A stretch of 55,453 bases of DNA from Bacillota bacterium (lineage in GTDB: Bacteria > Bacillota > DTU025 > MWDF01). This document shows, piece after piece, positions 1-55,453 of the stretch. The number at the start of each line of letters is the position of its first letter. The stretch's first letter is position 1. The notes under the pieces are model-generated. The model was given only the letters and a program-made list of their open reading frames with translations, made no database searches and was not told the origin of the DNA. A program made the translations under genes and the position numbers. The stretch lies in the NCBI GenBank assembly GCA_017994615.1, contig JAGOKM010000002.1:1-55453 (forward strand). The letters run 5' to 3'.

Positions 1-1166
1 TCCCTGATCATCCTGGCCAGCTCCCTGGTGGTCAGGACGAGGTCTACGTCCTTGAAGCCCGAGCTTGCCATCTCAAGCCTTTCGCATTCGAACTTCTTGG
101 CCGTGCATGGCATTATCGATACGCTGAATATCGAAGCGGGGTCTATACCGGCCTTTTGGGCATAGTAGGTCTTGGCTAGCGCCCCGAACATCTGCTGGGG
201 CGATTTGCACGTCGAAAGGTTGTCCAGGCAGTCGGCGTAGTTGTGCTCGCAGTACTTGATCCATCCCGGGCTGCAGGAAGTTATCATGGGGAGCTTCCCT
301 CCTGTAAGCGCCCTTCTGATGAGCTCGCTGCCCTCTTCGATTATCGTCAGGTCGGCAGTGAAGTCGGTGTCGAAGACCCTGTCGAAACCGAGCCTTCTTA
401 AGGCGGCAACCATCTTGCCGGTGACCAGCGACCCCGGCTCCATGCCGAACTCCTCCCCCAGAGCCACCCTCACAGCGGGCGCCGTCTGCACGACAACGTG
501 CTTGCCCGGGTCGTTTATCGCCTTCCACGCGTCGTAAGTGCAGTCCCTTTCACTGAGCGCCCCGGTGGGGCAGACGAGTATGCACTGACCGCACATGGCG
601 CAGGATGTGGTGTTCATGGGAAGCTCGAACTCGGGCGCCACCACCGTATCGAAGCCCCTGCCCTGCGTATTCACCGCGCCTACGCCCTGTATCTTCTGGC
701 ATGCGGCTATGCAGCGCCTGCACAGCACGCACTTGTCCGGGTCCCTTACTATCGAGTAGGTGGACCTGTCCTGTTCGTGATGGGACTTCTCGCCTTCGTA
801 GCGGATCTCCCTGATTCCCATCTCCTCGGCGAGCTTCTGCAGCTCGCAGCTTCCGTTCCTGACGCATTTGAGGCAGTCGTACGGGTGGTTGGATATTATC
901 AGCTCGACGACGGCTTTCCTCGCCTCTCTTACGGCAGGGGCGTTAGCCCTGACCTTCATGCCGGGTGACACTTTGGTTGTGCAGCTTGGAAGAAGTCCCC
1001 TCGCGCCTTCCACCTCAACCAGGCATACCCTGCATGCGCCGATCTCGTTCAGGTCCTTCATGTAGCACAGGGAGGGTATCTTAATCCCTGCGGCCCTGGC
1101 GGCCTCGATTATGGTTGTGCCTTCCTCTACCTGCACGGGCCTTCCGTCTATGCTTATCTCCACCAT
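1..1166 (-). CDS. hydA: [FeFe] hydrogenase catalytic subunit HydA, NADH-linked trimeric type (3' end outside window)
   Basis: This is the catalytic subunit of a cytoplasmic [FeFe] hydrogenase that interconverts protons and H2. About 388 residues are visible and the gene runs off the window. In order I read an N-terminal [2Fe-2S] domain (Cys34, 45, 48, 62), a His/Cys cluster motif HPYDCLKCVRNGSC, two [4Fe-4S] ferredoxin motifs (CVLCRRC near 147, CAMCGQC near 190), and the H-domain with TSCSPGW near 293 and MPCTAKK near 349. The Ser/Gly form of the first H-cluster motif is typical of HydABC-type enzymes. The ATG at 1166 has a GGAGGG site just upstream and lies 17 bases after hydB. The third H-cluster motif would lie beyond the window, so completeness cannot be judged. 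Confidence 0.95.
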   Translation of the reverse strand, partial: MVEISIDGRPVQVEEGTTIIEAARAAGIKIPSLCYMKDLNEIGACRVCLVEVEGARGLLPSCTTKVSPGMKVRANAPAVREARKAVVELIISNHPYDCLKCVRNGSCELQKLAEEMGIREIRYEGEKSHHEQDRSTYSIVRDPDKCVLCRRCIAACQKIQGVGAVNTQGRGFDTVVAPEFELPMNTTSCAMCGQCILVCPTGALSERDCTYDAWKAINDPGKHVVVQTAPAVRVALGEEFGMEPGSLVTGKMVAALRRLGFDRVFDTDFTADLTIIEEGSELIRRALTGGKLPMITSCSPGWIKYCEHNYADCLDNLSTCKSPQQMFGALAKTYYAQKAGIDPASIFSVSIMPCTAKKFECERLEMASSGFKDVDLVLTTRELARMIR

Positions 1167-1183
1167 GATTGACCCTCCCTTCC

Positions 1184-4100
1184 TCAGTCCTTGACGTCGC
1201 ACTGGAAGCACCTGGACGCTTCCAGCATGGCTGCTTCCCTGCAGAAGCCAAGCTCAACTTCGCTGAAGGACCTGACCCTGTCCTTCGGGGACAGCTCAGG
1301 CATCGAAACCCTCGGAGTCGGGTCTTCGATGACCTCACCTATGAGCTTCCTTTCCACAGGAACGTCCGCTGCCTTGTGCCACTCGCCGCCGATGGCCTTG
1401 TCGATTGCGATTGCCGCCTTCCTGCCTGCTCCGACGGCTGCGACCACGGTCCATGGGCCCGTCGCGCAGTCGCCGCCCGAATAGAGCCGTTGGACGCTAG
1501 TCTCGCCTGTCTGGGGGTCGGCTACGATTATCCCAGACTTCGTCGTGGCGAGCCCCTCGAACCCCGATGCGAAAGTCGCGTCAGGTGACTGCCCGACAGC
1601 TGAGATTACGCTGTCGAGCGTGAAATACGCCAGGCCGCCGTCCTTCTCCGGCCTCCTCCTGCCTGTTCTGTCGAAGGGGCCCAGGCGCATGGCGTCGCAT
1701 TTCAATACCAGCTTCGAGCCCTCTTTTTCTATCGAGGAAGGGGCCGTGAGGAAATGGAACCTGACGCCCTCATCCATTGCGGCCTTGACCTCCGCCTTGT
1801 CGGCGGGCATATCTTCCTGCAGCCTCCTGTAGATTATATGGACGCGGTCCGCACCCAGCCTCAAAGCAGTCCTTGCGGCATCTATGGCGCTGTTGCCGCC
1901 ACCTATCACAGCTACTTCCGCGCCTATATCCGGCTTTCCGCCCAATGCGACTTCCTTGAGGAAGCCCGTGGCGGGTATCACACCGGGCAGGTCTTCTCCC
2001 GGTACGCCCAGCTTCTGCTCTACGTGGGCGCCCACCGCTGCATAGACCGCATCATACCCTTCCATGAGGTCTTTGAGGGGGATGTCCTTGCCTATCCTTA
2101 CTCCCAGGCGGATGTCCACCCCTAGCGATTTTATGTTGTCTATTTCGCGCTGAAGGATGCCTTTTGGCAGCCTGTAAGTAGGTATGCCGACTGCCATCAT
2201 GCCCCCGGCGACGGGAAGCGCCTCGAAGACCGTGACAGCATGCCCTGCCTTTGCGAGGTAGTATGCGGCGGTGAGGCCCGACGGCCCGGCCCCGACGACC
2301 GCCACCTTCTTGCCGGTGGAAGGCAGCTTGTCCATCTCAAGCGGCACTGCGCCTTCGTAGTCCGCCGCGAAGCGCTTGAGGGACTTGATCGCTATAGCCT
2401 CGTCGGTGTCTCGCCTCCTGCAGTGGCTTTCGCACGGATGGTCGCATACCCTGCCGCAGATTGCCGGGAACGGGTTCGTGCGCCTGATGAGGGCCACGGC
2501 CTCGTCGAACCTGCCCTGCTTGATGAGGGCCACATAGCGCGGCACGTCCACGTCGGCCGGGCAGCTGTTCTTGCATGGCGCCTCGAACAGGCTGGCACAT
2601 ACGGAGGCTTCGCACCTGCCTTGCCCTATGTGCGCGTCGTATTCCGCGCGGAAGTTCCTGATGGTGGATTCCACGGGGTTGGGGGCAGTCTGGCCCAGGC
2701 CACAGAGCGAAGTGGACTTGATTATGTTGCCGAGCTCCAGCAGCAGCTCCACGTCGCCTTCCTTGCCCTTGCCCTTGGTGATTCGGTCCACTATCTCCAG
2801 CATGCGCTTCGTGCCGATTCTGCAAGGCGAGCACTTGCCGCACGATTCGTCCTGTATGAACGTCAGGAAGAACTTGGCCAGGTCTACCATGCAGGTGTCC
2901 TCGTCCATGACGATGAGGCCGCCTGAGCCCATTATCGTTCCGAGCTCCTTCAGGGTCTCGTAGTCGACAGGGGTGTTCAGGTGCTGGACCGGTATGCATC
3001 CGCCTGAAGGGCCTCCGGTCTGCGCCGCCTTGAACTTCTTTCCGCCGGGGATGCCTCCTCCGATGTCATATATTATGTCGCCGAGCGGGGTCCCCATCGG
3101 TATCTCGACGAGGCCCGTGTTCCTTATCTTGCCGGCAAGGGCGAACACCTTCGTCCCCTTGCTCTTCTCCGTGCCGATGGATGCGAACCACTCCCAGCCG
3201 TTGAGTATGATGGGGGCCACGTTGGCGTACGTCTCTACGTTGTTGAGCACAGTCGGCTTCCCCCAGAGCCCCTCCTGGGCCGGGAAAGGCGGCCTGGGCC
3301 TCGGCTCGCCCCTTTTGCCCTCCACCGAGGCAAGCAGCGCCGTCTCCTCCCCGCAGACGAAAGCCCCGGCGCCCACTCTTATCTCAAGGTCGAAGTCGAA
3401 TCCGCTGCCCTTTATGTCCTTGCCCAGCCAACCGTGAGCCTTGGCCTGTTCGAGGGCGTTGCCGAGGTTCGCTATGGCGAGAGGGTACTCGGCCCTGACG
3501 TAAACATAGCCGTGTGAGGCGCCCACTGCATAGGCTGCGATGGCCATGCCCTCTATGACCGAATGGGGGTCGCCTTCCAGGACGCTCCTGTCCATGAATG
3601 CGCCCGGGTCCCCCTCGTCGGCGTTGCAGACGACGTACTTTTCCGTGCCCGGCGCCTTGTAGGTGAACTCCCATTTCTGACCCGTCAGGAAGCCGGCGCC
3701 GCCCCTGCCCCTCAGGCCGGATGACTTCATGTCCTTGATTATCTGCTCGCGGTCCATGCCGCTTATGCACTTGAGGAGCGCCTTGTAGCCGTCGCGTTCC
3801 AGGTAGTCTTCGATCCTAAGAGGGTCGATCGTCCCGCAGTTTCTCAGCACTATGCGCTTCTGCCTGCTGAAGAAGGGGATGTCGGATACTGTGGGCAGCA
3901 ATGTGCCGGTCACAGGGTCCGTGTTCATCAGCCGTTCGACGGGCTTTCCGTCGATTATGTGGCTGCGGACTATCTCTGCGGCGTCTTCCGGCCGCACCTT
4001 CTGATAGAAAAAGCCCCCCGGCTGGACCATCACCGAAGGTCCCAGCCCGCAGGGGCCCATGCATCCTGTCACCGTGAGCTTGACTTGGTCTTCGATGCCG

Positions 4101-4204
4101 GATTCCAAAAGCTCCGATTCAATCTTATCCCGGATTTCCTTGCATCCCGAGGAAAGGCAACCGGCACCACCGCAGACGAGTATCTCATGCGCAAAGCCGG
4201 ACAT
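1184..4204 (-). CDS. hydB: HydB/NuoF-like flavoprotein fused to a GltD-like NADPH oxidoreductase domain
   Basis: This 1006-residue protein is the diaphorase subunit of the hydrogenase. It starts with a thioredoxin-like [2Fe-2S] domain (Cys11, 16, 48, 52). The NuoF core follows, with the FMN/NADH loop GLRGRGGAGF near 163, NADEGDPGAF near 190 and the [4Fe-4S] ligands CGKCSPC near 453 plus a later Cys near 500. From about residue 540 it continues into a GltD-type module: a Cys-rich cluster region (PCKNSCPADVDVP), a FAD-binding VVGAGPSG near 635, a second nucleotide-binding VIGGGNSAID near 766 and a terminal CFQC. Classical HydB has ferredoxin clusters instead of this tail. Stn-type transhydrogenases, which resemble HydABC, are known to link NAD, NADP and ferredoxin. 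Here a true hydrogenase subunit follows, so coupling of H2 to both nucleotides is possible. The ATG at 4204 has GGAGG upstream. Confidence 0.93.
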   Translation of the reverse strand: MSGFAHEILVCGGAGCLSSGCKEIRDKIESELLESGIEDQVKLTVTGCMGPCGLGPSVMVQPGGFFYQKVRPEDAAEIVRSHIIDGKPVERLMNTDPVTGTLLPTVSDIPFFSRQKRIVLRNCGTIDPLRIEDYLERDGYKALLKCISGMDREQIIKDMKSSGLRGRGGAGFLTGQKWEFTYKAPGTEKYVVCNADEGDPGAFMDRSVLEGDPHSVIEGMAIAAYAVGASHGYVYVRAEYPLAIANLGNALEQAKAHGWLGKDIKGSGFDFDLEIRVGAGAFVCGEETALLASVEGKRGEPRPRPPFPAQEGLWGKPTVLNNVETYANVAPIILNGWEWFASIGTEKSKGTKVFALAGKIRNTGLVEIPMGTPLGDIIYDIGGGIPGGKKFKAAQTGGPSGGCIPVQHLNTPVDYETLKELGTIMGSGGLIVMDEDTCMVDLAKFFLTFIQDESCGKCSPCRIGTKRMLEIVDRITKGKGKEGDVELLLELGNIIKSTSLCGLGQTAPNPVESTIRNFRAEYDAHIGQGRCEASVCASLFEAPCKNSCPADVDVPRYVALIKQGRFDEAVALIRRTNPFPAICGRVCDHPCESHCRRRDTDEAIAIKSLKRFAADYEGAVPLEMDKLPSTGKKVAVVGAGPSGLTAAYYLAKAGHAVTVFEALPVAGGMMAVGIPTYRLPKGILQREIDNIKSLGVDIRLGVRIGKDIPLKDLMEGYDAVYAAVGAHVEQKLGVPGEDLPGVIPATGFLKEVALGGKPDIGAEVAVIGGGNSAIDAARTALRLGADRVHIIYRRLQEDMPADKAEVKAAMDEGVRFHFLTAPSSIEKEGSKLVLKCDAMRLGPFDRTGRRRPEKDGGLAYFTLDSVISAVGQSPDATFASGFEGLATTKSGIIVADPQTGETSVQRLYSGGDCATGPWTVVAAVGAGRKAAIAIDKAIGGEWHKAADVPVERKLIGEVIEDPTPRVSMPELSPKDRVRSFSEVELGFCREAAMLEASRCFQCDVKD

Positions 4205-4222
4205 CTAAGCTACCTCCAATGC

Positions 4223-4714
4223 TCAATTGCTGGAATATCTCTCCAGGATGGGCTTTATCTTGTCGGGCTTTAGCCTGCCGTATGTCTGCCCGTCGAGGCT
4301 GATGACAGGGCCCAGCCCGCATGCTCCCATGCACCTTACGACGTTTATGCTGAACTTGCCGTCCTTCGACGTCTCCCCGGCCTTTATTCCGATCTCGTCC
4401 TGTATCTCGCTCAAGACCGAATCGGCGCCCCTTACGTAGCAGGCGGTGCCCAGGCAGACGCTTATCTCATGCTCTCCCTTGGGCTGTACAGAGAAAAGGG
4501 CATAGAAGGAGACTACGCTGTATACGTCGGCGATGGGGATTCCCAGGCCGTCCGCCACCTTCCTCTGGACCTCCATGGGCAGGTAGCCGATTACCTCCTG
4601 GGCCTCGTGCAGGCACTGTATGAGGGAGCCCCGATGGCCTTTGTGCCTGGATATCACCTCGTCAAGGGCCTTCCATTTCTCTTCGGTAATGCATGTGCAG
4701 TGTTCGCAAGCCAT
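4223..4714 (-). CDS. hydC: HydC/NuoE-like [2Fe-2S] subunit
   Basis: This 163-residue NuoE-like protein is the small electron-transfer subunit of the HydABC complex. The four-Cys thioredoxin-like [2Fe-2S] signature is visible as CLGTACYVRG followed by CMGACGLGP about 40 residues later. The helical N-terminal half (SLIQCLHEAQEVIGYLP) matches the family, and the length is normal. I chose the ATG at 4714 because an AAGGAGG site sits about 8 bases upstream. A TTG one codon earlier is possible but too close to the site. It is the first gene of the leftward operon, 18 bases ahead of hydB. A promoter and a Rex-like box lie upstream. Confidence 0.93.
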   Translation of the reverse strand: MACEHCTCITEEKWKALDEVISRHKGHRGSLIQCLHEAQEVIGYLPMEVQRKVADGLGIPIADVYSVVSFYALFSVQPKGEHEISVCLGTACYVRGADSVLSEIQDEIGIKAGETSKDGKFSINVVRCMGACGLGPVISLDGQTYGRLKPDKIKPILERYSSN

Positions 4715-4775
4715 CAAGATCCCTCCTTAATCGATCGTAGGACCATTGCCGTGTCTGCAATGCTGCCGGCGCAGA

Positions 4776-4793
4776 TAGTAATAAATTTCACAA
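4776..4793 (-). promoter_or_regulatory. Rex-like operator in the hyd leader
   Basis: On the minus strand this reads TTGTGAAATTTATTACTA. One half-site, TTGTGAA, is perfect against the known Rex consensus TTGTGAA-N4-TTCACAA, and the other half matches at 4 of 7 bases. It lies just downstream of the predicted -10 of the hyd promoter, where a repressor could block initiation. Rex senses the NADH/NAD ratio, so control of an NADH-linked hydrogenase would make sense. No rex gene is in the window. Confidence 0.4.
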
Positions 4794-4804
4794 TATTCAT
4801 AAGT

Positions 4805-4832
4805 ATTTTACTCCAAATTTGCCATATGGCAA
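4805..4832 (-). promoter_or_regulatory. Predicted sigma-70 promoter of hydCBA
   Basis: The minus strand shows TTGCCA (4832-4827), a 16-base spacer and TAAAAT (4810-4805). These elements lie in an AT-rich gap about 90 bases upstream of hydC, in the correct orientation. Confidence 0.55.
4819..4832. promoter_or_regulatory. 14-bp perfect palindrome over the hyd -35 element
   Basis: TTGCCATATGGCAA is a perfect inverted repeat that includes the predicted -35 hexamer of hydCBA. It could be an operator for an unknown dimeric regulator. I do not recognise the motif. Confidence 0.35.
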
Positions 4833-5342
4833 CTTAAATGCTTGTATCAATATTAGTGCAAAATTTCTCAATCTGTTCGACGGGCTTTCAATGCCTGATA
4901 GGAGGGCACAAGCTAACGAAGGCTAGCTGAAGCGCCATATGCATTGCATATTTTCCTGTGGGAAATAATGCCATGCGAGTTCCAGGGCAAATGGAAAACC
5001 CCGCTTCAGATGCGTGACGGGGAAGGGGGTTCAGCTGTTCTGGAATTCCAGCGCGGGCGTCCAGCAGGTATCGTTGTATATGGCGGTGAGACCGTAAGGC
5101 TGTATTTGTCGAGGCGCATGGCGTCGCCAATCCTCACATTGCCGACGGTCAGGTCTGCCTCGGCTTCCATCGAAGTCGAATATGAGGTCTCCGTCCTCGT
5201 CGAGCTCATAGAAGCTATCTAGGCCCAAGCCTACGCAACCCGCCTGTCATCGTAGCGGATATCCGGTTATATGCTCGCCATGAGCTGGCAAAAAGGGACA
5301 TGGATGAGGCGATACGAATCTATGCGTAATAACGGTTTGGAA
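4833..5342. other. Gap between hyd promoter and tocopherol-cyclase-like gene, no intact gene
   Basis: I see no intact gene here. The stretch holds the upstream side of the hyd promoter and a small broken coding remnant on the minus strand (about 5030-5240). The remainder lacks a convincing start, ribosome site or consistent codon use. Confidence 0.5.
5030..5240 (-). pseudogene. Possible frameshifted remnant of an unknown protein
   Basis: Protein-like sequence continues across frames. One frame gives a stretch containing SFYELDEDGDLIFDFDG, a second continues with ADLTVGNVRIGDAMRLDKYS, and the first frame resumes with LTAIYNDTCWTPALEF. Joining them needs at least two frameshifts. The acidic Asp/Gly-rich segment looks like real protein rather than a chance frame. 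I do not recognise a family. It lies just downstream (in the same direction) of the tocopherol-cyclase-like gene. Sequencing error is an alternative explanation. Confidence 0.3.
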
Positions 5343-6329
5343 TTACATGCGCCCTCTGAATATGTCTTTGATGATGTCGCCGCTTATCTCGAGGCCCGCG
5401 CACATGCTGGAGCCTTCGAATATGACCCTCTTCGAAGAATCAGCGAGCCTTACTTTAGCTTCGGCCGTGATGCTCTCCTTCATCTGCCTTGTCATCATGC
5501 CGTTCTTGGGGGCAAGGAGCACCCCAGCCTCTTCATAAGATGCCTCCACCTCAAGCGTATACCCCGGCTTGGTCACCAGGGCGCGCATGCTGGTCGCATC
5601 GAGTTCGATGGAACGGACCCTGGCCAGGTTGTAGGTGGCAAACAGGTGGACCTTGCCGTCGACCAGCAGGAGCGAGATCAATCCTGGGAACTGCCTTCCC
5701 AGCCATGGTATCCTCGCCAGCGAGAACATGAATGAGCTGCCCTGCCTTTCGAAATGGTTCGCCTGCATCCAGATCCATGCGTCGGGGAAGGAGGTGCCCC
5801 AGTCCTTCTCGATGTAACCCTCTCCGCCTGTGAAGTCCATGCTGTGCCCGGAGAAGTCCATACTGCCGTCGATGCTGTGGGTAATATTCACCACGCCGTG
5901 GTAGCATTCCATCCACGGCACCAGGGAAAACGGGCCCATGATGCCCGGAAACGGCCTTAGCTCGGGGAACCTTACGATATCCTTGAAACGAAGGTCGGCG
6001 GAAAGCGCATCCTCCCCGTCGTCGATTTCCAGGTGCATCAGGTCCCGGGTGAAGTGGTTGCTGCCTATGCGCACATCAAGGTCCTTCTCGGAGGCCTGAA
6101 ACTCGCCGGGGCCGAAGCGGAAGTAACGTACCTCGCCCGTAGTGGCGTTGATGAACTGGATGAAGGCATGAGCGTCATCCGGTTTCTCGCCGAGGGCGAT
6201 GCCCGGTATGACGGCAACGGCCGTACCTCGCTCGGAGTCGATTAGCTTGTAGTACCAGCCTTCGAAGTAACGCCACCTCCTGCCGCGCCCCTGGAATGCC
6301 TCAGGGTGCCAGATGCTCCTTCTTAACAT
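5343..6329 (-). CDS. Tocopherol-cyclase-like family protein
   Basis: This 328-residue protein carries the two hallmarks of the tocopherol cyclase-like family: FEGWYYKL near residue 22 and YIEKDWGTSFPDAW near 172. In plants and cyanobacteria the founding members close the chromanol ring of vitamin E. Homologues in anaerobic bacteria have no assigned reaction, and no other quinone or tocopherol gene is visible here, so I do not assign that activity. No signal peptide is evident. The ATG at 6329 follows GGAGG with about 6 bases of spacing. It appears monocistronic. Confidence 0.8.
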   Translation of the reverse strand: MLRRSIWHPEAFQGRGRRWRYFEGWYYKLIDSERGTAVAVIPGIALGEKPDDAHAFIQFINATTGEVRYFRFGPGEFQASEKDLDVRIGSNHFTRDLMHLEIDDGEDALSADLRFKDIVRFPELRPFPGIMGPFSLVPWMECYHGVVNITHSIDGSMDFSGHSMDFTGGEGYIEKDWGTSFPDAWIWMQANHFERQGSSFMFSLARIPWLGRQFPGLISLLLVDGKVHLFATYNLARVRSIELDATSMRALVTKPGYTLEVEASYEEAGVLLAPKNGMMTRQMKESITAEAKVRLADSSKRVIFEGSSMCAGLEISGDIIKDIFRGRM

Positions 6330-6505
6330 GGGTTACCTCCACTGCCCTTCGAATGCAGATATTCTATTATGTCCTGGCCCCTTATACAACAGGCAGGGAC
6401 AGGGCAGGGAAGGACGGCCATGAAGCCGGATGTGGCTCAGACAAGGCATGAGGGCAGGATATTGAAGCCAGCGCATATAATATCCATGATGACTGGAGGT
6501 GCGCC

Positions 6506-8521
6506 ATGCAAGAGGGAAGCATACTCAGGATTGACAGGGTGCTGTCATTCGCACTTGTTTCGGGGGCAGCTGCACTGCTCGCCCTTTTCGATGGAGGTAC
6601 GTCGGCCTATTTCTATATGGCAGCGTCAGTAGCCATGGCATTGGCTGCGCTTGTCTCGGAATCGGGCCTTTTGAGGGATGGCGCAGGGCAGAGTGCACGG
6701 TTCCCTGCCTTTTCGTTGCCGCTCGCCCTTTTTGCCGCGGTTTCTGCGTCGAGCTTCCTTTGGAGCTCAGATAAGGCTGCCACGCTGGACTCCATCCCCT
6801 TGGCCCTGCTATTCGCATGCTCTTTCTGGGCTGTGTCGAGGATGGTCCCGAAAGGCCGGCAAGCCACCGTCTTCACGGTCTTCTTCACTTCTGCCGTAGC
6901 CCTGGCGTATTCCCTGTTCAGCTGGGCAGCCGCCGGAAAGCAGGGGCCTTCGGCGCCGAGCTTCCCCTACCTGGACAACGAGGGCTTCGCAGTCGCGGCG
7001 CTCGCCGTGGCGGCATTTGCCATGGGGTTCATCGCGGACATCCTGCTCGAGGACAGGGGAAGGAGCCAGGAGGCCGCAAGGGCGGTACAGAAGGCCCTCG
7101 TCATCATTTCCGCGCTTGCCGCCCTGGTGTCGGTCTCTTCGGTATTCCTTTCCAGGTCGGCCTTCACGGCGGTCCTGCTCGTCATTTTGGCCCTCCTGGT
7201 CCCCACCGCCGCAAGGCCCGGCAGAAGGGCAAAAGCGCTGGCGATAACCTCGTCATGCCTGTTGGCAGGGGCGATCGCCGCCATCCTGATTTCGTTCATC
7301 AGGATCGGGGATGGGGCAGGGGCTTTGGAGGGCCTGGCTTTGAACGGCTTCGCCGGCAGGCTCGCCGACGAGCTCTACATGAGGGCGCAGCACTGGATAA
7401 TGGCTTTGAAGCTAGGGGCAAGAAGTCCTTTCGGAGGCTTCGGCCTCGGGACTTTCAAGGAGGCGATGCCGACGGTCTACAGGCCAGGCGCATTGCCGGC
7501 GACGGGCGATGCGCACAGCTTCCTTCTGGGCATGTTCGCCGAGACCGGCCTTGCGGGAGCGTTGCTGCTCGTCATCTTCATGGCCTCGGCAGTCCTTGCT
7601 TCGTTAAAGGGCGACGCAGGGCAGGGACCCCCTGTGATTGCGCTGTTCGCCCCGGTTGCGGCCCTGACCATGGCGATGTTCACAAGTCCCGTGCCGCCTG
7701 CAGTCCTGGCCGTCTTCTTCCTGCTGGCCGGACGGGCGTCCGGGGACTCCGTCGCAGGCAAGTCCGAGGGATTGAGGATGCACAGGTTGCTGCCTGCCGC
7801 CTCCATACTCATGATTGCGCTTCTGGCGGTTGCGACCTCCGTTTGGGGGATCTCGTTCATACCAGCCAAGCAGGAGGCCCTGCACCATGCCGGGCATGCG
7901 GGGGCCGAGGGCAGCGACGAGACGCTTGAAGAGAGCCTCGAAGACCTGCTGGCCTTGTCCCGCAGGAACCCCTACGACAAGGAGCTCCTGTTCGAGATAA
8001 CGGACACTAAGGCCAGGATGGCGGCGGCGTCGGACCCTAGGGACTATTCCGACGCATTGGAATCAGCGGACTTGATGATTGCTAGGCATCCCTTATACGC
8101 AGACGCCTATGCCCTGAGGGGAAGCATCAAGATGGCCCAGGGAGGCAGATGGCAGGACGACTACGAGAAGGCGGCGTCCCTGTCGGCGGGATCTGTGACG
8201 CCGCATCTCATGCTAATCAATTACGGACTCAAGGAGGACCTGAACCTGGCGGTGGCATACGCAGACAAGGCGCTTGAGGAGGAAGTTCAGCTGTTCTACA
8301 GGGCAGGCTCGGCCGACCTGGAAGGGGTGCTTGCGCTCACCAACCTGGTGGAGCTGGAGGCGAAGGCATATGTAGCTTACAGCCTGGCGGGAGACGAGGC
8401 AAAGGCTGCGTCCCGCGCGGAACGCCTTGTGCGCCTCTACGGCATGAACGAGGCCGTCGAAGGCCACGTCCACGGCATCCTGGAGAAATATGGGATGGAG
8501 GATCCCGTGCACGGGCTATGA
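6506..8521 (+). CDS. O-antigen ligase/polymerase-like membrane protein with C-terminal TPR-like region
   Basis: This 671-residue protein has about ten to twelve hydrophobic segments in its first 450 residues. A Wzy_C-type signature, RAQHWIMALKLGARSPFGG followed by GLGTF, lies near 293-316, and a later GDAHSFLLGMFAETG fits the large periplasmic loop of WaaL/Wzy proteins. After about residue 470 it becomes soluble, helical and Ala/Leu-rich, consistent with TPR-like repeats. The likely role is ligation or polymerisation of a surface glycan at the outer face of the inner membrane. The ATG at 6506 has GGAGGT upstream. It stands alone, with a GNAT gene converging on it. Confidence 0.78.
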   Translation: MQEGSILRIDRVLSFALVSGAAALLALFDGGTSAYFYMAASVAMALAALVSESGLLRDGAGQSARFPAFSLPLALFAAVSASSFLWSSDKAATLDSIPLALLFACSFWAVSRMVPKGRQATVFTVFFTSAVALAYSLFSWAAAGKQGPSAPSFPYLDNEGFAVAALAVAAFAMGFIADILLEDRGRSQEAARAVQKALVIISALAALVSVSSVFLSRSAFTAVLLVILALLVPTAARPGRRAKALAITSSCLLAGAIAAILISFIRIGDGAGALEGLALNGFAGRLADELYMRAQHWIMALKLGARSPFGGFGLGTFKEAMPTVYRPGALPATGDAHSFLLGMFAETGLAGALLLVIFMASAVLASLKGDAGQGPPVIALFAPVAALTMAMFTSPVPPAVLAVFFLLAGRASGDSVAGKSEGLRMHRLLPAASILMIALLAVATSVWGISFIPAKQEALHHAGHAGAEGSDETLEESLEDLLALSRRNPYDKELLFEITDTKARMAAASDPRDYSDALESADLMIARHPLYADAYALRGSIKMAQGGRWQDDYEKAASLSAGSVTPHLMLINYGLKEDLNLAVAYADKALEEEVQLFYRAGSADLEGVLALTNLVELEAKAYVAYSLAGDEAKAASRAERLVRLYGMNEAVEGHVHGILEKYGMEDPVHGL

Positions 8522-8539
8522 AGGTCGCAGAAGTCAGAA

Positions 8540-8559
8540 GGGGGCGTTTGGAGGCCCCC
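8540..8559. terminator. Convergent hairpin between ligase-like gene and GNAT gene
   Basis: GGGGGC and GCCCCC form a 6-bp GC stem around an 8-base loop, in the 39-base gap between two converging genes. There is no clear T tract on either side, so it is a weak terminator call. Confidence 0.4.
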
Positions 8560-8560
8560 C

Positions 8561-8995
8561 TCAGATATCCATCCTGTAGACCGCTTCGCCGTCGATCATA
8601 CGGCCGTCGTCCATGAAACCCAGCGATTCGTACAGGCACTTCGCCCGGGCGTTCTCCGGCTCGAAACTAAGATAGACGACATGGCGCGACTTGTCCTGCT
8701 TGATCCTTTCGAGCAGCAGCTCCATGGCGCGCCTTCCGAAACCTCGTGATTGATGCCTCTCGTCTATCATGAGCCTCAGGATCCAGATCGAGCCGTCAGA
8801 ATAATCGGGAGCGTACATGCAGAAGCCGACGGGCTCGTCTTCGTCGTACACTGCCAATGGAACGCATTCTTTGAAGACATAGGCCTGGGAGAGGGAGACG
8901 CTGTTATTGGCTACGAAGCCCTTCTGGTCTTCCCGTGGCCTGAGCTTCAGCACCTTCATCCAGTTGCTCTTGTCTATGGGGCTCAATCTGACCAT
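8561..8995 (-). CDS. GNAT family N-acetyltransferase, polyamine-acetyltransferase-like
   Basis: This 144-residue protein is a single GNAT domain. The acetyl-CoA-binding motif A is seen as LRLMIDERHQSRGFGRRAM near 76-95, followed by the motif B region ENARAKCLYESLGF. The N-terminus (VRLSPIDKSNW, then LRPREDQKGFVANN) resembles SpeG/PaiA/BltD-type spermidine or diamine acetyltransferases. The exact acceptor cannot be told from sequence. The ATG at 8995 follows AAGGAGG with good spacing. It is transcribed divergently from plsY. Confidence 0.85.
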   Translation of the reverse strand: MVRLSPIDKSNWMKVLKLRPREDQKGFVANNSVSLSQAYVFKECVPLAVYDEDEPVGFCMYAPDYSDGSIWILRLMIDERHQSRGFGRRAMELLLERIKQDKSRHVVYLSFEPENARAKCLYESLGFMDDGRMIDGEAVYRMDI

Positions 8996-9131
8996 GTTTC
9001 TCCTCCTTAGAACAATGCCCTATTTAGGCGCTTGCAGCCTAGTCGCGGCCCTGGTGTTGATTCTAGCAGAAAACGGCCATTTGTTCAGATTGGGGGGAAC
9101 GCTGGTGCCAGGTATAGGATAATATTAATCG

Positions 9132-9137
9132 TATAAT
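9132..9137 (+). promoter_or_regulatory. Candidate -10 element for plsY
   Basis: A perfect TATAAT sits in an AT-rich gap 40 bases upstream of the chosen plsY start. No good -35 hexamer is found 16-18 bases upstream, so this is only a candidate. Confidence 0.35.
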
Positions 9138-9176
9138 GGTTAGATTAATGGAGATATGGAGCAGGTGGAGGTGGGC

Positions 9177-9764
9177 ATGCCTGCCGTAGAATTCTTGATT
9201 AAAGCCTTGGCCGCCTTCCTGGTCGGGTCCATCCCCTTCGCCTACATCGCCGTGAAGGCGTTCGGAAGCAAGGACATAAGGCAAGTTGGGGAGGGCAATC
9301 CCGGCACCGCCAACGCGTTCAGGGCCTGCGGAGCCAAAGTCGGCATCCCGGTCCTGGTGCTCGATTCCATGAAGGGCCTCATAACGGTGCTTTCCCTAGT
9401 TGCCGGAGCCTCTTACTGGCAGAGGCCCGCCTTGGCAATCATGCCCGTCCTCGGGCATGCTTTCTCCCCATGGCTCGGCTTCAGGGGGGGCAAGGCAATC
9501 ACCACGTCGTTCGGCATCTGGACCGCGCTTACCGTCTGGGGGGCACCGGTGGCCATGGGGGCGGGCGCCATCTTCGCGCAGTTCGCCATGAAGGGGAGAT
9601 CGGACTTGGTTAAGGTTGTGCCGATAATCGCCTCCCTCGGCCTGTACCTCCTAATCTCAAGGAGAGGCCCCGACATGTGGGTCCTGTTCATCGCCAATTC
9701 CGCGGTCCTTTTCATCAAGCAGGCCCAGTATTCCGCCGCCGGGACCGGGTCGAAGAAGCCATGA
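9177..9764 (+). CDS. plsY: Glycerol-3-phosphate acyltransferase PlsY
   Basis: PlsY is an inner-membrane enzyme that transfers the acyl group from acyl-phosphate to glycerol-3-phosphate, the first step of phospholipid synthesis. The 195-residue product shows the family loops: GSIPFAY, GEGNPGTANAFR (usually SGNxGATN) and GHAFSPWLGFRGGKA. It has about five hydrophobic segments and normal length. I chose the ATG at 9177 because GGAGGT lies about 5 bases upstream; an in-frame ATG at 9156 has only a poorly spaced site. The stop overlaps the start of the next gene (ATGA), so the two are translationally coupled. Confidence 0.92.
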   Translation: MPAVEFLIKALAAFLVGSIPFAYIAVKAFGSKDIRQVGEGNPGTANAFRACGAKVGIPVLVLDSMKGLITVLSLVAGASYWQRPALAIMPVLGHAFSPWLGFRGGKAITTSFGIWTALTVWGAPVAMGAGAIFAQFAMKGRSDLVKVVPIIASLGLYLLISRRGPDMWVLFIANSAVLFIKQAQYSAAGTGSKKP

Positions 9765-10924
9765 TCGAGGGGCTGATCGAAATCCTGGATAGGCAGGCTT
9801 GGCAGTACTTCATATTCCTCGCTTTCATTTTCGCCATCCTGGTTTCCAATGTGATCTTCATGAAGAAGCTCAGGCCGCCGGAAGCTGCGGTCGCAGGCAA
9901 GGTGTCGATACTTGTGCCTGCAAGGAACGAGGAGGCGAACATAGAAAGGTGCGTAAGCTCGCTTTTGAAGCAGGAGGGCGTGGATTTCGAGCTCATCGTG
10001 ATGGATGACAGCTCAACCGACGGTACAGGCAGGATACTCTCAAGGCTGCGGAGCCAGGACCCAAGGCTGAGGGTTATCAAAGGCACAGGGCCTGAAGACG
10101 GTTGGACCGGCAAGAACTACGCCTGCTGGAAGCTGGCGAACGAGAGCTGCGGGGATGTGCTGCTTTTCACAGATGCAGACACTTTCCATGCTAGCGGGTC
10201 GGCCGCCGCTGCGGCTGCATCGCTCAAGGAAAACGGCGCCGGGCTGGTGTCAGGCATGGTCAGGCAGGAGGCGGGTTCGATAAGCGAGCTTCTTCTTGTA
10301 CCCCTCATGAACTGGGCGCTGCTCTGTTTCATGCCGGTCGTCCTTGCCCACAGGACGAAAGCGCCCTTTTTGAGCTCTGCCTGCGGGCAGTACATGGCCT
10401 TCGACAGGAGGTCATACTTCGACTCCGGCGGTCATAGTGCTGTAAAAGGTCAGATAGTGGAGGACATGGAGCTCGCCAGGACAATAAAGGCGAAAGGGGG
10501 GAAGGCACTGCTCCTGGACGCGACTGAAGTGGCCGGATGCCGGATGTACAGGGGGTTCTCCGATGCGGTCAGCGGATTCACCAAGAACCTCTTCGGGATC
10601 TTCAGGTACAGCGTTATAATTACGGCCTTCGTATGGATCTGGATGCTTTCTGTAGTCATGCACCCCTTCATTTACATCCTGTCGGGCTCGATTTCTGGCA
10701 GGCCTGCGATAAACCTGCCGATCCTGCTGTCGCTCGTCGTCTCGTTCGCAATCTGGGCGGTGGCATATGCCAAATCAAAAGTGCCTGTCTATTTAGCGTT
10801 GTTATACCCCGTCTCCATCTTGCTGTGGACGGCGATCGCGTTCAGATCCATGTTCGCCACCCTGCTTGGGAAGAGCAGCTGGAAATCCAGGAGGCTCGCA
10901 AGGCCCAGAATCAGGCTCCTGTAG
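9761..10924 (+). CDS. Family 2 glycosyltransferase, membrane-anchored
   Basis: This 387-residue protein has one N-terminal membrane segment, a GT-A fold domain and C-terminal membrane segments. The nucleotide-sugar binding start SILVPARNEEANIERCV, VMDDSSTDGT, the metal-binding FTDADT and a later VEDMELARTIKAKGG are all visible. The architecture resembles HpnI/CrtQ-like lipid-linked glycosyltransferases, in which a sugar is placed on a lipid carrier. The substrate is unknown. The ATG at 9761 overlaps the plsY stop by four bases, which supports a shared lipid or envelope role. Confidence 0.85.
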   Translation: MIEGLIEILDRQAWQYFIFLAFIFAILVSNVIFMKKLRPPEAAVAGKVSILVPARNEEANIERCVSSLLKQEGVDFELIVMDDSSTDGTGRILSRLRSQDPRLRVIKGTGPEDGWTGKNYACWKLANESCGDVLLFTDADTFHASGSAAAAAASLKENGAGLVSGMVRQEAGSISELLLVPLMNWALLCFMPVVLAHRTKAPFLSSACGQYMAFDRRSYFDSGGHSAVKGQIVEDMELARTIKAKGGKALLLDATEVAGCRMYRGFSDAVSGFTKNLFGIFRYSVIITAFVWIWMLSVVMHPFIYILSGSISGRPAINLPILLSLVVSFAIWAVAYAKSKVPVYLALLYPVSILLWTAIAFRSMFATLLGKSSWKSRRLARPRIRLL

Positions 10925-11058
10925 CAATCAAAGTTGCCCATGCAGCGAGAAAAGGGATTATGCGCGCGACGGAGAAGCAAGACACGCGCGCTGGTGATTA
11001 TCGGTAAAAGGCCTTGTCGGCAAATGGTCGAGACATTCCCACGAAATGAGGTGATGCT

Positions 11059-11568
11059 ATGACGGTCGGCATGGATGACGGTCCCAAAGGAAGTGCGCCG
11101 TGGAAGAATGTTGCTTCCAAGCTGCTTTCCGCGGTCCTTGTTGCCGTCCTCGGTTTCGTCCTCCTCAACTTGGCATTCCTCGTCTACGCTGCGTTTCAGG
11201 ACGCGATTTACACCTTGATTTATGGGGCAGGCAAATGGGAAACACAGGAATTGGTGAGATTCGACCCAATCTATCTGGGATGGGCCTTCCTGGCCATCAT
11301 GGCAGGGGCCTTCTGGCTTGTCTACAGGTCCAGGCTGCACGTAGTTTTCAAGGCCGCATTCCTGATGGTGCCGTTTGCGACGTTGCTTGTGCTTGTTGGG
11401 ATGAAGTTCTACCTTGTGCCGTTGACCGCATATGCAATCGGCGCAGTAGCGGGAGCAATCCTGCTTCTGCTACTATACCGCCGCAAGGAGCACTGGCTTT
11501 ATGCCTTCTCCGCCCTTCTGGTCATGGCGGCGCTCTTGATAATGGGCCTGCTCGGCGTCGATATCTGA
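11059..11568 (+). CDS. Hypothetical multi-pass membrane protein
   Basis: I do not recognise this 169-residue protein. After a hydrophilic N-terminus of about 20 residues it shows about five hydrophobic segments, near 22-44, 70-87, 93-113, 118-137 and 145-165, with short basic loops. There are no catalytic motifs. The ATG at 11059 follows GAGGTGAT with good spacing. It lies 134 bases after the glycosyltransferase and converges on another small membrane protein, with no clear terminator between them. Confidence 0.65.
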   Translation: MTVGMDDGPKGSAPWKNVASKLLSAVLVAVLGFVLLNLAFLVYAAFQDAIYTLIYGAGKWETQELVRFDPIYLGWAFLAIMAGAFWLVYRSRLHVVFKAAFLMVPFATLLVLVGMKFYLVPLTAYAIGAVAGAILLLLLYRRKEHWLYAFSALLVMAALLIMGLLGVDI

Positions 11569-11650
11569 GTGGGGCATCTCCTGATGGCAGGCAGAATTAT
11601 GTGAAAACAGGGCATCACCCGGATGCACCGTCTGACTTCGCCGACATGCC

Positions 11651-12013
11651 CTACTGTGACTTTTCCTTTCTCGACAGGCTAGCCGCCAGGAAAAGAAGCC
11701 CGATCAATGTAAGCGGAAGCGAAAGCATGGCAAACAGCAGCAAGTCCCTGTAGGTCTTGAATAACAGGGTGAAGAGAACCGCCATAGCGAAGAAACCATA
11801 CGCGCTTATATCAGCTCGCTTCCAGAAAATCAATACCAGAAGCAGCATCGCGATGCTCGGGGCTGAGTGGACCAGGAATGCGAGCAGCTCCTTAAGGAAT
11901 CCTTCACCGGATCCGAAGACGTCGAGGCCGAATAAGGCTGAGAAAAGGGCAAAAGAGACGGCCAGGGCCCTTGCGGCCCAAAGATGGACGTTTGCAGGGC
12001 CTTTGAAGGCCAT
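11651..12013 (-). CDS. Hypothetical small membrane protein
   Basis: This 120-residue protein contains four hydrophobic segments and ends in a short charged tail (LSRKEKSQ). I see no motif that gives a function. Starting at ATG 12013 with GGGAGGG upstream, it sits 33 bases downstream of the YgbA-like gene in the same direction and may be cotranscribed with it. Confidence 0.65.
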   Translation of the reverse strand: MAFKGPANVHLWAARALAVSFALFSALFGLDVFGSGEGFLKELLAFLVHSAPSIAMLLLVLIFWKRADISAYGFFAMAVLFTLLFKTYRDLLLFAMLSLPLTLIGLLFLAASLSRKEKSQ

Positions 12014-12046
12014 TTACGTTCCCTCCCGTTTGGCAGCTTTCCCCGT

Positions 12047-12352
12047 CTATGACTTCAGCCTCAGGAAATGCCTCATCGCCACCAATGGGTATTTAAACAC
12101 CATCCTGGGGCCTGAATACCTCATTACTTCCCTTATCCTGTCGCGCATGCCCTTCTTGTAGCAGTGGACCTTGCACTTGCTGCAGAATGGCTTACCCTCG
12201 CCGAATCGACATGAACCAAGCCTTGAGGCCGAGTAATCCAGGAGGCCCGAGCATTCTTCGCACAGAGTCTCCCCATGTCCCATCCCTCTGCAATATATCC
12301 TTATCATCGCGCCGACGATGCGCTTTTCTCTGTCGATCCTGCTTCCCGCCAA
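12047..12352 (-). CDS. YgbA-like (nitrous oxide-stimulated promoter family) small protein
   Basis: This 101-residue basic, Cys-rich protein has CEECSGLLDYSASRL followed by CSKCKVHCYKKGMRDRIREV and MRYSGPRMVFKYP. That is the pattern of the YgbA_NO family, whose biochemical role is unclear but which is induced by nitrosative stress in some bacteria. The Cys pairs suggest metal binding. I chose the TTG start at 12352 because an AGGAGG lies 8 bases upstream and no better in-frame start exists. Confidence 0.75.
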   Translation of the reverse strand: MAGSRIDREKRIVGAMIRIYCRGMGHGETLCEECSGLLDYSASRLGSCRFGEGKPFCSKCKVHCYKKGMRDRIREVMRYSGPRMVFKYPLVAMRHFLRLKS

Positions 12353-12536
12353 TCTTTTGCCCTCCTGTGACGATTATAACCGGACGGGGCGACATACGAA
12401 ATGGCGCTTCTGAATGGACGACTGACGGTGGCGCCATTCATGGGCCTTCTTTGGCTATGCCGAGGCATCGGTGCATTGATGGAATTTAGGACAGTATGAG
12501 AAACTATCAATAAAGCGATGCAGGATGGAGGCGCTC

Positions 12537-13100
12537 ATGGGGCACAGGATATTCTGGATAACACTTTCTGTTTGGCTCTTGACTGATTTCTCACTCCTGC
12601 TTCTGCGACGGCAGGGAGGGAACCATACGGAATCTGAGAGGTCTTCCAAGTACGTCATGGCAGTCCTGATATTTGCCGGGATGTTCTCCGGCATACTGCT
12701 TTTCCCCGAGAGCAAGCAATACTTCCTGCTGCCGTTCACGCGCTTAAGGTACATATCCATCGTGCTGATGATTGTGGGTGCTGCCATAAGGCTCCTCGCC
12801 GCATACCAGCTTGGACCCTCTTTCTCGAGGAATGTCGGCACGGGCAAGGGGACGCCGCTCATTAAGACGGGGCTATATTCGAAGATCAGGCATCCAGGTT
12901 ATCTGGGCGAGATGCTGGTATTCTCGGGGATAGCCGTGGCGTTCAACCATCCCGTTTCGTCAGGGCTTGCCTTCCTCCTGCCGCTTGCGGCATTCCTTTA
13001 CCGGATGAACGTGGAGGAGAAGGCGCTGACGCACGCCTACGGAAGCGAGTACTCAGAATATGCAGCCAGGACGAAGCGCATAGCCCCCTTCCTGTACTGA
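12537..13100 (+). CDS. ICMT/PEMT-like membrane methyltransferase
   Basis: This 187-residue membrane protein belongs to the isoprenylcysteine carboxyl methyltransferase-like superfamily. It has four to five hydrophobic segments and the C-terminal SAM-binding signature: GLYSKIRHPGYLGEM, then an acidic RMNVEEKALTHAYG and EYSEYAARTKRIAPFLY. The target in bacteria is usually unknown (lipid, small molecule or protein). I chose the ATG at 12537, which has GGAGG 5 bases upstream; an ATG four codons earlier lacks a proper site. Confidence 0.85.
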   Translation: MGHRIFWITLSVWLLTDFSLLLLRRQGGNHTESERSSKYVMAVLIFAGMFSGILLFPESKQYFLLPFTRLRYISIVLMIVGAAIRLLAAYQLGPSFSRNVGTGKGTPLIKTGLYSKIRHPGYLGEMLVFSGIAVAFNHPVSSGLAFLLPLAAFLYRMNVEEKALTHAYGSEYSEYAARTKRIAPFLY

Positions 13101-13530
13101 CGGATCTGACTACAAAACTGCATGTTTCCCGACGCGGAAAGTTGCTGCAATGACAACGTCCCTGGGGTGGCACCATGTCTGGGAAAATAAGCTATGCTCC
13201 GAGGGAGGCATTTTGCCCTATTTGACGAATAAAACAATTGTATATTCTCCCATCAAGGGATGACGCATGCCGACCTGAGAAGAAGGGTTGGTTATCTTCC
13301 GGGTATGCCGGCAGGACAGGGACATCCCGTCGCAAGGCATATCCTTTTGGCCGCGGGAAGCAGCGATCGGGATGCCGCGCTATCTAAATCATTGGCTTGA
13401 GGACCATACAGAAAGCCTTGCACGGCGCATAGGAAGGAAGCAGGAACGATCTTCCGGAACCTCATGATTTTGCTCCTTGGGGGTGAAAGGCTTGTCGCCA
13501 AGATCCACAAAACCGCTTCCGGAGGAAGAG
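13101..13530. other. 430-base gap upstream of the UxaC-like operon
   Basis: No convincing gene is seen. A 46-codon frame (13260-13400, plus strand, starting MTHADLRRRVGYLPGM) has protein-like composition but no well-spaced ribosome site, so I do not call it. An AT-rich core near 13221-13250 holds ACAATTGT (13234-13241) and the half-site TTGTAT, and could contain the operon promoter, though I cannot fit good -35/-10 spacing. Confidence 0.4.
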
Positions 13531-14799
13531 ATGAAGGCTGAAAGTAAAGCGCAAGTCGGCAGAAGTTCCGCAGAATATCTGCCCATCGTCTCCAAGGTGC
13601 TGGCTGAAGCGCCGATCGTAGACGTCCATACCCACCTTTTCCCAGCATCTGCCGGGAAGCTCTGCCTTAGGGGAATAGACGAGCTGCTGACTTACCATTA
13701 CCTTATGGTCGAGACGCTAAGATACAGGAAGATCACCCCCAGGGAATTCCTTGCGATGGAAAAGGCAAGACAGGCGGACGAAGTCTGGAAGACGTTGTTC
13801 GTCGAGCATACACCCGTAAGCGAAGCCTCAAGGGGCGTTCTCACCGTGCTCGAGGCATTCGGCCTGGACACGAGATCCTTGGATCTTGACCAGGCAAGGT
13901 CGTTCTTCGGCGGCATGTCACCACAGGAACACATAGACATCGTGTTGAAGAAGGCCAACATCCAATTCCTTGTGATGACCAACGATATCTTCGACCAGGC
14001 CGAGCGCGATTACTGGGGCCCGGACTTCATCAAGGACAGAAGGTTCAGGGCTGCGATGCGGATAGAGATGCTAATCAACTCCCCTGAGAGGGCCCTTTCG
14101 AAGATGAGGGAGATGGGTTACGACGCCGGAAGGGCTAAATACGACGTAAAGAACTATATAGTCGAGAGGTTCCTGGAGAGCGCCAGGCAATCGCTGGACC
14201 CGGTTTATGTCGCAGCGTCCCTGCCGCACACATTCAGGTGGGACGACGGGTCTTTCGGCGCCAAGATGCTCAAGGAGGTCCTTTTGCCTTTCTGCGAGGC
14301 CAACAGGCTGCCGATGGCCCTTATGGTGGGCGTGGACAGGCAGAAGAACCCGGAATTGGACGGCGGGGGCGACAGCATGGGCTCGGTCGATGTATCAGGC
14401 ATAGGCGACCTTTGCAGGGCAAATCCGAGGGTGTCGTTCATGGTTACGCTGCTTTCCAGGGAAGACCAGCACGAGCTGTGCGTCATGGCAAGGAAGTTCC
14501 CCAACCTGACCCCCTTCGGCTGCTGGTGGTTCCTTAACAACCCTTCGCTGGTCGACGAGATCACGAGGATGAGGCTTGAGCTACTGGGGCTGAGCTTCAT
14601 ACCGCAGCATTCCGACGCAAGGGTGCTCGACCAGCTTATATACAAGTGGGAGCATACAAGGAAGGCCGTGGCGCGCGTCCTTGCAGAGAAGTACGCCGAC
14701 CTCGAAGAGGCCGGAAGGCCTGTGGGCGAGGATGAGGTCAAGAGGGATTGCGACGAGCTGTTCTCCCTTAATGCAAAGAGGATATTCGGCATTTCCTGA
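13531..14799 (+). CDS. UxaC-like amidohydrolase-fold protein (glucuronate isomerase family)
   Basis: This 422-residue protein has the metal-binding DVHTHLF (His33, His35), GIDELLTYHYL, a VDRQKNPELDGGGDSMG segment, CWWFLNNPSLVDEI and the late SFIPQHSDARVLDQLIYKW. These match the uronate isomerase UxaC family, which interconverts glucuronate and fructuronate, although it is slightly short. No uxa/uxu pathway genes are nearby. Instead two M24 peptidase-fold genes follow in the same operon. A different sugar-acid isomerase or hydrolase activity is therefore quite possible. I chose the ATG at 13531 because GGAGG lies 5 bases upstream; an in-frame TTG 18 codons earlier lacks a site. Confidence 0.8.
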   Translation: MKAESKAQVGRSSAEYLPIVSKVLAEAPIVDVHTHLFPASAGKLCLRGIDELLTYHYLMVETLRYRKITPREFLAMEKARQADEVWKTLFVEHTPVSEASRGVLTVLEAFGLDTRSLDLDQARSFFGGMSPQEHIDIVLKKANIQFLVMTNDIFDQAERDYWGPDFIKDRRFRAAMRIEMLINSPERALSKMREMGYDAGRAKYDVKNYIVERFLESARQSLDPVYVAASLPHTFRWDDGSFGAKMLKEVLLPFCEANRLPMALMVGVDRQKNPELDGGGDSMGSVDVSGIGDLCRANPRVSFMVTLLSREDQHELCVMARKFPNLTPFGCWWFLNNPSLVDEITRMRLELLGLSFIPQHSDARVLDQLIYKWEHTRKAVARVLAEKYADLEEAGRPVGEDEVKRDCDELFSLNAKRIFGIS

Positions 14800-14814
14800 G
14801 GGTCGGAGGACGGA

Positions 14815-15891
14815 TTGGACCAGTACCTGGAAAAGAAGGTGGCGGACCTCAGGGCGGCGCTTGACGCCCGGGGCGCCAGTGCCGTATGGATAAGGGCCGG
14901 GCGCAACGTCTCATGGCTGATGGGCGGAAGGCCCCACATTGGCATGTTCACCTCCGAAGCCGCAGCAAGCCTCGTCCTATCGGGCAGGCGGCTCCATCTG
15001 GTGGTGGACAACGTGGAGAAAGAGAGGCTGATGTCGGAGGAATTCCAGCCGGACGGCATAGACATCGTGGAGACCGACTGGTACAGGAAACCCGAAGAGG
15101 GCAGTATGCTCAAGGATCTGTTCGGGTCAGACCTTGCCCAGGACGACGCGTACGAGGACGAATTCAGAAGGCTAAGGATGAACCTGGACGAGCGAGAGAT
15201 GGACGCTATGAGGAAGCTGGGGGCTGCGGCCGGCTCGTGCGTGGAAGAGGCATGCTACCTGGCAAGGCCCGGGATGACGGAACATAAGATTGCGTCCCTC
15301 ATGGCTGGGGCCGCTGTGGCAAGGGGCCTTGAGGTGAACGTGCTCCTCGTCGCCGCCGATGGGAGGATGTCCAGATACCGGCACCCTCTCCCGACCGAGA
15401 AGAAGGTCGAAAAAGCCGCCATGCTCTCCATAGTCTGCAGGAAATCAGGGCTGCACGCAGGTTTGACCAGGTTCGTGTCCTTTTGCGTCCCGGACGAAGG
15501 ACTGCTTTCCAGGCAAAGGGCGTTGAACGCCATCTTCGCAAGGGCCGTCACGAGGACGAGGCCCGGCGCCGACATCAAGGACGTCTTCTCGGGCATCGTC
15601 GACGACTACGACGCGGCCGGTTTCCCTGGGGAGTGGAGGAGCCACCACCAGGGAGGTGTGACCGGATACAGCGCAAGGGAGCTGAAGGCGATGCCGGGGC
15701 TCTCCTTCGTAGTAAAGTACGGGCAGGCCTATGCATGGAACCCAACGGTCCCGGGCTTCAAAGTCGAGGACACGTACCTTGTCGGCATGCATTCGAACGA
15801 ACTAGTCACATCTACCCCCAATCTGCCCCAGATTCTTGTGGAAGCGGGAGATGGGGACGTAGTAATATCCGATGTGTTGTACAGGGCGTAG
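14815..15891 (+). CDS. M24 (creatinase/aminopeptidase P-like) family protein with altered metal site
   Basis: This 358-residue protein has the two-domain architecture of M24B enzymes: a creatinase-like N-terminal domain, then a pita-bread domain from about 135. Aligned to its neighbour at 15928, the two metal-binding Asp residues are replaced by Ser205 and Gly216 (SIVCRKSGLHAGLTR). The usual EPG Glu is replaced by Lys301 (VVKYGQAYAWNP). The HHQGG histidine and the final KVED Glu remain. It probably lacks canonical dinuclear-metal peptidase activity and may be metal-free, catalyse another reaction, or partner the next protein. The TTG start at 14815 has GGAGG 5 bases upstream, and the gene begins 15 bases after the UxaC-like gene. 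Confidence 0.85.
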   Translation: MDQYLEKKVADLRAALDARGASAVWIRAGRNVSWLMGGRPHIGMFTSEAAASLVLSGRRLHLVVDNVEKERLMSEEFQPDGIDIVETDWYRKPEEGSMLKDLFGSDLAQDDAYEDEFRRLRMNLDEREMDAMRKLGAAAGSCVEEACYLARPGMTEHKIASLMAGAAVARGLEVNVLLVAADGRMSRYRHPLPTEKKVEKAAMLSIVCRKSGLHAGLTRFVSFCVPDEGLLSRQRALNAIFARAVTRTRPGADIKDVFSGIVDDYDAAGFPGEWRSHHQGGVTGYSARELKAMPGLSFVVKYGQAYAWNPTVPGFKVEDTYLVGMHSNELVTSTPNLPQILVEAGDGDVVISDVLYRA

Positions 15892-15927
15892 CAATTCAGG
15901 GAGAATGAGCTATACGGAGGGCTTCAG

Positions 15928-17031
15928 ATGGACCTTGGCAGGATAGAGAGGCTGAGAACAAGCATCGAGATGAGGGCGGCCGACGTGGCTGTCATTTCCC
16001 CGGGCCCCAACCTCAGGTACCTGGCGGACATGGACATCAACCCTTACGAGCGCACCTTCATGCTGTTCATATCAAAGACGGACATGGCGTTCGTGCTGCC
16101 GATACTGGAAGAGGAGAAGGTTTCCCGGGCGGTAGGGGGCGCCGGCGTCCCGATTTTCGCATACAGGGACGAGGAAGGCCCCATCGGCACGATAAGGAGC
16201 GCACTTAAGGCGGTGAAGGCAGACCCTTCGGAGAAGAGGCTCTGCCTTTGCACGGAGCAGCTGCATATGAGGGTGAAGGAGTTCCTTATGCTCAAGACGC
16301 TGGCAGGGGATTTCACCTACAAGAACGCGGACAGCATGATGCTCGGCTTGAGGATAATCAAGGACAAGGAAGAGTTCGAGCGGTTGAGGAACGCTGCCGA
16401 AATCGTCGACATCGGGATCAAGGCCGCAAGGGCCGCCATCAAGCCTGGCGTCACGGAGAAGAAGGTGGCGAAGGCGATAGAGGACGCCATGCTGGAAGCT
16501 GGGGCTGACTCGGTGCCGTTCAATGCGGTCCTGTCCGGCCCGAGGGCGGCTCTGCCCCACGGGGACACCAGCGACAGGGTTATTCTGGACGACGAATTCG
16601 TGCTGTGCGACATAGGGGCAGTATATAAAGGCTATTACGGGGATATCACGAGGACGATACCTGTCGGAAGGCCACCGGACAAGATGATACAGGCATATGA
16701 GGCGGTGTATGAGGCGAACATCGCAGCCCGCGACGCGGTCAAGCCCGGCATCACAAGCGAGGCCCTGGACGCGATATGCAGGGATATAATCTCATCGAAA
16801 GGCTTCGGGGATTTCTTCATCCACAGGACGGGGCATGGCATCGGGCTGGAGGTCCACGAGGAGCCCTACATCGTAAAGGGCGACCCTTCCAGGATCATCC
16901 CGGGGATGGCTTTCACGATAGAGCCCGGCGTCTACATTCCCGGCTTGGGCGGCGTGAGGATCGAGGACGATGTGCTCATCGGTTCGCGCAAAGCGGAGGT
17001 CATAACCAAATCACCAAGGTATATGAGGTAA
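15928..17031 (+). CDS. M24B Xaa-Pro peptidase-like metalloenzyme
   Basis: This 367-residue protein keeps all five M24 metal ligands: the two Asp in CDIGAVYKGYYGDITRT, the His in GHGIGLEVHEEP, the Glu in TIEPGVY and the Glu in VRIEDDV. It should remove N-terminal residues before proline or cleave Xaa-Pro dipeptides in the cytoplasm; creatinase-like or other imide hydrolysis cannot be excluded. It follows the altered M24 gene after 36 bases. The ATG at 15928 has GGAGG about 7 bases upstream. The operon ends at the terminator just downstream. Confidence 0.92.
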   Translation: MDLGRIERLRTSIEMRAADVAVISPGPNLRYLADMDINPYERTFMLFISKTDMAFVLPILEEEKVSRAVGGAGVPIFAYRDEEGPIGTIRSALKAVKADPSEKRLCLCTEQLHMRVKEFLMLKTLAGDFTYKNADSMMLGLRIIKDKEEFERLRNAAEIVDIGIKAARAAIKPGVTEKKVAKAIEDAMLEAGADSVPFNAVLSGPRAALPHGDTSDRVILDDEFVLCDIGAVYKGYYGDITRTIPVGRPPDKMIQAYEAVYEANIAARDAVKPGITSEALDAICRDIISSKGFGDFFIHRTGHGIGLEVHEEPYIVKGDPSRIIPGMAFTIEPGVYIPGLGGVRIEDDVLIGSRKAEVITKSPRYMR

Positions 17032-17049
17032 TGCCGTAGAGGATGCAGC

Positions 17050-17084
17050 CACCCCGGAGCGTTTCAGGCTCCGGGGTGCTTTGC
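17050..17084 (+). terminator. Rho-independent terminator after the M24 operon
   Basis: CACCCCGGAGC and GCTCCGGGGTG form a perfect 11-bp stem with a 7-base loop, followed by CTTTGCT. It lies 18 bases past the M24 stop, between converging genes. Confidence 0.85.
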
Positions 17085-17120
17085 TGTGCATGGTTCGCAG
17101 CCGTGCAGCCGGCTGCCGGA

Positions 17121-18122
17121 CTACCGGGTTGCATTGCCGCCTCTGCCGTCCAGGAGGGCCTCGACCTCATAGAGCCTGGGCAGGGCAGGTATAGCGCCTT
17201 TCCTTGAGGCGCATAAAGCGCCTGCGGCGTTTGCGAAATCAAGAATCCCCTTCCAATCGGCCGGCCCGCATCTTCTGATTGCAGATGCAAGGGAAAGCCC
17301 CCCGGCGGACCTGATCGCACCGAACAGCATGGCCGACAGGAAAGCGTCGCCTGCGCCGGTGGTGTCAGCAACATCCACGTGGAAACCTTCGGAGTAGACC
17401 GTCCCGCCGCCTGCCGAGACCATAGCACCTGAAGAGCCCATCGAGACCGCTATCGCCGGATCCGCCCCCGATTGCTTCTTCAGCTTGGCGATGCCTTCTT
17501 CGACAGAGGCTGCCCCGGTGAGGCGCATCAACTCATCATCCGAGACTTTGACCAGGTCAGAGAAGGATATAGCGCCGAATATGGCCTTTTTCGCCGCATC
17601 GATCCCGGGCCACAGGGATTCCCTGAGGTTAGGGTCGAAGCAGATGGCCGCCCCGGCTTCCTTCGCCGCCTTTATCGCAGCCAGAGTGGCAGAACGCGAA
17701 GGTTCCCCGATGAGGGAGATGGAGCCGTGCACCAAGGCCCTGCAGGAGCAGAGCGCCTTCAAGTCAAGCTCGTCTTCCCTGAGCAAGCCGTCGGCCCCTG
17801 GGTTCCTGTAGAAGGTGAAGCTCCTGTCCCCAGAGCTGTCCAATGACACGAAAGCCAGGGTAGTCCTTGCAGCCTTGTCCATGACCAGGCCGCTCGCATC
17901 CACGCCTTCCCGCACCAACACGCCTTTCAGGTGAGCGCCGAATATGTCATCACCCACCTTGCCGAGGAAAGCGGACCTCAATCCAAGCCGGCTCGCCCCG
18001 ACCGCTACGTTGGCGGGCGCGCCGCCTGGATTGCCCACGAAACGGAGCTTACCTACTTCATCGCCTTCCGGCAGGAAGTCGACCAGCATCTCACCTATGC
18101 TTACGATGTCGTATATTTCCAA
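17121..18122 (-). CDS. PfkB-family sugar kinase, fructokinase-like
   Basis: This 333-residue ribokinase-fold protein phosphorylates a sugar with ATP. The N-terminal substrate motif GNPGGAPANVAVGASRLG (31-48), DFLPEG near the start, FDPNLRESLW in the middle and the C-terminal DTTGAGDAFLSAML (catalytic Asp near 257) all match bacterial fructokinases. Related substrates such as 2-keto-3-deoxygluconate are possible. The TTG start at 18122 has AAGGAGG 7 bases upstream. It converges on the M24 operon and diverges from the alcohol dehydrogenase operon, so no operon partner indicates its sugar. Confidence 0.9.
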   Translation of the reverse strand: MEIYDIVSIGEMLVDFLPEGDEVGKLRFVGNPGGAPANVAVGASRLGLRSAFLGKVGDDIFGAHLKGVLVREGVDASGLVMDKAARTTLAFVSLDSSGDRSFTFYRNPGADGLLREDELDLKALCSCRALVHGSISLIGEPSRSATLAAIKAAKEAGAAICFDPNLRESLWPGIDAAKKAIFGAISFSDLVKVSDDELMRLTGAASVEEGIAKLKKQSGADPAIAVSMGSSGAMVSAGGGTVYSEGFHVDVADTTGAGDAFLSAMLFGAIRSAGGLSLASAIRRCGPADWKGILDFANAAGALCASRKGAIPALPRLYEVEALLDGRGGNATR

Positions 18123-18270
18123 GGCCAGCCTCCTTAGGTTATCTCTCTGTCTAGATTATATCCCGGCGGGCGGGATGTTGCCCTTACGCCGCATCAATCC
18201 CACCTTGCGGTTCGTCCGTGAGATTGTTCGATAAATAACAGTAGACCTCGGAGGAATTATCGGTTATTCA

Positions 18271-18293
18271 TATAATATATATCTTGTATACAT
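18271..18293 (+). promoter_or_regulatory. Candidate -10 and GntR/FCD-type operator upstream of the alcohol dehydrogenase operon
   Basis: TATAAT at 18271-18276 is followed 7 bases later by TTGTATACAT (18284-18293), with the 8-bp palindrome TGTATACA at its core. The site would overlap the transcription start, as expected for a repressor. The motif resembles sites bound by FCD-family GntR proteins, and such a regulator is encoded at the end of this operon. Similar sites occur at 37899 and 39452. Confidence 0.4.
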
Positions 18294-18334
18294 GTCATAT
18301 ATTTCAACCGAAAAAGAAGATTGCGGAGGTAGAG

Positions 18335-19513
18335 ATGAGATACCAGACAGGCACACTCAGGGTGGGAAGCCTTACGATGGGCTCAGGATCCCTCAAACAG
18401 GCCGGCGAAGAGGCCAAGAAGCTGATCAAGCCCGGGGCTGAAGCCAAGGCGCTCATCGTCTGCGGCAGCGTGATGGGAAAGAGCCCCGCCTATTCCGAGC
18501 TCGTATCCTCGCTGGAGGCCACCGGCATCAAGGCGGACCAGTTCGCGGAGGTAGAGCCGGAACCTTCCATGCCCACCGGGCAGAGATGCTCGGACATGCT
18601 GCATGAAGGAGGATACAGCCTGGTGATAGGATTCGGGGGCGGAAGCGCGCTCGACGTCGCCAAGATCGCATCGGTCACTGCAGGAAGGGGCAACATCGCC
18701 GACTGGGCCGGGATAGGCAAGATACCTTCCAAGGGAGTGCCGATGCTCTTCATACCCACAACCTCAGGCTCGGGGAGCGAGGCTACATTGAGCGCCCTGC
18801 TGACCGACTTCACCGCAGGAGGCATAAAGAAGGGTTTCGTAAGCCCGTACATGCTTCCCGATTCGGTGATAATCGACCCTATGACCACGCTGTCGCTGCC
18901 GCCGAAATCGACGGCGGCAACAGGAATAGACGCCCTAATCCATGCCCTGGAGGCATTCGTATCCAGGAGGGCCAACCCCGTGACAGACGCCCTCGCACTT
19001 GAGGCGATAAGGAAGATCGCCGCCAACCTCAGGAAGGCTTATGCCAACGGCGACGACATCGAGGCAAGGGAGGCCATGGCGGCTGCAAGCTTCATGGCCG
19101 GGATGAGCATAGGCAACGCCGGACTGGGCCTGGTGCACGGGATGGCACTTCCCATGGGCGGCATCTTCGGGATCACTCACGGCATAGCGAACGCAGTGCT
19201 TCTGCCGTTCGTCTTAGAGTTTAACGTCATGGCGGCGCCGGAGAAGTATGCCATGGCGGCGGAGGCGATGGGAGAGCCCATGGACGGGCTCACTTTGCTG
19301 GAGAAGGCAAGGTCGGTGGTCTTCGCCGTAAACGAGCTGATGGACGACATCGACATCCCGAGGTCGGCGGCGGAAGTCGGCGTCCCCGAATCGGCCCTGG
19401 ACGATCTTGCCCAGCATGCGATGAACAACCGCAGGCTTGTAGACGTCAACCCCAGACAACCATCCCTGGCGCAAATCAGGACCCTGTTCCAGCAGAGCTG
19501 GCAAGGCCGTTGA
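18335..19513 (+). CDS. Iron-containing (group III) alcohol dehydrogenase
   Basis: This 392-residue NAD(P)-dependent dehydrogenase interconverts alcohols and aldehydes or ketones. The dinucleotide loop GFGGGSALDVAK, PTTSGSGSEAT and the metal-ligand region GIDALIHALEAF (Asp, His), then GLGLVHGMALPMGG and GITHGIANA (two His), are all present. I chose the ATG at 18335, which has GCGGAGGT upstream; an upstream in-frame extension lacks a site and overlaps the operator. It is the first gene of an operon with a TAXI-TRAP transporter and an aldehyde:ferredoxin oxidoreductase. The pair could interconvert acid, aldehyde and alcohol. Confidence 0.92.
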   Translation: MRYQTGTLRVGSLTMGSGSLKQAGEEAKKLIKPGAEAKALIVCGSVMGKSPAYSELVSSLEATGIKADQFAEVEPEPSMPTGQRCSDMLHEGGYSLVIGFGGGSALDVAKIASVTAGRGNIADWAGIGKIPSKGVPMLFIPTTSGSGSEATLSALLTDFTAGGIKKGFVSPYMLPDSVIIDPMTTLSLPPKSTAATGIDALIHALEAFVSRRANPVTDALALEAIRKIAANLRKAYANGDDIEAREAMAAASFMAGMSIGNAGLGLVHGMALPMGGIFGITHGIANAVLLPFVLEFNVMAAPEKYAMAAEAMGEPMDGLTLLEKARSVVFAVNELMDDIDIPRSAAEVGVPESALDDLAQHAMNNRRLVDVNPRQPSLAQIRTLFQQSWQGR

Positions 19514-19550
19514 TTTGATAGGCAAAACCTATTATAGAAGGGGGAATACG

Positions 19551-20531
19551 ATGAAGAGGATCCTGGCAAACACCCTAAGGCTGTCGCTCGTGCTGATGCT
19601 GGTCGTGATCATCGGCCTCGGCAGCATACCCGCGGGAGCGGCTAAGACGTTCCTCAACTTCGGCGGCAGCAGCCCCGGCGGCGTCTTCTACTATGTGTTC
19701 GGAGTGCTGACCACCATGTTGACCGAGAAGATGCCCGACGTCATAGCCACCAACGTCGCCACTGGAGCATCTGTCGACAACCTCAAGAGGCTCATGAAGG
19801 GCGAAATCGATTTCGGCATCTCCCACGCGTCCAATATTTGGGAGTCGCTCAACGGCGAAGGCAACTTCGTCGGCACCAAGAACACCCAGCTGAGGGCGAT
19901 AGGCAAGGTATACGGCAGCCCGCATTACTTCGTTGCCCTCAAGAAGAGCGGAATCAAGTCGATGTCCGACTTGAACGGCAAGAAGGTCGCCATCGGGACT
20001 GCAGGCTCAGGCGCTGCGTATAACTCGGAGCTGACCTTCAAGGCACTCGGCCTTGACGTGCAGTCGCAGTACATGTCCTTCGCAGACGCCGGCCGCGACG
20101 TCAAAGAAGGCAGAATCGCGGCCCTCGGCCAGAGCGGCGCCCCTTCAGGGGCAGTCACCGAGCTCGCCGAGACCGCTGACATTGTAGTCATCCCCATGAC
20201 CGACGCCGAGATCGCCAAGATCGTGGCATCCCAGAAAGCCCCCTACTTCAGCAAGGGCTATATCCAGCCCAACGTATACAAGGGAATGACGGAGCCTGTG
20301 CCGACGTTCTTCGTCAACATCTACTGGTATGCCCATGAGAGGTTATCTACTGAGCTGGTTTACAACGTCCTCAAGACGATGTACGAGCCGCTCAACAGGA
20401 AGTACCTCGAAGAGGGCTACACCCTCTGGAAGGAGATGGAACCGAGCCTCGACGAGCTCAAGAGGTTAGGGATTCCGCTGCATCCGGGCGCGGAGAAGTT
20501 CTACAGGGAAATGGGAGTAAAGATACCGTAA
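19551..20531 (+). CDS. TAXI-family TRAP transporter solute-binding protein
   Basis: This 326-residue periplasmic binding protein has a clear signal peptide (about 30 residues, cleavage near PAGAA). Family features follow: FGGSSPGGVFYYV, NVATGASVDNLKRL, GEIDFGISHA and the TAXI-type LNGKKVAIGTAGSGAAYN. It delivers a carboxylate-type solute to the fused permease downstream; TAXI substrates include glutamate, 2-oxoglutarate and other organic acids, but the ligand here is unknown. The ATG at 19551 follows GAAGGGGG. A strong intercistronic hairpin separates it from the permease. Confidence 0.93.
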   Translation: MKRILANTLRLSLVLMLVVIIGLGSIPAGAAKTFLNFGGSSPGGVFYYVFGVLTTMLTEKMPDVIATNVATGASVDNLKRLMKGEIDFGISHASNIWESLNGEGNFVGTKNTQLRAIGKVYGSPHYFVALKKSGIKSMSDLNGKKVAIGTAGSGAAYNSELTFKALGLDVQSQYMSFADAGRDVKEGRIAALGQSGAPSGAVTELAETADIVVIPMTDAEIAKIVASQKAPYFSKGYIQPNVYKGMTEPVPTFFVNIYWYAHERLSTELVYNVLKTMYEPLNRKYLEEGYTLWKEMEPSLDELKRLGIPLHPGAEKFYREMGVKIP

Positions 20532-20557
20532 GAAGAGCCTCGCGCCCATTAACCGGA

Positions 20558-20596
20558 AAGGTGCCCCGGACCTCGGAATCAGATCCGGGGCACCTT
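20558..20596 (+). terminator. Intercistronic hairpin between TAXI binding protein and TRAP permease
   Basis: AAGGTGCCCCGGA and TCCGGGGCACCTT form a perfect 13-bp stem with a 13-base loop. No T tract follows. It probably gives partial termination or 3'-end protection, so that binding protein exceeds permease, as at 34720 and 40738. Confidence 0.75.
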
Positions 20597-20637
20597 GATG
20601 GTGAAAATCTCGATGTGTCCCACAGGAGGAATGCAGG

Positions 20638-22599
20638 ATGGCTGAAAATGAAGTCAAGCTGACCGAAGCGCAGCTCGAAGAGAAGATGGAGAAGATAGAG
20701 AAGAAATTCGAGCCTAGGACGAGGAAATTGACGGGAACGACCCTTGCGATATTCTCGCTCGCCGCCGCGGCGTTTGCGGGGTTCTACCTATACACAGCGG
20801 GTTTCGGGATTTTTTCGACGGAGACGCACAGGGGCGTCTATCTGATGTTCACATTCATCCTGGGCTTCATGATGTACCCTGCGTACAAGAAAGCCAAGGA
20901 CAAGGTGTCTGTGTTCGACTACGTCCTCATCCTAGCCGCGACGGCCTCTATGATCTACTGGATGACTTCGTATGTGTCTTACGCCAGGTTCAGGATCAGC
21001 GAACCCAGCCAGCTTGACTTCTGGTTCGGAGTTATTGCCATCGTGCTGAGCCTTGAGATCACCAGGAGGGCGATAGGGAACATACTGGTGGTGCTGGGCA
21101 TAGTATTCCTAGTCCAGCTCTACTTCGGCAGGTACCTGCCCGGCATCCTGGCGCATCCCGGCTTCTCATGGAGCAGGATAGTCGAGTTCGTATACTCTGA
21201 CATGCAGGGCATATTCGGACAGGTGGCGGATACCTTCGCTACGTACATATTCCCTTACATAATCTTCGGGGCGTTCCTGCAGAAGTCCGGCGGAGGCGCC
21301 TTCTTCATCGACCTGGCCAGCTCAGTGACGGGTGGCTGGGTCGGAGGCCCGGCGCAGGTGGCCGTGCTTTCGAGCGCCCTTTTCGGCTCCATCTCGGGAA
21401 GCTCCGTCGCCAACGTAGTAGGGACGGGCACCTTCACGATACCCGTCATGAAGAGGGTAGGTTACAAAGGTGAGGAAGCGGGCGCTATCGAAGCGGTGGC
21501 ATCCACAGGAGGCCAGTTCATGCCCCCTGTCATGGGAGCCGGCGTGTTCCTGCTCGCCGCTTTCACCGAGACGCCCTACTTCAGGATCGCGCTCATAAAC
21601 ATAATCCCGGCGCTCCTGTACTTCTTCTCCGTGGGTTCCCACGTGCACATGCAGGCCCTAAAGAGCGGTGCCATGGGATTACCCAAGGAACAGATCCCTG
21701 ACTTCAAAAAGACCCTGAAGCAAGGATGGCACTTCCTGATTCCGCTTCTTCTGGTCTTCTACTTCATGTTCATGGGCTATTCGCCAAGCCTCGGAGCATT
21801 CGTCGGCTGCGTCTCGTCGGTCGTCTTCAGCTGGGTGCGCAAGGAGACCAGGATGGGCCTCAAGCAGATTTACGAGACGCTTGTGATAGCGGGCAAGAAC
21901 TCCGTATCGACTGGCGCCACCGTCGGCACCCTCGGCCTCATCATGGGCGGCATCGTGCTCGGCGGGTTAGGGCCGAAGTTCTCCTCGATACTGATACAGG
22001 TTTCGAACGGCAACCTGCTGTTCATGGTCACCCTGGTCACCATAGTGGCGATAATTCTCGGCATGGGGCTTACGACCACATCCTCCTACATGGTGCTTTC
22101 GATAGTCGCGGCCCCTGCGATGATAATGATGAAGGTGGATCCGGTCATAGCGCACCTGGTCTGCTTCTACACGGCGACCATATCGAACATAACGCCGCCT
22201 GTGTGCATAGCGGCCTTCGCAGCGGCTGCCATAGCCGAGGCCGACCCGATGAAGACAGGGCTGAACGCGCTGAAGTACGGGCTTTTCCTGGTGGTGATAC
22301 CGTTCACCTTCGTGTACTTCCCGGAGATCCTTTTGTACGGCACGGCCTTCAAGACGGTTTACCTGGTCGTTTCATATATGCTGGCGATACCTTTGTTCGC
22401 AATCGCGTCTATCGGTTACCTATATGGCGACCTAAAATGGCTTGAGCGGCTATGGGTGCTCGGAGCGTCGCTGCTCCTGTTCACGCCGGGCGGAGTGACT
22501 GATGCAATCGGAATCGGCCTTGCGATAGCTTTCTTCCTGTACAGGAAGAAGGTCGGAAACGGAGGCGTAAAGGCCCTCAAGGCGGCAAGGGCGGCATAG
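20638..22599 (+). CDS. TRAP transporter permease, fused DctQ-DctM type (TAXI associated)
   Basis: This 653-residue integral membrane protein combines the small 4-TM and the large 12-TM TRAP subunits in one chain, as is usual for TAXI systems. A charged cytoplasmic N-terminus with a predicted coiled-coil-like segment (EAQLEEKMEKIEKKFE) precedes about sixteen to eighteen hydrophobic segments. DctM signatures are visible: FGSISGSSVANVVGTGTF and ASTGGQFMPPVMGAG near 290, and a second inverted copy around SNITPPVCIAAFAAAAIA. Transport is ion-driven. The ATG at 20638 has GGAGG 8 bases upstream. It follows the binding protein and precedes the aldehyde oxidoreductase. Confidence 0.93.
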   Translation: MAENEVKLTEAQLEEKMEKIEKKFEPRTRKLTGTTLAIFSLAAAAFAGFYLYTAGFGIFSTETHRGVYLMFTFILGFMMYPAYKKAKDKVSVFDYVLILAATASMIYWMTSYVSYARFRISEPSQLDFWFGVIAIVLSLEITRRAIGNILVVLGIVFLVQLYFGRYLPGILAHPGFSWSRIVEFVYSDMQGIFGQVADTFATYIFPYIIFGAFLQKSGGGAFFIDLASSVTGGWVGGPAQVAVLSSALFGSISGSSVANVVGTGTFTIPVMKRVGYKGEEAGAIEAVASTGGQFMPPVMGAGVFLLAAFTETPYFRIALINIIPALLYFFSVGSHVHMQALKSGAMGLPKEQIPDFKKTLKQGWHFLIPLLLVFYFMFMGYSPSLGAFVGCVSSVVFSWVRKETRMGLKQIYETLVIAGKNSVSTGATVGTLGLIMGGIVLGGLGPKFSSILIQVSNGNLLFMVTLVTIVAIILGMGLTTTSSYMVLSIVAAPAMIMMKVDPVIAHLVCFYTATISNITPPVCIAAFAAAAIAEADPMKTGLNALKYGLFLVVIPFTFVYFPEILLYGTAFKTVYLVVSYMLAIPLFAIASIGYLYGDLKWLERLWVLGASLLLFTPGGVTDAIGIGLAIAFFLYRKKVGNGGVKALKAARAA

Positions 22600-22661
22600 C
22601 GACCTGTCCTGTCCGCAACAGTCGCATCTGACGAAGAATAATACATTTAGGAGGACTGACT

Positions 22662-24368
22662 ATGAAGAGGATACTCAGGCTGGACATGGGAGCGCTCAGG
22701 GCTTCCTACGAGGAAGTGCCCGAGAAGTGGCTCCATCTCTGGGGAAGGGGCCTCACATCAAGGGTGGTAGCCGACGAAGTCGATCCCGGTTGCTATGCGC
22801 TGGGCAAGAAGAACAAGGTAGTCCTGGCACCAGGGCCGCTTGCCGGTTTTGCGGCCTCTAGCACCGGCAGGATCTCCGTGGGAGGCAAGAGCCCTCTGAC
22901 CGGGGGAATAAAGGAAGCAAACGGCGGCGGGACCACGGCATGGAAGATGGGGAGGCTTGGCCTCAAGGCCGTGATAGTGGAGGGCAAGCCGCAGGACGGC
23001 GGGACCTTCATAGCCGTCGTTAACAAGGATGGGGCTGAGGTAATCGAGGCTCCGGAACTAAGGCTCAAGGGGATTTTCGAGGCGGCCGAGTCGCTCAAAG
23101 AGAAGTACGGCAAGAACATAGGCCTTGCGATAATTGGCCCTGCAGGCGAGATGCTCCTCACAGCGTCCGGCATCTCCCATATGGACACAGACGGGGTGCC
23201 CAGCAGGTTCACCGCAAGGGGCGGCCTGGGCGCGGTGATGGGGTCGAAAGGCTTGAAGGCCATAGTGTTCGACGACAGGGGAGCAGCAAGGCCGGACGTC
23301 GCCAAGAACGACGAGTTCATGGCTGCCCTCAAGGCATATAACCAGGCGGTCCTTGAGGCGCCCTCATCCGCCGGCTTCAGGAAGCTGGGCACAGCCAACC
23401 TCGTAAGGGGGATGAACGCAATAGGCGCTTTACCCACGAAGAACTTCAGCAGGGGCACATTCGACAAGTTCGAGGAGATATCGGCAGAGAAGCTGCGCGC
23501 GACGATCGAGCAGAGGGGCGGGAACCCGGAGCACGCCTGCATGCCGGGATGCACGATCGCATGCTCCAACGTATACGTAGACAAGGAAGGCAAGATGCTC
23601 GTGTCGCCTTTGGAGTATGAGACCATAGGGCTGGTTGGGTCTAACTGCATGATAGGCAGCCTGGACGACATCGCCCGCATCAACCGCGAGGCCAACGACC
23701 TCGGGCTTGACACCATCGACCTGGGAGGTGCCATAGGAGTCGCCATGGAAGCAGGCTTAATCGGATGGGGCGACGCAGAAGCGGCCCTCGGCCTATTAGC
23801 AGAGGTCAGGAAGGGCAGCGTGCTGGGAAGGCTGATAGGGTCAGGAGGAGCCATAGTAGGCAAGGTGCTAGGAATAGAGAGGGTGCCCGCATCGAAGGGC
23901 CAGGTTTTCGCGGCTTACGATCCAAGGGCCGTCAAAGGACTGGGAGTCACATACGCCACATCCACCATGGGAGCCGACCATACGGCCGGACAGACGGTCA
24001 GGGCGCAGATAGACCACAGGTCCTACGAGGGCCAGGTCAACGTCTCGCGCGGAGCGCAGGTCAACGCCGCGACGTACGACACATTGGGGCTCTGCAACTT
24101 CATCGGAGGCGCGATGAAGGGGAGCCTCGACATGGTGACGGCCATGATAAACGCTGTGGAGGGCATATCCTTCGCCAACGAGGACTTCATAAAGATAGGG
24201 AAAGCCACGCTGAAAACAGAGGTTGAGTTCAACAAAGCGGCGGGCATACCTGTCACAGTGAACGACCTGCCTGAATGGGTCCGGGAGGAAGTGCTGCCAG
24301 ACACCAACACCAGCTTCGACGTCCCCAAGGAGGACCTGAAGCACATATTCGACGAAATCGCAGGTTAA
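22662..24368 (+). CDS. Aldehyde:ferredoxin oxidoreductase family (tungstopterin) enzyme
   Basis: This 568-residue protein belongs to the AOR family, cytoplasmic tungsten-bispyranopterin enzymes that oxidise aldehydes to acids with ferredoxin, or reduce acids when ferredoxin is strongly reduced. I see the N-terminal pterin-binding region (PGPLAGF, SVGGKSPLTGGIKEANGGG), RFTARGGLGAVMGSKGLKA and the cluster ligands HACMPGCTIACSN near 291. A later DTLGLCNF supplies the probable fourth Cys. The Cys-x3-Cys-x3-Cys spacing differs from the archaeal Cys-x2-Cys type. The gene is in one operon with an alcohol dehydrogenase, which suggests acid/aldehyde/alcohol conversion of the solute brought in by the TRAP system. 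The ATG at 22662 follows AGGAGG. Confidence 0.93.
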   Translation: MKRILRLDMGALRASYEEVPEKWLHLWGRGLTSRVVADEVDPGCYALGKKNKVVLAPGPLAGFAASSTGRISVGGKSPLTGGIKEANGGGTTAWKMGRLGLKAVIVEGKPQDGGTFIAVVNKDGAEVIEAPELRLKGIFEAAESLKEKYGKNIGLAIIGPAGEMLLTASGISHMDTDGVPSRFTARGGLGAVMGSKGLKAIVFDDRGAARPDVAKNDEFMAALKAYNQAVLEAPSSAGFRKLGTANLVRGMNAIGALPTKNFSRGTFDKFEEISAEKLRATIEQRGGNPEHACMPGCTIACSNVYVDKEGKMLVSPLEYETIGLVGSNCMIGSLDDIARINREANDLGLDTIDLGGAIGVAMEAGLIGWGDAEAALGLLAEVRKGSVLGRLIGSGGAIVGKVLGIERVPASKGQVFAAYDPRAVKGLGVTYATSTMGADHTAGQTVRAQIDHRSYEGQVNVSRGAQVNAATYDTLGLCNFIGGAMKGSLDMVTAMINAVEGISFANEDFIKIGKATLKTEVEFNKAAGIPVTVNDLPEWVREEVLPDTNTSFDVPKEDLKHIFDEIAG

Positions 24369-24431
24369 GAGCACAAAACCGGCCTGGCGCGCCGCGTAGC
24401 CGGCCGGCCTGTGTCGAAAGGTTGATCCGAT

Positions 24432-25094
24432 ATGGTAAGGAATGCCAACGAGACGTTCAAGACGCACGCATATAACGTCATAAGGGGCAGGATTTTAAGC
24501 TGCGAGCTGCAGCCGGGGGCGCCGATCTCAGAACAGGACCTTATAAAGGAGCTGGGGATAAGCAGGACCCCCATCAGGGAGGCCCTCAACAGGCTGGAGG
24601 CGGAGCATCTTGTCACGATATATCCCAAAAGGGGCATATTCGTGACTGAGGTCTCCATAAAGGACATCATGGACATCTACATGCTCAGGGAAGCCATTGA
24701 ACCCATCGCGGCAAGGCTTGCAGCGACCAACATGGACTTCGATAAGCTCAAGGCGCTGCATGACAAGTACTATTCACAGGAAGCAAGGAACGACCTCGAA
24801 AGCTACATCGAAGCTGACCTGGAGTTCCACAAGCTTGTGGCGGAATCAACCGGCAACATGTACCTGGAGCAGATACTCAAGAACCTGTACGCACAGAACT
24901 CGCGCATCAGGATAATATCGAAGGTGCGGATAAAAGAGCATGAGGCAGAAGCATGGCTCGAGGTCACCAAAGTGATCGAAGCGCTCATGGACAGGGACCC
25001 TTCCAGGGCCGAGGACCTTATGAAGAAACACATCAGGAACGGAAATGCATCGGCTTTGAAGGCCATAGGTTTCGTACATGAGGAAAAGGGCTGA
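24432..25094 (+). CDS. GntR-family transcriptional regulator with FCD domain
   Basis: This 220-residue regulator has an N-terminal winged helix (residues 10-70: GAPISEQDLIKELGISRTP, then REALNRLEAEHLV and YPKRGIFV) and a C-terminal all-helical FCD ligand domain. Likely metal or ligand residues lie in DLEFHKLVAES, KEHEAEAW and MKKHIRNGN. FCD members usually sense organic acids. It lies 63 bases after the aldehyde oxidoreductase and probably regulates this operon through the site at 18284. The ribosome site (GAAAGG) is moderate. Confidence 0.92.
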   Translation: MVRNANETFKTHAYNVIRGRILSCELQPGAPISEQDLIKELGISRTPIREALNRLEAEHLVTIYPKRGIFVTEVSIKDIMDIYMLREAIEPIAARLAATNMDFDKLKALHDKYYSQEARNDLESYIEADLEFHKLVAESTGNMYLEQILKNLYAQNSRIRIISKVRIKEHEAEAWLEVTKVIEALMDRDPSRAEDLMKKHIRNGNASALKAIGFVHEEKG

Positions 25095-25160
25095 CTTTAC
25101 AAAAAGGCCTCGGCTGTCGCCGGCATGCGACACCCCTTCCATGTTAATCGCTCAGAAAGA

Positions 25161-25191
25161 GTAAAGCGGACGGATCCCCCGTCCGCTTTAC
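25161..25191. terminator. Bidirectional terminator between gntR and the small Cys-rich gene
   Basis: GTAAAGCGGACGG and CCGTCCGCTTTAC form a perfect 13-bp stem with a 5-base loop. A/T-rich stem ends allow it to act on both converging transcripts. Confidence 0.8.
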
Positions 25192-25208
25192 CTAAGGGAG
25201 CCGCGCAC

Positions 25209-25415
25209 TTACCTCTTGTTGCACTCCGGGCAGCAGCGTCCGCAGCCGTCTACCTCGGCGAAAATCTTCTTGGCCGCCTTGAGGGCGTCCTTGCAGTTGT
25301 CGAAACTGCCTACCAGCAACCTGTTGTTGACGTTCGGAAGGCTGGAGCAAAGCCACGAGTGTACTTCATGCTCCCCCGTCTTCTGGGCATTTACGCTTAC
25401 ATAGTATAGCTCCAT
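25209..25415 (-). CDS. Small conserved Cys-rich protein
   Basis: This 68-residue protein reads ELYYVSVNAQKTGEHEVH near the start, has GSFDNCKDALKAAKKIF in the middle and ends in the Cys cluster DGCGRCCPECNKR. I recognise the pattern of small bacterial proteins with an NAQ...GxHEVH start and a C-terminal NGCxxC...C motif; their function is unknown. The Cys cluster suggests metal or redox chemistry. The ATG at 25415 follows AAAGGGG about 8 bases upstream. The codon use resembles the neighbours. Confidence 0.75.
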   Translation of the reverse strand: MELYYVSVNAQKTGEHEVHSWLCSSLPNVNNRLLVGSFDNCKDALKAAKKIFAEVDGCGRCCPECNKR

Positions 25416-25593
25416 TGAAACACCCCTTTCCGATTTATTCCCATCCCTTCGGCACTTGCCGTACCAAATCTGCCTGCTCGGTACCTGAGCGCGCCTCAGT
25501 CAGTAGATATCATATTCAACCTCATCACATCGAATTCCTTCTTATCGAAGGGGAAAACGCAACATTTCGGGCGGATACAGGCAGCAAAAGCAT

Positions 25594-26790
25594 TTATTGT
25601 CCCCGACTATGCTGCCTGACCCCCTTTTCGATGCCCAATAGGGCCTTTTCCAGCGTTGTTCTGCTGCATGCGAAGTTCAGCCTCTCGAAACCCGATCCTG
25701 CCTCACCGAAGATGTAACCGTGGTTCAATGCAAGGCCGGCCTCATATGTAATCATCCTCGCCAGGCCTTCGTTACCGAGGCCCAACGCCCTGAAGTCAAG
25801 CCATGCAAGGTATGTTCCGTCAGGTTTCCGAAAGACGACTTCGGGGACATTCTCCTTAAAGAACGAATCCATGAAGTCGATATTTCCCTGCAGGTAGGAC
25901 AAGACCTGCTCCAGCCACTCGTTGCCATGCGAATATGCCGCGATGGCGGCTTTCAGGCCGAAAGGAGTTGGCTCCTGTATGCCGTTGGCCTCCATCCTCC
26001 TTACCAGGGCATCCCTCTTCTCCGGGTCGCTTACAATCAGGTTCGCCATCTGCAGTCCGGCCAGGTTGAACGTCTTTCCTGCCGCAGTACAGGTGATGCA
26101 GTTTCCCTCGAAATCCTTCCGCAGGGAAGAGAAAGGGACATGTGCGTGTCCTTCGTAAACAAGGTCGCAATGTATCTCGTCAGAGACTACAATGACCCCG
26201 TTCGAGATGCATATCTCCCCAAGGCGCTCAAGCTCGGCCCTAGTCCAGACCTTGCCCACGGGATTGTGGGGGCTGCAGAGGAGGATCATCCTGGCAAGAG
26301 GGTCAGACGCCTTCCTCTCAAGGTCTTCGAAATTGATGCCGTAGTCCCCTCCGCCCAGCTCGACAAGCCTGTTGTCAAGGACCTTCCTCCCGTTGTTTTC
26401 GATGCTGTGCGCGAACGGGTGGTAGACGGGCGATTGGATGATGACCTTCTCCCCCGGCGAAGTGAATTCCTGTATGATTGCGTTTATCCCTGTGACGACA
26501 CCCGGCGAATAGACCATCCAGTCACTTTCGATCCTCCAGCCGTGCCTCCGCAGGAACCAGCCCTTGACCGCATCGGCATAGTCATCGGTCCTGTAGGTAT
26601 ACCCGAAGATGCCCGACGAAGCAGTCTGCGCCACGGCCCTCATAATCGGTTCGGCGCAGTCGAAGTCCATGTCTGCCACCCAAAGCGGAAGAAGGCCCCT
26701 GCGGCCGTGCATCCCTTCCATTATGCTGTCGGACCATTTGACGGAGCCCGAGCCCGCCCTGTCGGCGGTCTTGTCGAAGTCGTAATGCAA
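25594..26790 (-). CDS. patB: PatB/MalY-type PLP-dependent C-S lyase or aminotransferase
   Basis: This 398-residue fold-type I PLP enzyme resembles PatB/MalY cystathionine beta-lyases, which release thiol, pyruvate and ammonia from cystathionine or cysteine conjugates. Diagnostic segments are the start YDFDKTADRAGSGSVKW, LPLWVADMDF, PVYHPF, SPHNPVGKVW, VSDEIHCDL and AAGKTFNLAGLQ, with the PLP lysine near 238. The TTG start at 26790 follows GAAGGGGG and gives the usual N-terminus; an ATG 12 codons upstream has no ribosome site. The gene stands alone, leftward. Confidence 0.88.
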   Translation of the reverse strand: MHYDFDKTADRAGSGSVKWSDSIMEGMHGRRGLLPLWVADMDFDCAEPIMRAVAQTASSGIFGYTYRTDDYADAVKGWFLRRHGWRIESDWMVYSPGVVTGINAIIQEFTSPGEKVIIQSPVYHPFAHSIENNGRKVLDNRLVELGGGDYGINFEDLERKASDPLARMILLCSPHNPVGKVWTRAELERLGEICISNGVIVVSDEIHCDLVYEGHAHVPFSSLRKDFEGNCITCTAAGKTFNLAGLQMANLIVSDPEKRDALVRRMEANGIQEPTPFGLKAAIAAYSHGNEWLEQVLSYLQGNIDFMDSFFKENVPEVVFRKPDGTYLAWLDFRALGLGNEGLARMITYEAGLALNHGYIFGEAGSGFERLNFACSRTTLEKALLGIEKGVRQHSRGQ

Positions 26791-27564
26791 TGGAAAGCCC
26801 CCTTCGAGAGTTTTTATGGCTAACATAAGAACAATGCCGGATTATAGACGGCCCTCATATATTCTTCGCACATGCCCCTGCTGCACCGACGGGCCTTTGT
26901 AAGAAGCGGAGTCATCCTGGAGACGATTATGGGAATCCGAACAACATAATACTATCATCACTGCTTAAGTACATCATCCGCTGGACGTCCTGCAGGTCCG
27001 GCGACGACATGGGGGGATTGTGGAATATGCGCTAATAAAGAGCGAGATGGCATAGGAGGAAAGGAGGTCCCGCCGTATGGCATCCTGGCGGATGTTGCCT
27101 ATGGAACAGGATGCAAGAAGCCCAGGTATTCCTTTTAGAAATAGAGAAAGGTCTCTGCGGTGGGAAGGTGTGTGGGAAACGGGCTATTCCAGGATTACGT
27201 CATTGCCGGCGCCTTCGCTTTCGTCCCCGTTGGTTTCGGCCTACAAATCTCATGGCCTTCCGCTCAGGGCGCCTTCATGGGGGTCGCCCAGGAGATCTTG
27301 CTGCTTTTCACGCTTCCCTCCCTGACTTCGACCCTGTCGGGGGATCCTCGGTGCGGAAGGACCTTCCCTTGAGGGCGTTGTAAAACCCCGGTTGGGAAAT
27401 CAACGGCAGGATTCGAGGATGGACGCCATGCAGAAAGAGGGGGAAGGGCATTCTTCGTTGAACCGTCCGAGATCGTCATCCATAATTCCCTGGCTCGGTC
27501 CTCCAAGCAGCCGATGTCCGACCGGACAGCCTTCGGGCCTGCCGTGGGCCCCGCAGGATGTCGG
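26791..27564. other. 774-base stretch with no intact gene, probably degenerate coding sequence
   Basis: I find no intact gene. Fragments on the plus strand look like decayed coding sequence: a possible gene end reading GGIVEYALIKSEMA then TAG near 27050, followed by AGGAGG and an ATG at 27077. Protein-like stretches in shifting frames follow, such as GNGLFQDYVIAGAFAFVPVG near 27175-27240 and FFVEPSEIVIHNSLA near 27450-27500. I cannot assign a family. The first 180 bases are AT-richer and may contain the patB promoter. Confidence 0.4.
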
Positions 27565-27993
27565 CTATATTATCCCGTACCCCTTCATCCTCATCTCGAA
27601 CTGGGCTTCGTCCATGAAACCCTGCACAGCGCCCAGCTTGTTGCCTGCAGCGTCGTAGAACAGCGTCGTCGGTATCACCGAAATCCTGTTCTCGGCAGCT
27701 ATCTTCGGATATTCGTATACGTCTATCCTTATGAAGGTCACTTTTCCTCTGTATTTGTCGGCAAGCGCCACCAGGACTGGGTCTATGAGAACGCATGCCT
27801 CGCAATCCTCAGAGCCCAGCTTCACCACGTAAGGTATCCCCGCCCTGGACGCGTTCTCTATGTCTTCAGGCGTCCCGTTGGGCAGGGCACTCTGCGCATT
27901 CTTGGCCTTAGGTCTATAAAGCAGGCTGACAGCAAGGACGGTGGCGACCAGCACCACTGCCAGGACTATGAGCACCATTGTCGAACGCTTCAT
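27565..27993 (-). CDS. Membrane-anchored thioredoxin-like protein
   Basis: This 142-residue protein has an uncleaved-looking N-terminal membrane segment (about 5-26) and a thioredoxin domain with the active site CEAC at 64-67. A VIPTTLFYDAAG loop carries the cis-Pro. It should act on the outer face of the membrane and receive electrons from the CcdA-like protein encoded 12 bases upstream, as in DsbD-like or cytochrome-maturation pathways. Its clients are unknown. The ATG at 27993 has AGGAG upstream. Confidence 0.88.
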   Translation of the reverse strand: MKRSTMVLIVLAVVLVATVLAVSLLYRPKAKNAQSALPNGTPEDIENASRAGIPYVVKLGSEDCEACVLIDPVLVALADKYRGKVTFIRIDVYEYPKIAAENRISVIPTTLFYDAAGNKLGAVQGFMDEAQFEMRMKGYGII

Positions 27994-28005
27994 CTCAAAC
28001 AGCTC

Positions 28006-28701
28006 CTATATCAGTTTTAACATGTTCGTCGCAGCAAGCCAGGCGCCGGTGGCCATAAGGGCTATGCCCATGGCCAGGGTAAGCGCGCGCGAGTATTTGG
28101 TCAGCCCCGACCTGGCCAGCGCCTGAGGCGCCGTCCCTGCCGTTATGCCCGCTACAAGGACCGGAGCCCAATGACCGAGGGCATAAGCTATGGTGAGAAG
28201 CACCCCTCTTGAGCCTCCGGCAGTCGCAGAAGCCAGAGCGAGGACCGCCACAAGTACCGGCGTGGCGCACGGTGCGGACACCGTCGCGGTGACCAGCCCG
28301 AGCGCGAAAGCGCCCGCTGCGTGGACCCTGCCTTCCGCGCGTGGGGCTGCCGACGGCATCGGTATGCTGATTATTCCCGCTACGTTCATTCCCATCAACA
28401 GCACAAGAAGGCCAAGGGCGAGGCTGAATGCAGGGCCTGATAAAAGGAAACCGAGCCCCTGCGCCAGCGCCCCCAGGACGACGAAGGCGACCGTAAGCCC
28501 AAGGAAGAACGCCAAAGTGGATGCCAAGGCCCTCGCCCTCCCCATAGCCTTCGACCCTCCGACGTAACCTACGACTAGCGCTATTGCTGTCAGGGTACAA
28601 GGGGCAAGGGATGATATCAGCCCGGCCAGGAACGCCGCCGCGAAGCCGAACAGCGGCATTGAAAGCGCCTGCGTAAGGTTCTGGGCCAATTTGTCCAGCA
28701 T
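28006..28701 (-). CDS. ccdA: CcdA/DsbD-type transmembrane thiol-disulfide electron carrier
   Basis: This 231-residue membrane protein has about six hydrophobic segments and two family Cys motifs, SLAPCTL (Cys35) and SAPCATPVL (Cys145). It moves reducing equivalents from cytoplasmic thioredoxin to extracytoplasmic thiols. Its partner is the membrane-anchored thioredoxin immediately downstream. I chose the ATG at 28701, which follows CGGAGGG; a longer in-frame start 21 codons upstream has no site and would disrupt the family N-terminus. Confidence 0.9.
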   Translation of the reverse strand: MLDKLAQNLTQALSMPLFGFAAAFLAGLISSLAPCTLTAIALVVGYVGGSKAMGRARALASTLAFFLGLTVAFVVLGALAQGLGFLLSGPAFSLALGLLVLLMGMNVAGIISIPMPSAAPRAEGRVHAAGAFALGLVTATVSAPCATPVLVAVLALASATAGGSRGVLLTIAYALGHWAPVLVAGITAGTAPQALARSGLTKYSRALTLAMGIALMATGAWLAATNMLKLI

Positions 28702-28781
28702 GTTCCCTCCGAAGTGATAGGCAAAGCCTTCCGCGTTTCGCACTGTGGCAACGTAGACCGTCAATATGACAGATTATATTC

Positions 28782-28800
28782 TACCGCAAGGTCTGCGGTA
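28782..28800. promoter_or_regulatory. Inverted repeat in the divergent ccdA / selenoprotein-candidate gap
   Basis: TACCGCA and TGCGGTA form perfect 7-base arms around 5 bases. They lie midway between the divergent ccdA gene and the interrupted secreted protein. An operator shared by both is possible; the motif is not one I recognise. Confidence 0.3.
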
Positions 28801-28967
28801 TATACCCATCGGAAGGGCCGGCAGATTGTGAAGCGCAGTACATATCAACCGCTGCATAAAAGCCCCATTGTCCTGCAGAATATACATCTGGTGAAAACAG
28901 GAGAGGGAAGGGTCCACATTGAATCAAGAAACGCTGCCGATTGAAGGATGGGAGTGATGGGAAGGGA

Positions 28968-29471
28968 ATGAAGAGAACGACAGTCATCCTGGTCATAGCA
29001 ATCGCATTGTCTCTGTCCCTGGCGGCGATTCCTGCCGAGGCTGCGGACTGGAAGCTTACTGATGCGTCCGCTGCGGAGTACAAGAAGCTCGCCACTCCGG
29101 AGAAGGAGATCGCGGAGAAATGGCTGGCGACGCTGCCCGCCTCAGCTTACAAGGAGAGCTTCACCCAGCTCGTAATGGGGCTGGTCGTCTGGGTGAGCCG
29201 CGAACCCATAAGCTTCCTCGACTATGAGTTCGTCAAGCTGTTCAAGACGACCGGCGAGAAGGTCGACATCTACACGTTCAAAGCAGGGGACGCCAAGATG
29301 GTGACCGACATCTACTCGCCGCCGGTCATCCCGGGAGACCTCTGAGCGTGCAACTTCTATGATTGGTGGGTCGCCAATCTCAGCTACCCCGGAGCCAAGC
29401 CGCTGAAGTTCTGGTTCATAGCCGACCTCGAAGCAGAGGCCGCCCGCAGGGAGAAACTGGTCAAGAAGTAG
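28968..29471 (+). CDS. Secreted protein with in-frame TGA, candidate selenoprotein (or recently interrupted gene)
   Basis: From ATG 28968 a signal peptide (about 25 residues, ending IPAEA) precedes a mature domain of unknown family. Codon 126 is TGA (29343-29345). The same frame then continues for 41 sense codons, including ACNFYDWWVANL and KFWFIADLEAEAARREK, with unchanged codon preference, and ends at TAG 29471. The next gene starts 28 bases later, normal spacing for the operon. A hairpin of bacterial SECIS geometry lies at 29361-29379. If TGA encodes selenocysteine the motif is Sec-Ala-Cys, a plausible redox site in a secreted protein near CcdA and thioredoxin. Alternatives are a nonsense mutation from Trp or Cys, or a sequencing error. 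The ribosome site before 28968 is poorly spaced; a TTG at 28941 is possible. Confidence 0.6.
29361..29379 (+). promoter_or_regulatory. bSECIS-like hairpin downstream of the in-frame TGA
   Basis: GATTGG and CCAATC form a perfect 6-bp stem around TGGGTCG; a U-G and a G-C pair could extend it to 8 bp with a GGU loop. The loop starts 21-23 bases after the TGA and has G in its first two positions. That fits the described bacterial SECIS consensus (loop about 16-37 bases from the UGA, early G). Confidence 0.5.
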
Positions 29472-29498
29472 GGCTAAGATCGAAGGGAGGAAAAGGAA

Positions 29499-31325
29499 TT
29501 GAAAGGGAAGAGGATCCTGGTCATCCTGGCTGTGTGCATCATCGTCCTGGCACTCTCGTACGGCTCTATGGCGTGCACAAGCATAATCGTAGGAAAGAAG
29601 GCCTCTCTGACCGGGGAAGTGCTCCTGGGCCACAACGAGGACAACGGCGGGCGCCTTGTGATGCCCGTCTACCTTGTGGACCATGAGGTGCATTCAAAGG
29701 GTGAGATGCTGCAGCTGGAGAACAACACTGCGAGGATACCCCAGGCTGCGGAGACAGCCCGCTATTTCTGGACCGAGACGAGGGCGCCGCTTCCCGGAGC
29801 GTCCTTCAGCGATTTCATGTACAACGAGTACGGCGTAGTGGTAGCCAGCGACAGCTGCGCCTCCTCGAAGGTCGACACTTCGATAGCCGACCTGGTCGAC
29901 AACGGAATGGGCTATGCCATAAGGAAGATAATCGGAGAGCGCGCAAGGACGGCCCGCGAGGGGGTCGAGCTGGCCGCATGGTTGATAGAGACCTGGGGCT
30001 ACTTCGCCTCCGGACGATCGTACCAGATCTGCGACAAGGACGAAGGATGGGTCTGCCAGGTGGTAATGGGCAAGACGTTCGTCGCCCAGAGGGTGCCGGA
30101 CGATGAGGTGATGGTCATACCAAACCATTACGTCACCAGGAAAGTTGACTTCAACGACAAGGCGAACTTCGTGACCTCGAAGAACCTCGTGTCCTACGCG
30201 ATCGACAAAGGCTGGTACAAGCCGGCGGTTGCCGGTGACTACAGCGACTTCGACTTCGCCAAGACCTATCAGAAGGAGACCAGCTTCAGGGCCGCGAGCA
30301 ACACGTTCAGGCACAGATACGCGCATAAGATCCTGCACGGGCTCGACATACCCGCCGAGGCTGACCTGCCATTCTCGGTGAAGCCGGCGAAGAAAGTCGG
30401 CCTACAGGACATAATGAACGCCCTCAGCTACCATTACGAGGGCACCCCCGACGACCTGACGAACGGCTACAAGGACGGCTACCTGCACTTTACGACGATG
30501 AGGGTGCTGTGCACCTCTAGTACACAGGAGAGCTATGCAATCCAGATGAGGCAGGACCCGAACCTGACCGTAATGTGGAGGGCGAGCGGGCATCCCTGCA
30601 CCAGCCCGTACACCCCGTGGTACGGCGGTATAACGGCTATACCCAAGGAGTACCAGTTCATAGACCCCGTGTTGGGCAAGTACACGCATTTCGCGGCGCG
30701 TTCCGAAGATTACAGCTACGACCCTTCGAGGGCATGGTGGGCGTTCATAGACCTGCAGACCCTCGTCAACTTCAACTATGCCACCGACGGCATGAAGGTG
30801 AGGGAATGGAAGGCGAGGCTGCAGAACGAGTGGTTTGCCAACCAGAAGTCGTTCGAGTCGGCACTGATGAGCGTTTACAAGGTAGACAAGGCGAAGGCGC
30901 TTGCGATGATGACCGACTACAGCTCCAGGGCCGCCTTAAGGGCCATGAACGAGGCAAGGTCGCTGTATAACCAGATCCTGCGCACAAACGTGGACATAGT
31001 CACCGAAGAGATCGACCTTGCAAAGGGCGACGATCCCGTCAAGGTGGTGCTGTTCGGGTCCAAGGACGTGGACGTGGCCAAAGTCGACGTGCAGACCCTG
31101 GCGATAGGCGCCGATTACAGCAATCCTTCATCTTGGGCAAGGGCTAGGGACACCGTCGTATCCGACGTCAACTTGGACGGTTTCGCGGACGTCACATTCA
31201 CGGTCCTTACGAAGGATATCAGGTCGATCAACCCGTGCCTGATGAACCTCTGGGTGAGCGCCAAGTATGCAGGCGGCCCCACCCTTGCGGCGCAGGACAC
31301 AGTCAAGGTGGTCAAGTCGTTCTGA
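29499..31325 (+). CDS. C69-family dipeptidase, secreted Ntn-hydrolase
   Basis: This 608-residue protein begins with a signal-like hydrophobic segment ending at MACTSIIVGKKAS. Cys26 would become the N-terminal nucleophile after autocatalytic processing, as in C69 (PepD-type) peptidases. GHNEDNGGR, DSCASSKV and DLVDNGMGYAIR are conserved family stretches. It should hydrolyse short peptides outside the cytoplasm or at the membrane, feeding the amino acid transporters encoded beside it. An additional C-terminal region after about 530 looks like a beta-sandwich (VDVAKVDVQTLAIG, SDVNLDGFADVTFTV). The TTG start at 29499 has GGGAGG 8 bases upstream. Confidence 0.9.
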   Translation: MKGKRILVILAVCIIVLALSYGSMACTSIIVGKKASLTGEVLLGHNEDNGGRLVMPVYLVDHEVHSKGEMLQLENNTARIPQAAETARYFWTETRAPLPGASFSDFMYNEYGVVVASDSCASSKVDTSIADLVDNGMGYAIRKIIGERARTAREGVELAAWLIETWGYFASGRSYQICDKDEGWVCQVVMGKTFVAQRVPDDEVMVIPNHYVTRKVDFNDKANFVTSKNLVSYAIDKGWYKPAVAGDYSDFDFAKTYQKETSFRAASNTFRHRYAHKILHGLDIPAEADLPFSVKPAKKVGLQDIMNALSYHYEGTPDDLTNGYKDGYLHFTTMRVLCTSSTQESYAIQMRQDPNLTVMWRASGHPCTSPYTPWYGGITAIPKEYQFIDPVLGKYTHFAARSEDYSYDPSRAWWAFIDLQTLVNFNYATDGMKVREWKARLQNEWFANQKSFESALMSVYKVDKAKALAMMTDYSSRAALRAMNEARSLYNQILRTNVDIVTEEIDLAKGDDPVKVVLFGSKDVDVAKVDVQTLAIGADYSNPSSWARARDTVVSDVNLDGFADVTFTVLTKDIRSINPCLMNLWVSAKYAGGPTLAAQDTVKVVKSF

Positions 31326-31352
31326 GGAATGCCGCATAATCACAATGAGAAA

Positions 31353-31390
31353 GGCGCTTTCCCGCAGTTTGCGGGAAAGCGCCCACTTTT
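31353..31390. terminator. Bidirectional terminator between C69 gene and livF
   Basis: GGCGCTTTCCCGC and GCGGGAAAGCGCC form a perfect 13-bp stem with a 5-base loop, followed by CACTTTTCG on the plus strand and TTTCTC on the minus strand. It serves both converging operons. Confidence 0.9.
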
Positions 31391-31401
31391 CGCCCGTTTT
31401 A

Positions 31402-32106
31402 CTAGAAGCCCATGTATGCGGCCCTTATTTCGTCGCTTGCGAGCAGCTCGCGCCCGGTGCCGCTCATGACTATCCTGCCGGTCTGCATGACATATGCCCT
31501 GTCTGCCAGCTTCAGGGCCTTCTCCACCTTCTGCTCTACGGCAAGCACCGTTATTCCCATGGAGCAGATGTCCTTCAATGTGCCGAGTACCTTGTCGACG
31601 AGTGTGGGCATCAACCCTAGGGAAGTCTCGTCCACGAGCAGCATCTTGGGCGAGCACATGAGCCCTCTTGCGATTGCGACCATCTGCTGCTCCCCTCCCG
31701 AGAGCGTCTCGGCCTTCTGCCCTGCCCTCGCCTTAAGGACCGGGAATATGTCCATCACCTTCTCGAGGCTTTCCGATATCTTCTTCTGGTCCTTTATGGT
31801 ATGAGCCCCTGTGAGAAGGTTGTTCATGACGCTCATCTTAGGGAAGAGGCGCCTTCCCTCTGGCACGTGTGCTAGCCCCAGCGCGGTTATCTGATGGGCC
31901 TTCATGCCCGTTATGTCCGCGCCGTCGAAATGCACAGAGCCGGATGCCGGGCGGATCAACCCCGAAACCGCCTTGAGGGTGGTGGACTTGCCGGCGCCGT
32001 TGGATCCGACGATAGCCACGAAATCCCCCTTCCCTACCTCGAAGCTTACTTCCCTTACAACGATAACGCCCTCATAGCCGGCGTTCAGCCCCTTAACACT
32101 TAGCAT
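31402..32106 (-). CDS. livF: LIV-type ABC transporter ATPase LivF
   Basis: This 234-residue ABC ATPase has Walker A GSNGAGKST, a Q-loop region, the signature LSGGEQQM, Walker B MLLVDETSLGL and the switch His replaced by Gln in AVEQK, which is usual for LivF. It powers uptake of branched-chain or other amino acids with LivG. I chose the ATG at 32106 with GGGGG 9 bases upstream, overlapping the end of livG by 14 bases; an ATG three codons earlier is possible. It is the last gene of the leftward livJHMGF operon. Confidence 0.93.
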   Translation of the reverse strand: MLSVKGLNAGYEGVIVVREVSFEVGKGDFVAIVGSNGAGKSTTLKAVSGLIRPASGSVHFDGADITGMKAHQITALGLAHVPEGRRLFPKMSVMNNLLTGAHTIKDQKKISESLEKVMDIFPVLKARAGQKAETLSGGEQQMVAIARGLMCSPKMLLVDETSLGLMPTLVDKVLGTLKDICSMGITVLAVEQKVEKALKLADRAYVMQTGRIVMSGTGRELLASDEIRAAYMGF

Positions 32107-32827
32107 TGTAGTCATCCCCCAGGTAAGCCTTAATGACCGCCTCGTCCTTGACGATGTCGCAGGGCGCCCCCTCGGCGATCTTCTTGCCGGAATCAAGGAC
32201 GATCACCTTATCGGATATGGGCATTATCGCCTCCATTACATGCTCGACCACTATGAGCGTAATCCCCTGGCCCCTGAGCTTGAGGCAGAGTTCCATCGCT
32301 TCCTTGGTCTCTGTGGGGTTGAGCCCCGCCATGGTCTCGTCAAGCATGAGGAGCTTGGGCTCTGTCGCCACCGCCCTGGTTATCTCGAGCCTCTTCCTGT
32401 CCGCAATCGTCAGGCTTTTGCCGAGCCTGTCTGAGACATGCTTCAAGCCTGTCATCTCCAAGGCCTCGGCAGCCTTCCTTCGGGCCGTGGGAATGTCGGG
32501 ATGCCTAAGAAAGGCCCCTATCATGACGTTCTCCTCTACGGTCAGCTCACCCATGGTCTTAACGACCTGGAAGGTCCTCGCGATGCCGAGCCTGCAGTTG
32601 TCATAGGGCTTGAGCTTAGTGGTATTGTGCCCGTCGAACGTGACTTTGCCGGATGTGGGGGTATAGAAGCCGGAAAGGCAGCTGAAGCATGTGGTCTTCC
32701 CCGCCCCGTTCGGGCCGATCAGCGCAACTATCTGGCCTTTGGCGACCTCGAAGCTCACATCGTCGTTCGCCAGTAGGTTTCCGAACTTCATTGTGAGGTT
32801 CTCTACCTTAAGCAGCGGTGCTTGCAT
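32093..32827 (-). CDS. livG: LIV-type ABC transporter ATPase LivG
   Basis: This 244-residue ABC ATPase shows Walker A GPNGAGKTT, the LivG-typical IARTFQVVKTM, a divergent signature around LTIADRKRLEI, Walker B LLMLDETMAGLNP and the switch His in VVEHVMEAI. The Asp-Glu-Thr form of Walker B (usually DEP) is shared with its LivF partner. The chosen ATG at 32827 lies inside the end of livM, with an AAGGAGG site about 11 bases upstream. Confidence 0.93.
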   Translation of the reverse strand: MQAPLLKVENLTMKFGNLLANDDVSFEVAKGQIVALIGPNGAGKTTCFSCLSGFYTPTSGKVTFDGHNTTKLKPYDNCRLGIARTFQVVKTMGELTVEENVMIGAFLRHPDIPTARRKAAEALEMTGLKHVSDRLGKSLTIADRKRLEITRAVATEPKLLMLDETMAGLNPTETKEAMELCLKLRGQGITLIVVEHVMEAIMPISDKVIVLDSGKKIAEGAPCDIVKDEAVIKAYLGDDYNAKC

Positions 32828-33815
32828 CCTTCGAAGCACCTCCTTTCAGGTTCGGCTGCCTTTTGCCAAGAAGGCCTATTATGCCCTTGGGCTGGAAGCT
32901 GGTCACTATCATTATCAGAAGGCCGAAGACCATGAGGTCGATGCCCTTGCCCGTGCCTCCCAAGGCTATCCTCGTATACTCGGAAAGGGGTATGAGCAGG
33001 GCGGCCCCCAATATTGGGCCCCAGACGGAACCGAGACCGCCCAGGACTGTAAGAAGGACGATCTTAAGCGAAAGGTCCAGCGAGAATACCATGAATGGGT
33101 CAATATAGAGTATGTACTGCGCGTAGAACGAGCCGAACAGGGCCGTCAGCGCCGCCGATGAGACCATGGCAAGAAGCTTGTACTTCGCGGGGTTGATCCC
33201 AAGTGACATGGCCGCGTCCTGGTTGTTCTTTATCGCTTTTAGGTACATGCCGAACCTTGACCTCTCAACTGCCACGAAGGCGGCCAGCGCTAGTATGAAC
33301 ATCGCGAATGCGATATAAAAATATGGCAGCTTCTCGCCGTGGAACTGGAAGTTCACAAGTGATGCCGGGGCTACCGGGATGATGATGCCTGTCGCGCCGT
33401 CTACGTAATCCCAGCTCTTGAAGAGCTGCATCATGATCTCCCCGAAGGCCAGCGTCGCAATGGAGAAATACTTCCCCTCCAGCCTGAAGACTGGATAGCT
33501 TATGACGAAGGCCAGCGCGGCTGCCGCGAAAGAGCCGACCGCCATGCCTATCCATGGGCTCGCCCCGTATTTCCAGTAGGCAACGGCTGCTGCATAGGCG
33601 CCTATGCCGAAGAAGGCCGAATGTCCGAATGAAGTCTGCCCCGCAAGGCCGGTCACGATGTTCCATGCCTCGCCGAGCCCCGCGTACATCACGAACAGTA
33701 TTAGCACGTGCTGCAGGTTAACGTTCCTGGTCAGGAGGGGCAGGACGCCTATCGCGACGACTGCGGCCCAAAGGAGGCTTCTCTGCCTTTTCCACCTGTT
33801 GTCCAAAGCATGCAC
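32808..33815 (-). CDS. livM: LIV-type ABC transporter permease LivM
   Basis: This 335-residue permease has eight to nine hydrophobic segments. Family markers are LAGQTSFGHSAFFGIGAYAAA, RLEGKYFSIATLAFGEI and the EAA-like cytoplasmic loop RSRFGMYLKAIKNNQDAAMSLGI, followed by LGGLGSVWGPILGA. It forms the membrane channel with LivH. The ATG at 33815 follows GGGGG and is four bases after livH; the end overlaps livG by 20 bases. Confidence 0.94.
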   Translation of the reverse strand: MHALDNRWKRQRSLLWAAVVAIGVLPLLTRNVNLQHVLILFVMYAGLGEAWNIVTGLAGQTSFGHSAFFGIGAYAAAVAYWKYGASPWIGMAVGSFAAAALAFVISYPVFRLEGKYFSIATLAFGEIMMQLFKSWDYVDGATGIIIPVAPASLVNFQFHGEKLPYFYIAFAMFILALAAFVAVERSRFGMYLKAIKNNQDAAMSLGINPAKYKLLAMVSSAALTALFGSFYAQYILYIDPFMVFSLDLSLKIVLLTVLGGLGSVWGPILGAALLIPLSEYTRIALGGTGKGIDLMVFGLLIMIVTSFQPKGIIGLLGKRQPNLKGGASKDASTAA

Positions 33816-33819
33816 CCCC

Positions 33820-34689
33820 TTACCAGCCGAACAGGCCCTTGGGCCTGACCTGCATGACTATCAGATAGATGAGGAAAATGAGGGCGTATTTGAACTCTGC
33901 ACCCAGGAAGAAGCCGCCGATAGATTCGGTAAGGCCGATGATCACCCCGGAATACAGGGCCCCCCTGATGTTGCCGAAGCCGCCCAAGGCTACGATGACG
34001 AGAGCAATCAGCCCGAAAATCGAACCGGATTCCGGATAGATCGGGTAGAAAGAGGCAAGAAGCGCAGCCGCCACTCCTACGCATGCTCCCGCCAGCCCGA
34101 AGGTGAAGGAATACACCTTCTCGGTGTCTATGCCCATCAGACGCGCCGCTTCCTTGTCCATGGACGTGGCCTGTATGGCCCTGCCCATCCTGGTGCGCTG
34201 CACGAAGTAGAAGACGGCAAGCGTCATCAAGATGCTCCCTATGCCCGCCACCAGCTGCGGCATGCCCAGTATCAAGGCGCCGTCGAAGAGGAAGACCCTC
34301 TTGTCCGCCACGAAGGATTCGTTGATGAAGCGGTAGTTAGGCGTCCAAAGGAACTGTGCTAAGTTCCTGAAGAATATCCTCAGGCCGAATGTCGCCAGAA
34401 GGGCCGAAAGGCCCGGTACGTCTACGACCCGCTTTATGAGCAGCTTGTAGACCAGGAAACCTATCATGAACACCACCATCGCTTGTATCGGAAGCGACAG
34501 CAGAGGGTCCATGCGGAAGAGGGTGAAGAACCAGAAAGTCGAGTACATGCCCAGCATCAGGAATTCGCCGTACGCGAAGTTGATTATGTCCATAACGCCC
34601 CATATAAGGCTGAGGCCAACGGCAACCAACGCATAGACGAAACCGAGCATCAGTCCGCTTGCGACCATCTGGGGAAGTAAGAAGAGCAA
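33820..34689 (-). CDS. livH: LIV-type ABC transporter permease LivH
   Basis: This 289-residue permease has about eight hydrophobic segments. It shows the LivH start GLMLGFVYALVAVGLSLIWGVMDIINFAYGEFLMLG, cited here only by its key residues NFA-GE, and the EAA-like loop RTRMGRAIQATSMDKEAARL. GGFGNIRGALYSGVIIG follows. I chose the TTG at 34689, 8 bases after GGGAGG; the GTG at 34698 abuts the site. Confidence 0.93.
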   Translation of the reverse strand: MLFLLPQMVASGLMLGFVYALVAVGLSLIWGVMDIINFAYGEFLMLGMYSTFWFFTLFRMDPLLSLPIQAMVVFMIGFLVYKLLIKRVVDVPGLSALLATFGLRIFFRNLAQFLWTPNYRFINESFVADKRVFLFDGALILGMPQLVAGIGSILMTLAVFYFVQRTRMGRAIQATSMDKEAARLMGIDTEKVYSFTFGLAGACVGVAAALLASFYPIYPESGSIFGLIALVIVALGGFGNIRGALYSGVIIGLTESIGGFFLGAEFKYALIFLIYLIVMQVRPKGLFGW

Positions 34690-34719
34690 GCAGCACACCT
34701 CCCGGGGAAAGTCAAAATT

Positions 34720-34748
34720 AAGCCCGCCCGATCATGCCGGGCGGGCTT
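34720..34748 (-). terminator. Hairpin between livJ and livH
   Basis: AAGCCCGCCCG and CGGGCGGGCTT form an 11-bp stem with a 7-base loop, followed on the minus strand by AATTTT. It is a terminator-like element that probably lets the binding protein be made in excess over the membrane genes. Confidence 0.8.
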
Positions 34749-34762
34749 TTCAGCAGTTCAGC

Positions 34763-36025
34763 CTATCTCTGGTTCCATGCGGGGAAGGAGGGCACGGCTT
34801 TGGCTGTGGATGCCTCTACAGGCCAGACCACTTCGTACTTGCCGCCCTGGACCTGGGTCATGACGGACGCGGACAGCTCGTTCTGGCCGCTTGCGTTGAA
34901 CTTGATCTTCCCGAGGACGAAATATGGTGCCGAGAAGGTGGACTCCTTAAGGACCTTCAGTATTGCGGCAGGATCCGTCGACTTGGCCTGGTTGATTGCG
35001 TCGGCTACCACCATCGCCGATGCGAAATCCTCTATAGTTGGTCCGTCGATGTCTACCTTCGCCTTCGGGGCGTACATGTCGTTGATGAACTTGGCCGCCG
35101 GCACCTTGGGGAACATGGTCGAGGAGATGGCGTTGGGGCCTGCGAAGAACTCGGCGTCCTTGCCGAGGTTGATCACGAACTGGGGATCCTGGTAGCCGCC
35201 GCAGTATGCAAGTACGGCCTTGGGTACCACGTTCAGCTCCTTGTATTTCTTTACAAGAAGGGTCGTGTCGGCTATGTAGGAGGCGTGGAATATCGCATCG
35301 GGCCTTGCTGCCTTTATCCTCTGCACTTCGGTGTCCACGTTGGAGACCGCTGCGGGGTACTTAACCTGCGCCACGATTTCGAAGCCGTGCTTGGCGTATT
35401 CCTTTGCCCATTTGTTCGCCATCTCTGCTGCGTGCACGCCGTACTCGTTGTCGATGTAGACGACGGCGACGCGCTTGATGCCTGCGTTCATGTTGTCGTT
35501 GAGGTACTTCAGGTACTGGAAGAAGAATTCGCTCTCCATGTCGTCGTTGGGGGCGATCCTGAAGAACCACTTGAGCCCGCGCTCGGTAAGCGCCGCCGAA
35601 CTGGACGAACCTGCCACGAACGGTATGCCGAACCTTTCGGCCTCCTGGCTGGCAGGCTTGGTCGCCGAGCTCTGGTAGCAGCCTATCAGGGCGACCACCT
35701 TCTCGTTCTGGATGAGGCGCTCGGCTTCGGACTTTGCCAGTTCAGGGTTTCCCTGATGGTCAGCGAACACGAACTCCACCTGTGCCCCGCCGAGGTTCGG
35801 AAGCCCGCTTGTCTTGGCAAGGGGCAGGTCGGAGTTGGGGAACTGCTCGTTGATTATCTGCTGCGCCACTTCGATTGCGTACTTGATCTTGGTGCCGGTG
35901 GCAGCGGCCGAGCCGCTCAGGGGGAGTATTGCGCCGATCTTGACTACCTGGGCCGCGAAGAGGTTGCCGACTAGCATGAAAGCGATAAGGCATGCGATCG
36001 TTGCGATCAATAGCGCTCTTTTCAT
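34763..36025 (-). CDS. livJ: LIV-type periplasmic amino-acid-binding protein
   Basis: This 420-residue binding protein has a signal peptide (about 24 residues, ending LFAAQ), then the type I binding fold with VKIGAILPLSGSAAATGT, FADHQGNPELAKSEAERLI, IGCYQSSATKPAS and AVVYIDNEYGVHAAEM. It is longer than LivJ of E. coli and has a Gly/Ser-rich ligand loop (AGSSSSAALTERG). The ligand could be a branched-chain amino acid, another amino acid or a short peptide. The ATG at 36025 follows GGAGG. It heads the livJHMGF operon. Confidence 0.93.
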   Translation of the reverse strand: MKRALLIATIACLIAFMLVGNLFAAQVVKIGAILPLSGSAAATGTKIKYAIEVAQQIINEQFPNSDLPLAKTSGLPNLGGAQVEFVFADHQGNPELAKSEAERLIQNEKVVALIGCYQSSATKPASQEAERFGIPFVAGSSSSAALTERGLKWFFRIAPNDDMESEFFFQYLKYLNDNMNAGIKRVAVVYIDNEYGVHAAEMANKWAKEYAKHGFEIVAQVKYPAAVSNVDTEVQRIKAARPDAIFHASYIADTTLLVKKYKELNVVPKAVLAYCGGYQDPQFVINLGKDAEFFAGPNAISSTMFPKVPAAKFINDMYAPKAKVDIDGPTIEDFASAMVVADAINQAKSTDPAAILKVLKESTFSAPYFVLGKIKFNASGQNELSASVMTQVQGGKYEVVWPVEASTAKAVPSFPAWNQR

Positions 36026-36117
36026 CCTTGGTCCTCCTTCGGTTTTGGTATTGGCTTGTCGTAATAATGTTCGTGAGTTTTCTTTGCTATGTAACCGTCT
36101 TCGTCTGGTTTTTCACT

Positions 36118-36123
36118 ATTATA
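36118..36123 (-). promoter_or_regulatory. Candidate -10 of the livJHMGF operon
   Basis: TATAAT on the minus strand overlaps the stop codon of the upstream M20 peptidase gene, 93 bases before livJ. A weak CTTACT lies 16 bases upstream. This would allow livJ transcription independent of the peptidase gene. Confidence 0.4.
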
Positions 36124-37777
36124 CCAATAAAGGCATCCCAGTAAGAAGTTCCAGAACCCTTTTTAGTATGAAGGGCATGGCATCTAATGAATAATCCCTG
36201 CAAAGCCTCTCGGTAGGCCTGTGGGCGTCCTTGCCGTAGGGGCCGATGTTGATGACAGGCATGTCAAGCGTCGCTATGTCTTGCAGCGGAAGCACGTATT
36301 TCTCCGGCCAGGCCGGCATGTTCTCAACGAGAGCTTCTACGGCGCCCTTTTTCGCCGGCAGCCTGCAGTAGCTGAGGTCGGATATGTAAGGATAGAACTT
36401 CCTGGTCCCTATTTCGTAAGGGAATCTGACCCTTGCTTCTTCAACTGCGCCTGAGGCTGCCTGAATCAGCCTTTGCGCCTTCAAGTCCGCTGCTTCTGCG
36501 GTTATATGGGGATAGTATGGAGGGCTGAAGAATATTACTGCCTTTGGACCCTGGTCCGGCAGATATCTGTGCACTTCGCGGACAAGGGCCAGGGAAAAGT
36601 CCCTGGGGTCCGTATAAGACATCCCGGCCCCTTTCACGAAACCTGAGATCACTTCATCCAGCCCCTCCCCCAGATGCTTCCTTACGCATGAGAGAAGCTC
36701 GTCGTAACTCATGACGGAAGGGACCCTGTAGGCTCTCTTTCGAACTGCGCCTGACAAGGCGGAGTGTTCCATGCTGCGCCTTGCAAGCTCTGCTGCAGCA
36801 GACTCCATTACGGCCTCTATCCTTGCCTTCAGCTTTGCCATCACTTCATCGGGAGTGGAGGCGTGTGTCGCGTAATTGAAGTAGAGGAATGCGCCGTCGG
36901 TTGTCTGTACCGAGTACTCCTCCTTGAGGTCCCTCATGCGCAGGCTGATGGGCGGCTGTGTCGCCTCTCCGCCCAGCTCGTCGCACAACCCGGGGTCCAT
37001 GTCTATGGAATGCATGATGGCCGCCGCGAGGAAGTTCGCGTCCATGCCGCCGAAGGCCTCGCCGACATGTGTGGGGGACCCATGGACATATATCGAGGGG
37101 AGCAGCTTGCCTACGGTGCCCAGATAGACGTATTTAGCATGGTCTTCATTAAACCTTCCCGTCATGTAGTCGGTGTCGATGGCCGCATTGAAGCTCCATC
37201 CTCTTTCCTTGGACAGGAGGGCGAGCCTTCTGACTGCTGTCAGCATGCCGAGGGACCCTCCCTCTTCATCGGGGACGAAGGCGAAGACGAAGTTCGCGGC
37301 CAGGTCGCCTGCTTTGCAGCTGAGTTCCTCGGCGAGGAGCATAAGCGCCGCAACGCCTGCTTTCATGTCGAATATGCCCCTGCCGAACAAATAATCGCCT
37401 GATTCAAGGTCCGCCTTTGCTTCGGCGTCCAGCTCCATCGCTTGCAGCGCTTGGGGAAGTAAGGACGGGTCTGTGGCAAAAGGTTCCGCCGCAGCATAAT
37501 CTGACAACCCCACGGTGTCAGTATGCCCGATTAGAAGCACCGCGTCAGATGTGGGCCGCGCTGCCTCGAATATGGCCATCAGGCTGCCCCTTCCCAGTTT
37601 GTCTCCGGGTATGGCCTCGAAGACCAGCCTGTCTGGGTTCATCGCAAAATAGGGGAGCCCGGAGAGCCGGTCCTTGATCCACAGCGTTATGCCGAGCTCG
37701 CCCTCAGTGCCGACTACGCTCCTCAACCTGACAAGCTCAATTGCCAGCCGCTCCATCCTGCTTCCGAAATCCTGCAT
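36119..37777 (-). CDS. RocB-like M20-family metallopeptidase
   Basis: This 552-residue protein matches the RocB/arginine-utilisation type of M20 peptidases. The metal ligands are visible: IGHTDTV (His85, Asp87), FDMKAG (Asp137) and PDEEGG (Glu171 catalytic, Glu172 ligand), with a late CRDYSLDAMPF segment. It likely removes amino acids from peptides or deacylates an amino-acid derivative in the cytoplasm; the substrate is not known. I chose the ATG at 37777 with GGAGG about 7 bases upstream; an in-frame start 37 codons earlier has no site. It lies upstream of livJ in the same direction and diverges from the second livJ. Confidence 0.88.
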   Translation of the reverse strand: MQDFGSRMERLAIELVRLRSVVGTEGELGITLWIKDRLSGLPYFAMNPDRLVFEAIPGDKLGRGSLMAIFEAARPTSDAVLLIGHTDTVGLSDYAAAEPFATDPSLLPQALQAMELDAEAKADLESGDYLFGRGIFDMKAGVAALMLLAEELSCKAGDLAANFVFAFVPDEEGGSLGMLTAVRRLALLSKERGWSFNAAIDTDYMTGRFNEDHAKYVYLGTVGKLLPSIYVHGSPTHVGEAFGGMDANFLAAAIMHSIDMDPGLCDELGGEATQPPISLRMRDLKEEYSVQTTDGAFLYFNYATHASTPDEVMAKLKARIEAVMESAAAELARRSMEHSALSGAVRKRAYRVPSVMSYDELLSCVRKHLGEGLDEVISGFVKGAGMSYTDPRDFSLALVREVHRYLPDQGPKAVIFFSPPYYPHITAEAADLKAQRLIQAASGAVEEARVRFPYEIGTRKFYPYISDLSYCRLPAKKGAVEALVENMPAWPEKYVLPLQDIATLDMPVINIGPYGKDAHRPTERLCRDYSLDAMPFILKRVLELLTGMPLLV

Positions 37778-37898
37778 TTTGCTACCTCCGTAAACTGATG
37801 AATTCTGTGTCCTGGCTTCCAGTCCCTTTAAAGGCGAAACTTTCTCTGGCACTCGGTTGCTGAATAATCTCTCAATATAATACGACAATAACTGTATA

Positions 37899-37908
37899 TT
37901 GTATGCAA
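37899..37908. promoter_or_regulatory. Candidate GntR/FCD-type operator
   Basis: TTGTATGCAA is a near-perfect palindrome (TTG-N4-CAA with TATG centre). It resembles the site at 18284 and the one at 39452 and lies between two divergent catabolic/transport genes. Confidence 0.35.
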
Positions 37909-37962
37909 CATCAAAATAGACAGGAATAGTCGCTATTTTGGGAAATTAAGGGACCCTGCGCC

Positions 37963-37992
37963 TTGACTGAGAATAAGATAGGTGTATATAAT
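37963..37992 (+). promoter_or_regulatory. Predicted promoter of the livJ at 38137
   Basis: TTGACT, an 18-base spacer and TATAAT match the sigma-70 consensus closely. The start of transcription would leave a long leader of about 135 bases before the ATG. Confidence 0.65.
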
Positions 37993-38136
37993 TCTTTCAA
38001 TTTTACATGCATAACTTTAAGGAACATCGAAGTGGCGAGCAACGTATTTTTCATTACCTGACGGAATTTTGCAGGTATTGATGTTTCTGAAGTCGAAATG
38101 TCAAAGTTACAAAATCGAAAAGGAGGACTGTTGCGG

Positions 38137-39261
38137 ATGTTCAAGAAAACAGCGTTTTTCGCGGTATTGATGAGCCTTATCTTCGTGATGGTTTCATTCG
38201 CGGCCGAGGATGTGAGAATCGGCCTGGTCACGCCGCTTACCGGTGATGTGGCCACATTCGGCGAATCAACAAGGAACGCCGCCGTACTGTGGGCGGAAGA
38301 GGTGAACGCCAAAGGCGGCCTCCTTGGGGGCAAGGTGGTCCTCGCCATAGAGGACGACCGCAATATCCCCGCTGAGACCGCAAACGCGGTGCAGAAGCTC
38401 ATATCCCAGAACAAGGTGGTTGCTGTCGTCGGCTCGGTGGCGTCGAAGTGCACGCTGGCCGGGGCACCCATAGCCCAGGCGGCAAAGGTGCCGATGATCT
38501 CCCCGACTTCGACCAACGAAGCCGTAACCAAGGTGGGCGATTACATCTTCCGCGCATGCTTCATCGACCCGTTCCAGGGCACAGTAATGGCGAAGTTCGC
38601 GTACACCAAGCTGAACGCGAGGAACGCAGCCATGCTGTATGACATAGGGAACGACTACACCAAGGGCCTGGCTGAGAACTTCAAGAAGGCCTTCGAGGCT
38701 CTCGGGGGCAAGATAGTAGCATCCGAGACCTACGGCGTAGGCGAGTCGGACTTCTCGGCGCAGCTGACCAAGATCAGGAGCGCAAGGCCAGACGTCCTGT
38801 TCCTGCCCGACTACTACAACTCGGTCGGACTGCAGGCGAAACAGGCAAGGCAGCTCGGTATAACCGCCACCTTCCTCGGCGGCGACGGATGGGACTCCTC
38901 CGAGCTGGTTCCCATCGGCGGCTCCGCCATCGAGGGCGGCATGTTCAGCAACCACTACGCGCCCGGCAGCTCGGACCCCGTGGCGAAGAACTTCTATGAC
39001 AACTACGTGAAGAAGTTCGGCGCGCCCCCGGATGCCCTCGCTGCACTGGCGTATGACGCATGCCTCATCGTAGGCGAGGCGATCACAAAGGCAGGAAAGC
39101 TTGACAAGACGGCCATCCGCGATGCCATGGCTGCTACCAAGGACCTGCACGCGGTATCAGGCGTCCTGACCTTCGATGCGAACAGGAACCCGATCAAGAG
39201 CGCGGTCATCCTTGAAGTAAAGGGCGGCAAGTTCGTCTACAGGGACACCGTAAACCCGTAA
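38137..39261 (+). CDS. livJ: LIV-type amino-acid-binding protein, first of a tandem pair
   Basis: This 374-residue periplasmic binding protein has a signal peptide ending near SFAAEDVRIG, then LVTPLTGDVATFGEST, VGSVASKCTLAGAPIAQ and FLGGDGWDSSELVPIGG. Residues about 98-297 are nearly identical to the following paralogue at DNA level. I chose the ATG at 38137, 10 bases after AAAGGAGG; a TTG two codons earlier is possible. It has its own promoter and is followed by a hairpin, so it may supply extra binding protein for the downstream permease. Confidence 0.93.
   Translation: MFKKTAFFAVLMSLIFVMVSFAAEDVRIGLVTPLTGDVATFGESTRNAAVLWAEEVNAKGGLLGGKVVLAIEDDRNIPAETANAVQKLISQNKVVAVVGSVASKCTLAGAPIAQAAKVPMISPTSTNEAVTKVGDYIFRACFIDPFQGTVMAKFAYTKLNARNAAMLYDIGNDYTKGLAENFKKAFEALGGKIVASETYGVGESDFSAQLTKIRSARPDVLFLPDYYNSVGLQAKQARQLGITATFLGGDGWDSSELVPIGGSAIEGGMFSNHYAPGSSDPVAKNFYDNYVKKFGAPPDALAALAYDACLIVGEAITKAGKLDKTAIRDAMAATKDLHAVSGVLTFDANRNPIKSAVILEVKGGKFVYRDTVNP
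38428..39026 (+). repeat. Direct repeat copy 1: gene-converted block inside livJ pair
   Basis: This block matches 39885-40483 (offset 1457). The first 391 bases (38428-38818) are identical and the remaining 208 differ at 6 positions. Outside it the two genes differ at many synonymous sites, so the block was homogenised recently. Confidence 0.9.
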
Positions 39262-39293
39262 AGCATATACCGACAGCACAATAGGCTGGCTGT

Positions 39294-39323
39294 GCCGGCG
39301 GCATGGGTCACCATACCGCCGGC
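39294..39323 (+). terminator. Hairpin after the first livJ of the pair
   Basis: GCCGGCGG and CCGCCGGC pair, then after one mismatch ATGG and CCAT pair around GTCA. No T tract follows. It probably stabilises or partly terminates the monocistronic livJ message. Confidence 0.6.
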
Positions 39324-39451
39324 CGACATTAGTAGATGAGCTTTTCCTGACGAGACTTCCCCAGGCGCAGGAGCTGACAAAACTTACAGGGATTACCATG
39401 GGATAATAGAAGGCTGGTTTTCCACTCGGTCCGATAAGACCAGATTGTTTA

Positions 39452-39461
39452 TTGTATACAG
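39452..39461. promoter_or_regulatory. Candidate GntR/FCD-type operator
   Basis: TTGTATACAG shares the TGTATACA core with the site at 18284. It lies about 136 bases upstream of the second livJ of the pair. Confidence 0.35.
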
Positions 39462-39596
39462 GATAGAATTAGCAGGATTTGGCAAAGAACCCGACTAATA
39501 ATTTACACACGCCATGAGAATTCCACATGAAAATCCCGTCAAAACATGGGAAAAGGGGAAAGCCGGCTACTATATTGCAAGGAGGGTAATCTTAAC

Positions 39597-40718
39597 ATGC
39601 TCAGGAAAATGGCAATGGCGGCAATCGTACTCTCTGTCTTGCTGGCAGCGACATCCTTAGCGGCGGAAGACGTCAGGATCGGAGTGGTGACCCCACTTAC
39701 AGGAGACGTTGCGACCTTCGGGGAAAGCGTCAGGAACGGAGCCGTGCTCTGGGCTGAGGAGGTCAACGCCAAGGGCGGCCTCCTGGGAGGGAAAGTAGTC
39801 CTCAACGTGCTGGACGACAGGAACATACCCGCTGAGACTGCCAACGTGGTATCCAAGCTCGTCTCCCAGAAGGTCCATGCGATAGTCGGCTCGGTGGCGT
39901 CGAAGTGCACGCTGGCCGGGGCACCCATAGCCCAGGCGGCAAAGGTGCCGATGATCTCCCCGACTTCGACCAACGAAGCCGTAACCAAGGTGGGCGATTA
40001 CATCTTCCGCGCATGCTTCATCGACCCGTTCCAGGGCACAGTAATGGCGAAGTTCGCGTACACCAAGCTGAACGCGAGGAACGCAGCCATGCTGTATGAC
40101 ATAGGGAACGACTACACCAAGGGCCTGGCTGAGAACTTCAAGAAGGCCTTCGAGGCTCTCGGGGGCAAGATAGTAGCATCCGAGACCTACGGCGTAGGCG
40201 AGTCGGACTTCTCGGCGCAGCTGACCAAGATCAGGAGCGCAAGGCCAGACGTCCTGTTCCTGCCCGACTACTACAGCACGGTCGGACTGCAGGCGAAACA
40301 GGCAAGGCAGCTCGGTATAACCGCCACCTTCCTCGGCGGCGACGGATGGGACTCCTCCGAGCTGGTTCCCATCGGCGGCTCCGCCATCGAAGGCGGCATG
40401 TTCAGCAACCACTACGCGCCCGGCAGCACCGACCCCGTGGCGAAGAACTTCTATGACAACTACGTGAAGAGGTTCGGCGCGCCTCCGGACGCATTCGCCG
40501 CTTTGACCTACGACGCGTGCCTTATCCTTGGAAACGCAATAGTAAGGGCCGGCAAGCTGGATCCCCAGGCCATCCGCGATGCCATGGCCGCGACCAAGGA
40601 GCTCAAGGCTGTTTCCGGCACCCTGACGATGGATGCGAACAGGAACCCGATCAAAGGCGCTGTCATACTTGAGGTCAAGGGTGGCAAGTTCACGTATAAA
40701 GACATGGTAAACCCGTAA
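39597..40718 (+). CDS. livJ: LIV-type amino-acid-binding protein, second of a tandem pair
   Basis: This 373-residue binding protein has a signal peptide ending near TSLAAEDVRIG. It shares the central block with its neighbour, except for replacements such as NSV to STV and K to R, while the N- and C-terminal lobes carry more differences. The ATG at 39597 follows AAGGAGGG at a long spacing of about 11-12 bases. It heads the livJ-livH-livMG-livF operon and is separated from livH by a hairpin. Confidence 0.93.
   Translation: MLRKMAMAAIVLSVLLAATSLAAEDVRIGVVTPLTGDVATFGESVRNGAVLWAEEVNAKGGLLGGKVVLNVLDDRNIPAETANVVSKLVSQKVHAIVGSVASKCTLAGAPIAQAAKVPMISPTSTNEAVTKVGDYIFRACFIDPFQGTVMAKFAYTKLNARNAAMLYDIGNDYTKGLAENFKKAFEALGGKIVASETYGVGESDFSAQLTKIRSARPDVLFLPDYYSTVGLQAKQARQLGITATFLGGDGWDSSELVPIGGSAIEGGMFSNHYAPGSTDPVAKNFYDNYVKRFGAPPDAFAALTYDACLILGNAIVRAGKLDPQAIRDAMAATKELKAVSGTLTMDANRNPIKGAVILEVKGGKFTYKDMVNP
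39885..40483 (+). repeat. Direct repeat copy 2: gene-converted block inside livJ pair
   Basis: This is the second copy of the block at 38428-39026. Differences cluster at its 3' end (near the ctactaca/ctacagca junction and around 40392-40455), which suggests the conversion tract tapers there. Confidence 0.9.
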
Positions 40719-40737
40719 CGCCTGTCGATGGTCGTTC

Positions 40738-40766
40738 GCCGGCAGGGCAGAAGACACCCTGCCGGC
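40738..40766 (+). terminator. Hairpin between second livJ and livH
   Basis: GCCGGCAGGG and CCCTGCCGGC form a perfect 10-bp stem with a 9-base loop, followed by ATTGCATATATTTG. It is placed like the hairpins at 20558 and 34720. Confidence 0.75.
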
Positions 40767-40812
40767 ATTGCATATATTTGATAATTTCAGCACAGAACAG
40801 GGGTGATGGCCT

Positions 40813-41709
40813 TTGGGGCCCAGTTTGGCGATAGCCGAAGTGGTTCAACAGTTGGTTAACGGCTTGGCGTTGGGCAGCGTGTATGCTCTGATAGCGCTCG
40901 GCTATACTATGGTTTACGGCATTATACGCCTCATCAACTTCGCGCACGGCGACATCTTCATGCTCGGAGCCTATTACGGCTACTTCCTTATTACTTCCTT
41001 CAAGCTGCCTTTTGTGCTGGCCCTCCCGACGGCGATGCTGCTTGCGGCCATTACCGGCATGACAATAGAGAAGCTGGCCTACAAGCCGCTTAGGAAGGCT
41101 CCCAGGATTGCGGCCCTGATCACCGCAATCGGAGTGTCCCTTCTGCTGCAGAACCTCGGCCTCATCTTGTTCAAGGCCCGCCCGAGGCCTTATCCTGAAG
41201 TGATGCCGATCAAGATATGGGACATAGGAGGGGTCATAGTCTCCAACATGCAGCTAGTGATGCTTGGGACTTCGGTAGCATTGATGTTGCTTCTGAGCCT
41301 TATCGTTTACAAGACCAAGATAGGCAAGGCGATGCGGGCCGTATCCCATGACAAGGACGCCGCCAGGCTGATGGGAATAGACGTCGATACCATCATAAGC
41401 ATAACTTTCGCGATAGGCTCTGCTCTGGCCGCTGCGGCCGGCATACTAGTAGGCTTCTACTACAACAGGATAATGCCGACGATGGGCGTCATGTACGGGC
41501 TCAAGGCATTCGTAGCGGCCGTAGTCGGGGGCATCGGAGTGATACCGGGCGCCATGATGGGCGGCATGCTCATGGGCCTGTCTGAGGTGCTGGTCATCGG
41601 CTTCGTATCTTCGACCCTCAAAGACGCGATTGCGTTCATCATCCTCATCTTCATACTCTTGGTCAAGCCGGCAGGGCTGTTCGGCAAGGCCGGAAGGGAG
41701 AAGGTGTAG
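40813..41709 (+). CDS. livH: LIV-type ABC transporter permease LivH
   Basis: This 298-residue permease has about eight hydrophobic segments, with GLALGSVYALIALGYTMVYG, RLINFAHGDIFMLGAYY and the EAA-like loop KTKIGKAMRAVSHDKDAARL. GGIGVIPGAMMGGMLMG follows. The TTG start at 40813 lies about 8 bases after AGGGGTG; no in-frame ATG exists near the family N-terminus. The gene precedes the livM-livG fusion by three bases. Confidence 0.92.
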   Translation: MGPSLAIAEVVQQLVNGLALGSVYALIALGYTMVYGIIRLINFAHGDIFMLGAYYGYFLITSFKLPFVLALPTAMLLAAITGMTIEKLAYKPLRKAPRIAALITAIGVSLLLQNLGLILFKARPRPYPEVMPIKIWDIGGVIVSNMQLVMLGTSVALMLLLSLIVYKTKIGKAMRAVSHDKDAARLMGIDVDTIISITFAIGSALAAAAGILVGFYYNRIMPTMGVMYGLKAFVAAVVGGIGVIPGAMMGGMLMGLSEVLVIGFVSSTLKDAIAFIILIFILLVKPAGLFGKAGREKV

Positions 41710-41712
41710 GGA

Positions 41713-43494
41713 ATGGCAGTTGCGAAGGATTTGTGGAAGAACTTCATAACAAGGCTCGACAGGAGGAGGCTGTTTAGGAACTCGCTTCTCATGGCCGCAT
41801 CGGCGGCGCTTTACATCGTCATCAATTTCCTTGGCAGCAAGGGTCTCATAAACGACTATTACATGCAGATACTCATCTGGGTCGGCATCAACGTGATAAT
41901 GGGCGTGAGCTTGAACCTTATAAACGGCATAACGGGCCAGTTCTCCCTGGGACATGCCGGGTTCATGGCGATAGGCGCCTACATATCCGCCTACTTCACC
42001 AAGATGCTGGGGCTTCCGTTCCCGATAGCGCTTCTGGCAGGAAGCCTGGGCGCGGCCCTCGGTGGCCTTGTGGTTGGAATACCGACCCTGCGGCTTAAAG
42101 GCGACTACCTGGCGATAGCTACGCTGGGCTTCGGGGAGATAATCAGGGTAATAATCGTAAACCTCGAGGTGGTCGGCGGCCCGAGGGGCATCCCCGGAAT
42201 ACCGCAATACACGTCGTTCCTATGGGTGTTCGTGATGGCGGTATTCACAATCATCTTCATTTCGAACCTCGGCAACTCGAGGCACGGAAGGGCCTTGATC
42301 GCCATCAGGGAGGATGAGACTGCGGCCGACACAATGGGCATAGACACTACGAAGTTCAAGATAACCGCATTCGTGGTCGGGTCCATGTTCGCAGGCCTTG
42401 CCGGAGGGCTGTACGCCCACAGGCTGACATACATAGACCCCAGCCAGTTCGACTTCATGAAATCCATTGAGTCGCTGGTCATCATCGTCCTGGGAGGATT
42501 GGGCAGCATTACGGGCGCTGTCATTTCGGCGGTCGTCGTGACGTTCCTTCCCGAGGTGCTCAGATTCGTGCAGCAGTACAGGATGGTCATCTATTCGCTG
42601 ATGCTCATCCTCATAATGCTGTTCCGTCAGAAGGGCCTTATGGGGACCAAGGAATTCTCCTGGGAGATGTTCGGCCTGGGCGACAGGCGCAGGCAGGCCA
42701 AAGGCGGCGACAGCAGGGGAGAAGTGCCGCCTGTGCTGGAGACCAGGAAGCTGACCAAGCGCTTCGGCGGGGTGCAGGCTGCGAAGGACTTCGACATTAC
42801 CCTGAGACAGGGCGAGCTAGTAGGGCTCATAGGGCCCAACGGCGCAGGGAAGACCACCGTGTTCAACCTGCTTACAGGCCTTGCCGAACCTACTTCTGGA
42901 GAGATACTGTTCAACGGCGAGAGGATTGACGGCAAGCTGCCCTATGAAATCACCTCCATGGGCATAGCGAGGACGTTCCAGAACATAAGGCTGTTCAACA
43001 ACCTGACGGTCATCGAGAACGTCAAGACGGCATTCCATGCCAAGCACACCTATTCGATGTTCGACGCTATATCGAGGCTCGGGTCGTACAGAAGGACAGA
43101 GGATACTGTCATAGAGAAGTCTATGAACCTGCTGGCGCTCTTCGGGCTCGACGGCAAGGCGTACGAGCAGGCGAGCTCATTGCCATACGGCGCACAAAGG
43201 AGGCTGGAGATAGCAAGGGCGCTTGCCACGGGGCCGAAGCTGCTGCTTTTGGACGAGCCGGCTGCAGGAATGAACCCTCAGGAGACCAAGGAACTGCAGG
43301 AGCTAATCTACTGGCTGAGGGACAGGTTCGGCCTGACGATACTGCTGATCGAGCATGACATGAGTCTCGTCATGAACCTGTGCGAGAGGATCATAGTCCT
43401 GGACTACGGAGAGAAGATAGCAGAGGGCCTGCCGGACGAGATCAGGCACAACAAGAGGGTCATAGAGGCCTATCTCGGAGAGGAGGCGTGCTAG
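41713..43494 (+). CDS. Fused LivM permease and LivG ATPase
   Basis: This 593-residue protein joins two normally separate subunits. Residues about 1-310 are LivM: NGITGQFSLGHAGFMAIGAY, RLKGDYLAIATLGFGEI, the loop RHGRALIAIREDETAADTMG and GGLGSITGAVISA. After a charged linker (about 320-345) comes a complete LivG ATPase: Walker A GPNGAGKTT near 373, GIARTFQNIRLF, the signature LPYGAQRRLEIA, Walker B LLLLDEPAAGMNP near 512 and switch HDMSLV. The fusion fixes one ATPase to each permease half. The leftward liv operon in this window has the two as separate genes. The ATG at 41713 has GGGAGAAGG upstream. Confidence 0.93.
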   Translation: MAVAKDLWKNFITRLDRRRLFRNSLLMAASAALYIVINFLGSKGLINDYYMQILIWVGINVIMGVSLNLINGITGQFSLGHAGFMAIGAYISAYFTKMLGLPFPIALLAGSLGAALGGLVVGIPTLRLKGDYLAIATLGFGEIIRVIIVNLEVVGGPRGIPGIPQYTSFLWVFVMAVFTIIFISNLGNSRHGRALIAIREDETAADTMGIDTTKFKITAFVVGSMFAGLAGGLYAHRLTYIDPSQFDFMKSIESLVIIVLGGLGSITGAVISAVVVTFLPEVLRFVQQYRMVIYSLMLILIMLFRQKGLMGTKEFSWEMFGLGDRRRQAKGGDSRGEVPPVLETRKLTKRFGGVQAAKDFDITLRQGELVGLIGPNGAGKTTVFNLLTGLAEPTSGEILFNGERIDGKLPYEITSMGIARTFQNIRLFNNLTVIENVKTAFHAKHTYSMFDAISRLGSYRRTEDTVIEKSMNLLALFGLDGKAYEQASSLPYGAQRRLEIARALATGPKLLLLDEPAAGMNPQETKELQELIYWLRDRFGLTILLIEHDMSLVMNLCERIIVLDYGEKIAEGLPDEIRHNKRVIEAYLGEEAC

Positions 43495-43495
43495 C

Positions 43496-44227
43496 ATGCA
43501 GATGCTCAAGGTAGAGAACCTGAACGTGCATTACGGGGCGATCCATGCGATCAAGGGAGTGTCCTTCGACGTCTCGAAAGGGGAGATAGTCACCCTGATC
43601 GGGGCGAACGGCGCCGGTAAAAGCACGATATTGAGGGCCATATCCGGGCTGGTCAAGGCCTCGGGTGGAAGCATAACCTATGCCCGCAAAGAGGGCGACG
43701 AACCAAAAAGCCTTCTTAGCGTGCCCGCCCATAAGCTTGTAAGCCTCGGCATATCGCACGTACCCGAAGGCAGGCGAATTTTCGCCAACCTCACTGTCAT
43801 GGACAACCTGGAGCTGGGAGGATACCTCAGGAAGGACAAGGCAGGCATAGCCGAGGACACCGACTGGGTGTTCTCCCTGTTCCCGAGGCTCAAGGAAAGG
43901 CAGAAGCAGCTCGCAGGGACTCTCTCGGGCGGGGAGCAGCAGATGCTGGCGACGGCGAGGGGCTTGATGTCCAGGCCGGACCTCCTTCTCATGGACGAGC
44001 CGTCGATGGGCCTGGCTCCAATCTTGGTGCGCGAGATATTCGACACAGTTGCCTTGATTAACAAAAGAGGCGTCACCATCCTGATGGTAGAGCAGAACGC
44101 CAACATGGCTTTATCCCTTGCCAACAGGGCATTCGTCCTGGAAGTGGGGAGCATAGTCCTGGAAGGGAGCTCGGCGGAGCTGTCCTGCAACGCAAGGGTC
44201 AAGGAGGCCTATCTGGGAGGCAAATAG
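43496..44227 (+). CDS. livF: LIV-type ABC transporter ATPase LivF
   Basis: This 243-residue ABC ATPase has Walker A GANGAGKST, signature LSGGEQQML, Walker B LLLMDEPSMGLAP and MVEQN in the switch position. A short insertion (YARKEGDEPKSLL near 62-75) lengthens the region after Walker A. It pairs with the LivG half of the fusion. The ATG at 43496 follows GGAGG by 9 bases, one base after the previous stop. It is the last gene of the operon. Confidence 0.94.
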   Translation: MQMLKVENLNVHYGAIHAIKGVSFDVSKGEIVTLIGANGAGKSTILRAISGLVKASGGSITYARKEGDEPKSLLSVPAHKLVSLGISHVPEGRRIFANLTVMDNLELGGYLRKDKAGIAEDTDWVFSLFPRLKERQKQLAGTLSGGEQQMLATARGLMSRPDLLLMDEPSMGLAPILVREIFDTVALINKRGVTILMVEQNANMALSLANRAFVLEVGSIVLEGSSAELSCNARVKEAYLGGK

Positions 44228-44253
44228 AGGGCAAACAAGGCTTATCAGTAAAG

Positions 44254-44279
44254 GCGGCGCCTTCCCGGCGCCGCTTTCC
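44254..44279 (+). terminator. Rho-independent terminator after the second liv operon
   Basis: GCGGCGCC and GGCGCCGC form an 8-bp GC stem with a 5-base loop, followed by TTTCCT. Confidence 0.85.
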
Positions 44280-44350
44280 TATGTTGATACTATAAAGAAC
44301 TTTAAAAAGGCATTTTCCATATATTGCACATTTTGCAAAGGTTTATTACA

Positions 44351-44379
44351 TTTACAGAAGTATATGGGGATATTATAAT
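44351..44379 (+). promoter_or_regulatory. Predicted promoter of the first DUF11 protein gene
   Basis: TTTACA, a 17-base spacer and TATAAT give a near-consensus sigma-70 promoter, 53 bases upstream of the start codon in an AT-rich gap. Confidence 0.7.
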
Positions 44380-44431
44380 CGCATAGTAAATACTATGCAT
44401 TTATCAGCAACCTAGTTAAGGCGGTTTGCAG

Positions 44432-46264
44432 ATGCGTACAAGGTTACTTTCGACTTCCGCAGCGATATTGCTTCTATTCGTCGCATTTCCCGCAGCAGCT
44501 GCATGGCCTACCCAGGCTCAATGGATACCTACTCTGGGGGTAGACTGGAGCTATGTTGTCGATCCCATTAGTGATGTCACGCCAAGGGGGCACCTTGACC
44601 TTGTGCCTGACCAGACGAGCTCATCTTCTGCAGCAGCTTATTGGTACTTCGACGGGATATATTTGTTCTTCAGGATGATAGTAGACGGAGACCCGGTGAA
44701 GAACCGAGGCCTTGCTTCAGCCGAGATGCTTTCTTTCGGATGGAATGTCCTGATCGAAAGCACAGGTGACAATTACCCTGATTATGCGGCATCGGTGGAT
44801 GGCACAGGCAGCTCTGACACATTCCATACACTTTACAATACGGGACTAGATGTGAACGTGGAGTCCGAGACGGGATACTCTTCGGTCGCAGCCCCCAACT
44901 CCTCATACGTCGATGCGGAGGGTTTCCAGATACTCATGAATGGCTATGTGAGAAGCAGGCAGGTCACCACCGACCCTACTAAGTTCTATAATTCGAACCC
45001 CGACTTCTACATAGACTTCATGGTTCCGCTTTCGTGGCTCTCAAGGGCAGGCGGGGCGGCTCCTCCGACTCCTATTACGACAGCGACTCCCATCAAGTTC
45101 GCGTTCGGCACGGGCGCCAGCGGCCAGACGATAAACAAGGACCTTGCCGGGCAGTCCGCTACGACAGACATCGTCGACTTCTTCAACGATTCGCCAGCGA
45201 CATCGATAGGAACTGCAGGGTATGGAGTCCTTCGCGACAGAAGGCATGCGGCATCCCCACCGGCCATGGGCATTTGGAACCCGGGAGAGACCGTGGTTGT
45301 CAACGGCTTCGGATGGCCGGCGAGCCCATCGTCATACTACAGGAATTTCCTGAACGTGAGGATTCTAGATCCCCTGACTCACGTCGTCTGGTCGGGTAAC
45401 GTACCCTGTGCCGCTGACGGGAGCGTCGCCGATTCCAATACGCTTAATGTCACTTCCTCACTTATGCCGGGCATTTATTACATAGTCGTCGAGGACCCGA
45501 GGAGCCTGGGCACGTTCAATCCGAAGGACACGTTCACAATACCAGCACCGCCGGTCGACCTTACCACCAGCTACAAGTCCGTGGACAAGGCCCAGGCAGT
45601 AGGCGGTGACATCCTGCTGTATACGATAACCGTGAGGAACACTGGGAGCGGAACGGCGAACGGCATAATCGTCTCCGACACGCCCTCCATCCATACGCAA
45701 TACGTCGCAGGCTCCACTACCGCAGCAGGGACGCCCCTTGGCGACTTAGCGGGCGTATCCCCGCTGTATAACGGCTTTGTGATCCCTCCTCTGGGGCCGG
45801 GTGCGACCTATCTGATAACCTTCAGGGCGATGGTGAAGCATGAGACTCCTGACCAGACTGTTGCCGTCAACTTGGCGGTGCTGTCCTATGCAAGCGCAGC
45901 ATATCCTTTGGAGGCGTTCACGCTCGTCAATGCCCCGGCAATGACGATCGTCAAGTCGGTTGAACCAGCCGGGGGCGTCCTTCCCGGAGGCACACTGACT
46001 TATACCGTCAGCTTCGCCAATGCTGGACATTCGGACGCCACCGACCTGGAGATCGTCGACCTCATCCCCGGGCAGACGTATTTCGTGAAGGGAAGCGCGA
46101 CAGCGTCACTGGCGGGAGGGTCGTTCTCGTACCGCTACTTCCCGGGCGGAACGTTCGAAGCATCTGACGGCCTGCCAGGAGAGGTCATCGAAATACGTTA
46201 CGTCATACCGTCGCTTCCTCCCGGCGCATCAGGGACGATAGCTTTTTCGGTGACGGTGAAATAA
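44432..46264 (+). CDS. Secreted DUF11-repeat protein
   Basis: This 610-residue protein has a signal peptide (about 24 residues, ending PAAAAW). An unrecognised N-terminal domain (about 25-370) is rich in aromatic residues and Asp. Two DUF11-type beta-sandwich repeats follow, each with the YTITVRNTGSGTA / YTVSFANAGHSDA pattern and a D-TPS/D-IPG turn, at about 385-485 and 505-610. DUF11 repeats are common in bacterial surface proteins; no sorting signal or cell-wall anchor is seen. I chose the ATG at 44432, 7 bases after AAGGCGG. A paralogous gene follows, and the two may form a surface structure. Confidence 0.82.
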   Translation: MRTRLLSTSAAILLLFVAFPAAAAWPTQAQWIPTLGVDWSYVVDPISDVTPRGHLDLVPDQTSSSSAAAYWYFDGIYLFFRMIVDGDPVKNRGLASAEMLSFGWNVLIESTGDNYPDYAASVDGTGSSDTFHTLYNTGLDVNVESETGYSSVAAPNSSYVDAEGFQILMNGYVRSRQVTTDPTKFYNSNPDFYIDFMVPLSWLSRAGGAAPPTPITTATPIKFAFGTGASGQTINKDLAGQSATTDIVDFFNDSPATSIGTAGYGVLRDRRHAASPPAMGIWNPGETVVVNGFGWPASPSSYYRNFLNVRILDPLTHVVWSGNVPCAADGSVADSNTLNVTSSLMPGIYYIVVEDPRSLGTFNPKDTFTIPAPPVDLTTSYKSVDKAQAVGGDILLYTITVRNTGSGTANGIIVSDTPSIHTQYVAGSTTAAGTPLGDLAGVSPLYNGFVIPPLGPGATYLITFRAMVKHETPDQTVAVNLAVLSYASAAYPLEAFTLVNAPAMTIVKSVEPAGGVLPGGTLTYTVSFANAGHSDATDLEIVDLIPGQTYFVKGSATASLAGGSFSYRYFPGGTFEASDGLPGEVIEIRYVIPSLPPGASGTIAFSVTVK

Positions 46265-46292
46265 GCGCACGCAAAAGAACATCACCAGACAG

Positions 46293-46321
46293 CGGCATGG
46301 GTTTGACGCCCATGCCGTTTT
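46293..46321 (+). terminator. Rho-independent terminator after the first DUF11 gene
   Basis: CGGCATGGG and CCCATGCCG form a 9-bp stem with a 7-base loop, followed by TTTT. Confidence 0.9.
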
Positions 46322-46577
46322 CGTCGCTTGCCGTCAAGATTTCATCTGACCGGATAGGGATTCTACAGGCTTCGAGCGATGTCCCGCCTCCCCACCGGAA
46401 AATAGAATGGTTTCACAGTGCTGGTTTCATGTGACCTCCGTCAGGTGACGCTGCAAAGCTGTAGCATTGGCCTTTGACGTCAAATCCACTCAGGGCAGAA
46501 TGGGCTACTAAGGGCTTTGACGCAGTGAAACGGCACTATTCTACATGAAATCAAAACCGACATAGGGAGGGCATTTC
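46322..46577. other. Leader region of the second DUF11 gene
   Basis: No gene is present. A 12-bp perfect palindrome TTTGACGTCAAA lies at 46473-46484 and a second TTGACG near 46518. Either could be a -35 element, but no convincing -10 follows. The stretch GACGCTGCAAAGC at 46447 recalls part of a cyclic-di-GMP riboswitch, but the rest of that fold is absent. Confidence 0.4.
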
Positions 46578-48320
46578 ATGATAAGACGCGTTATCGTGGC
46601 ATTATCCATTGCCGTCATGCTTACAGCAGCGATGGCGGCAAGCGTCTCGGCAACGGGCACGCTTGCTGGAACTTCGATCACCAACAATTCCACGGTCACT
46701 TTCAAGGACGTGAACAACAATCCGAAGCCGGCGATTACTTCGAACACGGTGACTACAACGGTGAACGCCATCCGAGGAGTAGATGTGTCAAATGGATACG
46801 TCGTCTCCACAGAGGATAAGATCGTGGATTTCGGGTTCGTAGTCACCAATACCGGGAACGGGTACGACACCTTCTCATTGGGACTGACCGGCGTGCCGGC
46901 CGGTTGGTCCGCCAGGATATATCACAACACCAACCGCGACGGGGCCCTTGACCCCGGTGAGACAACGATAACCGGCTCCACAGGTCAGCTGGACCCCAAT
47001 CCCCCTACGGTAGTTACAAACCCGACTGCGTACGATTATTGGGTCTTCGTAAGGGTGATCGCCCCTGATGCGCCTGCTGTCGTCAATCAGACGGTGAACC
47101 TCGTCTTTACGGCGAAAAGCGATTCCGACTCTACGGTTACGGATGCAGCCACGATTCAGCTGACCGTCAAACAGGCCGTTGTGGACATCGTCAAAACCGC
47201 CGGCAATCCAAACCCGATGCCGCTGGAGCCTTTCGACTATACGGTACAGGTCTCAAACAGCGGCGCGGTCCAAGCGTACAACGTCATTGTAAAAGACACA
47301 TTGCCCGAGGGGCTCCAGTACATTGGCCCTGTGCTGCTTGATGCCGACGGCCCAGGCCCAGGCCTGCCCACCACTGTATACAACTCTTTTTCGAACGGGG
47401 CCATAACCGTGAACCTGTATAACCTTAGCGCGTCTACAACTGCGGTCATCACTTTCAAGGTGCAGGTGACAGGGGAAATACCCTACAGCACTGTGATAAG
47501 CAACACCGCACAAGTCACCTACGATGATAAACCTCTGAAGAACGACCACACGGCCGCCTTCACAGATGCCAGCACAGTCCAGATAAGCGTAGCAAACAGG
47601 GCAGGAGTGGACATCGGGTCGGATTACTCAGGGTATGCCGATCCGGGAGACGAGGTCCGCATACCTTTCACCATCATTAATACAGGCAACGGGGCCGACC
47701 ACTATACCATCAGCGCCGCCAATACAGGCAGCCTGGCCCTTACATGGAGGATCTATTTGGACGAGGATGGCGACGGGACCTATGAGAGGCTGGTCGGAGT
47801 AACTGACGCTTCGGATCCGACCGTGGGGGATACGCCCAGCATGTCGAAGGATGATATAGGCAACTTCATGGCCGTGGCGACGGTGCCGGCCGGCGCAATG
47901 GATGGGACGGTGAACACCCTGGTGATAACAGCCACCAGCAACAGGCCGCCAGTGCCTCATGCCAAGGACAGCATCACGCTGAAGACTACCGCACGAGCCC
48001 CATATATGTCCTTAATAGAATCGGTCAACAAGGGGACGGCCAAGCCAGGGGACATCCTCACCTACACGATTACCCTTACCAATGTGGGCAACGGCGACGC
48101 AAAGGAAGTGACAGTCTCTGACGTAATAAGCGAGTTCGCCGTTTACGTGGCAGATTCAATAACCGTAGACGGAATAGCGCAGACAGATACGGTCGACTCG
48201 GATTACGCTTCGTACCAATCGGGCAAAGTCACGGTCTTCATACCGACCGTCCAGGGGAAGATGAGCGGAGAGACGCCCAAAACGCAGTTCGTCATCACTT
48301 TCCAGGTTCGTGTAAAATAA
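46578..48320 (+). CDS. Secreted DUF11-repeat protein
   Basis: This 580-residue protein has a signal peptide (about 25 residues, ending SVSATG) and is built of successive beta-sandwich units: GFVVTNTGNGYDTFSL near 90, YTVQVSNSGAVQAYNV near 220, FTIINTGNGADHYTIS near 370 and YTITLTNVGNGDAKEV near 500. Asp-rich loops such as NTNRDGALDPGE and DEDGDGTYE look like calcium-binding turns. It ends with a beta-strand, QFVITFQVRVK, very like the end of the preceding protein. No anchor is visible. The ATG at 46578 follows GGGAGGG. Confidence 0.82.
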   Translation: MIRRVIVALSIAVMLTAAMAASVSATGTLAGTSITNNSTVTFKDVNNNPKPAITSNTVTTTVNAIRGVDVSNGYVVSTEDKIVDFGFVVTNTGNGYDTFSLGLTGVPAGWSARIYHNTNRDGALDPGETTITGSTGQLDPNPPTVVTNPTAYDYWVFVRVIAPDAPAVVNQTVNLVFTAKSDSDSTVTDAATIQLTVKQAVVDIVKTAGNPNPMPLEPFDYTVQVSNSGAVQAYNVIVKDTLPEGLQYIGPVLLDADGPGPGLPTTVYNSFSNGAITVNLYNLSASTTAVITFKVQVTGEIPYSTVISNTAQVTYDDKPLKNDHTAAFTDASTVQISVANRAGVDIGSDYSGYADPGDEVRIPFTIINTGNGADHYTISAANTGSLALTWRIYLDEDGDGTYERLVGVTDASDPTVGDTPSMSKDDIGNFMAVATVPAGAMDGTVNTLVITATSNRPPVPHAKDSITLKTTARAPYMSLIESVNKGTAKPGDILTYTITLTNVGNGDAKEVTVSDVISEFAVYVADSITVDGIAQTDTVDSDYASYQSGKVTVFIPTVQGKMSGETPKTQFVITFQVRVK

Positions 48321-48332
48321 TCTGCTTTCACA

Positions 48333-48379
48333 GATATGAAAGGTTCTGGGCTGCTGTAAAGGCAGCCCCATTTCATATC
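48333..48379 (+). terminator. Long terminator hairpin after the second DUF11 gene
   Basis: An inner stem GGGCTGC/GCAGCCC with a 7-base loop is enclosed by outer arms GATATGAAA/TTTCATATC with a small internal loop between. It lies 13 bases after the stop. Confidence 0.85.
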
Positions 48380-48570
48380 GAGCACAGACCGTATCAATAT
48401 AAGGGGCAGGGCCACAGGCTGCAGATGTTCGGTGCATGTGAGCCCTGTTGGGAAAAGAGGGGCAGATGAACCGGCGCTCGTGAGGCCGGCGGTGTGGGCA
48501 GTCTCCGTTTTAGAGGGATTATCAGACGGATATAGAATAGTTAATCAGGTACAAGCGAAGGAGGGGTCCT

Positions 48571-49089
48571 ATGGACAAACAGCTCGCAGTTTTAAGTTTC
48601 GCCCTCGGCATGGAGAGGGAAGGCAAGGATTTTTTCACCAAGGCAGCGGGCACTGCAAGGGATGAAGAGGCCAGGAACGTATTCCTGGACCTTGCCAGGA
48701 TGGAAGAAGGTCACATAGCTTACATACAGGCGAACATCGACAGCCTGAACAGGGAAGGCAAGTGGACGCCGGAGCCTGTCTCCGGCCTTGATGAGGACAA
48801 AATGAGAGAGCAGGTATTCCAGGCCCGCGGAAAGGGAAAAGGGCCTGAGCCCGAGCTTCCAGTAGGGGAAGTCACAACGGAGCTTTCGGCCTTGAGGATA
48901 GCCCTGGCCATAGAGAACGACCTGTATGGCTTCTACGGGAGAGCCGCCCTGCACGCCACCGAACCGGACGCCATAGCTGTGTTCCAGAAGCTGGCAGGAT
49001 GGGAGAAAGGTCACAGGGAGATGCTGGAGGCCCAGTACGAGACGATGAAAGAGGACCTGTGGTCTGACATCGGCTTCGCTCCGTTCTAA
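48571..49089 (+). CDS. Rubrerythrin-like ferritin-fold diiron protein
   Basis: This 172-residue protein has the four-helix ferritin-like pattern with two Glu and Glu-x2-His pairs: LGMEREGKDFF then ARMEEGHIAYI, and AIENDLYGFY then GWEKGHREMLE. It lacks the C-terminal rubredoxin domain of classical rubrerythrin. Such proteins reduce peroxide or handle iron in anaerobes. The ATG at 48571 follows GGAGGGG. It has its own downstream terminator and appears monocistronic. Confidence 0.87.
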   Translation: MDKQLAVLSFALGMEREGKDFFTKAAGTARDEEARNVFLDLARMEEGHIAYIQANIDSLNREGKWTPEPVSGLDEDKMREQVFQARGKGKGPEPELPVGEVTTELSALRIALAIENDLYGFYGRAALHATEPDAIAVFQKLAGWEKGHREMLEAQYETMKEDLWSDIGFAPF

Positions 49090-49110
49090 TCATTGCATGT
49101 CCTTAAGAAG

Positions 49111-49151
49111 GCGGGGACCGGCCCTTCAGGAGCCGGCCCCCGTCCTTTTAT
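49111..49151 (+). terminator. Terminator after the rubrerythrin-like gene
   Basis: GGGG-A-CCGGC pairs with GCCGG-C-CCCC (one A/C mismatch) around a 9-base loop, followed by GTCCTTTTA. It lies between converging genes. Confidence 0.75.
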
Positions 49152-49164
49152 CATATTTAAACAC

Positions 49165-50541
49165 TTACAGAAGTATCAGGGACATCAAAGCTATGGTGAG
49201 TATGGACACGATCCCGACGAACAGAGTGCCGCCCGTCTGCAGCTTGTATGCCTGGTTGACGTCCATGTCAGAGAACTGGGACACCACCCAGAAGTAGGAG
49301 TCGTTTGCGTGCGACACGACCATCGAACCGGCGCCGATCGCTATCGTGACGAGGGCTTTGGCCATGCTGCTGTCGAAGCCCAGCGAAGGCAGCAGAGGGG
49401 CCAGTATCGCAGATGTCGTTATCAGCGAGACCGTAGACGAGCCCTGCGCCGTCTTGATTGCCGCCGCGATGATGAACGGGAGGAATATGCCCAGGTTGTA
49501 CTTGGATAGGATGTCACCAAGGACGCCTCCTATGCCAGTGGCCTGCAACACCGCGCCAAATGAGCCGCCTGCCGCTGTAATGACGAGTATCACCGCGGAA
49601 TCCTTGATGGCCTCTGACACCCAGTCCCCATAGACTTCCTTGTCGATCTTCACGGCGAGGGTCATCGCAAGGAATACACCCAGCAGCAATGCGAAGTTAG
49701 GGTTGCCCAGGAAGACCGTTACGGTCTTCAGGGTCCCTGTGCCGAAAGGATTGGAAGTGAAGTTTGCGACGGACCTCAAAGCGATCAGGACGATCGGAAC
49801 CAGTATCGGTATGAATGCATGCAGAGTGCCTGGCAGCCTGCCGAATTTCTTGAGCATCTCCTCGTAAGTCATGCTCGCCTTCGGCTTGATGTCAATTTTG
49901 GACCCTACTTTAATGGCGTACAGCCAGCCTGCTATGGTAGCCGGTATAGATGCGATGAGCCCGAGCAGGATGACAAGCCCAAGGTCGGCTCCCAGGTTGC
50001 CAGCTGCGGCAATTGGGCCGGGCGTGGGAGGCACCATCGTATGGGTCGCATAAAGGCCCATGGACAGAGCCGTGCCCATCACCGCGAGCGAGATGCCCCC
50101 AGATTGGGCAAGGGCCCTGTTTAGTGAAGAGAGGATGACGAAGCCGCTGTCGCAGAAGACTGGGATAGATACTACATATCCTGAGAACGCCATCGCCAGC
50201 GGGGAGTTCTTCTTGCCGAAAAGCTTAAGCATGGTGCGCGCCATCACAACGGCGGCTCCTGTCTTCTCCAATATCGTGCCTATGATCGTACCCGCTACGA
50301 TCACTATGCCGATATTTGTAAGCGTGCCGCCGAAGCCGTTAGCAATCGTCTCGATTATGCCCGGCACGGCCTTGCCGTCCACGGTCTTCTGGATTAGAGG
50401 GGGATTCGTCGCCAACAGCCCTACGAACAGCGCTGCCAGCAGCAGGACAAGGAACGCGTTCATCCGCACTTTGCCTGTCATGATCACTATGAATACTATT
50501 GCGACAACAAGGAGCAGAATCAACCAGGCGCCGCTGAACAT
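49165..50541 (-). CDS. GntP-family permease (gluconate/organic acid:H+ symporter-like)
   Basis: This 458-residue membrane protein has about twelve hydrophobic segments. GntP markers are GFGGTLTNIGIVIVAGTIIG, YVVSIPVFCDSGFVIL, HTMVPPTPGPIAAA and a late AAAIKTAQGSSTVSLIT followed by SHANDSYFW. Family members carry gluconate, idonate, glycerate or hydroxy-acids with protons; the substrate here is unknown and no metabolic gene accompanies it. I chose the ATG at 50541, 9 bases after AGGAGG; longer in-frame starts lack sites. Confidence 0.92.
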   Translation of the reverse strand: MFSGAWLILLLVVAIVFIVIMTGKVRMNAFLVLLLAALFVGLLATNPPLIQKTVDGKAVPGIIETIANGFGGTLTNIGIVIVAGTIIGTILEKTGAAVVMARTMLKLFGKKNSPLAMAFSGYVVSIPVFCDSGFVILSSLNRALAQSGGISLAVMGTALSMGLYATHTMVPPTPGPIAAAGNLGADLGLVILLGLIASIPATIAGWLYAIKVGSKIDIKPKASMTYEEMLKKFGRLPGTLHAFIPILVPIVLIALRSVANFTSNPFGTGTLKTVTVFLGNPNFALLLGVFLAMTLAVKIDKEVYGDWVSEAIKDSAVILVITAAGGSFGAVLQATGIGGVLGDILSKYNLGIFLPFIIAAAIKTAQGSSTVSLITTSAILAPLLPSLGFDSSMAKALVTIAIGAGSMVVSHANDSYFWVVSQFSDMDVNQAYKLQTGGTLFVGIVSILTIALMSLILL

Positions 50542-50687
50542 GCAATAACACCTCCTGAATATGCATTGCGGGATAAAAAAGTATTCTACAGAAGTCCCGA
50601 ATATCCTGCACAGGGACATTACCGCGGGATGCAAGTATTCGCAGCTCCTTATAGATGCTAGAATCAGACCATAAGCGGAGGTGCATA

Positions 50688-51299
50688 TTGGACCTTTTAC
50701 TAATCAGGCACGCAGAGAGCTATGCAAACACCCGGAGGGTGTTCTCGAATTCGGGCTGGAAGCACGGTTTGACTCCGAAGGGCTTCGAACAGGCTGAAGC
50801 TGCCGCAATGGCCATACCCGGATTCTTCGGGGTCCCTGCCAGGATATACAGCAGCCACCTGAGGAGGGCGTGCGAGACAGCCGGTGTGATAGCCGAGCGA
50901 TTGTGCGTGGAGCACAGGGCCCTTGCGGAGCTCGGGGAGATTGCTGCGGGCGACCTCGAAGGTAAATCGGATGCCAGGAGCTGGAGCATACACAACAATG
51001 TATGGAACAGGTGGTTCCAGCTGGGGCAGACCGATGCAAGGCTTCCAGGCGGGGAGACAATGCAGGAGGCCGTGGACAGGATGATGGCAGCGATTGCAAG
51101 GATCGAGGAGGAAGAGGAGGGAGAGAAGTTCGCAGTGGTGAGCCACGGCGGGATAATCATGGCCCTCCTGCTGGGCAAGGTGTACGGGCTCCCGGATTTC
51201 ATACAAAGGCGGGGCCTGATATCCAACTGCGACATGGTGCATGTGGCCAAGAAGGACGGCATGCTGCTGTACAGAGGGTTTAAGTCAATCAAGCGCTGA
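50688..51299 (+). CDS. Histidine phosphatase superfamily protein (phosphoglycerate mutase-like)
   Basis: This 203-residue protein begins LDLLLIRHAESYANT, with the catalytic RHAE His. It continues with YSSHLRRACETAGVIAE, a GEIAAGDLEGKSD acid region and AVVSHGGIIMALLLG with the second His. This is the phosphatase branch (CobC/PhoE-like), and the substrate cannot be deduced. The TTG at 50688 is 6 bases after GGAGG and gives the standard N-terminus; an ATG 11 codons upstream has no site. Confidence 0.88.
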   Translation: MDLLLIRHAESYANTRRVFSNSGWKHGLTPKGFEQAEAAAMAIPGFFGVPARIYSSHLRRACETAGVIAERLCVEHRALAELGEIAAGDLEGKSDARSWSIHNNVWNRWFQLGQTDARLPGGETMQEAVDRMMAAIARIEEEEEGEKFAVVSHGGIIMALLLGKVYGLPDFIQRRGLISNCDMVHVAKKDGMLLYRGFKSIKR

Positions 51300-51438
51300 T
51301 TCTGCACCGTTGCCGCGATAATCCAGCCCATAGCATAAATCTGTGGCAGGTTAAGCAACAAACTTCACCGATGCAGGAAAATCCATGTGTGCATAGAAGA
51401 TTATTAGAAGCAAATGATAGGACAGAGGTGTTGATATA

Positions 51439-51966
51439 TTGGAAAACGACAGGAACGCCAGCCAGTCACCGGACAAAAGCAGGGCGCTGCTCAACGAGTT
51501 CCTCACAGATGTATTCCACCACATACTCAAATTCGAGGAGTATGCCCTGTGGCAGCAGGGGGAAGGGGATTTGTCCATACAGGAGATGCACCTTATCGAG
51601 AAGCTGGGGCCTGACAGGGAGCTGAGGATGAGCCAGGTGGCGAACGCACTCGGGGTGACCCTCGGCACCATGACAGTGGCTGCGGACAGGCTCGACAAGA
51701 AGGGCTATGTGACCAGGCAGAGGATAGACGACGACAGGAGAGTAGTCAAGCTCAGGCCGACCGACAAGGGCAAAGAGGCCTTCAAGGCGCATGCGGAGTT
51801 CCACATGAAGATGGTGGAGATGATCCTGCAGGGCATTACCCCAATTGATGAGCAGACCCTCGTGACTGCCCTGATGAACCTCAGGGATTTCTTCAAAGGC
51901 CTGGATTACAGGAAGCTCAAGAAGGAAAGGCGGCCCGGAAAGAAAGCCGCGGCGAAGGAGGAGTAG
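51439..51966 (+). CDS. MarR-family transcriptional regulator
   Basis: This 175-residue winged-helix regulator has the DNA-binding segment MSQVANALGVTLGTMTVAADR (positions about 67-87, given by its key residues) and the wing VTRQRIDDDRRVVKLRPTDKG. The HAEFHMKM stretch is reminiscent of FabT-type fatty-acid-synthesis regulators. A basic tail (KKERRPGKKAAAKEE) is unusual. It is immediately followed by, and probably regulates, the TspO-like gene. The TTG start at 51439 has AGAGGTG about 8 bases upstream. Confidence 0.88.
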   Translation: MENDRNASQSPDKSRALLNEFLTDVFHHILKFEEYALWQQGEGDLSIQEMHLIEKLGPDRELRMSQVANALGVTLGTMTVAADRLDKKGYVTRQRIDDDRRVVKLRPTDKGKEAFKAHAEFHMKMVEMILQGITPIDEQTLVTALMNLRDFFKGLDYRKLKKERRPGKKAAAKEE

Positions 51967-52737
51967 ATGAAAAAGCTGCTTCAAGTGCTCAACATCATGG
52001 GCTTTATCGGCGTAGTGGCGATTAACGCCCTGGCAGTCATGCTACCTTTGAACAACAGGACGACGGAGGAGCTGTCCGACATGTATCCGAACCTCTTCGT
52101 GCCGGCCGGGATCACCTTCTCCATCTGGGGGGTCATCTACATCCTGCTGCTCCTCTTCACGATATACCAGGCGGCGGACCTTCTGGGAGGGAAGAAGGAC
52201 AGGACTGGTTTCGTTAACAGGACCGGGCTTCTCTACCTCGCCAGCAGCCTTTTCAACATCGGATGGATACTTGCCTGGCACTATGAGCAGGTGCTGCTGT
52301 CGGTGTTGATCATGCTGGGCTTGCTTGTGACTCTTATCACGCTCTACCTAAGCATCGGGGACAGGTTCCAGGGATTCGGGGAGAAGCTGATGGCGAAGAT
52401 TCCGATCAGCGTCTACCTGGGCTGGATATCGGTTGCAATAATCGCCAACGTCACAGCCCTTCTGGTCGACGTAGGATGGGACGGCTTCGGAATATCCCAG
52501 GAGATATGGACTTACATCATGATGGGTGCGGCGTTCCTGCTCGCAATAATCATGAGGTTTCAGAAGGACGACATCCCCTACTGCCTTGTCATCATATGGG
52601 CGCTTGCCGGCATTACAATCAAAAGGTTCGCGACTGAACCTTTCTATGCGGGCGTCGCATACGCGGCCATAGCCATGGCTGCGCTTATCGCCATATCTTT
52701 CCTGTTCAGGCCGGTGAAGAAGGCGTACAGGTTCTGA
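51967..52737 (+). CDS. TspO/MBR-related tryptophan-rich membrane protein
   Basis: This 256-residue membrane protein has seven or eight hydrophobic segments and shows PAGITFSIWGVIYILL, FNIGWILAWHYEQVL and YLGWISVAIIANVTALL. These match the longer bacterial proteins annotated as tryptophan-rich sensory proteins. TspO relatives bind porphyrins or lipids; the role of the long form is not settled. The start codon abuts the MarR stop, with GGAGGAG upstream inside that gene, so the two are coupled. Confidence 0.82.
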   Translation: MKKLLQVLNIMGFIGVVAINALAVMLPLNNRTTEELSDMYPNLFVPAGITFSIWGVIYILLLLFTIYQAADLLGGKKDRTGFVNRTGLLYLASSLFNIGWILAWHYEQVLLSVLIMLGLLVTLITLYLSIGDRFQGFGEKLMAKIPISVYLGWISVAIIANVTALLVDVGWDGFGISQEIWTYIMMGAAFLLAIIMRFQKDDIPYCLVIIWALAGITIKRFATEPFYAGVAYAAIAMAALIAISFLFRPVKKAYRF

Positions 52738-52758
52738 GCGGGGCTTAAGGAGGAAGTC

Positions 52759-52792
52759 GCCCGGCGGCGGAGCCGATCATCCGTCGCCGGGC
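52759..52792. terminator. Terminator between TspO-like gene and methyltransferase
   Basis: GCCCGGCGGCGG and CCGTCGCCGGGC form a 12-bp stem with one G-T wobble and a 10-base loop, between converging genes, followed by CTTGTCATTCTTT. Confidence 0.8.
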
Positions 52793-52796
52793 CTTG

Positions 52797-53561
52797 TCAT
52801 TCTTTCCTTGCTACCGCCATCAATTCGTATTCGTCCGGATCGGGCAGCCGCTTTCCCCAATCCCCTGCCGTCCCGCCCCATACCTCAAGGCAGGAAAGGC
52901 CAGATTCCTTCAAAAGCAGCTTCAGCTCCGAGCCGGTGAAGGACTTCTCGCCGATCATAAGCTTGCCGGTTTCTTCATCCAGGCCCTCCAGAACCTCCGA
53001 AAGGCAGTGCCATTCCACCATGTCGACGGGGTCGAACCTCCCTGATTCGAAATCGGCCTTGTTAAATGACCTTATCGGCCTCATCGCGCTCAGCGCCGTG
53101 CAGATGAATATGCCGCCTTTTCTGAGCAAATCGCCGACATTTGTGAAGATGGCCTTGGCTTGGGAAGAAGGGTCAACACCGGCTCCTATCAGGCCCAGTG
53201 ACCCCTCACAGAGGCAGATTGCTGCATCGAATTTCCCGACAAGGCCCATTTCCTTCGGGAAGGAGGCGGCGGCGTCTGCAATCCTGAAGTCGATTACCGC
53301 ACCGGCTTCTTCGGCCTTCTTCCTTGCCATCGAAAGCATCTGTTCCGACAGGTCCACCCCGGTGACCTCATAACCCATTGAGGCAAGCCTGATGCTGTGC
53401 CTGCCTGTACCGCATCCGATGTCGATGATCCTCCGATGCTCCGGCAAGGTCATCAGGGCGGACAGGAATTCGCACTCCCTTGCCGTATCTTTGGTGAAAC
53501 AGTTGTCGTCGTAGACCGCCGCGTGCATCTCGAAGAACTTCTTCCAGGCCTCGTTGCCCAA
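52797..53561 (-). CDS. Class I SAM-dependent methyltransferase
   Basis: This 254-residue protein has the SAM-binding motif IIDIGCGTGRHSIRLASMG near 45-63, the acidic VTGVDLSEQML and a post-motif FDAAICLCEGSLGLIG. The C-terminal half folds as an insertion typical of small-molecule methyltransferases; the substrate is unknown. I chose the TTG at 53561, 8 bases after GGGGG; a GTG three codons earlier abuts the site. Confidence 0.85.
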   Translation of the reverse strand: MGNEAWKKFFEMHAAVYDDNCFTKDTARECEFLSALMTLPEHRRIIDIGCGTGRHSIRLASMGYEVTGVDLSEQMLSMARKKAEEAGAVIDFRIADAAASFPKEMGLVGKFDAAICLCEGSLGLIGAGVDPSSQAKAIFTNVGDLLRKGGIFICTALSAMRPIRSFNKADFESGRFDPVDMVEWHCLSEVLEGLDEETGKLMIGEKSFTGSELKLLLKESGLSCLEVWGGTAGDWGKRLPDPDEYELMAVARKE

Positions 53562-53823
53562 TCTGTACACCCCCTGTGGCCATTATCATGCAACCAATCC
53601 CGATGTGTACAGCAGGGTCAAATCCTGCAATCACGTCATGGGAGGTGGACATCGCCCAAGTTCCCGGACCTTGTACGCGCTTTCCTATCAATCAATGGGA
53701 TTGGTGCCCTAAACGTGGGGTCATAAATAAATGCAAAAACGGTAGATAGCCTGGATGGCCTCGATTTGCATTTTGGAGGCTAGGCAGTCAGGATCTTACC
53801 ATTTCTCTTTTTAAAAATCGCTA
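53562..53823. other. Gap upstream of the PadR promoter, no gene seen
   Basis: This stretch between the methyltransferase start and the PadR promoter shows no gene, repeat or terminator that I can support. Confidence 0.45.
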
Positions 53824-53856
53824 TTGACATACTATATAATACACAGTAATATGTGT
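53824..53856 (+). promoter_or_regulatory. padR promoter with an operator over the -10
   Basis: TTGACA (53824-53829), a 17-base spacer and TAATAT (53847-53852) form a near-consensus promoter. The inverted repeat ACACA-N6-TGTGT (53841-53856) covers the -10. PadR proteins often repress their own gene through such AT-rich inverted repeats. Confidence 0.65.
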
Positions 53857-53894
53857 TACATAGAATAACATGATGCATGGTATGGAGGTAAGCC

Positions 53895-54236
53895 ATGGAG
53901 GCCGAGAATCTGGAAAAGGAGATGAACAGGGGCTTTCTGCAGCTTGTCATACTCATCCTGTTAGAGAGGCCGATGTATGGGTACATGATCATGAAGCATA
54001 TGGAGGAGAAGGGCGCCGCGATTGAAGAGAGCACCCTCTATCCGCTGATGAGGAGGCTGGAGTCCCAGGGATTGCTGAAAAGCCGGTGGGACACCTCCGA
54101 GAACAAGGCCCGGAAATACTACGAAGTGACGGAAGAGGGCAAGGCCGTCAGAGAGCATCTGGAAGGCATAATCGACAGGCAGCATGCACTGATGCGGGAT
54201 TTGAAGGGAGGGCTCGTACATGGCCGGGAAGCTTGA
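53895..54236 (+). CDS. PadR-family transcriptional regulator
   Basis: This 113-residue winged-helix protein starts with a helical lead and shows GFLQLVILILLERPMYGYMIM, ESTLYPLMRRLESQGLLKSRW and RKYYEVTEEGKAV, all PadR hallmarks. The ATG at 53895 follows GGAGGT. Its end overlaps the next gene by 17 bases. This pairing of PadR with a HAAS-domain membrane protein is common in Gram-positive and related bacteria. Confidence 0.92.
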   Translation: MEAENLEKEMNRGFLQLVILILLERPMYGYMIMKHMEEKGAAIEESTLYPLMRRLESQGLLKSRWDTSENKARKYYEVTEEGKAVREHLEGIIDRQHALMRDLKGGLVHGREA

Positions 54237-55146
54237 TGGATACCTGGAGGAAGTCGGCCACTATATTGCAGGAGACAAATGTACGGATGACATACTTGCA
54301 GAGATAAGGAGCCACATATACGACAGGGCCCAGGAGGAGTTCGGCGACACAAGCGACGAAAGCATCGAGAAGGTGCTGTCCGGGATGGAAGACCCGAGGG
54401 ATATGGCAGCCAGGTACTCCCAGGGCCAAGACATCATAGCCCCCCATTACCGCAAGCACCTGATGCTTTACACGGCATTCCTCTTCCTTATAAACCTGGG
54501 CGTCTCCATCATATCCCTGGTGCTTGGGGGGAAAGGGCTGCACCTGATCCCGTTCTTCCAGGCTGCCGAAGATGATTTCTACACGTTCCTGGGCGGGCTG
54601 CCGGTCACGTTCTTCTTCTATTTCGGCATTGTGTGCATGTTCCTGATGGTTATAACAAAGTACCGAAAAGTGAAGCCGGCATGGCTGATATTGGGCAATT
54701 CGGGCAAGGAGATGGGTACGCCCAACCTGGCGGGGCTTGCTGGCAGGCTGTTCGGCTTTATACTGGTGGTGGCGGTATTGGGCTTCCAGGACGAGATAGT
54801 GAAGGTAATCACGGACGCATTCCCCAGGATTTCCATCTACGGATTGCCTGACCTTCTCGTGAACGCTTTCCTTGCGATGGCTGGCATTGACCTCGTCGTA
54901 TATGCCTTCAGGTTCCTTGCGAACACGCCCGTCCTGGAAGCGGCCGGAGCAGCAGCCAAGCTGCTAATCATGGCATTCATAGTGCGCATGCCGATGGGTT
55001 TCGAGACGCTTACTGGCCTGGACAGTACCCTTTCGACAGCAATCGAGATGGGCATAAGGGCCGTATGCGCCATCATCGTGGTAATCACCACGATAGAACT
55101 TATGAGGTGGCTCCTGTACTCTTTCCAGGAAAGATACCTGAAGTAG
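54220..55146 (+). CDS. HAAS/DUF1700-type membrane protein
   Basis: This 308-residue protein has an N-terminal soluble HAAS-like helical domain (residues 1-75; KLDGYLEEVGHYI, ILAEIRSHIYDRAQEEFG, VLSGMEDPRDMAARY). About six hydrophobic segments follow from residue 83. Such proteins are always paired with PadR regulators and may signal membrane or cell-envelope state, but their mechanism is unproven. The ATG at 54220 has GGGAGGG upstream inside padR. Confidence 0.85.
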   Translation: MAGKLDGYLEEVGHYIAGDKCTDDILAEIRSHIYDRAQEEFGDTSDESIEKVLSGMEDPRDMAARYSQGQDIIAPHYRKHLMLYTAFLFLINLGVSIISLVLGGKGLHLIPFFQAAEDDFYTFLGGLPVTFFFYFGIVCMFLMVITKYRKVKPAWLILGNSGKEMGTPNLAGLAGRLFGFILVVAVLGFQDEIVKVITDAFPRISIYGLPDLLVNAFLAMAGIDLVVYAFRFLANTPVLEAAGAAAKLLIMAFIVRMPMGFETLTGLDSTLSTAIEMGIRAVCAIIVVITTIELMRWLLYSFQERYLK

Positions 55147-55196
55147 GCGCTTTGTTCGGCGCGCCGGCTGGGATGCGTATGTTCGGAGGTATGGCG

Positions 55197-55453
55197 ATGG
55201 GCCCTCTTACGGTGACTTTCACAGGCCACAGCGGCTTTCTGTTGGATACGGGCTCGCATGCCCTGCTGTTCGACCTATACAGGGACGAAGCCGGGGTACT
55301 GGAGGGAGGATTGCCGCATGGCGGCGACGGGGCGGTCTTCATCTCCCATTCGCACAATGACCACTTCAATCCTGCGGTGATCGGCCTAGGCATACCGGGG
55401 AAGACGGTCTTCGTAGCCGACTCGGGGGTGAGGATCAAGCAGACGGCTTGCAC
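55197..55453 (+). CDS. Metallo-beta-lactamase-fold hydrolase, 5' part only
   Basis: The first 85 residues of a gene that runs off the window are visible. They give LTVTFTGHSGFLLDTGSH, then FISHSHNDHFNPAV, the metal-binding HxHxDH motif of metal-dependent hydrolases of the UlaG/YtnP-like group. The ATG at 55197 is 7 bases after GGAGG; an ATG two codons earlier abuts the site. It lies 50 bases after the HAAS gene and may belong to the same transcript. Confidence 0.82.
   Translation, partial: MGPLTVTFTGHSGFLLDTGSHALLFDLYRDEAGVLEGGLPHGGDGAVFISHSHNDHFNPAVIGLGIPGKTVFVADSGVRIKQTAC

Follow-up and report, generated by a model that had tools for sequence, protein, structure and literature searches.

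Is the in-frame TGA that interrupts the gene for a predicted exported protein in a Bacillota genome read as selenocysteine (Sec), and what kind of selenoprotein would such a gene encode? The gene lies on contig JAGOKM010000002.1 (assembly GCA_017994615.1), in a stretch of 55,453 nucleotides that was analyzed as a whole and is referred to here as the window. The original prediction, made from the letters of this DNA, had proposed a candidate selenoprotein with a hairpin of the bacterial SECIS type (bSECIS) just behind the TGA. Having compared the gene with its relatives and searched its genome for the Sec machinery, we consider it nearly certain that the gene encodes a real selenoprotein and highly probable that the product is exported; that both hold together is likely.

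An in-frame TGA in a gene for a predicted exported protein

The features of the gene are the following.

28968 to 29471, + strand: candidate selenoprotein gene of 167 aa, with read-through of the TGA placing Sec at position 126; stop codon TAG at 29469-29471
28968 to 29042, + strand: signal peptide, predicted Sec-type (MKRTTVILVIAIALSLSLAAIPAEA), from sequence reading and alignment
29343 to 29345, + strand: TGA codon for the putative Sec126, TGA in all three genomes that carry the gene
29346 to 29468, + strand: the 41 codons 3' of the TGA, on which purifying selection acts in this frame
29349 to 29351, + strand: TGC codon for Cys128, the sole cysteine of the protein, forming U-A-C with Sec126
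29361 to 29379, + strand: bSECIS-like hairpin of 8 pairs with loop GGU (29369-29371), identical in three genomes

The open reading frame at 28968-29471 (+) translates as MKRTTVILVIAIALSLSLAAIPAEAADWKL...PPVIPGDL-TGA-ACNFYDWWVANL...KLVKK-TAG, with exactly 41 sense codons between the TGA at codon 126 and the TAG, and re-reading it returned the same coordinates, codon count, and hairpin position as the original prediction. Position 28968 is taken as the start codon but is not proven, and the gene could instead begin with an in-frame TTG at 28941. Residues 1-25 have the look of a Sec-type signal peptide, whose character is retained in the alignment with the two relatives described below although its sequence is poorly conserved, and the mature protein would comprise 142 residues with one Sec and one Cys. 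Promoter and terminator scans of 28600-29600 gave no match.

The TGA and the codons behind it are conserved

We scanned 84,980 species genomes for peptide patterns, a method that needs exact short peptides and so reaches close relatives only. It returned two relatives, one in Firmicutes bacterium ADurb.Bin153 (L007) and one in Bacillota bacterium USDV_metabat.107 (L008), both placed in the genus to which the window's genome belongs. Their proteins are 77% (L007) and 74% (L008) identical to that of the window, and in both genes the TGA interrupts the frame at the corresponding codon and the 41 codons behind it are kept, with Sec-Ala-Cys placed in a stretch, PPVIPGDLUACNFYDWWVANL, that is invariant in the alignment of the three proteins. 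As the original prediction would have it, neither relative ends at this codon, and no Trp form occurs among the relatives found.

Compared with L007, the window gene shows 19 base changes in the 41 codons that follow the TGA (15 of them at third positions), which leave 13 codons synonymous and 3 replaced, while the 21 base changes between the window and L008 leave 15 codons synonymous and 4 replaced. When equal numbers of base changes were placed at random over the 41 codons in 20,000 runs, the mean number of replaced codons was 12.7 for L007 and 13.8 for L008, none of the 20,000 runs gave as few as observed, and a stop was gained in about 57-60% of runs. Conservation was lower in the remaining frames of either strand, and all of these bar one antisense frame contain stops. 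Together, the few replacements and the conserved frame show that the region past the TGA codes for protein in the same frame as the part before it.

All three sequences come from metagenome or draft assemblies, as might be expected if the TGA reflected a sequencing error, a frameshift, or a pseudogene. However, the three separately assembled genomes agree on the TGA at 74-77% protein identity, which also answers the concern that reads might reveal a different base, and we found no other lesion and strong purifying selection on both sides of the TGA. Since the TGA is kept inside a coding region in all three genomes, error or pseudogene is excluded in practice, and we give this explanation next to no credence.

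A bSECIS-like hairpin follows the TGA

The hairpin, GAUUGGUG-GGU-CGCCAAUC, starts 15 bases past the TGA and places 23 nt between the UGA and the loop; its fold has 8 pairs, including one G-U, and a GGU loop, in agreement with the 6-8 bp hairpin with an early G in its loop that the original prediction had placed at this distance. Published rules for bSECIS elements call for a loop of 3-9 nt whose first two bases include a G, a stem of 4-16 bp (PMC13188914), a distance of 16-37 nt from the UGA, and an MFE <= -7.5 (PMC13188914), and the hairpin falls within every one of these ranges (loop of 3 nt, 8 bp, 23 nt, and -8.3 kcal/mol for the hairpin alone). Since 97 of the 1628 TGAs in the window (6%) have a hairpin that obeys the same rules, and since its stability shows no excess over shuffled sequences (z -0.08 to -0.95), the hairpin alone is weak evidence.

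The pairing of the stem needs the codons GAT and AAT, which account for only 19% of Asp and 8% of Asn codons, respectively, in genes of the genus. Among degenerate codons whose amino acid is conserved, 5/5 in the hairpin stretch are identical in the three genomes compared to 36/93 elsewhere (Fisher p 0.011, a value that is indicative only, since the stretch was picked after the alignment was seen). The hairpin offers no covariation because its 19 bases never vary. A hairpin of the same kind is found in selD of the same genome, with a GGC loop at 17 nt and -7.4 kcal/mol for the hairpin alone.

If the TGA were a true stop, the gene would encode a protein of 125 residues, and the 41 codons would be open by chance or the remains of a decaying tail. 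In favor of this reading, TGA serves as a standard stop in these genomes and terminates the selenoprotein gene itself in both relatives, and the hairpin alone has a background of 6% of TGAs. On the other hand, the codons past the TGA encode a conserved protein segment in all three genomes and differ mostly by synonymous changes, and the in-frame TGA is itself conserved, which makes a true stop highly improbable.

The window's genome encodes the machinery for Sec insertion

The selA, selB, selC, and selD genes that insertion of Sec at this codon would call for, and for which the original prediction had advised a search, were all found. The window's genome encodes a SelB above the curated cut-off, as do both relatives; a selA-like frame, recognized by reading only, stands directly 5' of selB on L025; and selC scores 73.7 bits with the Rfam tRNA-Sec model and is called as tRNA-SeC by ARAGORN. 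The selD gene (L024:2-982, - strand, contig C52) has one in-frame TGA, read as SSKAG-U-AAKMG, so that SelD is itself a selenoprotein. The 3' part of selD also opens contig C75 (L025:1-435) with small differences, which suggests either variants from different strains or a break between contigs of the assembly.

The TGA might instead be read as another amino acid, either Trp or that of a near-cognate tRNA, or be subject to regulated partial read-through that yields two products and no Sec. In favor of such decoding, no Cys relatives were found, so that homology does not fix the identity of the residue. Against it stand the full Sec machinery with its selenoprotein SelD, the bSECIS-like hairpin with a codon bias towards pairing, and the placement of Sec near Cys, which fits the U-x-C pattern. 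Moreover, the protein uses TGG for its Trp residues, two of which lie no more than eight codons from the TGA; together with the TGA codons that end the relatives' genes, this gives no support to a general reassignment of TGA to Trp. We regard decoding without Sec as very unlikely. In the reading that we favor, SelB and selenocysteinyl-tRNA would decode UGA126 under the direction of the hairpin just 3' of it, both the machinery and the element being visible in the sequence.

A Sec-type formate dehydrogenase was also sought, and the FdhA-like genes of the three genomes (G000:C143, G001:C3, and G002:C2; L080-L085) have no in-frame TGA. Thus, the genus appears to retain the use of Sec despite having no formate dehydrogenase of the Sec type. 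The only selenoproteins noticed were SelD and the new protein, an incidental tally rather than the outcome of a systematic scan.

The family is restricted to one genus so far

In a profile search of 399 genomes of one phylum, the three members of the genus matched at E values below 1e-90, while the next-best matches had E values of 0.0016 and weaker and were partial, and those inspected proved to be unrelated frames. We rejected the weak matches outside the genus (L012 and L030-L038) as chance, among them a MoaB/MoeA-like frame (L030) and a thymidylate-kinase-like frame (L033); the others were partial, low-scoring, or stop-ridden. The gene is present in 3/3 genomes of the genus and in 0/9 other genomes of the class, which comprises 12 genomes. 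Searches of PDB and of phage, plasmid, and IMG/VR sequences returned no relative, and PHROGs gave one weak match only (E 0.34). The family has so far been found in three uncultured bacteria of one genus.

A catalogue from 2026 counts 119 families or subfamilies of prokaryotic selenoproteins (PMC13188914). The new protein resembles the catalogued selenoproteins that depend on SelB, tRNA-Sec, and a bSECIS (PMC13188914) in its in-frame UGA followed 16-37 nt downstream by a hairpin whose loop starts with G, and it shares with catalogued bacterial selenoproteins the presence of sel genes in the genome and of Sec near Cys. Unlike many catalogued families, which have a Pfam or NCBIfam model, it matches none. 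Selenoproteins with UxC or UGC motifs include UGC-containing TlpA-like proteins, DUF1573, and thioredoxin-like Sec.2 (PMC13188914); these also have Sec two residues before Cys, but theirs are recognized domains, none of which was detected in the new protein. TsoA (NF045695, motif LULAXC) is similar in length (model of 144 positions) and likewise has Leu-Sec with Ala and Cys nearby, but the order of the motif differs, LULAxC in TsoA versus LUAC here. Membership in TsoA was rejected, since the NF045695 model (cut-off 170 bits) gave no match even at E<=10 in the three genomes.

With no match in the family libraries used or in the 119-family catalogue, the suggestion that the family could be undescribed is supported. 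Within those libraries and that catalogue, the gene would represent an undescribed selenoprotein family, and its product would be a bacterial selenoprotein like others in kind.

Neighboring genes and a possible redox function

The genes around the selenoprotein gene in the window are the following.

27565 to 27993, - strand: thioredoxin-like protein, membrane-anchored or exported, CEAC motif, divergent; its orthologue is the divergent neighbor in both relatives
28006 to 28764, - strand: CcdA/DsbD-TM-type electron transporter, adjacent here; a single copy lies elsewhere in the two relatives
29499 to 31325, + strand: C69-family dipeptidase, exported, the next gene, 27 nt downstream and likely in one operon; in the same place in both relatives

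The thioredoxin and C69 neighbors are kept in 3/3 genomes, and the thioredoxin-like protein has CEAC and an N-terminal hydrophobic segment in all three. CcdA stands between the selenoprotein gene and the thioredoxin gene in the window's genome only; each genome has one CcdA, which in both relatives is on another contig. In L007, a polyferredoxin-like (4Fe-4S, NapH-like) gene lies by the thioredoxin gene in place of CcdA. The C69 dipeptidase of the window is extended at its C-terminus by ~110 residues, a long form that it shares with dipeptidases from other families of the phylum (L050, L051, and L053) at 43-45% identity, with no selenoprotein partner detected there. More broadly, of the genomes with more distant C69 orthologues (L050-L055), those within the profile sample, which include the members of the order, showed no relative of the selenoprotein.

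Since Sec and Cys lie so close together, a reversible Se-S bond is the simplest expectation, and Sec126 and Cys128 most likely form such a bond, judging by the motif. The predicted signal peptide would export the product, which could then act as an extracytoplasmic selenol/thiol reductase or redox carrier of the selenenylsulfide type. We lean somewhat toward a thiol redox role for the U-x-C pair. On the basis of the conserved thioredoxin neighbor and the adjacency of CcdA here, we propose that the membrane-anchored thioredoxin (CEAC) may recharge the selenoprotein and that CcdA may feed the thioredoxin, an assignment of the reductant that we hold tentatively. The selenoprotein may also act together with the C69 dipeptidase, with which it is probably co-transcribed; this link, which comes from the neighborhood, is doubtful.

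The main competing view of function accepts a real selenoprotein but has Sec126 and Cys128 bind a metal or metalloid for sensing, detoxification, or delivery rather than cycle an Se-S bond. Several selenoprotein families in the catalogue are metal-binding or organometallic (PMC13188914). In addition, two AlphaFold runs (mean pLDDT 41.5 and 51.9) gave helices only; a thioredoxin fold is not indicated by these low-confidence models, which do not decide between the two roles. No thioredoxin-like domain was matched in Pfam or NCBIfam, though a relation at the level of the fold may exist. On the other hand, U and C are the only two ligand residues of such a type in the protein, and the conserved anchored thioredoxin neighbor fits redox cycling better. 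We consider a metal-binding role rather unlikely.

A possible Sec-only family

The surprising part of this family is its possible Sec-only nature. We found three Sec forms and no Cys form, with coverage of 399 genomes of one phylum by profile, the whole class of 12, and the peptide-pattern scan for close relatives. Counting against our case, no Cys homologue proves an exchange of Sec and Cys, the sign on which standard discovery methods rely, and there are only three related sequences; a Cys homologue is a criterion of discovery and not part of the definition of a selenoprotein. It is possible, though we would not wager on it, that the family exists in Sec form only, with no Cys ancestor or relative, either because Sec is strictly required or because the protein was a selenoprotein from its origin in a single genus.

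The discovery of selenoproteins in bacteria depends on Cys relatives. The authors of one recent method state that it may miss selenoproteins without Cys homologues and that every selenoprotein known today appears to have such homologues (PMC12013277). Should there truly be no Cys relatives, the family would be a counter-example to that statement (PMC12013277), and, if Sec-only, it would escape any search that starts from Cys homologues. The gene was recognized by reading the raw sequence, and its product, a small protein predicted to be exported and bearing a single Sec-Ala-Cys pair, is well suited to direct redox tests. Altogether, these findings suggest that lineage-specific selenoproteins may sit in annotation as truncated hypothetical proteins.
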